Shown here: positions 1 through 64,000 of the stretch, piece by piece
Numbering within the stretch: position 1 is the first letter of the stretch
Layout of the letters: each line of letters opens with the position of its first letter
From: Salvelinus alpinus
Taxonomy: Eukaryota; Chordata; Actinopteri; Salmoniformes; Salmonidae
Assembly (NCBI RefSeq): GCF_045679555.1
Contig: NC_092115.1
Coordinates: 37,735,728 to 37,799,727, forward strand
Reading direction: 5' to 3'
Length of the DNA: 64,000 nucleotides
Program-made: the position numbers and the translations under genes
Notes under the pieces: model-generated
Seen by the model: only the letters and a program-made list of their open reading frames with translations
Databases searched by the model: none
Told to the model about the DNA's origin: nothing

Positions 1-1538
1 ATACCCCTCAGGAGTCCTCCTTGGTTTACTGAGTCTGAATTATTTAAACCTAGCTCAGGGGAACTCCATTTAAAGGCATTTCTCAATATCTTTCACTTCT
101 TTATAACTGTCTGATCTCCCTTTCTCCAGTACCTCTCTCTCTTTCTCCTCACTATCTCTTCCCAAGTTGACCTCTTTCCTACAGCTGTGTCGTCATCTCA
201 AAATCCATCTCCCCCTCTTTTCTCACGCCCCCCTCTCTTTCGTGTTCTCCCTGTCATACTCAGAACTGACCCCTTTTTTGTTCAAGTTAACTCTCTCTGA
301 AAGTCAATTACATTTGTTATTCTCTGCGTGCTAATGCAAGTGCTGGTATTAAGCCATGGCAACATAAGCAAGCCAGCGGGATTTGGAGCCGCTCCAGCCC
401 AGCAGCAGCAGAGAGCGAGAGGGGACTGGACCAGCTCCCTCTCCCCCAACACACACTCATAGACACGTACGCACGCACACACACACACGCGCACTGTCAC
501 TCAAACACACCCACCCACACCCTCCTTTCCCTGCTTATGCTTGCGCCACGACAAGCTGCCCATCAAATCAAATGACCCTTGACACTGACAGGAGCAGCAG
601 AGTAGAGCAGTGTGTGTGTGCAGTGTGCAATGACCCCAGAGGATTTTGACTAGCTCCCGAGTCCCTAGCTAGTCCCCTTATCCATGGGTGCCCCACCCTC
701 CCCAGGTTACCATGGTGACCAGTGGACTGAACAAATCCCCCCTCATGGGTCAAATCATGTAGAAGCATTGGGCTACAAAGCTTCTGGCTCCCCGGGGAAA
801 ACACTGGTTTTATTATAGCTTCATGTACAGTACCTCTTCATAACCAAGCTAATTATAGTCAACAAATAGATAACTACTGTATATTGTTCCTTGATTCCCA
901 GCTGATTCACACCAGCTGCTACTCAAGTTGCAGCTTCCATGTCAAAGCAACCGAGTCTCACACTAGGCAGCCCTCACAGCCACATCATCACAGAAGATTT
1001 TACTGCGTACACACACACACACACAGCGGCTCTCCGAGTTTCTCTTCAGCTAGCCATGGGACTTGGAGTGCTGTTGACGTCAGGCAGAAGAATGGCTTAA
1101 ATAAGTCATCCAGCTTCCTAAAATAGCCAGCGCATGCTTGGCTGTGACCTGACCGGCCGAGGATTTCCTCTGTACATGTTACATTTATTGTACCGTTGGT
1201 CGTTCTGTGTACACCACAGCCAATCAGCCACCATCTATCATGGTCAATGGGAGGAGCCAAGGTGTTTTGATGGCTCTGGGTTGACTCTCTAGGACTTCCT
1301 CTCTCTAATAACAGGCTAGTTTCACCTGTATTCACCACCAGGCTTTCTCCATGCTGGAGGGCTGAGCCAGCTGTGAGTGAATGGATCTCAGTGTGGAGCC
1401 ATTAATTACTACACAAGTCAGCCTCTCAAAATACACTGTCTGTCTGCAGGAGGTGTCCATAATTATTTAATAACTATTAAATAGTTATACTAGAAAATCC
1501 TGGATGGACTCTGAGGTCAGTTGTAGTAAGCCAGTATA
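1..1538. other. no gene recognised; upstream or intronic DNA
   Basis: I see no coding exon here. The stretch has a pyrimidine-rich tract around 110-260, short CA/CG-mixed microsatellites near 475-495 and 1007-1023, and otherwise unique-looking sequence. It could be intron or 5' flank of the RGK GTPase gene whose exons begin at 8112. No P-loop exon was found in any frame. Confidence 0.5.
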
Positions 1539-1540
1539 TA

Positions 1541-2712
1541 CGCTACATTACCAAAAGTATGTGGACACCTGCTAGTTGAACATTTCATTCCAAAATCATG
1601 GGCATTAATATGGAATTAATTTGCTGATATAACTGCCTCCACTCTTCTGGGAAGATTTTCCACTAAATGTTGGAACACTGCTGCGGGGACTTGCTTCCAT
1701 TCAGCCACGAGCATTAGTGAGGTTGGGCACTGATGTTGGGCGATTAGGTCTGGCTCGCAGTCGGCGTTCCAATTCATCCCAAAGGTGTTTGATGGGGTTC
1801 AGGTCAGATCTCTGTGCAGGCCAGTCAAGTTCTTCCACACCGATCTCGACAAACCATTTCTGTTTGGACCTCGCTTTGTGCACGGGGGCATTCCAACTTG
1901 TAAGTCGCTCTGGATAAGAGCGTCTGCTAAATGACTTAAATGTAAATGTAATTGTCATACTGAAACAGGAAAGGAAGTTAGAAGCACAGAATCGTCTGCA
2001 ATGTCGTTGTATGCTGTAGCGTTAAGATTTCCCTTCACTGGAACTAAGGGGCCTAGCCCGAACCATGAAAAACATCCCCAGACCATTATTCCTCTTCCAC
2101 CAAACTTTACAGTTGGCACTATGTATTAGGGCAGGTAGCATTCTACTGGCATCCTCCAAAACCAGATGGTGAAGCGTGATTCATCACTCCAGAGAACGCA
2201 TTTCCACTGCTCCAGCCGACACTTCGCATGGTGATCTTAGGCCTGTGTGCGGCTGCTCGGCCATGGAAACCCATTTTATGAAGCTCCTGACAAACATTTA
2301 TTGTGTTGACGATGCTTCCAGAGGCAGTTTGGAACTCGGTAGTGAGTGTTGCAACCGAGGCCATAAAATGTGTATGCGGTTCAGCACTCGGCGGTTCCGT
2401 TCTGTGAGCTTGTGTGGCCTACCTCTTCACGGCTGAGATGTTGTTGCTCCTAGCCGTTCCCACTTCACAATCACAGCACCTAAAGTTGACTGAGGCAGCT
2501 CTAGCAGGGCAGAAAACTGACTTGTTGGAAAGGTGGCAACCTATGACGGTGCCACGTTGAAAGTCACTGAGCTCTTCAGTAAGGCCAATGTTTGTCTGTG
2601 GAGATTGCATGGCTGTGTGCTCGATTTTATACGTCTGTCAGCAATAGGTGTGGCTGAAATAGCCAAATCCACTAATTTGAAGGGGTGTCCACATACTTTT
2701 GTATATATAGTG
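1541..2712 (-). mobile_element. Tc1-like DNA transposon, decayed
   Basis: The two ends form an inverted repeat sharing AAAAGTATGTGGACACC, each flanked by TA, the Tc1/mariner target. A transposase remnant on the - strand near 1701-1850 reads through the C-terminal DDE region (residues WPAQRSDLNPIKHLWDELER), which is characteristic of Tc1-like transposases. The frame is interrupted elsewhere, so the copy is dead. A short SINE-tail insertion sits at 1893-1950. Confidence 0.9.
1893..1950 (+). repeat. L2-type SINE/LINE 3' tail inserted in a Tc1 element
   Basis: The segment contains the stem-loop GTCGCTCTGGATAAGAGCGT followed by CTGCTAAATGA and a TGTAAATG repeat tail. This is the 3' tail shared by many teleost SINEs and L2-type LINEs. 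It interrupts the Tc1 sequence between GGGGGCATT and ATTGTCATACTGAAACAG. No 5' tRNA-like head is present, so it is a very short 5'-truncated retroposition. Confidence 0.75.
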
Positions 2713-2729
2713 TATTAGCGGTTTTGTAA

Positions 2730-3290
2730 GGAGACGAGGATGTGTGTGGTTTTTAGATGGTGTGTTTATTTGTGGAGGGCTTTTTGGTGTGTAAAATTGT
2801 ATTTTCTAGTAAGAATTTTGGGATGTGTTTTATGTCTATATTGAGAGGTCAGTGTACAGTGGTGTGTACAGGTATTTGTGTGGAGATATTTGTCTTTACA
2901 GTAGTGTGTATATTTGTTAGACTGCACTGTTGTGTATTTATGTAGACAGGTCATTCTGTTCTTTGTGTGTGTGTGTAGACTGGTTGTTGTGACCGGCTGT
3001 TGTGCATTTGTGTAGACTGGTCATTCTGCATTTGTTTTTGTTTGTGTAGAGAAGTCGGTCTGCATCGTTGTGTATATTTATCAGTCTCTTGTTGTGCGTA
3101 TTTGTGTAGTGAAAGATCAGTCTATATCGTTGTGTATTTGTGAAGGGAGGCGGCAGTTCTGCGGTGTTGTGTGACGAGGTCAGTTTGTGGCGTTGTATAT
3201 TTGTGTATGTAGAGCAGTCTTATGTGTGTCTGTATAGAGCGGTCGGTATCTATTGTTGTGTGTCTATGCTACGTGTGTGTGTGTACGGCC
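2730..3290. repeat. degenerate TG-rich tandem repeat
   Basis: The stretch consists of imperfect tandem units of roughly 40-60 bases built on TTTGTGTAGACTGGTCATTC and TGTTGTGTATTTGTG. G and T dominate the + strand. Unit length and sequence drift, so this is an old minisatellite. Open frames across it come from composition. Confidence 0.65.
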
Positions 3291-4280
3291 GGAGCTGGCC
3301 TCTAATGTCAGCCCGGAGGGGTGTGGTGCCTCGACGCAGCCCCAAGAAACCAACTCAGCTCCACTAAAGAGTTACATCCAATTATCAGATTTTGACTCCT
3401 CAACCAGAGGAAGGTCTCTGGGCCAATCTATCTCCGCTCCTCTCTCTCTCCCGCTCCATTCATCTTTCTCTTGATCTATTTAATTCTGTCACTATTCTCT
3501 TGTGGTGCTGGACGATCTGGACCCTGGACTGATTCTTTTTTTCGTCTTCTTTAAAGAACGACTGAACTTTCTAATTTGGCCTTGTTTCCAAGCTTGGTCA
3601 TTAAGAAATGCTAGCGGCCATAACTGAAGCCAGAGAGGAAGAGGCGAAGCGAGAAGGTTTACTCCGCCCCAAAATCCTGTTGAGCAGATCATGAATTATT
3701 AAGCAAGTGAGGAGTTTTTATATGGGCGGCAATGAGAAAGTCGAATTTAGTCACGCTTACGTCAGGCTTATTTGATCTAATAGAATTTTCGTAATGCTTA
3801 GGTTGTTACGAGGGTATTGACATAAGTGTGATGCACATGACATCCCGGCGACCTTGAGGAAAAAACACTTTATCAGAGTTGTCCCTGTTGAAATTCGAGA
3901 AGGTCTATCCATATTCATGAGGCTAGCATAGCATCTCACTCTCCGTTGAATACAGGCGGTTGATGTCAACACCCCCCTCATCAAATATTCAAAAACGTAT
4001 TCAAATAACGAGATGTGTCAACCAATCCAAAGAGAGGAATAGGCGGGAGCTTGAGAAGCATCTAGTCATTATATCCAGTGTCACTGCTGAAGCCAAACGA
4101 GTTGGCTTATGGGTGTTTGATGTGGGTGTTTCTTGGGTTTGTCGTTGCCATTAAATCACAACAAACAAGGACAGTAGTGAGTACAGTGAGGTAAGGTAAT
4201 CTAAGATAGCTTTGTTATGGAGAGAACAAAGTTTTGAAGTTGAGGACCTTTCCCCTCCTTACTTTCTCGCCATCTCAAGA
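3291..4280. other. no gene recognised
   Basis: No exon, RNA gene or mobile-element terminus was recognised. A short open frame from an ATG near 3307 ends after about 20 codons and matches nothing I know. Confidence 0.4.
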
Positions 4281-4282
4281 TG

Positions 4283-4445
4283 GTCAGCTACATTTTAATC
4301 ATTTATCTGATTATCCTGAGCAATTAGCATTAAGTGCCTTACTCAAGAGCACATCAACAGTATTTTGACCTAGTCGGCTCAGGGATTGAAGCCTTGGGTT
4401 ACTGGCCCAACGCTCTTAACCGCTCATCTACCTGCCGCCCTAATT
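4283..4445 (-). mobile_element. tRNA-derived SINE, minus orientation
   Basis: Read on the - strand it starts GGGCGGCAGGTAGATGAGCG, has an A-box-like stretch around AAGAGCGTTGGGCCAGTAAC and a decayed B box (GGCTTCAATCCC instead of GGTTCGAATCCC). It continues through CTTGAGTAAGGCACTTAATG. This is the layout of salmonid tRNA-derived SINEs. The tail is degenerate compared with the L2-type tail seen at 1893-1950. Confidence 0.75.
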
Positions 4446-4777
4446 CAGTTCTATTTGTAGGCTAAAGCCTGCGCTGACTTGGTGTTTAGCCAAGCTGACA
4501 GCAGCTAGCTAGCATAGCTTGATGATAGCTGCAGGGTCAAAAGCTTCACGTTCCTAAGCGTGCACACACTGAGGACCTGAAATGGTCTCGCCACACCGAC
4601 ATTGTGGTGAAGAAGGTGCAACAGCGCCTCTACAACCTCAGGCGACTAAATAAATGAGTCATGGCCCCTAAGACCCTCTGCAGACGCACCATTGAGGGCA
4701 TTCTGTCGGGCTGCATCACCCCCTAGTATGGCAACTAGTATTTTTGTTACACTGTTTATACACACGCCGCATATGTA

Positions 4778-6220
4778 AACTCAGCAAAAAAGGAAATGTC
4801 AATTTTTCAGGGCCCTGTCTTTGAAAGATAATTCGTAAAAATCCAAATAACTTCACAGATCTTCATTGTAAAGGGTTTAAACACTGTTTCCCATGCTTGT
4901 TCAATGAACCATAACCAATTAATGAACATGCACCTGTGGAGTGGTCGTTAAGACACTAACAGCTTACAGACGGTAGGCAATTAAGGTCACAGTTGTGAAA
5001 ACTTTCTACTGACTCTGAAAAACATCCAAAGAAATATGCTCAGGTCCCTGCTAATCTGGGTGAACGTGCATTAGGCATGCTGCAAGGAGGCATGAGGACT
5101 GCAGATGTGGCCAGGGCAATAAATTCCAATGTCCGTACTGTGAGACGCCTAAGACAGCGCTACAGGACGGACAGCTCAATGTCCTCAAAGTGGCAGACCA
5201 CATGTAACACCTGCACAGGATCGGTACATCCGAACATCACATCTGCAGGACAGGTACAGGATGGCAACAACTGCCAGAGTTACACCAGGAACGCACAATC
5301 CCTCCATCGGTGCTCAGACTGTCTGCAATAGGCTGAGAGAAGTTGGACTGAGGGCTTGTAGGCCTGTTGTAAGGCAGGTGCTCACCAGACATCACCGGCA
5401 ACAACGTCCCCTATGGGCACAAACCCACCGTCGTTGGACCAGACAGGACTGGCAAAAAGTGCTCTTCAATGACGAGTCACGGTTTTGTCTCACCAGGGGT
5501 GATGGTCGGATTCGCGTTTATCGTCGAAGGAATGAGCATTACACCGAGGCCTGTACTCTGGAGTGGGATCGATTTGGAGGTGGAGGGTGCATCATGGTCT
5601 GGGGTGGTATGTCACAGCATCATCAAACTGAGCTTGTCATTACAGGCAATCGCAACGCTGTGCGTTACAGGGAAGACAACCTCCTCCCTCATGTGGTACC
5701 CTTTCTGCAGGCTCATCCTGACATGACCAGCATGACAATGCCACCAGCCATACTGCTCGTTCTGTGTGTGATTTCCTGCAAGAATGGAATGTCAGTGTTC
5801 TGCCATGGCCAGTGAAGAGCCTGGATGTCAATCCCATTGAGCACGTTTGGGACCTGTTGGATCGAAGGGTGTGGGCTAGGGCCATTCCCCCCAGAAATGT
5901 CGGGGGAACTTGCAGGTGCCTTGGTGGAAGAGTGGGGTAAAATCTCACAGCAAGAACTGGCAAATCTGGTGCAGTCCATGAGGAGGAGAAACACTGCAGT
6001 ACTTAATGCAGCTGGTGGCCAGACTGTTACTTTTGATTTTGACCCCCCCCCCCCCCTTTGTTCAGGGACACATTATTCAATTTCTTTTAGTCACATGTCT
6101 GTGGAACTTGTTCAGTTTGTCTCAGTTGTTGAATCTTATGTTCATACAAATATTTACGCATGTTAAGTTTGCTGAAAATAAACGCAGTTGACAGTGAGAG
6201 GATGTTTTTTTTTCTGAGTT
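4778..6220 (+). mobile_element. Tc1-like transposon with nearly full-length transposase
   Basis: The ends AACTCAGCAAAAAAGG and (reverse complement) AACTCAGAAAAAAAAAC form terminal inverted repeats flanked by TA at 4776-4777 and 6221-6222. The body carries a transposase gene with few lesions. A poly-C run of about 14 lies at 6044-6057. The element interrupts a LINE. Confidence 0.92.
5077..6042 (+). pseudogene. Tc1-like transposase, frameshifted
   Basis: The product would be a DDE transposase acting on the element's own inverted repeats in the nucleus. The N-terminal helix-turn-helix is visible (MRTADVARAINSNVRTVRRL). After a frameshift near 5250 the second frame carries LREVGLRACRPVVRQVLTRH and the first catalytic Asp in LFNDESRF. 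A second frameshift near 5725-5740 separates this from the segment holding the second Asp (DNATSH) and the third acidic residue region (LDVNPIEHVWDLLDRR). The C-terminal helix follows to about 6042. There are at least two frameshifts and few stops, so it is a fairly young dead copy. Confidence 0.85.
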
Positions 6221-6532
6221 TATTTATATACTGGATTCTTGACAGCTCTCTCTAATATAACTACTGCTGTACATACCATTCTTAGTTTATCTTGTGTAAA
6301 TCCCCCTGGTGTCATATGTATAGATTGCATTTTGATACTGCTGCTATTTGGATTTGTTAATTGGATTTGTTCCTGCCATTCTTGATTTCTTGCCTTTTTT
6401 TCTTTGTAATTTTCTTTACATTTTAATTGTTTGACATTTGACTGCATTGTTAGGAGCTAGTAACATAAGCATTTCACTGCACGACTTTAACACCTGCTAA
6501 ACTGTGTACGGGACCAATACACTTTGATTTGT

Positions 6533-8111
6533 AAAGACATGTTACTGTGGAAACGGTATCAACTGCCAGTTAAATGCCCGGTCTTGAGTCAGCGCAGCTG
6601 TCCTACAACACAATATGCTATAACTGGCTAGTTTGGTCTCGAGACTGACTTCATGACCAAAATGATCCTATATACACTTTGTAGTAAATGTTTACACACC
6701 AATAAATGTTTCTGACTCAGCCATGCCACATAGACCATTTTCAAGAGGAAAAGTTGGTTTTTAGGGTTAGTTTCTCTTTAATCCCAGTCCCTGTTTGTGT
6801 TCCGGGAAAGGGTGTGTGTGTTTTAGATGTTATGAGATGAGATTCCTGAACTGATTTCCAAGTTCAGGCTGTAAGCTGCTCTACGTTGAGCTCTGATAAC
6901 TCATCTTGTTTTTTGTAAAGAAGTGGCTTTAGGGCAAATAGATTTATAGTGCTACAGAGTTTATAGTTTGACACAGGAGGAGAATACAGGCAATGACACT
7001 GTCTGGGAGGCATTTATAAAGCGATTACATTATATTATACATGTCAGGTTGCTGTTGACGGCTTTTACTCAGGAGTTGAATAATATATGGTGACATACGC
7101 TAAGTGACAAGTTAACTGACTCTCACAAGCTCGCCTAATGTTTATGGGTGTGTGCATGTGAGAGGGTAGTACACGTGTGTGTACTCGCACGTGTGTGTGA
7201 GGCGAAGGCTGTGTGCCCTGACAGATGGCCTGGGCCGCAGCAGTGAAACAGAAGAGAGAGGAGCTGACTGACTAAAGGAGGACAAACAGTGTTGAGTTAG
7301 CAAGCATCCCTCTGATGGAAAGCCCTTTTACGTTGTCACAGTTACTCTGGAGTGCTCTCCGTCATGACGCCGCCAATCGATCTGTGACGTGGCCGTGTTT
7401 CTCTTCGCTGCTTACAAAGATTAGTGTCTGTCTCTCCCTCCACAAAGCCTGGTAGTTCTGCTCCCCCTCCTCGTCCCCCGCGCCCAGCCCAGAAGGTGAC
7501 AGGTGGCCAGGCTCACTTCCGCGCCACTAGCTCCCCTCTCCTCCAGAGAGAGATGGAGTGGGTTCCGGAGACCATGGATTTCCTGCTGTGGGGGTGCAAT
7601 CCTCTTTGGCTCGTGGGGAGCTGTGAATTTTTCAGGCGGAGACTCTCCAGAGGGCTGAAATTCGTCTTCAGGGTCGTGTGGATGTAGGGCACACAGACAG
7701 AAACAGACACAGGCAGACATGGCTGGCTATGGTGGGTTAGGAGAGGGGGGAAGGCAGCTCCTCTCCTGTGTGCCTGAATGAATCTGAGAGGCCTTTCCTT
7801 CAGAGCCAAAGCATACTATAACTGACTCTATACTGACTAGAGGGAGGGAGACATTAATGGAAGCCCAGTGAAACAGTGTTTCAGTGGGAAGAGGACACTG
7901 CTAAAAGGGTCAGAAGCCAGTTCACAAGGGCAACGTGTTGTTTTGGAATTGGGACAAAGCCCCTGTCAGTCCACTCAGCAGAGTACGTAAATACAAAAAT
8001 GCACACTGAAAAGTTTCTGTTTTGGAGATGAGGTTTTCATCCGACAGTGACGAAGTGTGTATCATTGTCATTAATGTCTCTCTGTGTGTGTGTGTGTTTT
8101 GGTGTTTGTAG
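6533..8111. other. no gene recognised; probable intron of the RGK GTPase gene
   Basis: Nothing identifiable apart from GT-rich microsatellite stretches near 7150-7200 and 8080-8100. A proline-rich open stretch at about 7441-7500 is followed by a GT but has no homology I recognise, so I do not call it an exon. Confidence 0.4.
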
Positions 8112-8289
8112 GACCTGTCCACGCTGCAGTGTGAGGTGGTTGTCCTGGTGTTCTCTGTGACAGACAGGAGAAGTTTCCACCGCACCGCCCAGCTCCGCCT
8201 CATCCTCAGGGAGTCGCTGCCCCACACTCCCATCATCCTCGTGGGCAACAAGAGTGACCTCGTCCGCTCTCGGGAGATCAGCACAGAGG
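8112..8289 (+). CDS. rem2: RGK-family small GTPase (rem2-like), penultimate exon
   Basis: RGK GTPases (Rem, Rem2, Rad, Gem) are membrane-associated GTP-binding proteins that bind voltage-gated calcium channel beta subunits and dampen channel activity. This exon begins after a TTTGTAG acceptor and ends before GTAGGG, leaving codon phase 1. It codes for the core of the G domain: the beta strand VVVLVFSVTDRRSF, then PIILVGNKSDLVRSREIS. NKSD is the G4 guanine-specificity motif, and SVTDRRSF and NKSDLVRSREIS are typical RGK wording. The last base joins to AG of the exon at 12045 to make a Glu codon, so the two exons read in frame. The P-loop (G1) exon is not in the window. The family call is firm; the rem2 paralogue call rests on the C-terminus. 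Confidence 0.85.
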
Positions 8290-8815
8290 GTAGGGAGGAC
8301 GCCCTCGTTATACTGTAAAACACCCTCCGTTGTCACTCGGGCGCCCAGAGTGTTTTATAATGTACCTCCTATCAATCTACTGGTCTCTCCTTTCCACCTT
8401 GAACCACCATTCTCATGGGGATCTTGTACAATGCATAGAGATGCAGTATTGCATAAAAATGGATGCAGTACATACTTAGTCGATGCAATGAACACGCCCC
8501 CCTCCCCCACCCTTTCCCAACCATTTTCATTTTAAAACCGGCAGTGCCTCGTAACACTCAGCACAGCATGGCTCCCTCGCTTTCCTATGAATATTGGTTT
8601 CTGCTTTCTACCCTTTTCCTCTGTCTGTCTTGCCTCTGTATTATGCCATTTGTCACCTATAACTGTGTTTCCATTTGAGAGCCAGAGCCAGTTTATCTGT
8701 GATCACCAAAAATCAATTCCTGGCTGCTGTGAGGAGCATTATGGGAAGATAAATGTTTTCCATTGCAATCTCCTTGTGGGAGAAAAATTGACCCATGGTT
8801 TTTTATTTTTTTTAT

Positions 8816-9185
8816 TTTTTTTATTTAACCTTTATTTAACCAGGTAGGCAAATTGAGAACACGTTCTCATTTACAATTGCGACCTGGCCAAGATAAAGCA
8901 AAGCAGTTCGACACATACAACAACACATAGTTACACATGGAGTAAAACAAACATATAGTCAATGATACAGTGAAAAAAAATAAGTCTATATACAATGTGA
9001 GCAAGTGAGGTGAGATAAGGGAGGTGAAGGCAAACAAATATATGTATAAATAAATAAAAATATAAAAAGGCCATGGTGGCGAAGTAAATACAACACAGCA
9101 AGTAAAATAAAAACTAAAAACACTGGAATGGTTGGTTTGCAGTGGAAGAAAGCGCAAAGTAGAGACAGATAACAATAACAATGTA
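8816..9185 (-). mobile_element. LINE 3' tail fragment, minus orientation
   Basis: It begins with CCTTTATTTAACCAGGTAGG and runs through CGACCTGGCCAAGATAAAGC, a very common salmonid repeat tail. The same sequence forms the 3' end of the LINE at 43545-44860, which identifies its origin, and recurs at 36877-37075. Only 3' untranslated sequence is present, consistent with 5' truncation during retrotransposition. It lies in the RGK intron. Confidence 0.8.
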
Positions 9186-9597
9186 ATTGTTACCGAATGA
9201 AACCATAAGCACCAGTTTGGCGCGGCGATTCACTGCGAAATGGCTTCCAGTGGATTGAAAAGCACACATTCTCTAGGGCCAGGGAATTAGGTTGGCTACC
9301 TTTTTTTTTCTTTTCTTTTTTTTCTTTTTGTTTCTGCGAACCATTGTTCCATTCTGACATGATGCACAAAGTTGATTCTGGAACTACATGAATCTATTCT
9401 AGTGTAAATGCCTATGTCTATATCTCTGTAACCTCGTCCGTAATTAGAATGCAAAACTCATAGTCACATAGCCTACAGTAATCAACAGAAAATAGGACAC
9501 CGACCCCCCCCCCCAGTTGTTGTTTTCCTTTTATTATTATTATTATCCCATCATACCTGTTCACAATTAAAGCAGTGACCTCTAACTACTTTTATAA
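9186..9597. other. intron, no feature except homopolymer tracts
   Basis: Contains a T-rich tract near 9301-9335 and a C run near 9505-9514. No exon or transposon end was recognised. Confidence 0.4.
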
Positions 9598-9611
9598 ACT
9601 GGGTGGTTCAA

Positions 9612-9862
9612 GCCCGAATGCTGATTGGCCCACTGAACCCGAATGCTGATTGGCCCACAGCCATGGTATATCGGATCGTATACCACGGGTATGACAAAAC
9701 ATTTGATTTTTACTGCTCTAATTACATTGGCAACCAGTTTATAATAGCAATAAGGCACCTCGGGCAACTCCGCATTGCGTTGTGCGTAAGAACAGCCCTT
9801 GCCGTGGTATATTGGCGATATCGCACACCTCCTCGGGCCTTATTGCTCAAGTATACGTGTTT
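9612..9862. mobile_element. palindromic MITE-like element with duplicated end
   Basis: The segment contains internal inverted segments (GGTATATCGGATCGTATACC near 9664-9683 and CGTGGTATATTGGCGATATC near 9801-9820) of a widespread fish repeat that folds back on itself. The motif GAATGCTGATTGGCCCAC occurs twice in tandem at its left end. There is no coding capacity. The class of transposase that moved it cannot be named from this copy. Confidence 0.65.
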
Positions 9863-10048
9863 ATGGACACGTAGCTCTCCCTCCTATCTCATCCCCTGCA
9901 GGGTTACTTCAGCTGTGTGCCTCGCCTCCTGTTCTGTGTTGTTTTTGGAGGCTTCCCCCACTTTATTTGGATGATCTCTCTAGCGCACAGGGCTATCACT
10001 ATCTTAACGTGTGTGTGTGTGCACGCCTTTCACGTGTACCTCTGCCAG

Positions 10049-10052
10049 CACG

Positions 10053-10089
<37 letters not shown>
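10049..10089. repeat. CA microsatellite
   Basis: About 18 CA units, starting with a few GCAC interruptions. Open frames through it are composition only. Confidence 0.9.
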
Positions 10090-10091
<2 letters not shown>

Positions 10092-10849
10092 TCGCACTTA
10101 AAAGTACCAGCCGGCAACCACATTCTCACACCTCTCCCTACTCTCTGGGTGGTGTGGGTGACACTGCTTGTGCTGTCTGGAAAGCTGTGATGAGGGGGAT
10201 GAACCGGGAGGAGAAATGCCTGGGATGTCCATGCTACAAGGGCTGGTGCAGGAGTATGTGAATAAAAGTGATTGAGTGGGGATGGTTGTGTGTGTGGGTG
10301 TGAGACCTATTGTTTTGGGTGAAATCTTTTTTTAAATTTCAGTATAGGTTGTCTAGCCCACCATAAGACGTGGAAGGGTGTCTGTTGTGCATGAACTCAT
10401 GCTCAGTCATGGGTTCAGCCTGCAGTCAGCGAGATCGACAGAGATAAATAGAGAGAGAGAGAGGGGAAATGAGAGAGGAGGGTTGTTCTTAGGATACTGC
10501 TCCTTACCCATGTACTCAGCATATTCCCCATCTGAGAGAACTGCAATAGTAAAAATGCTACATCTCTCTTACCCTTGCATTCTGACAGGCCTTTGGTATC
10601 CATCTATCTATGGTATTCTGAGTCCTGACTCCCTGGCTGATATTTAAGCATGAGTAAGGAAGTGAACTTGCCTGGCTGGTGGACAACTCATCATTCATAT
10701 TCTGCTTGCGGTTGAGATTGGTGCCGGTCATAAAATGTATTGATGGAATCACGGTGACGTTTCTTTCTCTCTCCTGTCACAGTACACAGTATGTTATTCA
10801 TTCATTTTCCAAGTGAGGGTGAAGCCGTACCGTCTTTGATTACACATTA

Positions 10850-11086
10850 TGTAACAGTATAACTTTACGGCGTCCCCTCGCCCCGACACGGGCGCGAACC
10901 AGGGACCCTCTGCACACATCAACAACAGTCGCCCACAAAGCGTCGTTACCCATCGCTCCACAAAAGCCGCGGCCCTTGCAGAGCAAGGTGCAACACTACT
11001 TCTAGGTTTCAGAGCAAGTGACGTAACTGATTGAAACGCTAGTAGCGCGTACCCGCTAACTAGCTAGCCATTTCACATCCGTTACA
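10850..11086 (-). repeat. 3' LTR of the TRIM
   Basis: Bounded by TG and CA with short inverted ends TGTAAC/GTTACA. Lies downstream of the polypurine tract in element orientation. Confidence 0.85.
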
Positions 11087-11117
11087 CTCACCCCCCTTTC
11101 AACCTCCTCCTTTTCCG
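11087..11117 (-). promoter_or_regulatory. polypurine tract of the TRIM
   Basis: On the - strand a purine-rich run (AAAAGGAGGAGGTTGAAAGG then GGGGTGAG) abuts the LTR at 11086. This is the usual position for the plus-strand primer of an LTR element. Confidence 0.75.
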
Positions 11118-11129
11118 CAGCAACCAGTG

Positions 11130-11148
11130 ATCCGGGTCACGGCACCAA
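11130..11148 (-). promoter_or_regulatory. primer-binding site of the TRIM
   Basis: TTGGTGCCGTGACCCGGAT lies immediately after the 5' LTR on the - strand. TGG-initiated 18-mers at this place pair with tRNA 3' ends; the wording is close to the tRNA-His site used by some vertebrate class I elements, with one C for T that I can notice. Confidence 0.75.
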
Positions 11149-11385
11149 TGTAACAGTATAACTTTACGGCGTCCCCTCGCCCCGACACGGGCGCGAACCA
11201 GGGACCCTCTGCACACATCAACAACAGTCGCCCACAAAGCGTCGTTACCCATCGCTCCACAAAAGCCGCGGCCCTTGCAGAGCAAGGTGCAACACTACTT
11301 CTAGGTTTCAGAGCAAGTGACGTAACTGATTGAAACGCTAGTAGCGCGTACCCGCTAACTAGCTAGCCATTTCACATCCGTTACA
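11149..11385 (-). repeat. 5' LTR of the TRIM
   Basis: Same 237 bp as 10850-11086 with no difference that I can see. On the - strand it contains GGTTCGCGCCC, a near match to a Pol III B box. Confidence 0.85.
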
Positions 11386-12044
11386 ATTACACATTGACTG
11401 ATGACAACCTCGTCTCCAAAACAGAACATTTTCAGGAAATGTAACCTCAGAAGCTATTGTAAATACATGTTATTGGTCAATAAATGTCAAACAAAAAAAG
11501 AAAATTGGCAAAAAAATGGAGTTACGAGGTTGTCATCATACTGTGTGCTGTTTAGTCTGTATTCTCTCCCTCCTTTGAGTGCAGGGACAATCTTTTCCTC
11601 TCGCGCTCTCCTCCACCCCCCTCTCTCCCGCTTTGTCGCTGCACCTCTCTCCCCCTCTCTCGCTCACCTTACCTTGTAGCATCCCTGCTCTGGGAGTCTG
11701 CTGTTGGAGTGCTGTGAGGGACACAGAAGCCCTGCTGAGTCATAGAGAACAGTGGCCAACCCTCACATCTCCTCCTCCACGCCAGCCAGCCACTGCCACC
11801 GCTACACTATGTTCTCATGTTGCTCTCATCTCATTGTGGCTCATCCCTGCCTCAGCTCAGCTCCAATTCAATGTTATTTTCATTTCACTCTTATCAGGTT
11901 GAGACTCCATTCAATCAGTTATATGTAGTAGATATTAGGATAAGCCCAGCTGATCTGATCAGATTTGTTCCTTTCCACTAAACATGACTTATCATGGTAT
12001 CTCTATTCTCTACATCCCCACCCCTCTATCTCTCCCTGTTCCAG
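11386..12044. other. intron end with pyrimidine-rich tract
   Basis: C/T-rich sequence at about 11560-11670. The 3' end carries the CTCTCCCTGTTCCAG acceptor of the next exon. No other feature was recognised. Confidence 0.5.
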
Positions 12045-12370
12045 AGGCCCACTCCAGTGCCATGATGTATGAATGCCAGTATCTGGAGCTGTCTGCCTCC
12101 CTGGACCATGGTACCACCGAGCTGCTGGAGGGAGCGGTGAGGGCTGCCAGGGGAGACTGCGTTGGGCCGGGCTGGACGGAGGGGGACCCTGGGGCGGGGC
12201 GCAGGGAGAGTCTGACCAGCAAGGCCAAGCGCTTCCTGGCTGGCCTGGTGCCGCGGTCCTACGGCCGAGGAGACCGGGACAGGGGTCAGTACAGAGTGAT
12301 GAGCAGACACCGGGGCAGCAAGATCCTCCGACAGAAATCACGCTCCTGCCATGACCTCAGTGCAATGTGA
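12045..12370 (+). CDS. rem2: RGK-family small GTPase (rem2-like), last exon
   Basis: The exon follows CCCTGTTCCAG; its first two bases complete the Glu codon begun at 8289. It codes for the last part of the G domain (CQYLELSASLDHGTTELLEG; LSAS stands at the G5 position where relatives usually have ETSA) and then the RGK-specific tail. The tail has RRESLTSKAKRFLAGLVPRS, closest to the wording of Rem2, a 25-residue stretch rich in Arg/Gly/Asp, and the terminal KSRSCHDLSAM before TGA. SCHDL plus two hydrophobic residues is the RGK hallmark; the usual ending is VL, here AM. The basic tail is the known membrane phospholipid and calmodulin binding part in this family. The linker CVGPGWTEGDPGAG is unusual. 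Gem, Rad or a fish-specific paralogue remain possible. Confidence 0.88.
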
Positions 12371-12782
12371 CACATCAGACGGACCGAGAGAGAGAGAGGA
12401 GGTGAGGTGTGTGAAAAGGGGAGGGGGAAAAATTGAGGAAAACAGAGGATGGGAGATGAGTTATGGAGGGACAAACTGGGACGGGGGATGGTGAGAAGTG
12501 TAGCAATGGAGAGGGAGGGGCCGTTAGAAATGAAGCTGTACCTTAGGGAGCGAGAGTGCGAGAGGTGAAGTCATTAGAATAGCAGGATGAGATGAATACT
12601 AGTCGACTCATTATGCAATGTAGAGGGGGAAAAAACAGTCACATTGGAGAAAGAATCAAGAAAAAGGGGATTGGGAAATGATTGTGCAAGCAGGAAAATA
12701 ATGAGTGTCAAATAAACACACACACACACACGAGGCACGTACTGTCTAATTATGTAGAGACTGATAGAGATCTAACGTAGAC
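12371..12782. other. 3' untranslated/flanking region of the RGK gene
   Basis: A/G-rich on the + strand, with AATAAA at about 12711-12716 (inside CAAATAAACAC) as the plausible polyadenylation signal. A short CA repeat follows at 12717-12731. Confidence 0.5.
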
Positions 12783-12924
12783 CTAGGGCTGTATTCAATC
12801 TGGATCGCTGGAGCGTTTCAGATTGCGCGCTACAAAATGTATTGGTCATTTCCGATTGAGCCGACAGATGCAGCGTTTACCGTGAATGCAGTCTCCGCTA
12901 ACGCGATACGGATTGAATAGAGCC
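12783..12924. mobile_element. MITE with short inverted ends
   Basis: GGGCTGTATTCAATC at the left and GATTGAATAGAGCC at the right are imperfect inverted repeats enclosing about 110 bp of non-coding, GC-mixed sequence. The layout matches a common fish MITE. Confidence 0.7.
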
Positions 12925-13063
12925 GACTTATATAGTCCCTGTTTTAAAAGCATGTTGTTACACAGTGAATAGAGTTGCAGAGAGAGAGGACTTGCCCCCG
13001 TAGGCTCATATAATAATAACAATGTCTTGTATTCCCATATTGGCCGGTAGCTACAGTATACTG

Positions 13064-13089
13064 ACAACCCCCCCCCCCCCCCCCCCCCC
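13064..13089 (+). repeat. poly-C tract
   Basis: A run of about 22-26 C on the + strand, prone to length error in assemblies. Confidence 0.9.
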
Positions 13090-13399
13090 TGTGATCTCCA
13101 ATGCAAGGCCCTTTATAAAAGCCTCATCCATACACTTTTTATACTGTGGGTTCAGAACAGATTTCATGTCGCTGCATAATCCCTTTAAATCAGGTATAGA
13201 TTTGGGATATTTTTTTTCTACAGCAACCCCACAGAGAAGAGAACTTGGTTGGAGCGGGTCATGTTACAGTAGCTATTCTGAAAGTAAATGTAGACTCAGG
13301 TCTTGTGGTTATATGAAATCTGGCCACCTATCCCACTACACTCACCTTTACACTGACTCCATGGTAAACATCCCTGCACTCAGTTATGATCCTATAATA

Positions 13400-13440
13400 G
13401 GGTCTGGAGTTTTTCCTCACCAGGAAAAACTCCAGGCCCT
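13400..13440. repeat. perfect-type hairpin, MITE remnant
   Basis: GGTCTGGAGTTTTTCCT and AGGAAAAACTCCAGGCC are inverted with a 4-base loop. A related hairpin follows at 13516-13578. Confidence 0.75.
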
Positions 13441-13515
13441 ACCTATATATGCAGCTACTGCAGAGCCTAGCGATAAGTAAATAGCTCTAAATGAAAAGAA
13501 GCAATACTTGTAACT

Positions 13516-13578
13516 AGGGCCCAGAGTTTTTCCTGTTCACATGACTTGAAAACCTAACCAGGGAAAACTCTGGTCCCT
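13516..13578. repeat. second foldback related to 13400-13440
   Basis: AGGGCCCAGAGTTTTTCCT and AGGGAAAACTCTGGTCCCT form an inverted repeat with a 25-base spacer. The arms are diverged copies of the arms at 13400-13440, so the two may derive from one palindromic family inserted twice or from a duplicated end. Confidence 0.7.
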
Positions 13579-14069
13579 ATGTGCAGACACAGACTGGCAG
13601 AACCCACTCAACTAACTCCTGGCTGAGTCAGAGGACGTTGGGTTGCTACAGGAAGACCGACAAAGATGAGGGTTGAGGAGATGACGAGAGACTCAACTAC
13701 CTGTGGCTGTTTCATGTTATATTGTTGTTTTTTTTACCTGCTGAAATTGTATACACACACTACATACATACAGGACATGTGCATATACGGATAACTACCA
13801 AAATAAAGGAAACACCAAGATAATAGTGTCTTAATAGGGCATTGGGCCACCACGAGCCGCTAGAACAGCGTAAATGCGCCTTGACATAGACTCTACAAGT
13901 GTCTGGAACTCTATTGGAGGGATGTCACATCGTTCTTCTACGAGGAATTCCATAATTTGGTGTTTTGTTGATGGTGGTGGAAAACACTGTATCACTGATC
14001 TTGATAGCCAAAATAATAGTAGCCAAAATAATGGTCATGTATAAAAATGTGCATTTTTATACTTGCCCA

Positions 14070-15418
14070 ATGTTGTAGTTGAGTCACTAAACCTGTGAGG
14101 TCGAGTCTTGAGTCCCTATGGCTGAATTCGAGTCCGAGTCACCAATGGTCGAGTTACGTCCAATTTATAATAGGTCTTATTATGCAAGTATTTCTAGTCA
14201 CCACCAGATGGCAGTATATTGCCACTCCCTCATGTGGAAACCCAACTAATGTACTATTCATCACTACCTCACAATTTCTACTCAATACCTGTGTTTCACT
14301 ACTTATTTACTACATAAATGAATGGTATGTCAGGCTCTCAACTACTTTTTTTGTTATCGCCCACTGACATTTGTGTAGGTTTTTTTTATTGCAGAGTGAA
14401 CTGAAGGGAGACTGGCTATGGGATACAGGGCGGAATTTGAGAGGGTAGAGCAAGATGACAAATTCAAAGACGGCCTACGTTTCTATAGTCTAGGAGAGAG
14501 AGAGACAAAGAGCTGGACTGTTTTACTATTAAACTCAATACTATTGTTTTCAATTTGGTAAAGCAGACAGAGCTAAATAGTAGGCTGGTGGTTACAGGGA
14601 AGCAAGAGAGACACTTGCGCGATGTGTAGCCTATGAGCGGAGCCAGAGCGGAGCCTGACTGCCCACAAACATCGCTTGCTCCCCCGCAGCTCACAAGCTG
14701 ATGCCTCCCACTGCTAGAGAGCAGAATCCTCGCTGCTCTGCACACCTAGTGCCACTTATATTCTGCTTCTCATAGTAGCCTATCCAGTCCATGTGCAAAG
14801 TTACAAGAAGGCGAGTCCAAGTCAACAATGGCATCCTGGTCTCAGATCATTTTGTGTTATTCTATATGTAAATCTGAGACTCCCCATTTAGTATGCTATG
14901 TTACGTTTCATATGGTATGTATTAATTTTTGGAGGCCCATCCAATTCATATGATATGTTACGAATTCCAATTTGTTGTGGCTAATGTTAGCTAGCTGGCT
15001 AATGTTAGCTAGGCTATGAGTTAGGGTAAGGGTTGGGTTAAAGGGTTAAGGCTATGGGAAGGGTTAGTTAACATGCAAAGTAGCAAGTCGTTCAAGTTGC
15101 TAAAATGCTAAAGTTGTCCATGATGAGATTTGAACACACAATCTTTGAATTGCCAGACTTTTGCGTTATGCACCCACCCATCCACCCCGACCAATCACCG
15201 TCCTTTCATTTTTGCCTTAAGTAACCTTCTGTCTTATGTAACCATACCTAACATATCATACTAATTTGAGTGTCTCAAATTTACGTTTACTTTGTTACGT
15301 CTAGTCTATGAGACCAGGCTGCCAATGGTCGAGAAGTTGAGTCCAAGTCCGAGTCACCAATGGTCGAGTCCAAGTTGAGTCACAAGTCATGAAAATCGGA
15401 CTCGAGTACTACAACACT
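14070..15418. mobile_element. DNA element with TGTTGTAGT ends, nested in Tc1
   Basis: The ends AATGTTGTAGTTGAGTC and (reverse complement) CAGTGTTGTAGTACTCGAG are inverted. Several GAGTCCAAGTCNGAGTCACC-like subrepeats follow each end. There is no coding capacity. I could not find a convincing target duplication, so the superfamily (hAT-like is my guess) is uncertain. It is itself interrupted at 14831-15322. Confidence 0.65.
14831..15322. mobile_element. third-level insertion with CAATG target duplication
   Basis: The left end GCATCCTGGTCTCAG and the right end (reverse complement) GCAGCCTGGTCTCAT are inverted. CAATG stands on both sides (14826-14830 and 15323-15327). The interior is non-coding and has a repeated GGCTAATGTTAGCTAG motif around 14979-15012. 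This gives a three-layer nest with a clear age order. Confidence 0.75.
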
Positions 15419-15547
15419 GACCCTAAGCATGATGGGGGATATTAATTGCATAATTAACTCAGGAACCACACCTGTGTGGAAGCACCTGATTTCAATATAC
15501 TTTGTATCCCTCATTTATGTAAGAGTTTCCTTTTATTTTGGTAGTTA

Positions 15548-15823
15548 CCTGTACATGAACTACCATAGAACAGAGCATTACTGTGGGGGCTGGCCACACA
15601 GGCAAACACAACAATAAGCGTTCTGGAAACGTTGCTTGGATGTCTTGTCAGCGTGTGGCAACTACATTGACATACATTAGCTACATATGCTCACTCATTT
15701 GTCACTGTCTATTATTACACACTCTTGTCTTTCGAAAGATAATAAATTCATTTTGTTTGACGTCATTGATGAGTGTTATATGTTCTTGTCTCATTTGTTT
15801 CACACAATAGTGTTAAACTAACG
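15548..15823. other. no gene recognised
   Basis: Short spacer between two transposons; nothing identified. Confidence 0.4.
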
Positions 15824-16575
15824 CAGGGATGGGCAACTTTGATTGGGGTGGGGTCCACAAAAAAGATGAACTCATCTTGCGGAACTAAATGAATTATACC
15901 AGTAGCCAGACATAGTCTTTTAGGGGCCCTAAGCGAGATTTGGTTGGTTCCCCCCCCTATACCTCGCTGGCAAAACATTTTACTGGCCCCCGTCTTGAAG
16001 GCGGAGAGTTAATGTCTACACATTTGCCATGGGGCTTTGAGAAAATGTTGCATCTTTAAAGCAAATGTTGCATCTTTTTTTGTATTCTACACATTTTGCC
16101 ATAGGGTGGAGATTATTTTCTCTCTCAATTTATACCAAATTTCATGCTATTCTACTAATTTTGCCATGGGGCAGACAGAAGTATTAACGTTTTACAGAAA
16201 ATCTTCTGCAATTTTATAAATTTTTACCATTTTAAAACTAATTTTGTGAAATTCTACACATTTTGCCATAACTTATGCAACGTTTATATGATAACTGAGT
16301 GAGGGTGACTAACAAAATCAATGGGGTCAGGAGGTCAGGGCCCTGGTCGGTATTCGGAATATGATTACTACAAGTGTAGCTAGCTGGCTATACTAACTTA
16401 CCAATGTAAATCATTTTTGCTGACATGGTTATTTGAGTGACTGTCAGTGACTAACTGACAATTGAAAAACCGCTGATCCACAACCAAATTTCAAAATTAC
16501 ACCTTGTGTATTCTACTGTTCTAACTCTCAACAGTAAGTTGAGACCCCGACTGAGCCGCCAGTTGCCCATCCCTG
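15824..16575. mobile_element. hAT-type non-autonomous element
   Basis: The ends CAGGGATGGGCAAC and GTTGCCCATCCCTG are a perfect 14-bp inverted repeat of the CAGGGNTGGGCAAC type seen in hAT transposons. The flanks AACTAACG and ATCTAATG match at 6 of 8 positions, fitting an old 8-bp target duplication. The inside repeats TTCTACACATTTTGCCAT-like units and codes for nothing. Confidence 0.85.
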
Positions 16576-16989
16576 ATCTAATGTTTAGTAATGTCTTTGT
16601 AAAATAAAGTCATCCTAAAAGCGTATTCTGTAAATATTATAAAAAGGCTATTGAGGGCAGGTATGTGCCCTAGTTACATTTTCTGCTGTGTCAGTTCTTC
16701 AAGCAAAAGTACAACCTCAGCACTTTGGGAGATAACTCCAATGTCAAAATGTTGTACTCCTCCAGAACTTTATTGGCCCATTAGTCTTCATCAAGGACAA
16801 GTGTCTTGGCATTTGCCACTGTCCCATGGTGTACCAACACTTACAAAAGCAGTGGAGTGTCTCAGAATTGAACAGGGCTTTCTGCTTTACCCTTGTTTGT
16901 GGGCAAAAATAACATCATACATCATGTTCCCTTTCCGAGGGGAGTACACAGCCAAAGTCACAGACACAGATCTATTGGTGAAAGATAAG
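16576..16989. other. no recognised gene; one 121-codon open frame
   Basis: An open frame at 16651-17016 (+) has no motif I know, runs into the tandem repeat below and has no exon signals that I trust. Confidence 0.3.
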
Positions 16990-17107
16990 TTAGCTACTGA
17001 TGTTCATGGATGCTAGCTGGAGTATTTCAATTAGCTACAGATGTTCATGGATGCTAGCTGGAGTATTTCAATTAGCTACTGATGTTCATGGATGCCAGCT
17101 GGAGTAG
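16990..17107 (+). repeat. 41-bp tandem repeat, three copies
   Basis: Units start at 16990, 17031 and 17072 with TTAGCTACTGATGTTCATGG and differ by single bases. The third copy degenerates at GGAGTAGATCC. Confidence 0.88.
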
Positions 17108-18870
17108 ATCCAGGTGAACTCTTGATGGAGTGGGAAGATGGGGGAGGGGAGATGGGGATGGAGGAGTGACGGTTGCTTGGAGACTGTTGTCAAGGAGACA
17201 AGGAGTCCCAGAGTCCTATGGCATCTGTCTTTTTATTTGTTTTAGCATCTTTTGGAGTAGGTTGTTTGTTGTCTTTCTAGAAGACAGAGGGACAGGAATA
17301 GCTAGCAGTGAGGTGCAGTCTGTGGTAAAGTAAAAGTAGGCAGGAAAAGGATAAGCACATTTTCAGCCTAGGGCTAATGAGAGCTTTTTAAATACACACA
17401 TCTCTCTCAAACATTGACTGTGCACACACGCCTGAACACATTCAGAAATATACACTTGTGAAACATCACATATACATTAACATATCAAAATCACACCAAC
17501 TTAAAAATACCTGTGGATCCACCGTCACACTGAACACACACGGCATAATGATAACCTGCAATTTTAGACTACACGGGTGAAGCTCAGAGGGGAAATAAAA
17601 AATGAGACATGATTCTTCACTGAAGCCCTGCTCAGTCTCAAATCGTGACCGATGCCAGATACCTTCTCTCCCTCCTCTGCTGACTCATTCTCCGGGCATA
17701 GCCGAAACAAACTGGGCAAATGAGCAGGAGGGATGGGGAGAGAGAGGTGTAGTACTATCTATGCCAGAGATCATTTTCATTCTGACTAATCTTAACAAGT
17801 AAACAACTTTTTAGTCAATTGGAGTACTTCTAAACACGCTATGCATATGTGTGTGTGCTTGTGTGTTATGAAAGAGGTCATTTAGCACGAGGGGGATGGA
17901 TTACAGATGAAGGCAGCTGTACTATGCAACTAATAGCTGCCATGTACTGAAGTAACCAAGACATTGAGTAGCATTGAGTGATGCAACACAGAATCCCAGG
18001 GGAATGGGTGGGATTTAAATGCACGGAGCACTGCCTCATTGTACCCCAAAGGTCAGTGTTCTGCCGTCTCTCATCAGTGCATATAGAGCTGATTTAGGAA
18101 TACACACTAATAAACAACACAGAGCTTCTGAGGATAGAGGAACACACCACTAAACCCAGTGCACTGTGGCTGAAACAGGTTATTCTTATTCGTGCAGATG
18201 TGGTTGCATAAGAATCGTGCCCCACAGAGTAGAAACAGCTCATCAGGCTAAGTGATTGCATTGTGGGAGCAACAGTGGCAAATCAACCTCAGTATAGTCT
18301 GAATGCCCACTAAATGGCCACTAAACCCCCTTAATGTTGATTAATAGCAGGTCAAGAGGAAAGAGTACAGCCACGTGGTTCTTAAGCTCTTTTTGGCTAG
18401 AGAATTCAGAATGGGTTTACGACATTAGTACTGATTTGAATGGTTGGACATTTGTTGGGAAAAAATGGTACGCAATATGAAGGGAATGAACTAAACTGGC
18501 CGTATTTATGTAACCAGGTCAACATTACAGTTCATTGTTTGAAACTAGTCCAGGACCTCCATCATAGAGAACAAAGCTTTGAGTTCAAAGTCAATAACAT
18601 ATCATTTATTTTACCGCCAATGCCATCAGCCTATAAGCCCAATAGTAGACAGAAAATTAACTCACAATTACATGATGTACACAGTATTATCCATACAGAT
18701 ATGTGCTTTAGGAGCTGATTAATGGTGACGTCAATGCATGATCTGATTATTTGCTATCACACTGCCATCTAGGGGAGAGTATAGAACATTGTGTGGTCAT
18801 ATTGTTCTATTCTTCAAATGCTGAGCTGGAAAGAAGAGGCCCTTTTTACCAGACCTCCATAAAACAATCA
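17108..18870. other. no gene or element recognised
   Basis: AT-rich, apparently unique intergenic sequence. I found no transposon ends, exon-like stretches or RNA genes. Confidence 0.4.
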
Positions 18871-18880
18871 GGTAAGTGCT

Positions 18881-19719
18881 CCCAGTTCCAGTTGCAATAC
18901 CATTATGACAGGTGCTTCCAGTTGGAATACCATTATGACAGGTGCTTCCAGTTGCAATACCATTATGACAGGTGCTTCCAGTTGGAATACCATTATGACA
19001 GGTGCTTCCAGTTGCAATACCATTATGACAGGTGCTTCCAGTTGCAATACCATTATGACAGGTGCTTCCAGTTGCAATACCATTATGACAGGTGCTTCCA
19101 GTTGCAATACCATTATGACAGGTGCTTCCAGTTGCAATACCATTATGACAGGTGCTTCCAGTTGCAATACCATTATGACAGGTGCTTCAAGTTGCAATAC
19201 CATTATGACAGGTGCTTCCAGTTGCAATACCATTATGACAGGTGCTTCCAGTTGCAATACCATTATGACAGGTGCTTCAAGTTGCAATACCATTATGACA
19301 GGTGCTTCAAGTTGCAATACCATTATGACAGGTGCTTCCAGTTGCAATACCATTATGACAGGTGCTTCCAGTTGCAATACCATTATGACAGGTGCTTCCA
19401 GTTGCAATACCATTATGACAGGTGCTTCCAGTTGCAATACCATTATGACAGGTGCTTCCAGTTGCAATACCATTATGACAGGTGCTTCCAGTTGCAATAC
19501 CATTATGACAGGTGCTTCCAGTTGCAATACCATTATGACAGGTGCTTCCAGTTGCAATACCATTATGACAGGTGCTTCAAGTTGCAATACCATTATGACA
19601 GGTGCTTCCAGTTGCAATACCATTATGACAGGTGCTTCCAGTTGCAATACCATTATGACAGGTGCTTCAAGTTGCAATACCATTATGACAGGTGCTTCAA
19701 GTTGCAATACCATTATGAC
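18881..19719. repeat. 30-bp minisatellite, about 28 units, with higher-order duplication
   Basis: The unit is CATTATGACAGGTGCTTCCA plus GTTGCAATAC. Counting from 18901, units 1 and 3 carry GTTGGAATAC. Units 10, 13, 14, 23, 26 and 27 carry TTCAA instead of TTCCA. The second set of three equals the first shifted by 13 units (390 bp), which points to a block duplication within the array. Because 30 is a multiple of three, several long frames stay open on both strands; these are artefacts. Confidence 0.97.
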
Positions 19720-20009
19720 CAAGCACATAGTGGAACATCATTAGAATGACAATGGTGGAGGGAATGAAATTGATTAACCAAAACATTTATTGATTCTTAA
19801 CAAAAATACATTTAAATAAGCATGACATCCTTTTCGTGCAGATTTGATGCAAGTATAATGCATTCACATGAATCATGCAGTATTTCTTTGCAATTAAAAA
19901 GCTCCTTCAAAGAGGTGCTTCCATAGATAGTTAAATCTAATCAAACGTGCAGTAAGTCAAATCAATTGCCTATTTTAGGGAAACACTGGGTGAAATAAAA
20001 AGTTTAGTG
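19720..20009. other. spacer, nothing recognised
   Basis: AT-rich sequence between the minisatellite and the zinc-finger relic. Confidence 0.4.
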
Positions 20010-21894
<1,885 letters not shown>

Positions 21895-22058
21895 CTAGAA
21901 GAGAAGAGAATAAAGAGATGTCATAGACAAGACCAGTAAAATGCTAAACATAGAGAACAATGTAGGAAGAGGAGACATATCCTACTTCGACGATATTAAG
22001 AGTAAATATCCACAAATAACATCTGTGATGTTTGTGAGAAAAAAACCCAGAGGATATA

Positions 22059-23993
22059 CAGTACCAGTCAAAAGTTTGGACACACCTACTCATTCAAAGA
22101 TTTTTCTTAATTTTTTACTATTTTCTACATTGTAGAGTAATAGTGAAGACATCAAAACTGAAAAATCATATGGAATCATTTAGTAACCAAAAAAGTGTTA
22201 AACAAATCAAAATATATTTTATATTTGAGATTCTTCAAAGCCTCCCTTTGCCTTGATGACAGCTTTGCACACTGCTGGCATTCACGCAACCAGCTTCATG
22301 AGCTAGTCACCTGGAATGCATTTCAATTAACAAACGACCTTGTTAATTTGTGGAATTTCTTTCCTTCTTAATGCGTTTGAGCCAATCAGTTGTGTTGTGA
22401 CAAGGTAGGGGTGGTATACAGAAGATAGACCTATTTGGTAAAAGACCAAGTCCATATTATGGCAAGAACAGGTCAAATAAGCAAAGAGAAACGACAGTCC
22501 ATCACTACTTTAAGACATAAGGTCAGTCAATCCGGAAAATTTCAAGAACTTTGAAAGTTGCAAAAACCATCAAGCGCTATGATGAAACTGGCTCTCATGA
22601 GGACCGCCAAAGGAAAGGAAGACCCAGAGTTACCTCTGCTGCAGAGGATAAGCTCATGAGAGTTAACTGCACCTCAGATTGCAGCCCAAATAAATGCTTC
22701 ACAGAGTTCAAGTAACAGACACATCTCAACATCAACTGTTCAGAGGAGACTGCATGAATCAGGCCTTCATGGTTGAATTGCTGCAAAGAATCCACTACTA
22801 AAGGACACCAATAAGAAGAAGAGACTTGCTTTGGTCAAGAAACATGAGCAATGGACATTATAACGGTGGAAATCTGTCCTTTGGTCTGATGAGTAAAATG
22901 TTTCGATTTTTGGTTCCAACTGCCGTGTCTTTGTGAGACGCAGAGTAGTTGAATGGATGATGTCCGCCTGTGTGGTTCCCACCGTGAAGCATGGAGGAGT
23001 GAGGTTTCTTTGCTGGTGACACTGTCTGTGATTTATTTAGAATTCAAGGCACACTTATTAACCAGCATGGCTACTACAGCATTCTACAGTGATATGTGTC
23101 ACGTTCCTGACCTTATTTCCTTTGTTTTGTCTTTATTTAGTTGGTCAGGACGTGAGCTGGGTGGGTAAAGTCTATGTTCTATGTTTCTAGGTTAGGTTTG
23201 TGTTATTGGCCTGATATGGTTCTCAATCAGAGGCAGGTGTTTTACATTGTCTCTGATTGGGAACCATATTTAGGTTGCCTGTTTTCACTGTTGGTTTGTG
23301 GGTGATTGTTCCTGTTCGTGCGTTCATGTGTTCTATGTTCACTAGTTCAGGACTGTAGCTTCATTGGTTTTCGTCTGTTTATTGTTTTTGTTCGTATTGA
23401 AAAAGTATTCCAATAAATATGGAAACGTACCACGCTGTGCTTTGGTCCTCCTCTCTTTCCACCGACGAAAGTCATTACAATATGCCATCCCATCTGGTTT
23501 GCACTTAGTCCCACTATCATTTACTTTTCAACAGAACAATGACCCAACACACCTCCAGGCTGTGTAAGGGCTATTTGACCAAGAAGTAGAGTGATGGAGT
23601 GCTGCATCAGATGACCTGGCCTCCACAGTCACCCGACCTTAACCCAATTGAGATGGTTTGGGATGAGTTGGACCGCAGAGTGAAGAAAAAGCAGCCAGCA
23701 AGTGCTCAGCATATGTGGGAACTCCTTCAAGACTGTTGGAAAAACATTCCAGGTGAAGCTGGTTGAGAGAATGCCAAGAGTGTGCAAAGCTGTCATCAAG
23801 GCAATGGGTGGCTACTTTGAAGAATATCAAATATCAAATATATTTTCATTTGTTTAACCCTTTTTTGGTTACTACATGATTCTGTGTTATTTCATAGTTG
23901 TGATGTCTTCACTATTATTCTACAATGTAGAAAACAGTGCAAATAAAGAAAACACATTGAATGAGTAGGTGTGCCAAAATTTGATTGGTACTG
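22059..23993 (+). mobile_element. Tc1-like element carrying a solo LTR
   Basis: The ends CAGTACCAGTCAAAAGTTTG and (reverse complement) CAGTACCAATCAAATTTTGG are inverted and flanked by TA. Transposase traces on the + strand start at an ATG near 22458 (MARTGQISKEKRQSITTLRH) and continue past HESGLHG to a DNDPTH-like region near 23536, with many stops. The solo LTR at 23097-23479 sits in the transposase region. The element lies in what was an intron of the zinc-finger gene. Confidence 0.92.
23097..23479 (+). mobile_element. solo LTR, ATATG target duplication
   Basis: Starts TGTCACGTTCCTGACC and ends CATTACA, bounded by ATATG at 23092-23096 and 23480-23484. It is a diverged relative of the LTRs at 54426-54883 and 56201-56658: all share TGTCACGTTCCTGACC, the GATTCTCAATCAGAGGCAG-type core and AATAAA near the 3' end. 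Recombination between two LTRs would leave this state. Confidence 0.9.
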
Positions 23994-24075
23994 TACATAA
24001 AATAACAAAAGTTTTATGCTCAACCAAACATCTTGAGGATTATGTTACTTGATAGAGGACCAGTCTGGCTCTAAC

Positions 24076-24274
24076 CTCGATGGTGATAGGCCTCAGCTCT
24101 ATCCTCACACTTAATCCCATCAGTCATGATAGAGGAAGCTGATATCTCCTCTTCAACTGGCTCAGTTTTCACCTTTACCATCGGACAACTCTGGACTTTT
24201 TACATTGGCAACAGGCGATCAGGATAGCTGTCTTCTTTTAAATCTTTATAACCCGTGTCCTCAAACTTTGTCAT
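24076..24274 (-). pseudogene. zinc-finger gene, upstream linker exon, decayed
   Basis: Reading from the ATG at 24274 gives MTKFEDTGYKDLKED, a TAA after DRLLPM, then MVKVKTEPVEEEIS and SSIMTDGIKCEDR. Acidic linker exons with KTEPVEEE wording are typical in front of fish C2H2 arrays. It ends at a GTTAGA donor. The in-frame stop and the frame mismatch with the exon at 21894 fit a pseudogene. Confidence 0.65.
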
Positions 24275-24299
24275 GTTGTTGGTAAAGCTTCTTAGGGCT

Positions 24300-24649
24300 G
24301 TTGCATTTACAAAACAAAACTCGTTTCAAAGAAACTTAACATTCAAGGGAGGCTGAGCTTCTCCAGTGATGATGCAAGCAGTCCTTGCAAAAGCTGTGGC
24401 CAGACCTTAAATTTGATCTCCAAATCCAAGCCCTCATTTACTGTAAATAGCTAAATATTTGATGGAGAGCCTTATAGTTGTTTTCCAACTTTCACCTCCT
24501 TTGACAAACAACCAGAGAACCTTTTAATGAGGTGCCATCAACACACCTGCTGCTCAGGGCCACAATTTCCTGTTTGTTTATATTATCAAGAGGAAATTAC
24601 CTAATTAGTATTTTATTACAGTTTTTATGGTAGTTTGCATAAAGGATTT
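24300..24649. other. no gene recognised
   Basis: May hold further 5' sequence of the dead zinc-finger gene; nothing firm is visible. Confidence 0.3.
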
Positions 24650-26576
24650 TGGTAACACTTTATTTTAAGGGTCCATAATAAACCATTTATAAGGCATTTA
24701 CAAACTGTCTACTCACCATTTATTAATCATTACTCCCATATTTGTAAATGTTAGTAAACTATCTATTTACACGTGTGTGTATATATATATTTAAATAATC
24801 ATCCTGTGTTGAGTGCTTATTCTTTTACCGGGTACTACAGGATTGTATACCAATGGCATGCCCATCTTTTTGTGGGAAATTACACTGGTCCCTCATACAT
24901 TTATAAATATACAGTGCCTTAGGAAAGTATTCAGACCTCTTGTCTTTTTCCACATTTGGTTACATTACATCTTTATTCTAAAATTGATTCTTTTTTTCAT
25001 CCTCAGAAATCTACACCCAATACCCCATAATGACAAAGCAAAAACTGTTTTTTTAGACATTTCTGCACATTTATTAAAAATAAAAAAACAACTTATGTAC
25101 ATAAGTATTCAGACCCTTTGCTATGAGACTCAAAACTGAGCTCAGGTGCATCCTGTTTCCATTGATCATCCTTGATTGGAGTCCACCTGTGGTAAATTCA
25201 ATTGATTGGACATGATTTGGAAAGGCACACACCTGTCTATATAAGGTCCCAGTTGACAGTGCATGTCAGAGCACAAACTAAGCCATGAGCTCAATTGTCC
25301 GTAGAGCTCCGAGACAGCATTGTGTCGAGGCACAGATCTGGGGAAGGGTACCAAAACATTTCTGCAGCATTGAAGGTCCCCAAGAACACAATGGTCTCCA
25401 TCATTCTTAAATAGAAATAGTTTGGAACCACCAAGACTCTTCCTAGAGCTAGCCGCCCGGCCAAACTGAGCAATCGGGGGAGAAGGACCTTGTTCAGGGA
25501 GGTGACCAAGAACCCAATGGTCACTCTGACAGAGCTCTAGAGTTCCTCTGTGGAGATGGCAGAACCTTCTCTGCAGCACTCAACCAATCAGGCCTTTATG
25601 GTAGAGTGGCCCGAAGGAAGCCATTCCTCAGTAAAAGGCACATGACAGCACACTTGGAGTTTGCCAAAAGGCACCTAAAGACTCTCAGACCATGAGAAAC
25701 AACATTCTCTGGTCTGATAAAACCAAGATTGAACTCTTTGGCCTGAATGTCAAGCGTCATGTCTGGAAGAAACCTAGCACCATCCCTACGGTGAAGCATG
25801 GTGGTGGCAGAATCATGCTGTGGGGTTATTTTTCAGTGGCAGGGATTGGGAAGCAAAGATTAACAGAGATCCTTGATGAAACCTGCTCCAGAGCACTCAG
25901 GTCCTCAGACTGGGTCGAAGGTTCACCTTCCAACAGGACAATGACCCTAAGCACACAGCCAAGACAACGCAAGAGTGGCTTCGGGACAAGTCTCTGAATG
26001 TCCTAGCCAGAGCCCGGACTTGAACCCGATCAAACATTTCTGGAGACCTGAAAATAGCTGTGCAACAACGTTCCCCATCCAACCTGACAGAGCTTGAGAG
26101 GATCTGCAGAGAAGAATGGGAGAAACTCCCCAAATACAGGTGTGCCAAACTTGTAGCTAAACCAACACTAGAAGACTTGAGGCTGTAATTGCTGCCAAAG
26201 GTGCTTCAACAAAGTACTGAGTAAAGGGTCTGAATACTTATATAAATGTAATATTTCAGTTTTAAGTTTTTATATATTAGCAAAAATGTCTAAACCTGTT
26301 TTTGCTTTGTCATTATGGGGTATTGTGTAGAGGATGCTTTAAAAAAAAAAAAAGGGAAAAAAAGCTATTTTAGAATAAGGCTAATGCAAAAATAATGTGG
26401 AAAGTCAAGGAGTCTGAATAGTTTCTGAAGGCACTGTAAATAGCACTCACTTTAGATGAGTGACTGCAACAATACTAATGATTAGTAAATGATTTATTCA
26501 TGAAAGTAATGATTGATAAATGGTAAACACACAATTTATAAATGCCTTATTACAGACCCCTAAAATAGTGTTGGTT
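24650..26576. mobile_element. DNA element with GGTAACACTTTATTTTA ends, split by Tc1
   Basis: The left part (24650-24912) and right part (26437-26576) are inverted relatives. Left reads GGTAACACTTTATTTTAAGG and then ATAAGGCATTTA. Right, reverse complemented, reads ACCAACACTATTTTAGGGG and then ATAAGGCATTTATAA. This terminus is common in fish. No coding sequence is present. The Tc1-like insertion at 24913-26436 is younger. Confidence 0.75.
24913..26436 (+). mobile_element. Tc1-like transposon, decayed
   Basis: The ends CAGTGCCTTAGGAAAGTATTC and the inverse of GTTTCTGAAGGCACTG are flanked by TA. Transposase pieces on the + strand include IWGRVPKHF-like sequence near 25340, then [14 protein letters not shown] with the first catalytic Asp near 25710 and [16 protein letters not shown] near 25790. 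The frame after about 25920 is shifted. Internal stops make it inactive. Confidence 0.9.
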
Positions 26577-26809
26577 TAGTAAAAAATGTGTCTGGATTTT
26601 CATACTAAAATGCTGGAAAAATATACTGCAATTCTATACAATTCAGTATGACTTCTGTGAATCTTAATGTGAGATTTGGAAATTAGTGTACTTTAGTATC
26701 ACTCCTAACCATGCATACAAATGAAGAGTGGATGTTTCTATACTTTTTATTTGATTGCGTAGAAAAATCACATTGAAATTCCATAGAAGACAATTCCCAG
26801 CACAATTTC

Positions 26810-29800
26810 TCACTCCAGAATGTCACTAAAGAGCTTCCTCTTCTTCGATTCGCCCGTCTGCACTTCCTGCCACTGGGCCCTCCTCTTCACAAAGTGGGTC
26901 AGTGCAAATTTGGCCCAAACGTGACGAGAAAACTGGCCTGATCTAAGCTGTGTCTCACAAGGCACTGAGAGAGAAAAAGAGAGAAAGAGCACAAATAACA
27001 TTAAAAACAAAACACATGGTCTAAAACAGCGTTTCCCAAACTCGGTCCTGGGAACCCCAATTGGTACACACTTTTTTTTTGCTCTAGCACTACACAGTTG
27101 ATTCAAATAATCAAAGCTTGAAGACAAATTATTTTAGGGCAAAAACCAAAACATGTACCCCTTGGGGTCCCCAGGACCGAGTTTGGGAAACGTTGGTCTA
27201 TGTGATCCAACCTAAGACAGAATTTGATTATATGCTTGCCACAACCCACAACACAATGAAATCAACACTAACCAGTAAACTAGTGAGTAGCTACTAGCAG
27301 ACCCATTCTTGGGTGACAACTTCAGCAACACGAACACATTTGTGTAGATTTTACCTAATTCCTTAGCGATGCTTTGTCTCTGGGGGACAGTGGCGCTGTT
27401 CCAGACTGCCTCCAACACACGGCTGCCATACCTGGAGCAGGCCATCTGGACATACTGGCCCTGGGAATCAAGTAAGGACATGGCAGGGAGAGGAAACAGG
27501 GGATTAGGAGATATGGGGACTGCTGTGAGAATGTGATCAACAAAACAGTCAGCTTTGGACCATGACAATGAGAGGAAGTACTCCGTTTAGGTTATCATCT
27601 CTCCAGCAAGTACTACCTCCAGTCTCCTCAGGATCTTTCCCCTCCCCTTATCGCTGGAAGATGTCACCAGGAGCTGCAGAACGTGGCTGCCTGATTGGTC
27701 GGTTCCCAGGGTCAGGTGGTCAGCGGGGGTCAGAGAGCGTAGGCTGTTCAGGAGCAGGGAGCGGTCTTTGAACTTGGCCAGTGACTGGACCAGACGCGAG
27801 CCATGGTAACAGATAGAGGATAGGGGGCGCTAGGGAGGGAAGAGGGAATACAAAAGACGACAGTGTTGGTCTTTTTATGGATAGACACACAATATGCTTG
27901 GTGTCAATAAGCCTTGGTGTCAGATCCAAAGTCGGGTGGGTGGGTGCATTCAGAACATCAGGTTCATTTGGGGACTTTGAGAGCAATACCTCTGTTTGTG
28001 TGTTGCCCTCTGCTGCCTCTGAGCTGTAGTACACCTCGTGTGTGAGCAGGGACAGGAAAAGAGGCAGGCAGGCGGTGTGTCGAGAGGCAGGTTCAGCACA
28101 GTGAAAAGCATTAAGGAGGCGTTGCATCATCTCTCCCTGTTTCTCCTCCCGCTCTGCACAGCTGTCTGTCAGCTGGACGATCACACCCATGTGACCTGCT
28201 GCCAAGATGGCCTCCAAACCCTCGACTAGCTCATCAAACACCTTCAGGAACTGTGAAGGAGAGAGGGAGGAAGGAAGAGACAAATAGTGGAGGTAGAGTT
28301 ACCACTGTCATTGTAAACTTTTGTTCTGTTTTATCATGCACCCTGATAAATACAGATTACATTCATCAGTATCTACCATCTTATGGATTTCAGGACTAAC
28401 AGTATGGTATCTGTATGAATGACACTTAAGTAACCATGATGCATACATATAACTTAATCACAGCAATAACTATAGGGGGTATACATACCACTTTGTAATT
28501 GGTGGAGGCTGCTGTCAGTCTCTGTATGGGGAAGTTGGCGATTGGATGGATGGCCAGGGTTACCAGCTGACCCTGGAGGTGGTTCTTATAGAGGTCCCGG
28601 AGCAAGGCCTTGTGGGATAACTGGAGGACTATTTCAATTAGCCGACTAGAGGCCTGGTCCTTCAGAAAGACCAAGAGAGGACTAAGAGAAAGAGGCAAAA
28701 AGAGAGACAAAGACAAGATATCCAAAAGTATAAAAAGTAGGGCCGGGACGATACCAGTACAGCGATACTCGTTAGTATTGTGGCAAGGAAACCAAATACT
28801 AAGTGGATTTAACTTCTTCAGGAAAACAGCCCTAATGTTTTAAACAAACATCATTATGATGTCATCCAGTCACATTTATTTATTTTCCCCAGCTACAGCA
28901 AACAATATTTTACATACAGCAGGTTTTTAAACAAACAAAGAGACTACTTTGTGTTTTCATTTTTGGCATGGAAATATATTGCAATACTGGTATCGTCCGG
29001 GCCTTAATAAAAAAAGGGCAAAGATACATTGACTCAAATGTCTAGAGGAAATCTCACTGACCTGACTCCAGGAGCAGAGCTGAGTGATGTCAGGTACTCC
29101 ACGATACCTTTGGTGAGCAGCTTGCAGAGCTTGGGTCGGTTTCTGTGACTCACCGTCAACATGGTCTGGAACACTGTACTAGCCACTGCATCAGTCACAC
29201 ACACTGATGGGAGAGATGGAAGAGGAGAGAGAGGTCATGTAACGCCATTGTGACTTGCTTGCAAGAAACATCTCCAATAGTATGTACTGCGAAGATCTAC
29301 TATGAAGATGTACTGCGAAGTGCAATGAGGGGTTTCAATGTACTGTAGCTTGATGACAGAAGACTTACCATTGACATTATCCATCAAGGAGGTAGACAGG
29401 GTTTTTAGTTCCCACCAAAATGATGTGGGCGCCTCAAAGTAGGTCAGCTGAGTGGTGACAATCCTGTCCTTTACACCTGGAACAAAATACACAGACAAGA
29501 TAAGTTATTGTGTGTATGAGTCTGTTTGGATAATTGTGTGCGTGTGTGTGTGTGTGTACCTGGGCGTGCTGTGTCGGTGCGGGCTGGACCAAGGCAGCCT
29601 GCCAGTACATGTATGAGCGTGCGGGTCACGTGGGAGCCGTGTGTGTGTCTGATGAACTCTGCACAGTGCTCCATCACCACGTGACACAGGGACAGAACCT
29701 GGGCCTCTAGTATCCCACAATCCTCCCCTTCCGTCTTTGAATCTCCTTCTGTGGTAGCTGTCTTTTCCTCCTCTGATGAGCTCTTTTCTAAGAGACGATA

Positions 29801-30562
29801 TAAAGGAGATTTATTTCATGTCATTCTATTATATCTTGACATTTCAGGTGCTAGGAATTGTTTTCAGACTGGTTACAATCAGACTCACCTCTCCATCTGG
29901 GCATCTGTCTGAGGGCGCTCTCCAAGACATGACCCCCACATTTGTCACATGACACTGTCTTAAAATCGGAACCCGATTCTCCGCCAAGCTCAGCCAGCAC
30001 CTCCCCCACCTGGACGGTGCTAGCCAATGGGAGCAGACGCTGGAGGGTGACACTTCCTGTCACATCCATGGCAACCAGGGCAGCCTGCCCTTTGACCTCC
30101 GTCAGCACGTTCTCCACAAAGAGAACTATAGGGGAGGAAGAAATTAAGATGTGAAGCTATGTTGTAAAGGTCACAGCATTGTATACTCATGCAAACATTT
30201 ATGCACATAATTGACACAATCTCCTTCCCTGTGCAAGGGCTCTCACCTCTCTCCTCGTCCTCTGTGAAGCCTTCGCTGAGTCTTTCTCCCACTCTGCGGA
30301 AGTATCCCACACTCAAGGCATCTAGACGCTTCTTGGCACCTCCTCCTTCACCTCCTCCTCTTCCACCCGCTCCTCCTCTCTTTCCCTCTCCATCTTCTCC
30401 TCGTTCACCTGCTTCTCTTCCTCTATTTCTGCCTTCATCTTCTCCTCTTTTACCCGCTCCTCCTCTTCCACCCACTTCTCTCATTCTCTCTCTATCTTCA
30501 GGATACTTCCTCTTCATTCCTGCCTCTCTCCACTGGTTGTTTTCCTCCATCTTCGCCAGCAT
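26810..30562 (-). CDS. nop9: nop9: nucleolar pumilio-like ribosome biogenesis factor, complete, ten exons
   Basis: Nop9 is a nucleolar protein built of pumilio-like repeats that binds pre-rRNA and is needed for 18S maturation and small-subunit assembly. Exons by sequence reading: 30562-30247, 30125-29889, 29787-29560, 29476-29369, 29203-29062, 28681-28489, 28250-27990, 27829-27617, 27460-27355, 26964-26810. All introns are GT-AG. The phases agree throughout, and the exons sum to 1959 bases, 652 codons plus TGA, close to the human length of about 636. Exon 1 has a low-complexity Gly/Glu/Arg tract and then LDALSVGYFRRVGERLSEGF. Later landmarks are VTGSVTLQRLLPLA, CDKCGGHVLESALRQMP, HTHGSHVTRTLIHVLAG, HPIANFPIQRL, DQSGSHVLQLLV, and ACSRYGSRVLEAVW, each a pumilio-type repeat core. 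The C-terminus KKRKLFSDILE resembles the basic end of vertebrate Nop9. A second ATG at 30550 could also serve. Two MITEs lie in introns. Confidence 0.95.
27027..27195. mobile_element. MITE in the last nop9 intron
   Basis: CAGCGTTTCCCAAACTCGGTC and its inverse at the right end (GACCGAGTTTGGGAAACGTTG) make inverted ends of about 30 bp. The flanks GTCTAAAA and GTCTATGT match at 5 of 8, suggesting an old 8-bp hAT target duplication. It lies between the last two nop9 coding exons, well clear of splice sites. Confidence 0.88.
28740..29003. mobile_element. MITE in a nop9 intron
   Basis: GGGCCGGGACGATACCAGTA at the left and TACTGGTATCGTCCGGGCC at the right are inverted. The interior is AT-rich and non-coding. 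It lies in the intron between the exons at 29203-29062 and 28681-28489, 58 bases from each side. Confidence 0.85.
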
Positions 30563-30760
30563 TTTAAAGTAAGGACACCAACGCAACTTGATTACTTGGG
30601 TACTGGTGTCTTCTATCTGGAAAAAACAGTGTGCATGTTGTTGAATAAGATGAAAAGTAGATGCTTACCCCCTGGTCACTCTTAAACTAACGTAAACTCA
30701 CCCCATTCCGTACAAATGTGTGCAACCGCAACATTCAAACGAGGCTACAAAGAAAACTAA
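30563..30760 (-). promoter_or_regulatory. nop9 5' region with probable non-coding first exon
   Basis: On the - strand an acceptor-like GTTTTTTCCAG ends at 30617 and a donor-like GGGTAAGCAT begins near 30669; a second donor-like GGTGAGTTTA lies near 30697. Exon 1 of the coding part would then start at 30616 and an untranslated exon would lie upstream. The frame is open for 18 codons above the ATG at 30562. No TATA box stands out. Confidence 0.45.
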
Positions 30761-32148
30761 TGGGACTGTAGCGACTGTGTTGACTTCAAAATCGGGGGTG
30801 TGAACTAGGTTTCTATTCAAGCTTTGATCGACATGGTAATGGATCTATAGTATTGGAGAAAAGTTGAAAAAACGGACCCTCCATTACATCGTGACGTGTC
30901 GTAATGTACAGCACGCATAAAGCAACTATTTCTGTCTTACAATCTCTCTCCACCAGGTGTAGCACTTCTCTCATCGTTTAAAAACAAGAAATGGACAGTG
31001 ACGGGGGTAAGGGGGGGATACCTAGTCATTTTTTGCGGCATCATTGCATGCGATCATCATTCTCAAAGCTGCTGTTTACTTCTAAGATCACTTTAGCCCC
31101 GCCCTAAAAACCTGATTCAAATTCGACACAAACCTTCAAATAGGTATAATGACACATTATATAAACTCTTTATAGTGTTTTATTTACATTTTAGAGGCGA
31201 TAAGGTGATAAGTTGGACAGATTGAGTGAAAAAAAAAATCTCTCCTCCTCACTATCACGCATTAGTTTCGCTTCCCCACCCGCCATTTTTAAAAAGACCA
31301 GACGGGGCTCATTGCCTGCTTGAATTATGCAGAAACGGGCAGCGTTTAGGTCATGTAATTGATAATGTTGGAAAGGGGAGAAATTGTGCTTTACAATGGT
31401 ATTGACATTACAGTTGATCTGGAAGTATTACGTTTTTGGGGCGCTAAAATAAGAGCAATTGTACGGACCAAGGCGATGTACGAGTTTACGTTAATACGGA
31501 CCAGCCATGAATATGAGACAAAATATTTGTCAGTTGAAAGTACACTTTTGATTATTAAGAACAACCTACATTTAAGGAGCTGTCAATACATTAACACTCG
31601 GGATCTTCTTCGGTTTAGCTAGCTAGCTAACAACAAGAATAAACTGTTTTGGTTTAGCTGACGTTAGCTCGCTAACAAGAATAACCCATGGAATAAATAG
31701 CTAACAAGCTAGATCACTGCGACCGTTCTCTTCCAGTTCAAATCGTTTGTATCTTTGACTGTCTCATAACTTATAAACTAGCTATGTGAATGGACTCAAA
31801 AACAAGACACATAATAACATAAAAAAAGTTAGAAAATGTAACACCAAGCTAGCTAATAGAACAACTCACATGTGAAACGATGGTCTGTTGTTGGCGCGTG
31901 AAGATGACGTCAATTTCCAAAGGTCAATTTCGTGCATATTTTTCATCAACCAGCAGGGGGCTCTTGGCTTTGCTTCATTATCCACAGGGCAACGGAACGA
32001 ATCATGAATTGTGGTTGCTGGTTGACATACAGTAGGACTGACTGTATGAATGGGCTCTTTAATTGATTAAATAAAAATATCATTGTCACAGTGTCTAATT
32101 TCTCCAGATATTCCAGAGTCCAGATATTTCATCACATTACAGTAAAAC
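30761..32148. other. nop9 upstream region; candidate divergent first exon
   Basis: A weak candidate on the + strand is ATGGACAGTGACGGG followed by GGTAAGG (30991-31006), a short coding start next to a strong donor, about 430 bases from the nop9 start. A GCCATTTTTAAAA sequence (YY1-like core GCCATTTT) is at about 31283. No downstream exon was recognised. A 87-codon open frame at 31359-31622 has no known motif. Confidence 0.3.
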
Positions 32149-32593
32149 CAGTGGTGAAAAGGACTCAAGTAAAAGTACTTTAAGTACTAAAGTAGTTTTT
32201 TGAGTATCTGTACTTTACTATTTATATTTTTGACAAATTGTACTTTTACTCCGCTACATTCCTAAAGAAAAGAATGTTCTTTTTACTCCATACTTTTTCC
32301 CTGACACTTGTTACTTTTTGAATGCTTAGCAGGACAGTCAAATTGTCCAATTCACACACTTATCAAGAAAACATCCCTGGTCATCCTTACTGCCTCTGAT
32401 CTGGCGGACTCACTAAACACAAATGCTTCATTTGTAAATTATGTCTGTGTTGGAGTGTGCCCCTGGCTATCCGTAAATTTAAAAAACAAATTGTGCTTTC
32501 TGGTTTGCTTAATATAGGGAATTTTAAGTTATTCATATTTTTACTTTTGATTCTTACGTATATTTTAGCACTTACATTTACTTTTGATACTTA

Positions 32594-34090
32594 CGCTACC
32601 GGTCAAAAGTTTTAGAACACCTACTCATTCAAGGGTTTTTCTTTATTTTTACTATTATCTACATAAATAATAGTGAAGACATCAAACTATTAAATAACAC
32701 ATATGGAATCATGTAGTAACCAAAAAACTCAAACAAATCAAAATATATTTTGCATTTGAGATTCTTCAAATAGCCACTCTTTGCTTTGATGACAGCTTGG
32801 CACACTCTTGGCATTCTCTCAACCAGCTTCACCTGGAAATATTTTCCAACAGTCTTGAAGGAGTTCTCACATACAGTATGCTGAGCACTTGTTGGCTGCT
32901 TTTCCTTCACTGCAGTTTGACTCATCCCAAACCATCTCAATTGAGTTGAGGCTGGGGAATTGCGGAGGCCAGGTCATCTGATGCAGCACTCCATCACTCT
33001 CCTTCTGGGTAAAATAGCCCTTACACAGCCTGGAGGTGTGTTGGGTCATAGTTCTGTTGAAAAACAAATGATAGTCCCATTAATCCCAAACCAGATGGGA
33101 TGGCGTATCGCTGCAAACTGCTGTGGTAGCCATGCTGTGTGCCTTGAATTCTAAATAAATCACAGACAGTGTCACCAGCAAATCACCCCCACACCATAAC
33201 CTCTCCTCCTCCATGCTTTACGGTGGGAAATACACATGCAGAGATCATCCGTTCACCCACACCGCGTCTCACAAAGACATGGCGGTTGGAACCAAAAATC
33301 TCCAATTTGGACTCCAGACCAAAGGACAAATTTCCATCGGTCTAATGTCCAGCAATTCGACGATGAAGACCTGATTAACACAGTCTCCTCTGAACAGTGG
33401 ATGTTGAGATGTGTCTGTTACTTGAACTCTGTGAAGAATTTATGCTGGAAACTCTAATGAACTTATCGTCTGCAGCAGAGGTAACTCTGGGTCTTCCTTT
33501 CCTGAGGCAGTCCTCATGAGAGCCAGTTTCATCATAGCGCTTGATGGTTTTTGCGACTGCACTTGAAGAAACTTTCAAAGTTCTTGAAATTTTCCATGTT
33601 GACTGACCTTCATGTCTTAAAGTAGTGATGGACTGTCGTTTTTCTTTGCTTATTTGACCTGTTCTTGCTATAATATGGACATGGTCTTTTACCAAATAGG
33701 GCTATATTCTGTATACCACCCCTACCTTGTCACAACACAACTGATTAGCTCAAACACATTAAGAAGGAAAGAAATTCCACAAATTAACTTTTAACAAGGC
33801 ACACCTGTTAATTGAAATGCATTCCAGGTGACTAGCTCATGAAGTTGGTTGAGAGCATGCCAACAGTGTGCTAAGCTGTCATCAAGGCAAAGGGTGGCTA
33901 CTTTGAAGAATCTCAAATATAAAATTATTATTTTGATTTGTTTAACACTTTTTTGGTTACTGCAGGATTCCATATGTGTTATTTCATAGTTTTTGATGTT
34001 TCATCATTATTCTACAATGTAGAAAATAGTTTTAAAAATAAAGAAAAATCCTTGAATGAGTAGGTGTTCTAAAACTTTTGACCGGTAGTG
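32594..34090 (-). mobile_element. Tc1-like transposon, decayed, nested in hAT element
   Basis: CGCTACCGGTCAAAAGTTTT and the inverse of AAAACTTTTGACCGGTAGTG are inverted ends flanked by TA at 32592-32593 and 34091-34092. The transposase is on the - strand. Confidence 0.92.
33375..33695 (-). pseudogene. Tc1 transposase N-terminal fragment
   Basis: Reads [39 protein letters not shown] and [18 protein letters not shown]: the bipartite helix-turn-helix DNA-binding part and the GRPR linker of Tc1 transposases. The catalytic half further along the - strand (33350-32760) is broken by stops and frameshifts. Confidence 0.85.
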
Positions 34091-34106
34091 TATGTATATT
34101 TCAAAC

Positions 34107-34285
34107 AAAATGCTTTTTTAAACTTTTACTCAAGTCATTTACTGGGTGACTTTCACTTTTACTTGAGTTGTTTTCTAAGAAGTCATCTTTTTCTCAAAAT
34201 GCTTTTTAAAACTTTTACTCAAGTCATTTACTGGGTGACTTTCACTTTTACTTGAGTTGTTTTCTATGAAGTCATCTTTTTCTTT
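34107..34285. repeat. tandem duplication of about 89 bp
   Basis: CTTTTACTCAAGTCATTTAC through GTTTTCTAAGAAGTCATC occurs twice (near 34122 and 34211) with one or two differences, inside the right part of the hAT-type element. Confidence 0.85.
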
Positions 34286-34323
34286 TACTCAAGTATGAAA
34301 ATTGGGTACTTTTCCCACCACTG

Positions 34324-35421
34324 TGTAAAGCACACAGTGAGGACAATGCCCTCATGATGTCACCAGATCATTATCTAGAACTCTTAAATGCACTCAAACC
34401 CTCAGACACAGGAAAGACATGACACAGTAAAACATGTATTTGCAAAACATGCACACAGATGATCTGTTCTCTTCATAATTCCCTCACTCCCTCCCTGTCC
34501 ACATTAATGTTGCTCTACTCATCTATAGGCTCTCTGGGCTATCTTCAATATATATTTTTATTCCATACACTTTCCGATGTCCACTTAGCTGCCTGTCAAC
34601 ATTATTATCGCTCTCGTTTTCTCGTTTCCTGTCAGTCAAAGACTTCCTACTGAATGTTCTCAATTGTGATGCTTTGCTTTCTTAAAAGCCAGCCCAACAT
34701 ACAATAAGTCACTATATTAAACATTGTTTGCCCATTTCATTTCAGGCCTCGGGAACATATGGCTAAAATACCCACGCTCTTCAATATGCTCTATTGAAAT
34801 ATTGGGGAATTATGTGACTATATAATCTCATTCAGATTGTAATAAAAATTTAAATAAATATAAGTAATGGGTTGTGGTCAATGTTATAAAAATCGGCCCT
34901 GACTAAACCCATATCCTGTCAGAAAAACATAATGAAAATCCAGTGATTATATGGAATCAATACCTAAAATACCTGCCGCTGCCCACCAAAAAAGTCACTT
35001 CACTTTCCTTACACCTATAGTTGAAGTAGTAAACCCCTCAACAGGAATGGGAGAGGTCTGAATAACTCAGTTATTGTTTAACAAAGAGGTGTTACTAAGG
35101 CACATACCAATCCTGACTCTTGACCCTCAGCCTCAAACACAAGAACTCTCTGTATTTCTAGACTGTGTTCGCTGTACTGTAATAGGTCGAGACGCATTTC
35201 ACGCAGTATACATATGCAATTTGAAGAATGAGTCGCTTTGTGAGCTTTTGTAGGACAAACTTTTTGTATTTTCCTTTACCAGTATTCTCCTCCAATCATA
35301 ATAATGGATCGTATTGGGACTCTATTCAGTGCATCCAGATTTCTATCTTCATCATCACATTTAATCACATCATCATGGTTAAAGGTATTATTTATATAAA
35401 TAAATAGAGGTGAACACTCTA
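34324..35421. other. no gene or element recognised
   Basis: AT-rich unique-looking sequence. Confidence 0.4.
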
Positions 35422-35423
35422 TA

Positions 35424-36286
35424 CAGTGTATTCAGAAGCATTCAGACCGCTTGACTTTTTCCACATTTTGTTACGTTACAGCCTTATTTTAAAATTTATT
35501 AAATCGTTTTTTTCCTCATCAATCTACACACAATACCCCATAATGACATAGAAAAAATAGTATTTTAGAAAAAATAAATAAACTTAAATATAACATTTAC
35601 ATAAGTATTCCGACCCTTTACTCAGTACTTTGTTGAAGCACCTATAGCAGCGATTACAGCCTCAAGTCTTCTTGGGTATGACGCTACAATCTTGGCACAC
35701 CTATATTTGGGGAGTTTCTCTCATTCTTCTCTTCAGATCCTCTCAGCTCTGTCAGGTTGGATGGGGAGCGTCACTGCATAGCTATTTTCAGGTCTCTCCA
35801 GAGATGTTCGATCGGGTTCAAGTCCGGGCTCTGGCTGGACCACTCAAGGACATTCAGAGACTTGTCCCGAAGCCAGTCCTGCGTTATCTTGGCTGTGTGC
35901 TTAGGGTCGTTGTCCTGTTGGCAGGTGAACCTTTAACCCAGTCTGAGATCCTGAGCACTCTGGAGCAGGTTTTCATCAAGAATCTCTCTGTACTTTGCTC
36001 CGTTCATCTTTCCCTCGATCCTGACTAGTCTCCCAGGCCCGGCAGCTTAAAAGCATCCCCACAGCATGATACTGCCACCACCATGCTTCACCGCAGGGTT
36101 GGTGCCAGGTTTCCTCCAGACGTGACACTTGTCATTCAGGCCAAAGAGTTCAATCTTGGTTTCATCAGACCAGAGAATCTTGTTTCTCATGATCTGAGTC
36201 CTTTAGCTGCCTTTTGGCAAACTCCAATCTGTCTGTCATGTGCCTTTTCCTGAGGAGTGGCTTCCATCTGGGCACTCTTCCATCTG
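35424..36286 (-). mobile_element. Tc1-like transposon, truncated
   Basis: Starts after TA with CAGTGTATTCAGAAGCATTC and carries transposase sequence on the - strand, reading back from about 36220 to 35680 with stops. It is the same family as 24913-26436. It ends abruptly at GGCTTCCATCTGGGCACTC, where LINE sequence takes over, so the other inverted repeat is lost. Confidence 0.85.
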
Positions 36287-36544
36287 GGCACAGCAAGTGG
36301 TACCAGTGCATCAAGTCTGACACCAACAGGCTCCTGAACAGCTTCTATCCCAATGAAATAATACTGCTAAATGGCAAAATGGACTATTTGAGTTTACCTT
36401 TGTAGTTCATTCCTTTTTTCCCCACTGTCTCTATGCACACTCAAAGGGCCCTACACACTACGCACACTGATACTCCAACACACATACAAACACACATACG
36501 ACACACATACAAACACTCCATCATTTGCTCACACACACATATTA
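36287..36544 (+). mobile_element. LINE 3' coding end fragment
   Basis: AAGTGGTACCAGTGCATCAAG through AGGCTCCTGAACAGCTTCTA matches the end of the same LINE ORF found at 37860-37930. A CA-rich stretch follows. The joint with the Tc1 piece to the left has no target duplication that I can see. Confidence 0.6.
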
Positions 36545-38575
36545 TGCGGACTACAAAGGGAAACCCAGACACGAGCTGCCCAGTGACATGAGCCTACCAG
36601 ACATGGTAAATGCCTTTTATGCTCGCTTCGAGGCAAGCAACACTGAAGCACACATGAGAGCACCAGCTGTTCCGGACAACTGAGTGATCACGGTCTCCGT
36701 AGCTGATGTGAGCAAGACCTTTAAACAGGTCAATATTCACAAGGCCGCGGGGCCAGACGGATTACCAGGACGTGTACTCAGACCATGGGCGGACCAACTG
36801 GCAAGTGTCTTCACTGACATTTTCAACCTCTCCCTGACCGAGTCTGTAATACCTACATGTTTCAAGCAGACGACCATTTATTTATTTTATTTTTTATTTA
36901 ACCTTTATTTAACCAGGTAGGCAAATTGAGAACACGTTCTCATTTACAATTGCGACCTGGCCAAGATAAAGCAAAGCAGTTCGACACATACAACAACACA
37001 TAGTTACACATGGAGTAAAACAAACATATAGTCAATAATACAGTGAAAAAAAAAAATAAGTCTATATACAATGAATAGTCCCTGTCATAGTCCCTGTCCC
37101 CAAGAAAGTGAAGGTAACCTGCCTAAATGACTACCTCCCTGTAGCACTCATGTCAGTAGCCATGAAGTGCTTTGAAAGGCTGGTCATGGCTCACATCAAC
37201 ACCATCATCCCGGAAACCCTAGACCCACTCCAATTCGCATACCGCCCCAACAGATCCACAGATGACGCAATCTCAATCGAACTACACACTGCCCTTTCCC
37301 ACCTGGACAAAATGAACACCTATGTGAGATGTTTTTCATTGACTACAGCTCAGTGTACAACACCATAGTGCCCACAAAGCTCATCAATAAGCTAAGGACC
37401 CTGGGACTAAACACCTCCCTCTGCAACTGGATCCTGGACATCCTGACGGGCCGCCCCCAGGTGGTAAGGGTAGGCAACAGTTTCAAGTTCCTTGGTTTCC
37501 ACATCACCAACAAACTATCATGGTCCAAACACACCAAGAAAGTTGTGAAGAGGGCACTACAAGGCTTTTTACCCCTCAGGAGAGATTGGAAATATTTGGC
37601 ATGGGTCCCCAGATCCTCAAAAAGTCTATAGCTGCACCAACAAGAGCATCCTGACCGGTTGCATCACCGCCTGGTATGGCAACTGCTCGGCATCTGACCG
37701 TAAGGTGCTACAGATGGTAGTGCGTACAGCCAAATACATCACTGGGGACAAGCTTCCTGCCATCCAGGACCTATTTACTAGGTGGTGTCAGAGGAAGGCC
37801 CAAAAAATTGTCAAAGACTCCAGTCACCCAAGTCATAGACTGTTCTCTCTGCTACTGCATGGCAAGCGATACTGGAGTGCCAAGTCTATGTCCAAAAGAC
37901 TCCTTAACAGCTTCTTCCCCAATCCATAAGACTGCTGAACAATTAATCAAATGACCACCCAGACTATTTGCATTGACACCCCCCCTTTGTTTTCACACTG
38001 CTGCTACTCTCTGTTTATTATCTATGCATAGTCACTTTACCCTTACCTACATGTACAAATTACCTTGACTAACCTGAACCCCCGTACATTGACTCAGTAC
38101 CATTACCCCCTGTATGTAGCCTCATTATTGTTATTGTAATTTTATTGTGTGATACATTTTTTTCAACTTTAGTTAATTTAGTAAATATTTTCATAATTCT
38201 AACTCTACATTTGATTTGATTTGCACATACATTTTTACTGACGCGACACACACACACACACACACTCACATACAATCACATACAATCATCATATACGCTG
38301 CTCCTACTTACCTTACCCATATACAAATCTACCTCTATTGATCCAGTATCCCTGCACATTGTAAATAATGGTACTGGAACTGACCCTGGATATACAGTAG
38401 TATGCTTATTTACTTTATCGTGTTCTTCTTATTTTTATATCTTGTGTGTTTTTGTTCTATCTTATTTTTAGCATTAAATTGTTATTGATTACTGCATTGT
38501 TGGGGTTAGAGCTTGCAATAAAGGCATTTCACTGTGCTTGTCCATGTGACATTAAAAACTGAGACTAAATACATT
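36545..38575 (+). pseudogene. jockey/L2-type LINE reverse transcriptase, internally deleted
   Basis: Reverse transcriptase pieces in order: [20 protein letters not shown] (fingers), [36 protein letters not shown], and [20 protein letters not shown] (motif A Asp). Then VVRVGN jumps directly to [14 protein letters not shown]. Motifs B and C, including the catalytic Asp pair, are deleted between them at about 37480. The 3' tail runs to CATTTCACTGTGCTTGTCC. A foreign LINE tail lies inside at 36877-37075. The copy is dead. Confidence 0.88.
36877..37075 (-). mobile_element. LINE 3' tail inserted in another LINE
   Basis: TTTATTTAACCAGGTAGGCA through CGACCTGGCCAAGATAAAGC is the same tail as 8816-9185 and 43545-43700. 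Immediately to the right ATAGTCCCTGTC occurs twice in tandem (37075-37086 and 37087-37098). Confidence 0.85.
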
Positions 38576-38589
38576 TTGAAAATGTTTTT

Positions 38590-40740
38590 TTAAAACAATG
38601 TTTTATTAACTAGATAAGCTACAGTAGGCCACTGTGTGTACTGTAATTAGCTGCTATCTAGGTGAAATGTCATCAGCTAGCTAACTTCATATTATCTTGT
38701 GTCGGGACTTTACTTTCATTAATCTGATGACTGTTATTTATCGAATCAACTAACTATGCTTAATTGTTACCCGATTAAATTAATCATGTAACAATTAACT
38801 CATTAAGAATTTGGGTCACCACGATAGCGGATGGTTAAAGAGTTACCATCTCCCAAATTAAACTGTAAATGTCTTTACCTATCACATCCATAAAACAGTT
38901 AACATATTAATCATAACGTCTTATCATATCATCATTCTGAACAGTCATTACCTCCTGCATCAGCAAAAACCCCAGCCTTACTTATGATTCAGTACTACAC
39001 AAATTGGTGTAATTATTTATTTACTAGCTAACTAAATAATAACACAGAATAAACATACACACTTAATACATTAGGAAAAGGTCCCTAGCGGACTGATACA
39101 ATATGATGACTTTTTACACAACGAGGGAGAGAGAGAGAAAGAGAGGAAGAGAGAAAGAGACACTTATCGTTGAAACATTTTAGAAACTATTCTCACAGTA
39201 ATCATATACTTTGCACACGTACCGCCGCTCGTTTGGAGTAAGAAATCATGAATGTACTTACATGAATGCCTTCGTTCGACATTCATCTCTGTCGGAACTT
39301 CTTCTCCTTCTTAGGAAGGATGTGGGCCTTTCAGCGGTGTGGGGGCTGTGCTTTGGCAAAGTGGTTGGGGTTATATACTGCCTGTTTGGCCCTGTCCGGG
39401 GGTATCGTTGGATGGGGCCACAGTGTCTCCTGACCCCTCCTGTCTCAGCCTCCAGTATTTATGCTGCAGTAGTTTATGTGTCGGGGGGCTAGGGTTAGTC
39501 TGTTATATCTGTAGTGTTTCTCCTGTCTTATCCGGTGTCCCGTGTGAATTTAAGTATGCTCTCTCTAATTCTCTCTTTCTTTCTTTCTCTCTCTCGGAGG
39601 ACCTGAGCCCTAGGACCATGCCTCAGGACTACCTGGCATGATGACTCCTTGCTGTCCCCAGTCCACCTGGCCATGCTGCTGCTCCAGTTTCAACTGTTCT
39701 GCCTGCGGCTATGGAACCCTGACCTGTTCACCGGATGTGCTACCTGTCCCAGACCTGCTGCTTTCAACTCTCTAGAGACAGCAGGAGCCGTTGAGGTACT
39801 CTCAATCATCGGCTATGAAAAGCCAACTAAGATTTACTCCTGAGGTGCTGACCTGTTGCACCCTCGACAACTACTGTGATTATTATTTTTTGACCATGCT
39901 GGTCATTTATGAACATTTGAACATCTCGGCCATGTTCTGTTGTAATCTCCACCCAGCACAGTCAGAAGAGGACTGGCCACCCCTCATAGCCTGGTTCCTC
40001 TCTAGGTTTCTTCCTAGGTTTTGGCCTTTCCAGGGAGTTTTTCCTAGCCACCGTGCTTCTACACCTGCATTGCTTGCTGTTTGGGGTGTTAGGCTGGGTT
40101 TCTGTACAGCACTTTGAGATATCAGCTGATGTAAGAAGGGCTATATAAATTTATTTGATTTTATTTGATTTCAGCGGCATGCTTGTAAGGCTCTGATTGT
40201 CCAAAAAGGGTCCTCCCTTTCCCGTCTTCTACTGTTGTTCACTCTGGAAGATGCTCCTTGGAAGATAGGCTAGCCTGCCATGTTTATGGTTCCCATTGGT
40301 GATGAGAGTCGTAGAATACGGTGATTTGAGAAGAATAGGATGGTTTGAAGAGTAGTAGAATGGTCCCACTTAAATTAGCTTTTCTAGATATTTGACTTAG
40401 GACAGCTAATCAGCCGTACCATGCTTTTCTGGTCTCCATGTTAATTTCTATCCCAATCCTTTTATGCACTCTGGTCGACAGGGACGGTTCCATCAGGCTG
40501 ACACGCTCTCTGACCTCACTCGCGGCGTGGCTACTTACTGTGCATTTCACAATTATTCATATTTCATAAGAAACGTTAAGGATGGAGACTTCGTACATGT
40601 AGTATATATACTTTTCAAGTTACAGTATTTCCTTTATAACACTTTTAATGACATCACAAAATAAAAACCAATATGACATACATTTTCTATAGCTCACCAC
40701 TGACCATTTCCCACGTTCTCTGTTAGGATTATTTTTCTAG
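38590..40740. mobile_element. AT-rich repeat element, interrupted, class uncertain
   Basis: The arms 38590-39337 and 40178-40740 are separated by the retroposon at 39338-40168 with a 9-bp target duplication, so they were once contiguous. The sequence style (long AT-rich arm, purine tract at 39124-39160) reminds me of salmonid LTR-type repeats, but I could not define both termini. No open frame with recognisable domains. Confidence 0.4.
39338..40168 (+). mobile_element. retroposon with 9-bp target duplication
   Basis: TTTCAGCGG stands at 39329-39337 and again at 40169-40177. The 3' end is GGGCTATATAAATTTATTTG followed by TTTATTTGATT repeats, a LINE/SINE-type tail. A shorter copy of the same family lies at 52775-53262, sharing CTGTTCTGCCTGCGGCTATG, GAGGACTGGCCACCCCTCA and GAGTTTTTCCTAGCCACCGT. 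I see no reverse transcriptase, so this is a LINE 3' end or a long non-autonomous retroposon. Confidence 0.85.
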
Positions 40741-40822
40741 TATTCGCTTTAGAATGAGTTTCGGCGGGAAACCTCTGTGTAGACAAAGCACTTTCATCTG
40801 TGAAATTTGGAGAGGGAGGTTC

Positions 40823-41155
40823 TGTAAGGATCTGGGTGTAGCTGGTGCAGAGGAGTCAGGTGCAGGACAGCAGAGATGAGTAACAAAAGGAACTTTACCC
40901 AAAATATCCAAATACATGAAGTCATACCAAGCCCACAAACATCGGACCGAACTTACAAAAAACAATCACGCACAAAAACCATGGGGAAAACAGAGGTTTA
41001 AATAATGAACATGTAATTGGGGAATTGAAACCAGGTGTGTAAAACAAAGTCAAAACAAATGGAAAATGAAAAGTGGATCGGCGAAGGCCAGTGACGTTGA
41101 CCGCCGAAAGCCGCCCGAACAAGAAGATGGACCGACTTCGGCGGAAGTCGTGACA
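40823..41155 (-). mobile_element. solo LTR, minus orientation
   Basis: Begins TGTAAGGATCTGGGTG and ends CGGCGGAAGTCGTGACA. Read on the - strand it starts TGTCACGACTTCCGCCGAAG, a common salmonid LTR start. The flanks GGTTC and TGTTC match at 4 of 5. A likely polyadenylation signal on the - strand falls in the TTTAAT-rich middle. Confidence 0.75.
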
Positions 41156-42388
41156 TGTTCTCTCTCCTTGATTTACAACAGGGCGTGAGGTGTCAACCCC
41201 CCACCAGCTCCCTCCTCCCCCCTCTGTGGGTGAGAGAGGGTCTGGTTACTGTCATCCACTGCCAAGTTGAGCAGACCCATTCAGATTCTCACAGGACAGT
41301 CATGACACTTGTTATTTTGATATAGGCCTATTAACCATTGTAAATTAAATACGTATACTCCAAATGCGTTTGTAGATAACAGAAATGGAAGAGGGTGAAA
41401 GGATATTCTGCTCCAGCTGTCAGAAAAGGGAGTAGGTATACTAGCTAGTTAGATATGGCAGGTTGTGGGATGATATTCTGAAAATATTCTCCCATTCTAG
41501 TCCTAGATAGGAAGACTATGAAGACAGAGAGATAATAGTCAGAGCTGTCTAATTGTAATAATGAAGCCCGTTTCTTTGTGATGTTGTCTATCCTCAGATA
41601 TGGAGAGCTGCGAAAGCCTGTCAGCAGATGAAGAGGTCCCAGTGAATGTCCCAAGAGACTACTGGCACATCCTTGTATGCCATGGGTCGTATGTGTACTT
41701 ATGTTAGCAAATGTTCTATACAACAATACAGTTCAAAATCACACACAACGTAGGCTACAAACCGGAGCAGGCCAATCCAACAGAAGATTTTCAAGCAAAC
41801 ATCTGTTCCTCACCTGATTGGTTAACAGGAGTGGTGACCGCGTTCCATTTGCATAAAGTAGAGCAGAGCTGAACTGCAGAGCTGGACACTGCTTACTGGT
41901 GTAGCTAGCTAGCAAGGAGGACTCCGGGAGGCTGGAGCAAAATAACGAATATAATACTTTTATTTCCCTTTTGACCCACATTCAAAAGTGTCACAAGCAT
42001 GAAGATGCCATGAGGGACACAAAAAGATCCCTCATGGCGAACGATTAAATGTTGTGTCGTCATTAATACAATTGTAGTGAAACGTCCTGTTTCCATCACC
42101 ACTGTCGTGATTTTGTTTTATATGGTATGACTTAACTTGAATAAAAACGTGGTTAGTATGACGTATTTTTATAACGTCTTATTCTGGTCGCCAACTGGTT
42201 GAAAAGTATATTTTTTTAACGTCTTTTTCTGACGACCATATGACCAGTTGATCATAATTGTGACCTCTATCTGACCAGCTAGTCATAATTCTGACCACTA
42301 CATTATGTGCTATATTATGTAGGCTACTGGTCATAGTTAAGACCTCATCATAACCTGGTAATGACCACCTGACTACAGCTCATTAACC
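41156..42388. other. no gene confirmed; one exon-like stretch
   Basis: At 41598 a TCTATCCTCAG acceptor-like sequence precedes an open stretch reading MESCESLSADEEVPVNVPRD up to a stop near 41707. A similar acceptor before 41377 precedes MEEGERIFCSSCQKRE and a stop. Neither is recognised and both may be chance. Confidence 0.25.
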
Positions 42389-42630
42389 ACACTCTTAGAA
42401 AAAACGATTCCAAAGGACACTTCGGCTGTCCCCATAGGACAACCCTTTTTGGTTCCAGGGAGAAGCCTTTTTGGTTCCATGTAGAACTACAATATTCTGT
42501 GGAAAGGGTCCTACATAGAACCCAAAAGGGTTATACCTGGTACCAAAAAGGGTTCTTCAAAGGGTTCTCCTATGAGGACAGCCAAATAACCCTTTTAGGT
42601 TCTAGATACCACCTTTTTTTCAAAGAGTGT
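42389..42630. mobile_element. MITE, palindromic
   Basis: The ends ACACTCTTAGAAAAAA and the inverse of TTTTTTTCAAAGAGTGT are inverted. The interior carries several inverted GGTTCCATGTAGAAC / GTCCTACATAGAACC pairs, so the whole element can fold. It is a common fish repeat type with no coding capacity. Confidence 0.85.
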
Positions 42631-43540
42631 ACTGTAAAAAGTATTGCAGAAGATAAAGTTGGATATTGAAATCATTGTTCATTACATTTCTATTTGTTTC
42701 CATAGTCACCAATTAAAGTTATTCTTCAACATATTCTTACATTTAAAATAGATCAAGCAATGGCCAAAACAAATCTACATTAAACATTGTAGCACATCTG
42801 CATACAGTAATTGTTTCATAATTCACCCACAGACATTACATGCATAGAAATACTGGGAGTATATAAAGGCCCATTGTTGTATTTTATTAATGATTAATAA
42901 GAGTGGTGTGATGGCATAGATCCTCATCAAGGACCTCTGGGCACAGAAGGCGATCTGGAGCGTTGTGGCCCTCTTGAAGAGTTGTGTGATTGGTCAGATC
43001 TGCATTGAAGAGAATCAGCGCATTCCGACTGATCAATTTTAGATATATACGCAAACTAGAAAAGGACATTCTTGAAGAAACTTTGTGGACTTAGCTGGCT
43101 AAAGGTATTTCCATGGTACTACATGAAGAATTCTGTGGCAGTTATAGGTTAGAGATGTCTTCAGTAAGGAGCAACTTACTCATATGCACACTTTGTGTCC
43201 TCCCCCACGGTGGTCAGGGAAATATTATAGGACTTCCCAGAGGGCCAGCAACAAACCAACATCCGGAGTTTCTGGCTTTTCATGACACTTCAATCTGTCA
43301 TATCATTATCTGTCATGTCAGTCCTGCAACAAACATTGTTAGAAATGGGTGTAACTGGCTAATCTCTTCCTCTTCTTTATAATTGTGCACATGTGAATTA
43401 GAGTGAGCGACAGGGAGAATGAGCAAGAGAGAAATGGGAGAAACTTTACATGACTCACCAAGGGAGGTGTCTGTTGAATCAGGACGCAAGGGGTTTGCTT
43501 TACAAACTTATATTACTGTAGTTCTACCTGGAACCAAAGG
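42631..43540. other. no gene recognised
   Basis: An open frame at 43113-43382 (+) of 89 codons has no motif I recognise. No transposon ends were seen. Confidence 0.35.
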
Positions 43541-43544
43541 GTTT

Positions 43545-44860
43545 TTTATTTAATTTTTTTATTCACCTTTATTTAACCAGGTAAGCTAGTTGAGAACAAG
43601 TTCTCATTTACAACTGCGACCTGGCCAAGATAAAGCAAAGCAGTGCGACAGAAACAACAACACAGAGTTACACATGGAATAAACAAGCGTACAGTCAATA
43701 ACACAATAGAAAAAAAGAAAGCCAAATGTGGTAATGGCTTTGGGGATGACCAGTGAGATATACCTGCTTGAGCGCGTGCTATGGGTTGGTGTTGTTATCG
43801 TGACCAGTGAGCTGAGATTGGGCGGAGCTTTACCTAGCATAAACTTATAGATGACCTGGAGCCAGTGGGTCTGGCGACGAATATGTAGTGAGGGCCAGCC
43901 CACTAGAGCATACAGGTCGCAGTGGTGGGTGGTATAAGGGGCTTTGGTAACAAAACGGATGGCACTGTGATAGACTGCATCCAGTTTGCTGAGTAGAGTA
44001 TTGGAAGATATTTTGTAGATGACATCGCCGAAGTCGAGGATCAGTAGGATAGTCACTTTTACTAGGGTAAGTTTGGCGGCGTGAATGAAGGAGGCTTTGT
44101 TGCGAAATAGGAAGCCGATTCTAGATTACATTTTGGATTAGAGATGTTTAATGTGAGTCTGGAAGGAGAGTTTACAGTCTAGCCAGACACCTAGGTATTT
44201 GTAGTTGTCCACATATTCTAGGTCAGAACCGTCCAGAGTAGTGATGCTAGTCGGGCGGGCGGGTGCGGGGCAGCGAACGGTTGAAAGCATGCATTTGGTT
44301 TTACTAGCGTTTAAGAGCAGTTGGAGGCCACGGAAGGAGAGTTGTATGGCATCGAAGCTCGTTTGGAGGTTAGTTAACACAGTGTCCAAAGAAGGGCCAG
44401 ATGTGGTGTCGTCTGCGTAGAGGTGGATCAGGGAATCACCTGCAGCAAGAGTGACATCGTTCATATATACAGAGAAAAGAGTCTGCCCAAGAATTGAACC
44501 TTGTGGTACCCCATAGAGACTGCCAGAGGTCCGGGCAACAGGCCCTCCAATTTGACACACTGAACTCTGTCTGCAAAGTAGTTGGTGAACCAGGCGAGGC
44601 AGTCATTTGAAAAACCAAGGCTATTGAGTCTGCCGATAAGAATACGGTGATTGACAGAGTCGAAAGCCTTGGCCAGGTCGATGAAGACGGCTGCACAGTA
44701 CTGTCTTATCAATGGTGGTTATGATATCGTTTAGTACCTTGAGCGTGGCTGAGGTGCACCCATGACCAGCTCGGAAACCGGATTGCACAGCGGAGAGGAT
44801 CTGGGGACCCATGCCAAATTTTTTCAGTCTCCTGAGGGGGAAATGCAGGCACCGTGCCAG
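43545..44860 (-). pseudogene. LINE reverse transcriptase, 5'-truncated, frameshifted
   Basis: On the - strand, from 5' to 3': FIDLAKAFDSVNHRILIGRL (motif A with its Asp), GVPQGSILGQTLFSVYMND (motif B), LYADDT (motif C Asp pair), SKTKCMLS and YKYLGVWLD, then the thumb/C-terminal part SALRFVTK-like and RRQTHWLQVIYKFMLGK. The RT motifs fall in two frames with a break near 44460-44560. The 3' tail (43545-43740) matches the orphan tails at 8816-9185 and 36877-37075, making this the source family of those fragments. At 44818-44855 the sequence changes to wording of the other LINE type (CAGTCTCCTGAGGGGG). Confidence 0.88.
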
Positions 44861-44874
44861 GATTTTTTGTGTCC

Positions 44875-46644
44875 CGGGGCTAGGGGGGGGGCTTGACCAA
44901 TAACTGGGGGTGTTAAGAAAATAGTTGATTTTCATGACTTCAGAGTTATAAGGAAGTTCTAATTTTTTCAATAAAAGCAGATATGGCACACAGCACATTC
45001 GATATAAATTTAGTTTTTAATTGAATTTGGCCAAAGAATATTCAACAAAATAGCTATAAGCCTAATACAAGTGACCACAAGGCAATGACAAAAACGTCTT
45101 TCACCTGCAAAGGTAAAAGACGCACTGAAGTCTTTCAGCAATAACAACACAATACACCCAAAATGCGACAACAACAAGAAGTGCTTTTATTCTATATGCA
45201 TAATCAAACAACTGTGCATTGGTAATAATGTTTCGGATTAAATGGCTATCACAACGTCAGAAACTAAATTAATAATATCCAAAGTGCAGCCACAACGAGA
45301 AGTGCAATGCGTTTAGCCTATGCCTGTTAACTGTGCACACACTTGTAAAACGAACTGGCTATCATCACAATCTTAGTGATTGTATTTCTATTGCAAAAAT
45401 ACTTGTAGACTGACTGGCCATCAGCGCGATTCAATCATGTTCGCACCAACGGACAGGCGCTCTGTCAATAAATAAAAGGCCTTTCAGTTGCAAATTCATA
45501 ATAATAGATGAGGCTACGACAGGCGCACAATATACAAAATTACCCAACTTAATACCACATAATAATATCCTATGGCATATTTATAATTAATTAATCAGTT
45601 ACTCACCAAGCCTTGTTTTATAGAAGGACGATGCGTCTGTTGTTGTGGTTCAGTGCAAATGAGTCTATAATATTCTGGACATCCAGCCTTGGTTCTTTCT
45701 GCGTGTATGGACAGGCAGGCAAGGTTGCTGAGTCGAGGGTTTGCCATTCTGTTTCTCAGGTAGGTTTTAATACGCCGCATGCAGGAAAAACTGCACTCAC
45801 ATGACAAGGACGTTACTGGCAGTGTGAAAGATATGCGTAAAAGTTTATAGATGTCCACGAAGGAGTCTTTGTAAGGTTTAAGCATGGACAGGAACTCCAG
45901 TGTGCTGCTAACTATTTTGGCCTGTTGTTTTTTTCTTTCCAAGAGCCGGCGCACTTGGTGCATCTCGGCCAGCCGATTGTCCTCTCTTATTCCATAGTGC
46001 TGTGCCATGGGCACTAGGCTCTCCTTTTGCAGGAATGTGGCATGCTTGGGGTTGAGGGCTGGCGTTCCCATGAGAACTGTACCTGCTTCTGTGGAAAAGC
46101 GTTGGGTAATTTCAATCAACAGTCGGTCAATGACAGGGTAGAACGAGGACGTTCGGAGTTCATCCGGAGAGGACATGGATGGATATTAGGTTTGAATTGG
46201 AGCTTCAACTATAAATTCCTGTAGATGGCGAGGCTGTTGCGATTGTCTCTTCTCTTGTGGGGGCGGCGGTAGTTTACCTTGCTACATATGGGTCTCCAAG
46301 AGTCCTCCATGCACTTTTCTTTTACGCTAGTGATGACCGAGTGTGCGAGGTCAGTGGCAGTCTCGAGGAAACGATCAGGGGACTGACATGAACTTTGTTG
46401 TGCTGAACAGATCCTCAAACAGGATAAGGTGGAGGATGAATTCAGCATCAATGAGTGAGAGTAGTGACCGCGCGTCAGTCGATCTGCCTGAATTTGGCTG
46501 CGACTTAATGTCCTTTAAAGTTGCAATGATGGCTGGGAGGGTTTTTTGCGCTGCCCACAGCGAGTAGTACTGGCAGGACCATCGTGTATCAGACAGTTTC
46601 TTGAGTTCAATGGGCTGCTGTGAAGGCTCAAGTTCCCTTTGCAT
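44875..46644 (-). pseudogene. hAT transposase relic (ZMYM1-like), C-terminal half
   Basis: hAT transposases of this type are the source of zinc-finger MYM-type host proteins. The - strand frame at 45595-46176 holds the dimerisation domain: ISFTLPVTSLSCECSFSCMR, RIKTYLRNRMANPRLSNLAC and LSIHAERT. Upstream at 46375-46644 a second piece reads LKKLSDTRWSCQYYSLWAAQ, the usual block in the catalytic core. Frame breaks lie between them (46180-46375). The 5' end stops exactly at TTAA, where the element at 46645-48474 begins. The 44875-45594 part is AT-rich, non-coding 3' sequence. Confidence 0.82.
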
Positions 46645-48474
46645 CTTAAACCTCTTGTCACTATAGGGGGTGCTGTTTCAACTTGGACATTTATCGTTCC
46701 CAAATTAAACTGCCTCGTACTCAATTCTTGCTCGTACAATATGCATATTATTATTACTATTGGATAGAAAACAATCTCTAGTTTCTAAAACCGTTTGAAT
46801 TATGTCTGTGGGTGAACCAGAACTCTTTCTGCAGCGAAATTCATGACAGGAACTGCGAAGGTCTGAAAACGAGGCTCTGTTCTCAGATCAGTTTAAAGCT
46901 CTGTATGTATCCTATGGGTCGACATGAACTGCACCCGCCTTCCCCTGGATGTCAGTAACCAATGAGAATTGGAATGGAGTTTCTACGTAGATCTCAGACC
47001 TTATAAAAGGCCAAGGAACGAAGGGAGCTCTCTTTTCGACGTTCGTCATTACGCAAAGCAAGACCTCAGGATGGCATTTTGAAACGCTCAGTTATCGGCC
47101 TTAGATATATCCGTCTGTAATTTAATTCGATATAGGTGTTAGAAACATCATAACGAAGTTATTTTAAACCGAGTTATATCAGTTTATGCGAGTATATTGC
47201 TATTTTCGGAATTTCCTTAGTATTGCGTTTTGAACATTTGGGCATGTTGTGGCCACATAGCTATTGTTAGCTGCTAATTCCGAAGTTGAAGACGACGTTT
47301 TACAACCAAGCAACGATTCTTTTGGACAACTTGCCCAAGATTCTGATGGAAGCTCGTCCAAAAGTAAGAGCTATTTATGATGTTATTCCGTATTTATGTG
47401 GAAAAATGTAAACGGATTTGTCCGCCATTATTGCGGCACTGGTCTGGCTGTAACGCACACTGTATGTCTAGTAACGTTAATTTTAAAAATCTAACACAGC
47501 GGTTGCATTAATAACTAATGCATCTTTCATTTGCTGTCCAACCTGTATTTTTTAGTCAAGTTTACGATTATTTATTGATTAGATTAGGTGCGCCTCCAAG
47601 ATGGCGCCGGCCAGAATGCATGAAATGTTGCTAGTGATCACATTGTATAACCACGATTTGTGCTGCTAAATATGCACATTTTCGAACAAAACCTATATGC
47701 ATTGTGTAATATGATGTTACAGGACTGTCATCTGATGAAGTATATCAAGGTTAGTCAAAAATTATATATCTTTTGCTGGATTGTCACGATCGCTAACATT
47801 TGCTGCTGGTAAATGCGGTTGTGTTTCTGGCTATTGTGGTAAGCTAATATAATGCTATATTGTGTTTTCGCTGTAAAACATTTAAAAAATCTGACATATT
47901 GGCTGGATTCACAAGATGTTGGGCTTTCATTTGCTGTACGCTGTGTATTTTTCAGAAATGATTTATGATGAGTAATTAGGTATTTGACGTTGGTCTCTGT
48001 AATTATTCTGGCTGCATCGACGCTATTTCAGATTGCAGCTGCAATGTAGAACTGTGATTTATACCTGAAATATGCACATTTTTCTAACAAAACATATGCT
48101 ATACAATAAATATGTTATCAGACTGTCATCTGATGAAGTTTTTTCTTGGTTAGTGGCTATTTATATCTTTATTTGGTCGAATTAGTGATGGCTACTGATG
48201 GAGTAAAAAACTGGTGGAGTAAAAAAAGTTGTGTCTTTTGCTAACGTGGTTAGCTAATAGATTTACATATTGTGTCTTCCCTGTAAAACATTTTAAAAAT
48301 CAGAAATGATGGCTGGATTCACAAGATCTGTATCTTTCATCTGGTGTCTTGGACTTGTGATTTCATGAACATTTGATTATATGATATCCCTGTGGCTTTA
48401 GGCTAGGCTATACTAGTCAGCTTGTTTGATGGGGGGGATCCCGGATCCGGGGTTGTGACTCGTTAGAGGTTAAG
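46645..48474. mobile_element. TTAA-flanked non-autonomous element, about 1.8 kb
   Basis: The left junction is TTAAACCTCTTGTCAC and the right junction, reverse complemented, is TTAACCTCTAACGAGTC, giving short inverted ends at TTAA as in piggyBac-type insertions. The interior has several diverged internal repeats, e.g. GACTGTCATCTGATGAAGT at 47725 and 48120, and GGCTGGATTCACAAGAT at 47901 and 48312. No open frame. Related sequence recurs at 48945-49190 and 59073-60482. The left flank is hAT and the right flank is Tc1, so the site is rearranged. The piggyBac assignment is inference. Confidence 0.65.
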
Positions 48475-48475
48475 G

Positions 48476-48938
48476 ACAACAAAGTCAAGTTATTGGAGTG
48501 GCCATCACAAAGCCCTGACCTGAATTTGTGGGCAGAACTGAAAAAGCGTGTACGAGCAAGGAGGCCTACAAACCTGACTCAGTTACACCAGCTCTGTCAG
48601 AAGGAATGGGCCAAAATTCACCCAACTTTTTGTGGGAAGCTTGTCAAAGTCTACTCGAAAGGTTTGACCAAAGTTAAACAATTTAAAGGCAATGCTACCA
48701 TATACAAATTGAGTGTATGTAAACTTCTGACCCACTGGGAATGTGATGAAAGAAATAAAAGCTGAAATAAATCATTATCTCTACTATTATTCTGACATTT
48801 CACATTCTTAAAATAAAGTGGTGATCCTAACTGACCTAAGACAGGGAATTTTTACTAGGATTAAATGTCAGGATTTGTGAAAAACGGAGTTTAAACGTAA
48901 TTGACTAAGGTGTATGTAAACTTCCGACTTCAACCGTA
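48476..48938 (+). mobile_element. Tc1-like transposon, 3' portion only
   Basis: The + strand frame reads KLLEWPSQSPDLNLWAELKK, the region of the third catalytic acidic residue, then the C-terminus through KVYSKGLTKVKQFKGNATIY. The right inverted repeat ends at GTATGTAAACTTCCGACTTC. The 5' two thirds are missing. Confidence 0.88.
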
Positions 48939-48944
48939 ATAGCC

Positions 48945-49190
48945 TGGGAGCTCAGAAGAAAAACTATTCTGGTTGGTTTTTCTTTGGAATTTTGCCTGCT
49001 ATATCAATTGTGTTATAGTCTCAGACATTGTTTAAACATTTCTAGAAACTTCAAAGTGTGTTCTATCCAATATTATAAATTATATGCATAATCTGGCTTC
49101 TGGGCCTGAGTAACAGGCAGTTTACTTTGGGCACGTCAGTCAGGCGGAAATTCAGGAAAATAGACCCTAGCTCTAAGAAGTTTTTAAGCA
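48945..49190. repeat. fragment of the TTAA-type element family
   Basis: TTTTGCCTGCTATATCAATT through TCTATCCAATATTATAAATT matches the region 60283-60375 of the longer copy (TTTTTGCCTGCCATATGAGT, TCCTATCCAATACTAATAA). Both ends are lost. Confidence 0.7.
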
Positions 49191-49194
49191 AAAT

Positions 49195-49434
49195 GTTACT
49201 CCAGAGCTTATTTAGGCTTACGATAACAAAGGGGTTGAATACGTATTGACTCAAGACATTTCATCTTTCCATTTTTTATTAATTTGTGAAAATGTCTAAA
49301 AACATAATTCCATTTTCACATTATGGGGTATTGTGTGTAGGCCAGTGAAACAAAATCTCAATGTAATCCTTTTAAAATGCAGGCTGTAACACAACTAAAT
49401 GTGTAAAAATGCATACTTTCTGAAGGCACTGTAG
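49195..49434. mobile_element. Tc1-like transposon, right end only
   Basis: Ends with ACTTTCTGAAGGCACTGTAG and carries TTCACATTATGGGGTATTGTG, standard terminal sequence of the CAGTGCCTT... Tc1 family also seen at 24913-26436. Confidence 0.85.
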
Positions 49435-49934
49435 ATGGCAATGGTTTTAATGGAACTAGGGGTCTCCTTGCCCCCCAGCAGCCAAGTCAAATATATTGTG
49501 ACGTGTTATTGAAAACGATCCTATAGAACAGTGACTGTGTATGTTTTCACAGAAATATATGGAGCCAGCGCATGGAGACTTGCAAGATGATGTGATGAAG
49601 TCCAGACGTACAGACAGGCTTGATACTGATGTCTCTAAATTGAGAGACCAGGCACTCGGCATCATTTCTTTTAATAGACACAAATTGTTCTTGTATTGTC
49701 TTTTTTTATTATTGATTGAATGGTGTCAGTCAATATGGGGAGGTAGAAACCTGGTTTATCAGGAAACTATACATCAGGCGGTGTCAGAGAATGACCCAAT
49801 GAACACTCACTAGAATTGATATACACTGTCACTCTCACACAAATCTCTCACACATTCAAACAGTACATACGCACACACACGCATACCGACACAACACAAA
49901 CAATCCTACATACATACACACGCGCACACTCACA
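49435..49934. other. no gene recognised; CA-rich end
   Basis: A mixed CA stretch at about 49860-49940 precedes the LINE tail. Confidence 0.35.
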
Positions 49935-50258
49935 CACACACTTTTAATTTGCTGCTGCTTCTCTGTTCTTTATTTTACTCATATTATTATCTATTCGGAT
50001 GCGAAGTCACTTTACTCTGCCTTTATGTACATATCTACCTCAAGTGCCTCGTACCTCTGCACATTGTACTGGTACTCCCTGTATATAGCTCCATTCTTGT
50101 GTATTTTATTCCTCGTGTTAGTTACTTTAACATTTGTATCATTCTTTTTTAAACTTTGCATCGTTGGGAAAGGTTCTTAGGCAAGCATTTCACTGTAAAG
50201 TCTAGACCAGTTGTACTCGTAGCATGTGATAAATGAAATTAGATTGATTTGATTTTGT
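49935..50258 (+). mobile_element. LINE 3' tail
   Basis: TTGCTGCTGCTTCTCTGTTC, ATGTACATATCTACCTCAAG and the end AGCATTTCACTGTAAAGTCT, TTGATTTTG follow the same order as the tail of the LINE at 36545-38575. No coding part is left. Confidence 0.8.
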
Positions 50259-50259
50259 A

Positions 50260-51305
50260 TACGGGACAGCACACAGGAAGGTATGACCACTGAAATGTTT
50301 GCCAAGAAAAAAAACATGGATCCTACCATGTGATGTCACAGAGAAGCATTTTGTTAGGACCTTAATTGTTTAACCACAGACAGAGAAATGCACTGTTTTC
50401 ACGTATGTAGACCTTGGTTTGGTGCTGAAGATGATGAATATAAAGCTGAAAAGTGGCGGAATTGCCCTTTAATTTCTCTCCACCCCATGGTAAAATTAGT
50501 AGAATTGCATGAAAATTGTTATAAAATTGCTACATTTTCTCTCTGCCGCATGGCAAAATTTCTAAAATTGCAAATTAACTTTAAAATGTACACTTCTCTC
50601 TGCCATCAAGAGGGTTGCCACCAAAAAATGTGCCTGCTTGGTTTCCACTGCCTTTCTGTATCAGAAACTAACGCGCCTGTTATTGCGTATGCTGTCTGCT
50701 GCAGTGCCTTGACGCTCCACACAGGATGTCCTCGATAGGGGGCTATGGTTTATTTAATACCATGATGGTGAGGGGGGCAGGGTGGAACTGTCTGAGGCAG
50801 AGGGTGTGTCAAGTCAAGTCCCGTTTGCGTTCCTCAAGAGGAGCATAGGCTAAACCTTATCCAAGAAGCGTCTGTTAGAGAGAAGAACTGGCATGAGCTG
50901 AAACTTTTAAAGCTGATAATACACGAACGGATATATATTAGAAACTTTAAAAAGTCACTCAAACTTTTTTGTTGAATAAAGAAGCCATCACTCAACACAA
51001 AGTAAGGAATTGTTCATTTCATTCTTACAACTCTTGACAATTAGTTACACTGTGGTAGGCTACTCAAGTAAAGAACTTTCGCAAATTTCACAAGTGGGTA
51101 GCCTATAGGATGAAAGCTTGCAACTAGAAGCCTGCATCCACCACATGTAGCTTATAAACTTGGCATGAGAGGCAGGCAGAGGAAAGTGCTTATGTAGCCA
51201 ATGGACAAATCAAAATACCAGGCACTTTTAAATGGTAGATAGTTATTAGCTCAGCTGACTGAGCAATATAACGTTTCATTTGGCCATTGAATTACTGAAC
51301 ACTGA
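50260..51305. other. no gene recognised
   Basis: Contains repeated ATTGCATGAAAATTGTTATA-like phrases near 50500-50600 reminiscent of the hAT-type element at 15824-16575, but no ends. A 116-codon open frame at 50388-50738 has no known motif. Confidence 0.35.
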
Positions 51306-51309
51306 ATTG

Positions 51310-51551
<242 letters not shown>

Positions 51552-51776
51552 GTGATGGGTGTTATTGGCTCCAGTGGTACCAGGCTCTGCTCATAAAGTG
51601 AGAGATTCTCAATTGCAAACACCTTTCCACATAAATATTTTAGACACCATGCTGATAAAAACATGGAGCACATTTTCTCTCCCTCCAGAAAGGTTTTCCT
51701 GTTCCCTCGCATAATGTTGTGCGACAACCAATGGAAATATGAGGCATTTTTTGCCTTTCTTACATATACACACATA

Positions 51777-53457
51777 CAGTACCAGTCAAATGTTTGGAGA
51801 CACCTACTCATTCAAGGGTTTCTCTTTATTCTTTAAACTATTTTCTACATTGTAGAATAATAGTGAAGACATCAAAACTATGAAATAACACATATGGAAT
51901 CATGTAGTAACCAAAAAAGTGTTAAACAAATCCAAATATTTATTTTATATTTGAGATTCTTCAAAGTAGCCACCCTTTGCCTTGGTGACAGCTTTGCCCA
52001 TTCTTGGCTTTCTCTCAACCAGCTTCATGAGGTAGTCACCTGGAATGCATTTCAATTAACAGGTGTGCCTTGTTAAAAGTTAATTTGTATAATTTCTTTC
52101 CTTCATAATGCGTTTGAGGCAATCAGCTGTGTTGTGACAAGGTAGGAGTGGTACACAGAAGATAGACCTATTTGGTAAGAGACGAAGTCCATATTCTGGC
52201 AAGAATAAGCAAAGAGAAACATGTCTCATTACCTTAAGACATGAAGGTCAGTCAATCAGGAAAATTTCAAGTACTTTAAAAGTTTTTCAAGTGCAGTTGC
52301 AAAAACCATCAATGAATCATGGCTCACATGAGGACCACCACAGGAAAGGAAGACCCAGAGTTACCTCTGCTGCAGAGGATTAGCTCATTACAGTTAACTA
52401 CACCTCCGAAATTTCAGCCCAAATAAATGCTTCACAGAGTTCAAGTAACAGACAAATCTCAACATCAACTGTTCAGAGGAGACTGCGTGAGTCAGGCCTT
52501 CATGGTCAAATTGCTGCAAAGAAACCACTACTAAAGGACACCAATAAGAAGAAAATACTTGCTTGGGCCAAGAAACATGAGCAATGGACATTAGACCGGT
52601 GGAAATCTGTCCTTTGGTCTGATGAGTCCAAATTTGAAATTATTGGTTCCAACCGCGGTGTTTTTGTGAGATGCGAAGTAGGTGAACAGATGATCTCTGC
52701 ATATGTGTTTCCCACCATGAAGCATGGAGGAGGAGGTGTGATGGCGCTTTACTGGTGAAACTGGAGGCCTGATTCAGTTTCAACTGTTCTGCCTGCGGCT
52801 ATGGAACCCTGACCTGTTCACCGGACGTGCTACCTTGTCCCGGACCTGCTGTTTTCGACTCTCTCTCTCTACCGCACCTGCTGTCTCTAACTCTGAATGC
52901 TCAGCTATGAAAAGCCAACTGACATTTACTCCTGAGGTGCTGACCTGTTGCACCCTCTACAACCACTGTGATTATTATTATTTGATCCTGCTGGTCATCT
53001 ATGAACGTTTGAACATCTTGCGCATATACTGTTATAATCTACACCCAGCACAGCTAGAAGAGGACTGGCCACCCCTCAGAGCCTGGTTCCTCTCTAGGTT
53101 TCTTCCCAGGTTCCTGCCTTTCTAGGGAGTTTTTCCTAGCCACCGTGCTTCGACATCTGCATTGCTTGCTGTTTGGGGTTTTAGGCTGGGTTTCTGTGTA
53201 GCACTTTGTGACATCGGCTGATGTAAAAAGGACTTTATAAATACATTTGATTGATTGATTTATGTAGAGTTCAAGACCACTTAACGATCATGGCTACCAC
53301 AGCATTCTGCAGCAATACGCCATCCCATCTGGTTAGCGCTTAGTGGGACTATCATTTGTTTTTCAACAGGACAATGACCCAACACACCTCCAGGATGTGT
53401 AAGGGCTATTTGACCAAGAAGGAGAGTGATGGAGTGCTGCATCAGATGACCTGGCCA
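51777..53457 (+). mobile_element. Tc1-like transposon, right end missing, with retroposon inside
   Basis: Starts after TA with CAGTACCAGTCAAATGTTTG. The + strand transposase is decayed; traces are [17 protein letters not shown] near 52610 and DNDPTHL near 53372. A retroposon lies at 52775-53262. Sequence resembling Tc1 stops at GATGACCTGGCC near 53455, so the right inverted repeat is lost. Confidence 0.9.
52775..53262 (+). mobile_element. retroposon copy in Tc1, same family as 39338-40168
   Basis: CAGTTTCAACTGTTCTGCCT through AGCACTTTGTGACATCGGCT, ending in ACATTTGATTGATTGATT. It is 5'-truncated relative to the copy at 39338-40168. Confidence 0.85.
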
Positions 53458-53699
53458 TTTTTCAAGTTATTATTAGACATTTCATTATTTACAATTTCAG
53501 TGTACATTGTTCAAAGTCAGTGCTTCTCAATCCTGGTCCCGGAGACCCAAAGAGGCACACACCCCCACCCTCACTCCCACACACCTAACCCCATTCAGAG
53601 ACTTGTAGGTGAGTTGAATAGTTGAATAAAGGGCAAGATCAAAATTAGCACCAAAAAATTAATTAATAGGCAAGTTATATATTTAATGTTGTACCCTTT
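53458..53699. other. spacer with a half MITE end
   Basis: TCAGTGCTTCTCAATCCTGG at 53517 looks like one hAT-type MITE end; I did not find its partner. Confidence 0.35.
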
Positions 53700-54258
53700 C
53701 ACCTATGACAAGCACATCCTATGACACACACATTTGTACCCCCAAAGCACACACATCCCTGGGTTGCTCCTCTTTTCAGTTCGCTGCAGCTAGCGACTGG
53801 AACAAGCTGCAACAAACACTCAAACTGGACAGTTTCATCTCAATCTCTTAATTCAAAGACTCAATCATGGACACTCTTACTGACAGTTGTCGCTGCTTTG
53901 TGTGATGTATTGTTGTCTCTACCTTCTTGACCTTTGTACTGTTGTCTGTGCCCAATAATGTCTGTACCATGTTTTGTGCTGCTACCATGTTGTGTTGCTA
54001 CCATGTTGTTGTGATGTTGTGTTGCTACCATGCTGTGTTGTCATGTGTTGCTGCCTTGCTGTGTTGTTGTCTTAGGTCTCTCTTTATGTAGTGTTGTGTT
54101 GTCTCTCTTGTTGTGATGTGTGTTCTGTCCTATATTTATATTGTATTTCTTTTTTTCTTTTTAATCCCCGTCCCCGCAGGAGGCCTTTTGCCTGTTGGTA
54201 GGCCGTCATTGTCAATAAGAATTTGTTCTTAACTGACTTGCCTAGTTAAATAAAGGTC
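53700..54258 (+). mobile_element. LINE 3' end sharing its tail with tRNA SINEs
   Basis: AASDWNKLQQTLKLDSFIS near 53790-53850 is the usual C-terminal end of a LINE reverse transcriptase. A TG-rich 3' untranslated region with repeated GTTGTGTTGCTACCATG follows. The terminal 50 bases, GGCCGTCATTGTCAATAAGA through CCTAGTTAAATAAAGGTC, are nearly the same as the ends of the SINEs at 20772-20945 and 62152-62345, which shows the LINE partner of those SINEs. Confidence 0.82.
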
Positions 54259-54425
54259 ATGAGGTCTAAGGACCTTTTCTGTCAAATAAGAGGGCCTACT
54301 TTTTTAGGCCATATCACCCAGCCCTATCTCGATTTTTTTCAAACTTTTTTTGTGCAATAATCACTGACCTGGCTTTCAAGTCTGTCTATGAAAATTCCCT
54401 TTTTTTAAACAAATTTAACTAGAAC

Positions 54426-54883
54426 TGTCACGTTCCTGACCTGTTTTCCCTTGTTTTTGTATTTATTTAGTATGGTCAGGGCGTGAATTGGGTGGGTTGT
54501 CGATGTGTGATTTTTATGTTGGGATTTTGTGTGTTCGGCCTGGTATGATTCTCAATCAGAGGCAGCTGTCAATCGTTGTCCCTGATTGAGAATCATACTT
54601 AGGCAGCCGGGGTTTCACGTGTGTTTTGTGGGTGTTTGTCTTCCGTGTCAGTGTTTGTACCACACGGGACTGTTTCGTTTGTTTAGTCTGTACCTGTTCG
54701 TGCGTTCTTCGTTATATGTAAGTTCACATGTTCAGGTCTGTTGACGTCGTTTGTTGTTTTGTATAGTTTGTCAGTGTTCTTCGTTTCGTCTTCTTTAAAA
54801 TAAATCAAACATGTATTCTCCACAAGCTGCGTTTTGGTCCGATCCATGCTCCTCCTCAGACGAGGAGGAGAACAATCGTTACA
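54426..54883 (+). repeat. 5' LTR
   Basis: Contains an inverted pair TGATTCTCAATCAGAGGCAG / CCTGATTGAGAATCATACTT in the middle and AATAAA at about 54799, followed 10 bases later by an ATG (54811) that opens a frame into the element body. Confidence 0.95.
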
Positions 54884-55149
54884 GAAACACCCACCTACAA
54901 AGGACCAAGCAGAGTGGGAAAGGGCAGCAGCGGCAGAAGACACAGGACTCGTGGACTTGGGAAGAGATCCTGGACGACAAAGGACCCTGGGCTCAGCCAG
55001 GGGAATATCGCCGTCCCAAGGCAGAGTTGGAGGCAGCGAAGGCAGAGAGGCGCTGGCGACGCGGTTGGAAGCCCGAGATTCAGACCCAAAAATGTCTTGG
55101 GGCGGGGGGGGGGGGGGGGGCACACGCGGAGTGTGGCAAAGCCGGGTAG
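54811..55149 (+). CDS. LTR-element ORF 1, starts inside the LTR
   Basis: The frame opens at the ATG just after the LTR polyadenylation signal and crosses the LTR/interior junction at 54883. It reads MYSPQAAFWSDPCSSSDEEE, then a charged, helix-prone stretch with SWTWEEILDDKGPWAQPGEY and AELEAAKAERRWRRGW, and runs into a G tract at 55097-55120 after which it stops. No gag zinc knuckle or protease motif is seen. The G tract may have shifted the frame away from the repetitive frame downstream. Similar wording is frequent in salmonid repeats. I do not know a function. Confidence 0.5.
   Translation: MYSPQAAFWSDPCSSSDEEENNRYRNTHLQRTKQSGKGQQRQKTQDSWTWEEILDDKGPWAQPGEYRRPKAELEAAKAERRWRRGWKPEIQTQKCLGAGGGGGAHAECGKAG
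55096..55120 (+). repeat. G homopolymer tract
   Basis: GGGGCGGGGGGGGGGG followed by more G to 55120. A length change here would alter the reading frame of the element's ORF. Confidence 0.9.
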
Positions 55150-55220
55150 GAGACCTGAGCCAACTCCCCGTGCTTACCGTGGAGTGAGAGGGCGTCGTAC
55201 TGGTCAGACACCGTTATGCG

Positions 55221-56162
55221 GTGGAGCGCACGGTGTCCCCAGTACGCGTGCTTAGTCCAGTGCGGGCTATTCCACCTCGCCGCACTGGTCGGGCTAGGTT
55301 GGGCATCGAGCCGGGTGCCATGAAGCCGGCCCAATGCATCTGGTCTCCAGTGCGTCTCCTCGGGCCGGCGTACATGGCACCAGCCTTACAAATGGTGTCC
55401 CCGGTTCGCCAGCATAGCCCAGTGCGGGCTATTCCACCTCGCCACACTGGCAGGGCTACGGGGACCATTCAACCAGGTAAGGTTGGGCAGGCTCGGTGCT
55501 CAAGAGCTCGTGTTCTCCTTCACGGTCCGGTATATCCGGTGCCACCTCCACGTACCAGTCCTCCGGTGGCAGCCCCCCGCACCAGGCTGTCTCTCCGTCT
55601 TCTCTCTCCAGTTGCTCCCACCTGTCCAGCGCTGTCAGAGCCTTCCTCCTCTCCAGCGCAGCCAGAGTCTGAGCTGCCTGCCTGCCCAGAGCCATCAGCC
55701 AGCCATGACCAGCCAGAGCCGTCAGCCAGCCATGACCAGCCAGAGCCGTCAGCCAGCCATGACCAGCCAGAGCCGTCAGCCAGCCATGACCAGCCAGAGC
55801 CGTCAGCCAGCCATGACCAGCCAGAGCCGTCAGTCAGCCATGACCAGCCAGAGCCATCAGCCAGCCAGGAGCTGCCAGAGCCGCCAGCCAGCCAGGATCT
55901 GCCAGAGCCGCCCGCCAGCCAGGATCTGCCAGAGCCGCCAGTCAGCCAGGATCTGCCAGAGCCGCCCGCCAGCCAGGATCTGCCCCTCAGTCCGGTGCTA
56001 CCCCTTGGTTCAGTGGGGTTGATATGGAGGGTGGTTGTGGTTAGGAGGCCACGGGGGCGATTAAGGAGGCGGGAAAAAACATTGTTTACGTGTGGTCCAC
56101 GTCCCGCGCCAGAGCCGCCACCGCGGACAGACGCCCACCCAGACCCTCCCCTAGAGTTTTAG
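55221..56162 (+). CDS. LTR-element ORF 2, Pro-rich repetitive protein
   Basis: A 313-codon frame. The first half repeats SPVRAIPPRRTGRA-like phrases (two copies, near codons 15 and 70). The second half is a run of nine-residue units: PEPSASHDQ about six times, then PEPPASQDL about five times. The rest is rich in Pro, Ser and Arg. No transmembrane segment or enzyme motif is seen. It may be the 3' part of the frame beginning at 54811, separated by a length change in the G tract. Whether it is translated cannot be told from sequence. Confidence 0.5.
   Translation: MERTVSPVRVLSPVRAIPPRRTGRARLGIEPGAMKPAQCIWSPVRLLGPAYMAPALQMVSPVRQHSPVRAIPPRHTGRATGTIQPGKVGQARCSRARVLLHGPVYPVPPPRTSPPVAAPRTRLSLRLLSPVAPTCPALSEPSSSPAQPESELPACPEPSASHDQPEPSASHDQPEPSASHDQPEPSASHDQPEPSASHDQPEPSVSHDQPEPSASQELPEPPASQDLPEPPASQDLPEPPVSQDLPEPPASQDLPLSPVLPLGSVGLIWRVVVVRRPRGRLRRREKTLFTCGPRPAPEPPPRTDAHPDPPLEF
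55695..55990 (+). repeat. 27-bp coding minisatellite in the LTR element
   Basis: About eleven 27-bp units in two subtypes: CAGCCATGACCAGCCAGAGC plus CGTCAGC, then CAGCCAGGATCTGCCAGAGC plus CGCC. The 27-bp period preserves the frame. Confidence 0.9.
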
Positions 56163-56187
56163 GTGGTGCGCCCGGAGTTCGCACCTT

Positions 56188-56200
56188 AAGGGGGGGGTTC
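56188..56200 (+). promoter_or_regulatory. polypurine tract of the LTR element
   Basis: AAGGGGGGGG followed by TTC, directly upstream of the 3' LTR start at 56201, the usual place for the plus-strand primer. Confidence 0.7.
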
Positions 56201-56658
56201 TGTCACGTTCCTGACCTGTTTTCCCTTGTTTTTGTATTTATTTAGTATGGTCAGGGCGTGAGTTGGGTGGGTTGTCGATGTGTGATTTTTATGTTGGGAT
56301 TTTGTGTGTTCGGCCTGGTATGATTCTCAATCAGAGGCAGCTGTCAATCGTTGTCCCTGATTGAGAATCATACTTAGGCAGCCGGGGTTTCACGTGTGTT
56401 TTGTGGATGTTTGTCTTCCGTGTCAGTGTTTGTACCACACGGGACTGTTTTGTTTGTTTAGTCTGTACCTGTTTGTGCGTTCTTCGTTATATGTAAGTTC
56501 ACATGTTCAGGTCTGTTGACGTCGTTTGTTGTTTTGTATAGTTTGTCAGTGTTCTTCGTTTCGTCTTCTTTAAAATAAATCAAACATGTATTCTCCACAA
56601 GCTGCGTTTTGGTCCGATCCATGCTCCTCCTCAGACGAGGAGGAGAACAATCGTTACA
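56201..56658 (+). repeat. 3' LTR
   Basis: Same length as the 5' LTR; I see only a few single-base differences (for example GGGCGTGAGTTGGG against GGGCGTGAATTGGG, and GGATGTT against GGGTGTT). That implies a fairly young insertion. Confidence 0.95.
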
Positions 56659-56663
56659 AGAAC

Positions 56664-58149
56664 CTTGCATAATGCACATACACTAATAATGACAAACTTC
56701 TTGGAGCAGGCATTAGGCTATAGAAAATTAACACAGGTCTCAACAATCTCTCAAGCCCCCGTGCTAGTGATTAGCCAAGCTAATCTTTATATTTTAAGTT
56801 TAGCCAACTTGGATCTATGTGCTAGCTAACAAGGTTGAACAGTGGAATTGCAATGAACACACCCTTCAGTCTGCCGCCAACTGTTTGAAAGCATGTTAGC
56901 CTGTCCACTTCTTGAAATCAAGTGGCCTACCTTATTTCTCAGAATGAGAACGAGTTGCCAACTCCTTATATAATTGTGTTTTATGCTTACTGCACATTTA
57001 TAAAACACAATTATAAAAAGACTAGACAGCTAGTATAACAGTCTTTATGCTGAAATACTGCTAGCGGAACGTGTTATTGTATCATTGACGTGTATCATTG
57101 ATACTCTTGTTTTACTAGTGTCTGCACTGTGCTCAATTTGAGTAGTTGAGACATAACAATTACAGTAAAATAATGTCTCAATGTGTTTTGGTGTCCATAT
57201 GGCCAATTCTGTTTGACGAGTTCAAACCGCTTGTCAGAGAGTAAGATGTGATCTCTCAACTTTGCTGACAGGAAAGGGCTTGGTTTGTGTGTAAACCACA
57301 TAGAAAGAGGCATTGTGAGAGGTTTCACTCTTGCTCAAATCTGTCCAAAAAAAGGCCAATGCGTTTCAATGGGAATATTTTGGGCCTAAGCTTGTCGCCT
57401 GCCTTCCTGCCTTTGGGACAACGACTCCCATTATTAGGACGGAGACAGATCTCTGGTGTAAATGGAAAGGTGCACACAGCACAGAGGAGCGAAGGAGACG
57501 AGACCAAAAATCCAATGAGAACAAGCGGACATAAACGCTCATAAAAACGAAAAATAACAAAACGATTCTTGATTCTTGTGATACAGGCATTTGGAATATC
57601 GCGCAAAAACATGAATTCGAATGAATCAAATTTATTCGATATATTGCCCAGCCGTACTATAGGTTGCATGTTGTATGCCATTTAATTTGCAAACAAATGC
57701 TGATAGTGGGTGTTTTCTACATCTGGCATCAATTTGAGTGACTTTTTATATGTGTGTTGGTGAAGCAGCCTTCAACCCATTGCATTTAAAGTGTGGGTGT
57801 TGTTGTTGGGAAACTGCATTGAATTAAAGGCTCTTATCTCAGTGGCCCATGTGCATTCCAACGGTGCTTGCATGGTGCTACCTGCCAAAACAAACTGACT
57901 TGGCAGGAGAGAAACCAGGAGAGGCACACATGTTTATCATCATTGGACCAGCATATGGACTGACAAGTTTCTAAATCACACAAACACACACACACACACA
58001 CACAGTGCTGTAGTTGCTAAACCCACCATGTACAAAACACCCCTCTTCTTCACCCAGCTGTTCTCTTTCCTCCCTCTGAGCTGTCACAGAACTATCTTAC
58101 CAGTTGTTATTATCAAAAGGTTTGTGAAACCTTTCAACTAGCCTCTACC
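56664..58149. other. no gene recognised
   Basis: Unique-looking sequence with a CA run at 57978-58003. Overlapping short frames at 57287-57681 show no known motif. Confidence 0.4.
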
Positions 58150-58151
58150 AG

Positions 58152-58342
58152 ACTTGGGCTCAATTCGAATTGAAGTCAGTATATTCAGGAAGTGATTTGA
58201 ACTTAACATTCAGAAATGGTAAAACTTTTGAAATAAATAGATTTTACTTTTCAGTTTATTGAGAAGTCATTGAAAATAAATGCCCTTTTTTAATTATTGA
58301 ATTGTCATTTTTGTTTTATTCAAATTGAGCCCAACTCTTGCC
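58152..58342. mobile_element. MITE whose right end continues into the minisatellite
   Basis: GACTTGGGCTCAATTCGAAT at the left and, reverse complemented, GAGTTGGGCTCAATTTGAAT at the right form inverted ends around an AT-rich interior. The right end is the start of the first 66-bp minisatellite unit. Confidence 0.7.
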
Positions 58343-58984
58343 TCTACATACATCTTCTCTTATAAGCATCCGGGTTAGAGTGATAGAGAATTGAGCCCAA
58401 CCCTGGCCTCTACATACATCTTCTCTTATAAGCATCCGGGTTAGAGTGATAGAGAATTGAGCCCAACCCTGGCCTCTACATACATCTTCTCTTATAAGCA
58501 TCCGGGGTTAGAGTGATAGAGAATTGAGCCCAACCCTGGCCTCTACATACATCTTCTCTTATAAGCATCCAGGTTAGAGTGATAGAGAATTGAGCCCAAC
58601 CCTGGCCTCTACATACATCTTCTCTTATAAGCATCCGGGTTAGAGTGATAGAGAATTGAGCCCAACCCTGGCCTCTACATACATCTTCTCTTATAAGCAT
58701 CCGGGTTAGAGTGATAGAGAATTGAGCCCAACCCTGGCCTCTACATACATCTTCTCTTATAAGCATCCGGGTTAGAGTGATAGAGAATTGAGCCCAACCC
58801 TGGCCTCTACATACATCTTCTCTTATAAGCATCCGGGTTAGATGATAGAGAATTGAGCCCAACCCTGGCCTCTACATACATCTTCTCTTATAAGCATCCG
58901 GGTTAGAGTGATAGAGAATTGAGCCCAACCCTGGCCTCTACATACATCTACTCTTATAAGCATCCGGGTTAGAGTGATAGAGAT
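58327..58984. repeat. 66-bp minisatellite, about 10 units
   Basis: Units begin GAGCCCAACCCTGGCCTCTA at 58327, 58393, 58459, 58526, 58592, 58658, 58724, 58790, 58855 and 58921. One unit is 67 and one is 65 bases. The first unit differs (CCAACTCTTGCC). As 66 is a multiple of three, a 22-residue repeat appears on the - strand; I regard that as an artefact. Confidence 0.95.
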
Positions 58985-59072
58985 GATGCATCTCAATAGC
59001 CTCAGGTAGAATCCTCTTCTTTACCTATTTCTTTTTTGTTTCATTGTGTGAAAGACCTGGTCATATGGCTGC

Positions 59073-60482
59073 AATCCCGCTAACGGGATGATATGACAAC
59101 AGCCAGTGAAAGTGCCGGGCGCCAAATTCAAACAACAGAAATCTCATAATTAAAATTCCTCAAACATACATGTATATTATACCATTTTAAAGGTAATCTT
59201 GTTGTTAATCCCACCAAAGTGTCCGATTTCAAATAGGCTTTTCAGCGAAAGCACCACAAACAAAAATTCTGCCATTTTTCCAGCCAAAGAGAGGAGTCAC
59301 AAAAAGCACAAATAGAGATAAAATTAATCACTAACCTTTGATGATCTTCATCAGATCACACTCATAGGACTTCATGTTACACAATACATATATGTCTTGT
59401 TCGATTAAGTTCATATTTATATCCAAAAACCTCAGTTTACATTGGCGCCATGTTCAGAAATGCCTCCGAAATATCCAGAGAAATTGCAGAGAGCCACGTC
59501 AAATAACAGAAATACTCATCATAAACTTTGATGAAAGATACATGTTTTACATAGAATTAAAGATACACTTGTTCTTAATGCAACCGCTGTGTCAGATTTC
59601 AAAAAGCTTTACGGCAAAACACAATATTCAATCATCTGAAAACAGCGTTCAGCCACAAAAGCAAGCCATACAGTTACCCGTCAAATTGTGCAGTCAACAA
59701 AACTCATAAAAAGCATTATAAATCTTCACTTACCTTTGCTGATCTTAGTCGGAATGCACTCCCAGGACTCCCACTTCCACAAGAAATGTTTGTTTTGTTC
59801 GGTAATGTCCATCATTTATGTCCAAATAGCTATTTTTGTCGCGTGTTTGGTATACAAATCCAACGTCAGGAAGCGCGTTCACTAAAAGCTGACGAAATGT
59901 CCTAAAGTTCCGTAACAGTCCGTAGAAACATGTCAAACAATGTATTGAATCAATCTTTAGAATGTTTTTAACATAAATCTTGAATAACGTTCCAACCGGA
60001 GAATTACATTGACTTCAGATGAGCGATGGAACAGAGCTCCCTCTCATGTGAACGCGCATGGTGAAAGCATGGCCAGGTCATGGCAGACCTGACTAATTCC
60101 CCTCTCATTCGGCCCCCCTTCACAGTAGAGGCATCAGACAAGGTTCTACAGACTGTTGACATCTAGTGGAAGCCGTAGGAAGTGCAAACTCATCCATATC
60201 TTGCTGTGATTTCAATAGGATCTTGGTTGAAAATCGACCAGCTTTAGAATTTCCACTTCCTGTTTGGATTTTTTCTCAGGTTTTTGCCTGCCATATGAGT
60301 TCTGTTATACTCACAGACATAATGCAAACAGATTTAGAAACTTCAGAGTGTTTCCTATCCAATACTAATAATAATATGCATATATTAGCAACTATGACTG
60401 AGGAGCAGGCCGTTTACTCTGGGCACCTCTGTGCACCTTTCATCCAAGCTACTCAATACTGCCCCTGCAGCCATAAGAAGTT
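59073..60482. mobile_element. TTAA-type non-autonomous element, second copy
   Basis: The left end ATGGCTGCAATCCCGC and the right end (reverse complement) AACTTCTTATGGCTGCAGGG share an inverted ATGGCTGCA, and TTAA stands at the right junction. The interior has repeated AGAAATNCTCATNATAAANTT-like blocks near 59140 and 59510 and no coding region. Segments match 46645-49190, e.g. TAATGCAACCGCTGTGTCAGA is the inverse of sequence near 47490. The left border appears worn. Confidence 0.65.
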
Positions 60483-60554
60483 AATAGGAATTCATAGAAG
60501 GCATGACTTAGCTGAAATTAGATTGAACAGCTTGGTTGTAAATATGCCAATAAA

Positions 60555-62151
60555 ATCGTCAAATCAAATGTTATTTGTTTCATGTGCCGAATACAACAGG
60601 AGTAGACCTTGCCGTGAAATGTTTACTTTCAAGCACTTAACCAACAATGCAGTTAAGAAAAATATTTACTAAATAAACTAAAGTAGAAAATAAAAGAGCA
60701 ACAATATAATAACAATAACGAGACTATATACAGGGGGTACCAGTAACGAGTTGATGTGTGGGGGTACAGGTTAGTCGAGAGAATGCCAAGAGTGTGCAAA
60801 GCTGTCATCAAGTCAAAGGGTGACTACTTTGAAGAATCTCAAATGTAAAATATGTTGTTTAACACTTTTTTGGTTACTACATGATTCAATATGTGTTATT
60901 TCATAGTTGTCATGTCTTCACTATCATTCTACAATGTAGAAAATAGTAAAAATAAAGAAAAATTAGTAGGTGTGTTCAAACTTTTGACTGGTACTGTACA
61001 TGTATGTAGGGGTAAAGTGACTATGCATAGATAAAAAACAGCGAGTAGCAGCCGTGTAAAAAAAGTGGGGGTCAATGCAAATAGTCCGGGTAGCCATTTG
61101 ATTAGCTGTTCAGTAGTCTTATGGCTTGGGGGGAGATTAAGAAGCCTTCTGGACCTAGACTTGGCATTCTTGCCATGCGTTAGCAGAGAGAGTAGTCTGT
61201 GACTAGGGTGGCTGGAGTCTTCGTCTGACATCGCCTGGTATATAGGCCCTGAATGGCAGGAAGCTTGGCCCCAGTGATGTACTGGGCCGTACTCACTACC
61301 CTCTGTAGTGCCTTGTGGTCGGAGGCCGAGCTGTTGCTATACCAGGTGATGATGCAACCAATCAGGATGCTCTCGATGGTGCAGCTGTAGAACTTTTTGA
61401 GGATCTGAAGACACATGCCAAATCTTTTCAGTCTCCTGAGGGGGAATAGGCGTTGCCGTGCCATCTTCACAACTGTCTTGGTGTGTTTGGACCATGATAG
61501 TTTGTTGAGAAGCTCTCAACCTGCTCCACTACAGCCCCATCAATGATAATGGGGGCATGCTCGGTCCTCCTTTTTCCGTAGTCCACAATCATCTCCTTTG
61601 TCTTGATCATGTTGAGGGAGAGGTTGTTGTCCTGGCACCACACTGCAACGTCTCTGACCTCCTCCCTATAGGCGGTCTCATCGTCGTCGGTGATCAGGCC
61701 TACCACCGTTATGTCATCGGAAAACGTATTGATGGTGTTGGAGTCGTGCTTGGCAATGCAGTCATGGGTGAACAGGGATTACAGGAGGGGACTAAGCATG
61801 CACCCCTGAGGGGCCCCTGTGTTGAGGATCAGCGTGGCAGATGTGTTGTTGCCTACCCTTACCACCTGGGGGAGGCCCATCAGGCAGTCCAGGATCCAGG
61901 TGCAGGTGTTTAGTCCAATGGTCCTTAGCTTAGTGATGAGCTTTGTGGGCCCTATGGTGTTGAACGCTGAGCTGTAGTCAATGACCAGCATTCTCACGTA
62001 GGTTCCTTTTGTCCAAGTGGGAAAGGGCAGTGTTGAGTGTAATAGAGACTCCGTCATCTGTGGATCTGTTGGGGCGGTATGCAAATTGGAGTGGGTCTAG
62101 GGTTTCTGTGATGATGGTGTTCATGTGAGCACTTCATGGCTACAGATGTGA
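60555..62151 (-). pseudogene. jockey/L2-type LINE: reverse transcriptase and 3' tail
   Basis: On the - strand: [20 protein letters not shown] (motif A), [15 protein letters not shown] (motif B), FSDDITVVG (motif C with Asp pair), DNNLSLNMIKTKEMIVDYGK, and the C-terminal part RLFPLRRLKRFGM and ILIGCIITWYSNSSASDHKA. Frames shift between pieces, so it is dead. The 3' tail runs from about 61030 down to 60555, split by a Tc1 fragment. It is the same LINE type as 36545-38575, but here motifs B and C survive. Confidence 0.88.
60779..61003 (+). mobile_element. Tc1-like right-end fragment in the LINE tail
   Basis: AGAATGCCAAGAGTGTGCAA through CAAACTTTTGACTGGTACTG is the last part of the CAGTACCAGTCAAA... 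Tc1 family (compare 23770-23993). The left end is missing although LINE sequence lies on both sides. Confidence 0.85.
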
Positions 62152-62345
62152 ATTTAACCTTTATTTAACTTGGCAAGTCACTTAAGAACAAATTCTTATT
62201 TACAATGACAGTCTACACTGGCCAAACCCGGACGACGGTGGGCCAATTGTGCAACGCCCTATGGATCTCCCAATCATGGCCGGTTGTGATACAGCCTGGA
62301 TTCAAACCAGTGTGTCTGTAGTGACGCCTCTAGCACTGAGATTCC
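62152..62345 (-). mobile_element. tRNA-derived SINE, minus orientation
   Basis: Begins AATTTAACCTTTATTTAACT (the reverse of the AGTTAAATAAAGGT tail) and ends in the tRNA-like head. On the - strand this reads CTCAGTGCTAGAGGCGTCAC, then TGGTTTGAATCCAGGC as B box. The first bases of the head appear truncated. The tail type is the same as at 20772-20945 with a different head sequence. Confidence 0.85.
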
Positions 62346-62614
62346 CTACGAAAAGCCACTGGCACAGGAGAGAGCTGTCCATAACAACTTTCCAAACGTT
62401 ACTCTTTTGGTGTGAAGTTCCCCTGTATTGCACATATAAAATATGAATAGCTCCAAAACACATATTCCTATACAAAAAGGTACAGAGAGATGCATTCTAT
62501 AAGCTATATCTGTGATACGGTAAGAACTGTATGCCCTCTCCTCTCACCTGTGCTAACTCTTCCTGGTCACCTGTGCTACCTATATACACATGTGACCAGT
62601 GACCCATGACCCCA
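62346..62614. other. no feature recognised between LINE parts
   Basis: Unique-looking sequence separating the LINE RT part from the endonuclease part. Confidence 0.35.
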
Positions 62615-63390
62615 ACATTTAATGCCCTCTAGTATACAATACAATTACAAAATAACCCTTGACAGACAACATATGCACATCACATAAACAGGCCAAAACG
62701 GCTCCTACACATGGCTTCTGGTTTGGGTATGTACGTACGGTCACTGTGGGGGACAACGTCATCGATGCACTTATTAATGAAGCCGGTGACTGATGTGGTG
62801 TACTCCTCAATGCCATCGAATGACTCCCAGAACATATTCCAGTCTGTGCTAGCCAAACAGTCCTGTAGCTTAGCATCTGCGTCATCTGACCACTTCCATA
62901 TTGAGTGAGTCACTGGTACTTCCTGCTTTAGTTGTTGCTTGTAAGCAGGAATCAGGAGGATATAATTATGGTCAGATTTGCCAAATGGAGGGTGAGGGAG
63001 GGTTTTGTATGCATGTCTGTGTGTGGAGTAAAGGTGGTCTAGAGTTTTTTTCCCCCTCTGGTTGCACATGTGACATGATGGTGGAAATGAGGTAAAACGG
63101 ATTTAAGTTTCCCTGCATTAAAGTCCCCAGCCACTAGGAGCACCGCCTCTGGATGAGCATTTTCTTGTTTGCTTATGGCTTTATACAGCTCGTTGAGTGC
63201 GGTCTTAGAATAAAACTCTCTTGGTAAATAGTGTGGTCTACAGGTTATCATGAGATACTCTACCTCAGGTGAGCAAAACCTCAAGAATAATATTTGATTT
63301 TGCGCACCAGCTGTTATTGACAAATAGACACAGACCGCCACCACTTGTCTTACCGGAGGCAGCTGTTCTGTCTTGCCAATGCAAATCATA
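62615..63390 (-). pseudogene. LINE apurinic-type endonuclease, decayed
   Basis: On the - strand: VEYLMITCRPHYLPREF, HPEAVLLVAGDFN (the conserved Asp/Asn pair of APE-type nucleases), then LDHLYSTHRHAYKTL and FGKSDHNYILLIPAY with the SDH catalytic His. A spacer region follows, LQDCLASTDWNMFWE. Two frames are used, with a break near 63060. It is probably the 5' part of the same LINE as 60555-62151, separated by deletion and insertion. Confidence 0.85.
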
Positions 63391-64000
63391 AAAGTAAACA
63401 TAATTGTTTACAACTCTGCTTTTATTTCTCCTAACTATGTGCAGGGCTTATGGCTCATTAGGGCAGTGAGTGTTTTACAAAAGGGATTCATCAGACCAAA
63501 CTGGCTCCACAGGGACTTCATTGTTTGTGTCCTGGGAGATAACCCAGGCCTGAGCCAAAGTGGCTTTTTTGTTTAGACACAGCCGAAAGAAACAGATGGA
63601 GACCATGGTTGGAAACTTATCTTGGTCTTCTTGTAAACATGCCTCATGCTCTTGTTTTTACCTCTCCTGACCTTTGACATTTGACCTTTGAACCCCCATT
63701 ATGTTTAGATTTGTAGCCTGGATCCAGAGTTTCATAGTCTCATGGTTCTTTTAACCTTGCAGTTCGATGAATGGTGGTATAAACAGATGAACTAGACTAA
63801 CTGAATAACGAAGCATTTTGCATTGTCATGACAATATGGTAAATGGTCCCCATCATATCTAGAGATTACACACACATCTGTGGCTGGGTGGGGCTATAGG
63901 GTCGGGTATCAGTCAAGAGGAATGTTGGGGTGTTTGGGGAATTTGGGAACAGCAGGCTGTTGTAAAGAGTGTGAGTCAAGAATGGTGTAATTGTAGGAAA
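63391..64000. other. no gene recognised
   Basis: No exon or element end was identified up to the window edge. Confidence 0.4.

Follow-up and report, generated by a model that had tools for sequence, protein, structure and literature searches.

The element and its setting

The window analysed here, a 64-kb stretch of DNA, holds a complete non-autonomous LTR retrotransposon of 536 bp (237 + 62 + 237) in an intron of an RGK GTPase gene, with the element on the minus strand and the gene, to which it is antisense, on the plus strand. Table 1 presents the coordinates of the element, its parts and the neighbouring exons. An earlier note on this DNA had described two identical 237-bp TG...CA repeats separated by a 62-bp spacer and flanked by ATTA. 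Self-comparison of the window bears this out, as 238 bases are identical at an offset of exactly 299 bp (10849-11086 and 11148-11385). Read along the minus strand, the order is LTR, a single T, TGGTGCCGTGACCCGGAT, a 13-nt linker, the purine-rich tract and the second LTR. The spacer does contain the primer-binding site (PBS) and polypurine tract ascribed to it, the former by identity to tRNA-His and the latter by its letters. The layout is far beyond chance, since LTR-62/63-LTR recurs across the genome and reversed-pattern controls gave zero. Within the 64-kb window, BLAST with the LTR found no further copies.

Table 1. Features of the element and its host gene, in window positions
Feature	Position	Strand	Basis
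Exon stretch of the RGK GTPase gene, upstream of the element-bearing intron	8115-8315	+	Structure matches, Pfam Ras
Target-site duplication, left copy (ATTA)	10846-10849		Sequence
3' LTR, 237 bp, TG...CA ends, identical to the 5' LTR	10850-11086	-	Offset identity, siblings
B-box-like GGTTCGCGCCC, 3' LTR	10890-10900	-	Sequence
A-box stretch, 3' LTR	10944-10961	-	15/18 letters as in the tRNA-Arg 5' part
Purine-rich tract GGAAAAGGAGGAGGTTGAAAGGGGGGTGAG, 30 nt, preceding the 3' LTR	11087-11116	-	Read from sequence
Entire internal region, 62 bp	11087-11148	-	Offset identity, siblings
PBS, complement of the 3' 18 nt of tRNA-His(GTG) with CCA added	11130-11147	-	Two ARAGORN-read genes
5' LTR in the element's own orientation, 237 bp, TG...CA ends	11149-11385	-	Offset identity, siblings
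B-box-like GGTTCGCGCCC, second copy, 5' LTR	11189-11199	-	Sequence
A-box stretch, second copy, 5' LTR	11243-11260	-	Same letters
Target-site duplication, right copy (ATTA)	11386-11389		Sequence
Stretch with the last coding exon of the RGK GTPase gene	12050-12370	+	REM1 best match, weak

The intronic context, also proposed in the earlier note, is confirmed by the exon matches. The upstream exon finds its best structure matches in REM2, RAD, GEM and REM1, while the translation of the last coding exon, which ends in KSRSCHDLSAM, matches REM1 best though weakly (E 0.0016), and no Pfam family was matched in that stretch. Similarity of the flanks extends beyond 4 bp, with ATTACACATT on either side of the element; because sibling copies have 4-bp duplications, we favour a local 7-bp repeat as its explanation. 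When the joined flanks were searched against the genome, the window itself and partial or short matches were recovered with no empty site. The partial match, on C23, is 76% identical over 156 bases and stops short of the insertion point, and the remaining ones are short repeat matches. Inverted arms surround the insertion at 11390-11547 (24 nt, 83%) and 10779-11551 (15 nt, 93%), and the right flank has a dispersed-repeat match beginning about 5 bp from the duplication. Given these arms and this match, the element sits at the edge of a possible MITE. Elsewhere in the window lie three tandem repeats: 27.8 copies of a 30-bp unit at 18886-19719 (98% matches), with several reading frames open through it; 10 copies of a 66-bp unit at 58323-58983 (98%); and 10.7 copies of a 27-bp unit at 55686-55975 (94%).

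A dispersed family

The 2.37-Gb genome contains 4133 exact LTR 3' ends of 18 letters, of which 1393 are directly followed by TTGRTGC, the start of the PBS; the reversed controls gave zero for both patterns. Since about one third of the LTR ends meet a PBS, against about half if every copy had two LTRs, solo or decayed LTRs are probably common in the family, as judged from these end counts. Three exact family patterns had no matches in viral contigs, and one such pattern had none in bacterial and archaeal genomes.

Two samples describe the layout of the copies. The first, obtained by scoring the best 40 of 2038 candidates from a search by similarity to the window copy, comprises 32 loci with exact 4-bp duplications, one with TATATA and seven with none. 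The second is systematic and consists of the first 40 exact junctions listed for the perfect-PBS class only, a class defined in the next section. It contains 28 simple elements with two full LTRs, four tandem arrays, one locus at which an additional LTR lies 310 bp off, and seven partial copies. Each of the four arrays has two internal regions and a single outer 4-bp duplication. Both outer ends are present at 35 loci of this sample, including L095, where there is a single LTR and part of a PBS, and 30 of them have a 4-bp duplication, one has TATATA and four have none. Across all distinct sampled loci with both outer ends, the counts are 60 of 72 with an exact 4-bp duplication, two with TATATA and ten with none, once L047-L054 (the same as L087-L094) and L104, L119 and L121 (the same as L031, L026 and L020) are left out.

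The preferred target is symmetric. In 62 duplicated loci, the first duplicated base is C or T in 56 and the fourth is A or G in 57; two bases out from the duplication, T stands on the left in 39 and A on the right in 39. Within the LTR, a hypervariable spot lies at positions 217-219 (window 10868-10870), just before the conserved end; the mean majority frequency is 0.63 at positions 217-220 (minimum 0.48) and averages 0.99 over the next 17. At one locus (L100), each of the two LTRs (651-906 and 969-1224 in element orientation) aligns as two pieces that repeat LTR positions 13-33, and this apparently shared short duplication suggests that both were copied from one template.

Two states of the primer-binding site

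The PBS of the window copy is the exact complement of the 3' end of tRNA-His(GTG), with CCA, for 18 nt and no further. The reference was taken from two genes of this genome as read by ARAGORN. The tRNA-His genes were sought by pattern, and a 21-letter 3'-end pattern occurs at 18 exact places and at three more with one mismatch; a tRNA family search of the genome gave only one array, of tRNA-Cys with some tRNA-Phe. That array, at C7:42554611-42664967 (L057-L086), has tRNA-Cys genes in tandem at spacings of about 748 bp or multiples of it, and in the output examined some of its units are read by ARAGORN as tRNA-Phe(GAA).

The earlier note had rightly reported a PBS; its tRNA-His identity and the existence of two states are additions made here. 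Besides the perfect form, a mismatched variant, TTGATGCTGTTGACC, is found at junctions, and its internal region is usually 63 nt long. At up to two mismatches, 1820 junctions carry the variant and 477 the perfect PBS (reversed controls zero), which places the perfect class at 21% of the two taken together; among the first 100 places listed for the 1393 junctions of LTR end and TTGRTGC, 12 have the perfect PBS. The variant does not contain TGG, the part that pairs with CCA. It is still predicted to pair with tRNA-His, the only primer with which it was compared, at -26.6 kcal/mol against -39.3 kcal/mol for the perfect form. Among the first 100 places listed for the variant class, 13 fall into six clusters at spacings of 296-302 bp.

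Tandem arrays

Arrays were collected with a variant-variant and a perfect-perfect query, neither of which is nearer to one mixed order than to the other, and the best 40 of 1213 and best 40 of 2397 candidates were scored, with L154 replaced by the longer L182. With those of the earlier samples, the 65 arrays have up to four internal regions; 46 are uniform (42 variant, four perfect) and 19 are mixed. Sixteen of the mixed arrays begin with a perfect and end with a variant PBS, two show the reverse (L172 and L174) and one is VHV (sign test p = 0.0013). The count of 16 to 2 rests on 18 arrays, five of which (L010, L097, L106, L108 and L123, all perfect-first) came from the earlier samples and were the source of the idea that was then tested. 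With these five set aside, 11 arrays are perfect-first and two reverse, for a two-sided sign test of about 0.02; by query, the new arrays divide 4 to 0 (variant-variant) and 7 to 2 (perfect-perfect). An LTR match lies upstream of the first internal region in all 11 new perfect-first arrays. Since neither L172 nor L174 has such a match, their 5' ends may be truncated.

It is possible, though on balance unlikely, that the arrays form only after insertion, through unequal crossing-over between LTRs. Such exchange within a single element would yield uniform arrays, whereas 19 of the 65 are mixed, and of the five mixed arrays with flanks read, four (L097, L106, L108 and L123) are bounded by a single outer 4-bp duplication, the fifth, L010, being cut short on the right. 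Over all 11 arrays with flanks read, six have an exact outer 4-bp duplication, one has TATATA and four have none (L010, L012, L036 and L045, with the flanks of L012 and L045 differing by one base). The LTRs themselves speak to both sides. The outer LTRs of a multi-unit cDNA share one template, which the middle LTR need not, and for this reason their similarity was compared: the outer pair is closest in four of five perfect-variant arrays and tied in the other, as fits an origin in multi-unit cDNAs, but in such a small sample, which includes the right-truncated L010, this is suggestive only. In four variant-variant arrays the outer pair is never closest, and one array of five LTRs (L002) has four that are identical, both of which count in favour of crossing-over after insertion. 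Variant-variant arrays may arise by unequal exchange once the element is inserted, by analogy with what has been suggested for the plant element Wukong.

Primer-binding site and LTR lineage

Another way to account for the two PBS states is as two subfamilies with different primers that were later mixed by recombination, with no rewriting by tRNA. We consider this unlikely, in light, among other evidence, of an LTR tree of 58 simple elements (38 perfect, 20 variant), each of unambiguous PBS class and with its first LTR whole, duplicates having been removed; its variant elements come mainly from the sample picked by similarity to the window copy. The PBS state changes 16 times on this tree, where 20 is the most possible, and agreement between nearest neighbours is 0.598 against 0.540 +- 0.069 after shuffling (198 of 1000 shuffles as high). 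Two pairs of elements are alike in every compared column of the 5' LTR yet unlike in PBS. The PBS state thus does not detectably follow the LTR tree, and the polarity of the mixed arrays, at 16 to 2, likewise argues against separate subfamilies. Primer copying is known to stop at nt 18, at m1A58, and it is exactly there that the perfect match to tRNA-His ends. No other primer is known for the variant PBS, within a comparison that covered tRNA-His only.

In favour of two subfamilies, the variant is in the majority (1820 against 477) and without the TGG that pairs with CCA, which is difficult to maintain when every round copies the primer. LTR allele frequencies also differ between the PBS classes, by 0.37 at position 98, 0.28 at position 50 and 0.27 at position 96; the comparison is of 91 perfect and 66 variant LTRs from samples drawn differently, the variant one largely for its likeness to the window copy, and this sampling may or may not explain the difference.

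Age of the insertion

The two window LTRs differ at none of 237 sites, which allows a divergence of about 1.3%. The LTR pairs of 28 simple siblings show between 0 and 15 differences (median 3.5), and five of these pairs are identical. Set against this spread, the window copy is among the youngest of its family and not unique. The recent mobilisation proposed in the earlier note is accordingly plausible, but the case is weaker than stated, as identity is shared by 5 of 28 siblings and gene conversion is possible. Direct repeats that lie close together are well known to undergo conversion, which could have made the LTRs of an old insertion identical; both window LTRs also carry a T at position 150 that is absent from all 88 other LTRs compared, which conversion could produce as well. 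A single retrotransposition explains the identity equally, and the range among siblings, from identical pairs to 15 differences, is expected of activity over time. An old insertion disguised by conversion is therefore improbable.

Relation to known elements

The copies have the anatomy of a terminal-repeat retrotransposon in miniature (TRIM). Two TG...CA LTRs enclose a very short non-coding internal region, in the siblings as in the window copy, with a PBS beside the 5' LTR and a polypurine tract before the 3' LTR, and insertion duplicates a fixed length of its target (4 bp at 60 of 72 loci). This TRIM identity, already proposed in the earlier note, stands after the sampled loci were checked for a satellite. 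Tandem arrays of the 299-bp unit do occur (65 collected, one of them with five LTRs), but a satellite-like duplication can be dismissed, since exact 4-bp duplications at 60 of the 72 sampled loci, the predominance of simple elements in the systematic perfect-PBS sample (28 of 40, with only four arrays, of two internal regions, and 4-bp duplications at 30 of 35), the outer flanks of the 11 arrays and a PBS matching tRNA-His over exactly 18 nt all stand against it.

The LTR also contains tRNA-like letters. At LTR positions 126-143, 15 of 18 letters match a tRNA-Arg-like stretch, which we take to be the 5' part of tRNA-Arg. Two of 20,000 dinucleotide shuffles of the LTR were as good, a figure that comes from a single chosen tRNA and has to be corrected for some tens of tRNAs. 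GGTTCG, present in 153 of 164 LTRs, begins 61 nt after the start of this A-box stretch. The Rfam tRNA model gave no match to the LTR or the element even at E up to 10, and a scan of the LTR with plain A- and B-box consensus sequences did no better than shuffles (478 of 2000 as good). Judged from its letters, the A-box stretch is probably tRNA-derived but decayed. The TTTT beside the A box was considered as an RNA polymerase III terminator and rejected, being present in only 111 of 164 LTRs, with C at its first position in 50. In the genome at large, the tRNA-Arg-like pattern of 25 letters occurs at three exact places and at 29 with one or two mismatches. Sixteen one-mismatch matches to it lie at C2:13268891-13284251, mostly about 667 bp apart and in two opposed runs, 12 on the minus and four on the plus strand.

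Because its LTR holds a probably tRNA-derived A-box stretch together with GGTTCG, the window element is most likely a TRIM of the Helenus (TRIMp3) kind, a placement made by described features. As presented in the sections of Kojima 2024 (PMC10886601) on which we draw, Helenus elements have two short LTRs with a tRNA-derived stretch and a short internal region with PBS and polypurine tract. They leave 4-bp duplications in animals, and their vertebrate primers are tRNA-His, -Leu or -Lys. The family described here is alike in its LTRs, internal region and duplications and in tRNA-His as the primer matched by the window copy, and probably also in the tRNA-derived stretch. Transcription by RNA polymerase III is given there as unproven for Helenus, and animal Helenus elements are tied to Gypsy elements through PBS similarity (PMC10886601).

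The earlier note had held that TRIMs are seldom discussed in vertebrates. They are nonetheless described from fishes as Helenus (Kojima 2024, PMC10886601), and the tRNA-like stretch also went unmentioned in the note. In zebrafish, LTR-11_DR of the fish branch of Helenus comprises 5575 LTRs and 2618 internal regions and forms tandem arrays (PMC10886601). The host table of the same paper names coelacanth, sterlet, paddlefish, Cypriniformes, a catfish and milkfish, with no salmonid among them (PMC10886601). A literature search, with Repbase outside its scope, found neither a published salmonid TRIM nor a paper on the present family. The class is already known, fishes included, and a new family is not claimed. 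What is new here are the two PBS states and their order in arrays, of which no description was found for any TRIM in the literature searched, including those sections of Kojima 2024 (PMC10886601).

Plant TRIMs offer a partial parallel. As reported, Cassandra (PMC7215508) and Wukong (PMC4528315) are, like the present family, small non-coding LTR elements that form tandem arrays. Cassandra differs in its plant host and in having 5S in place of tRNA (PMC7215508). The arrays of Wukong, also from a plant, are ascribed, as a suggestion, to unequal crossing-over (PMC4528315), whereas the mixed arrays found here need another route.

The closest likeness to the two PBS states comes from mouse. In the portion of PMC7472051 considered here, the commonest PBS of the ETn, MusD and IAP elements mismatches its tRNA primer, and perfect and common forms are scattered across the tree, as they are in the present family. 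Unlike it, the mouse elements are endogenous retroviruses with other primers (PMC7472051); the present family is a TRIM, its evidence is positional and comes from tandem arrays, and its perfect form is the minority. The authors offer, as speculation, a 50:50 chance that a mouse element inherits the primer copy, and they propose that a mismatched PBS is an escape from tRNA fragments (PMC7472051). The same source contrasts Ty3, a Gypsy element that inherits its PBS strictly, with retroviruses, which copy the tRNA into one strand (PMC7472051). By analogy, the PBS pattern of the present family resembles the retroviral way.

Proposed rewriting of the primer-binding site

As a whole, the observations are best explained by a TRIM lying antisense in an RGK intron, whose family is copied from a tRNA-His primer, has its PBS rewritten from that primer and passes in part through multi-unit cDNAs; we give this reading a probability of roughly 0.8. 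According to it, a transcript of the element, made perhaps by RNA polymerase III, would be copied, with tRNA-His as primer, by proteins that an autonomous LTR element supplies, and the integrase of that element would insert the cDNA and give rise to the 4-bp duplications. During plus-strand synthesis, the 18-nt end of tRNA-His would be copied into the PBS, as the genomic copies suggest, and the outcome in a new copy would be one of two: a perfect tRNA-His PBS, like that of the window copy, or a mismatched PBS retained from the RNA template. The multi-unit arrays would stem, at least in part, from multi-unit cDNAs, whose 5'-most PBS alone meets the primer. Since only this PBS could receive a primer copy, a perfect-first order is expected, and the observed polarity agrees with the tRNA primer rewriting the PBS whenever the element jumps.

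Several observations count against this explanation, namely the negative Rfam tRNA search, the null result of the plain box scan, the differences in allele frequency and the two reversed arrays. In addition, the perfect class stands at 21% (12 of the 100 listed places), not at the 50% of simple heteroduplex resolution, and a repair bias or a difference in fitness must be added to the model. At even odds, the family is a natural record of reverse-transcription chemistry, in which the 5'-most PBS can be overwritten by tRNA-His while inner PBSs keep the letters of the template, and in which overwriting must be opposed because the mismatched PBS stays in the majority. Such opposition could come about if perfect-PBS copies were better silencing targets for 3' tRNA fragments, or if repair favoured the other strand.

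Implications

A large family, probably of the tRNA-box kind of TRIM, is added here from another vertebrate genome, with a copy number that is useful for statistics. If the polarity of the arrays holds throughout, counting across the genome could show that a PBS is rewritten from its tRNA at each jump, and how frequently, in a family without any coding sequence. If overwriting is indeed opposed, the many short and complete copies would make the contest between the two measurable.
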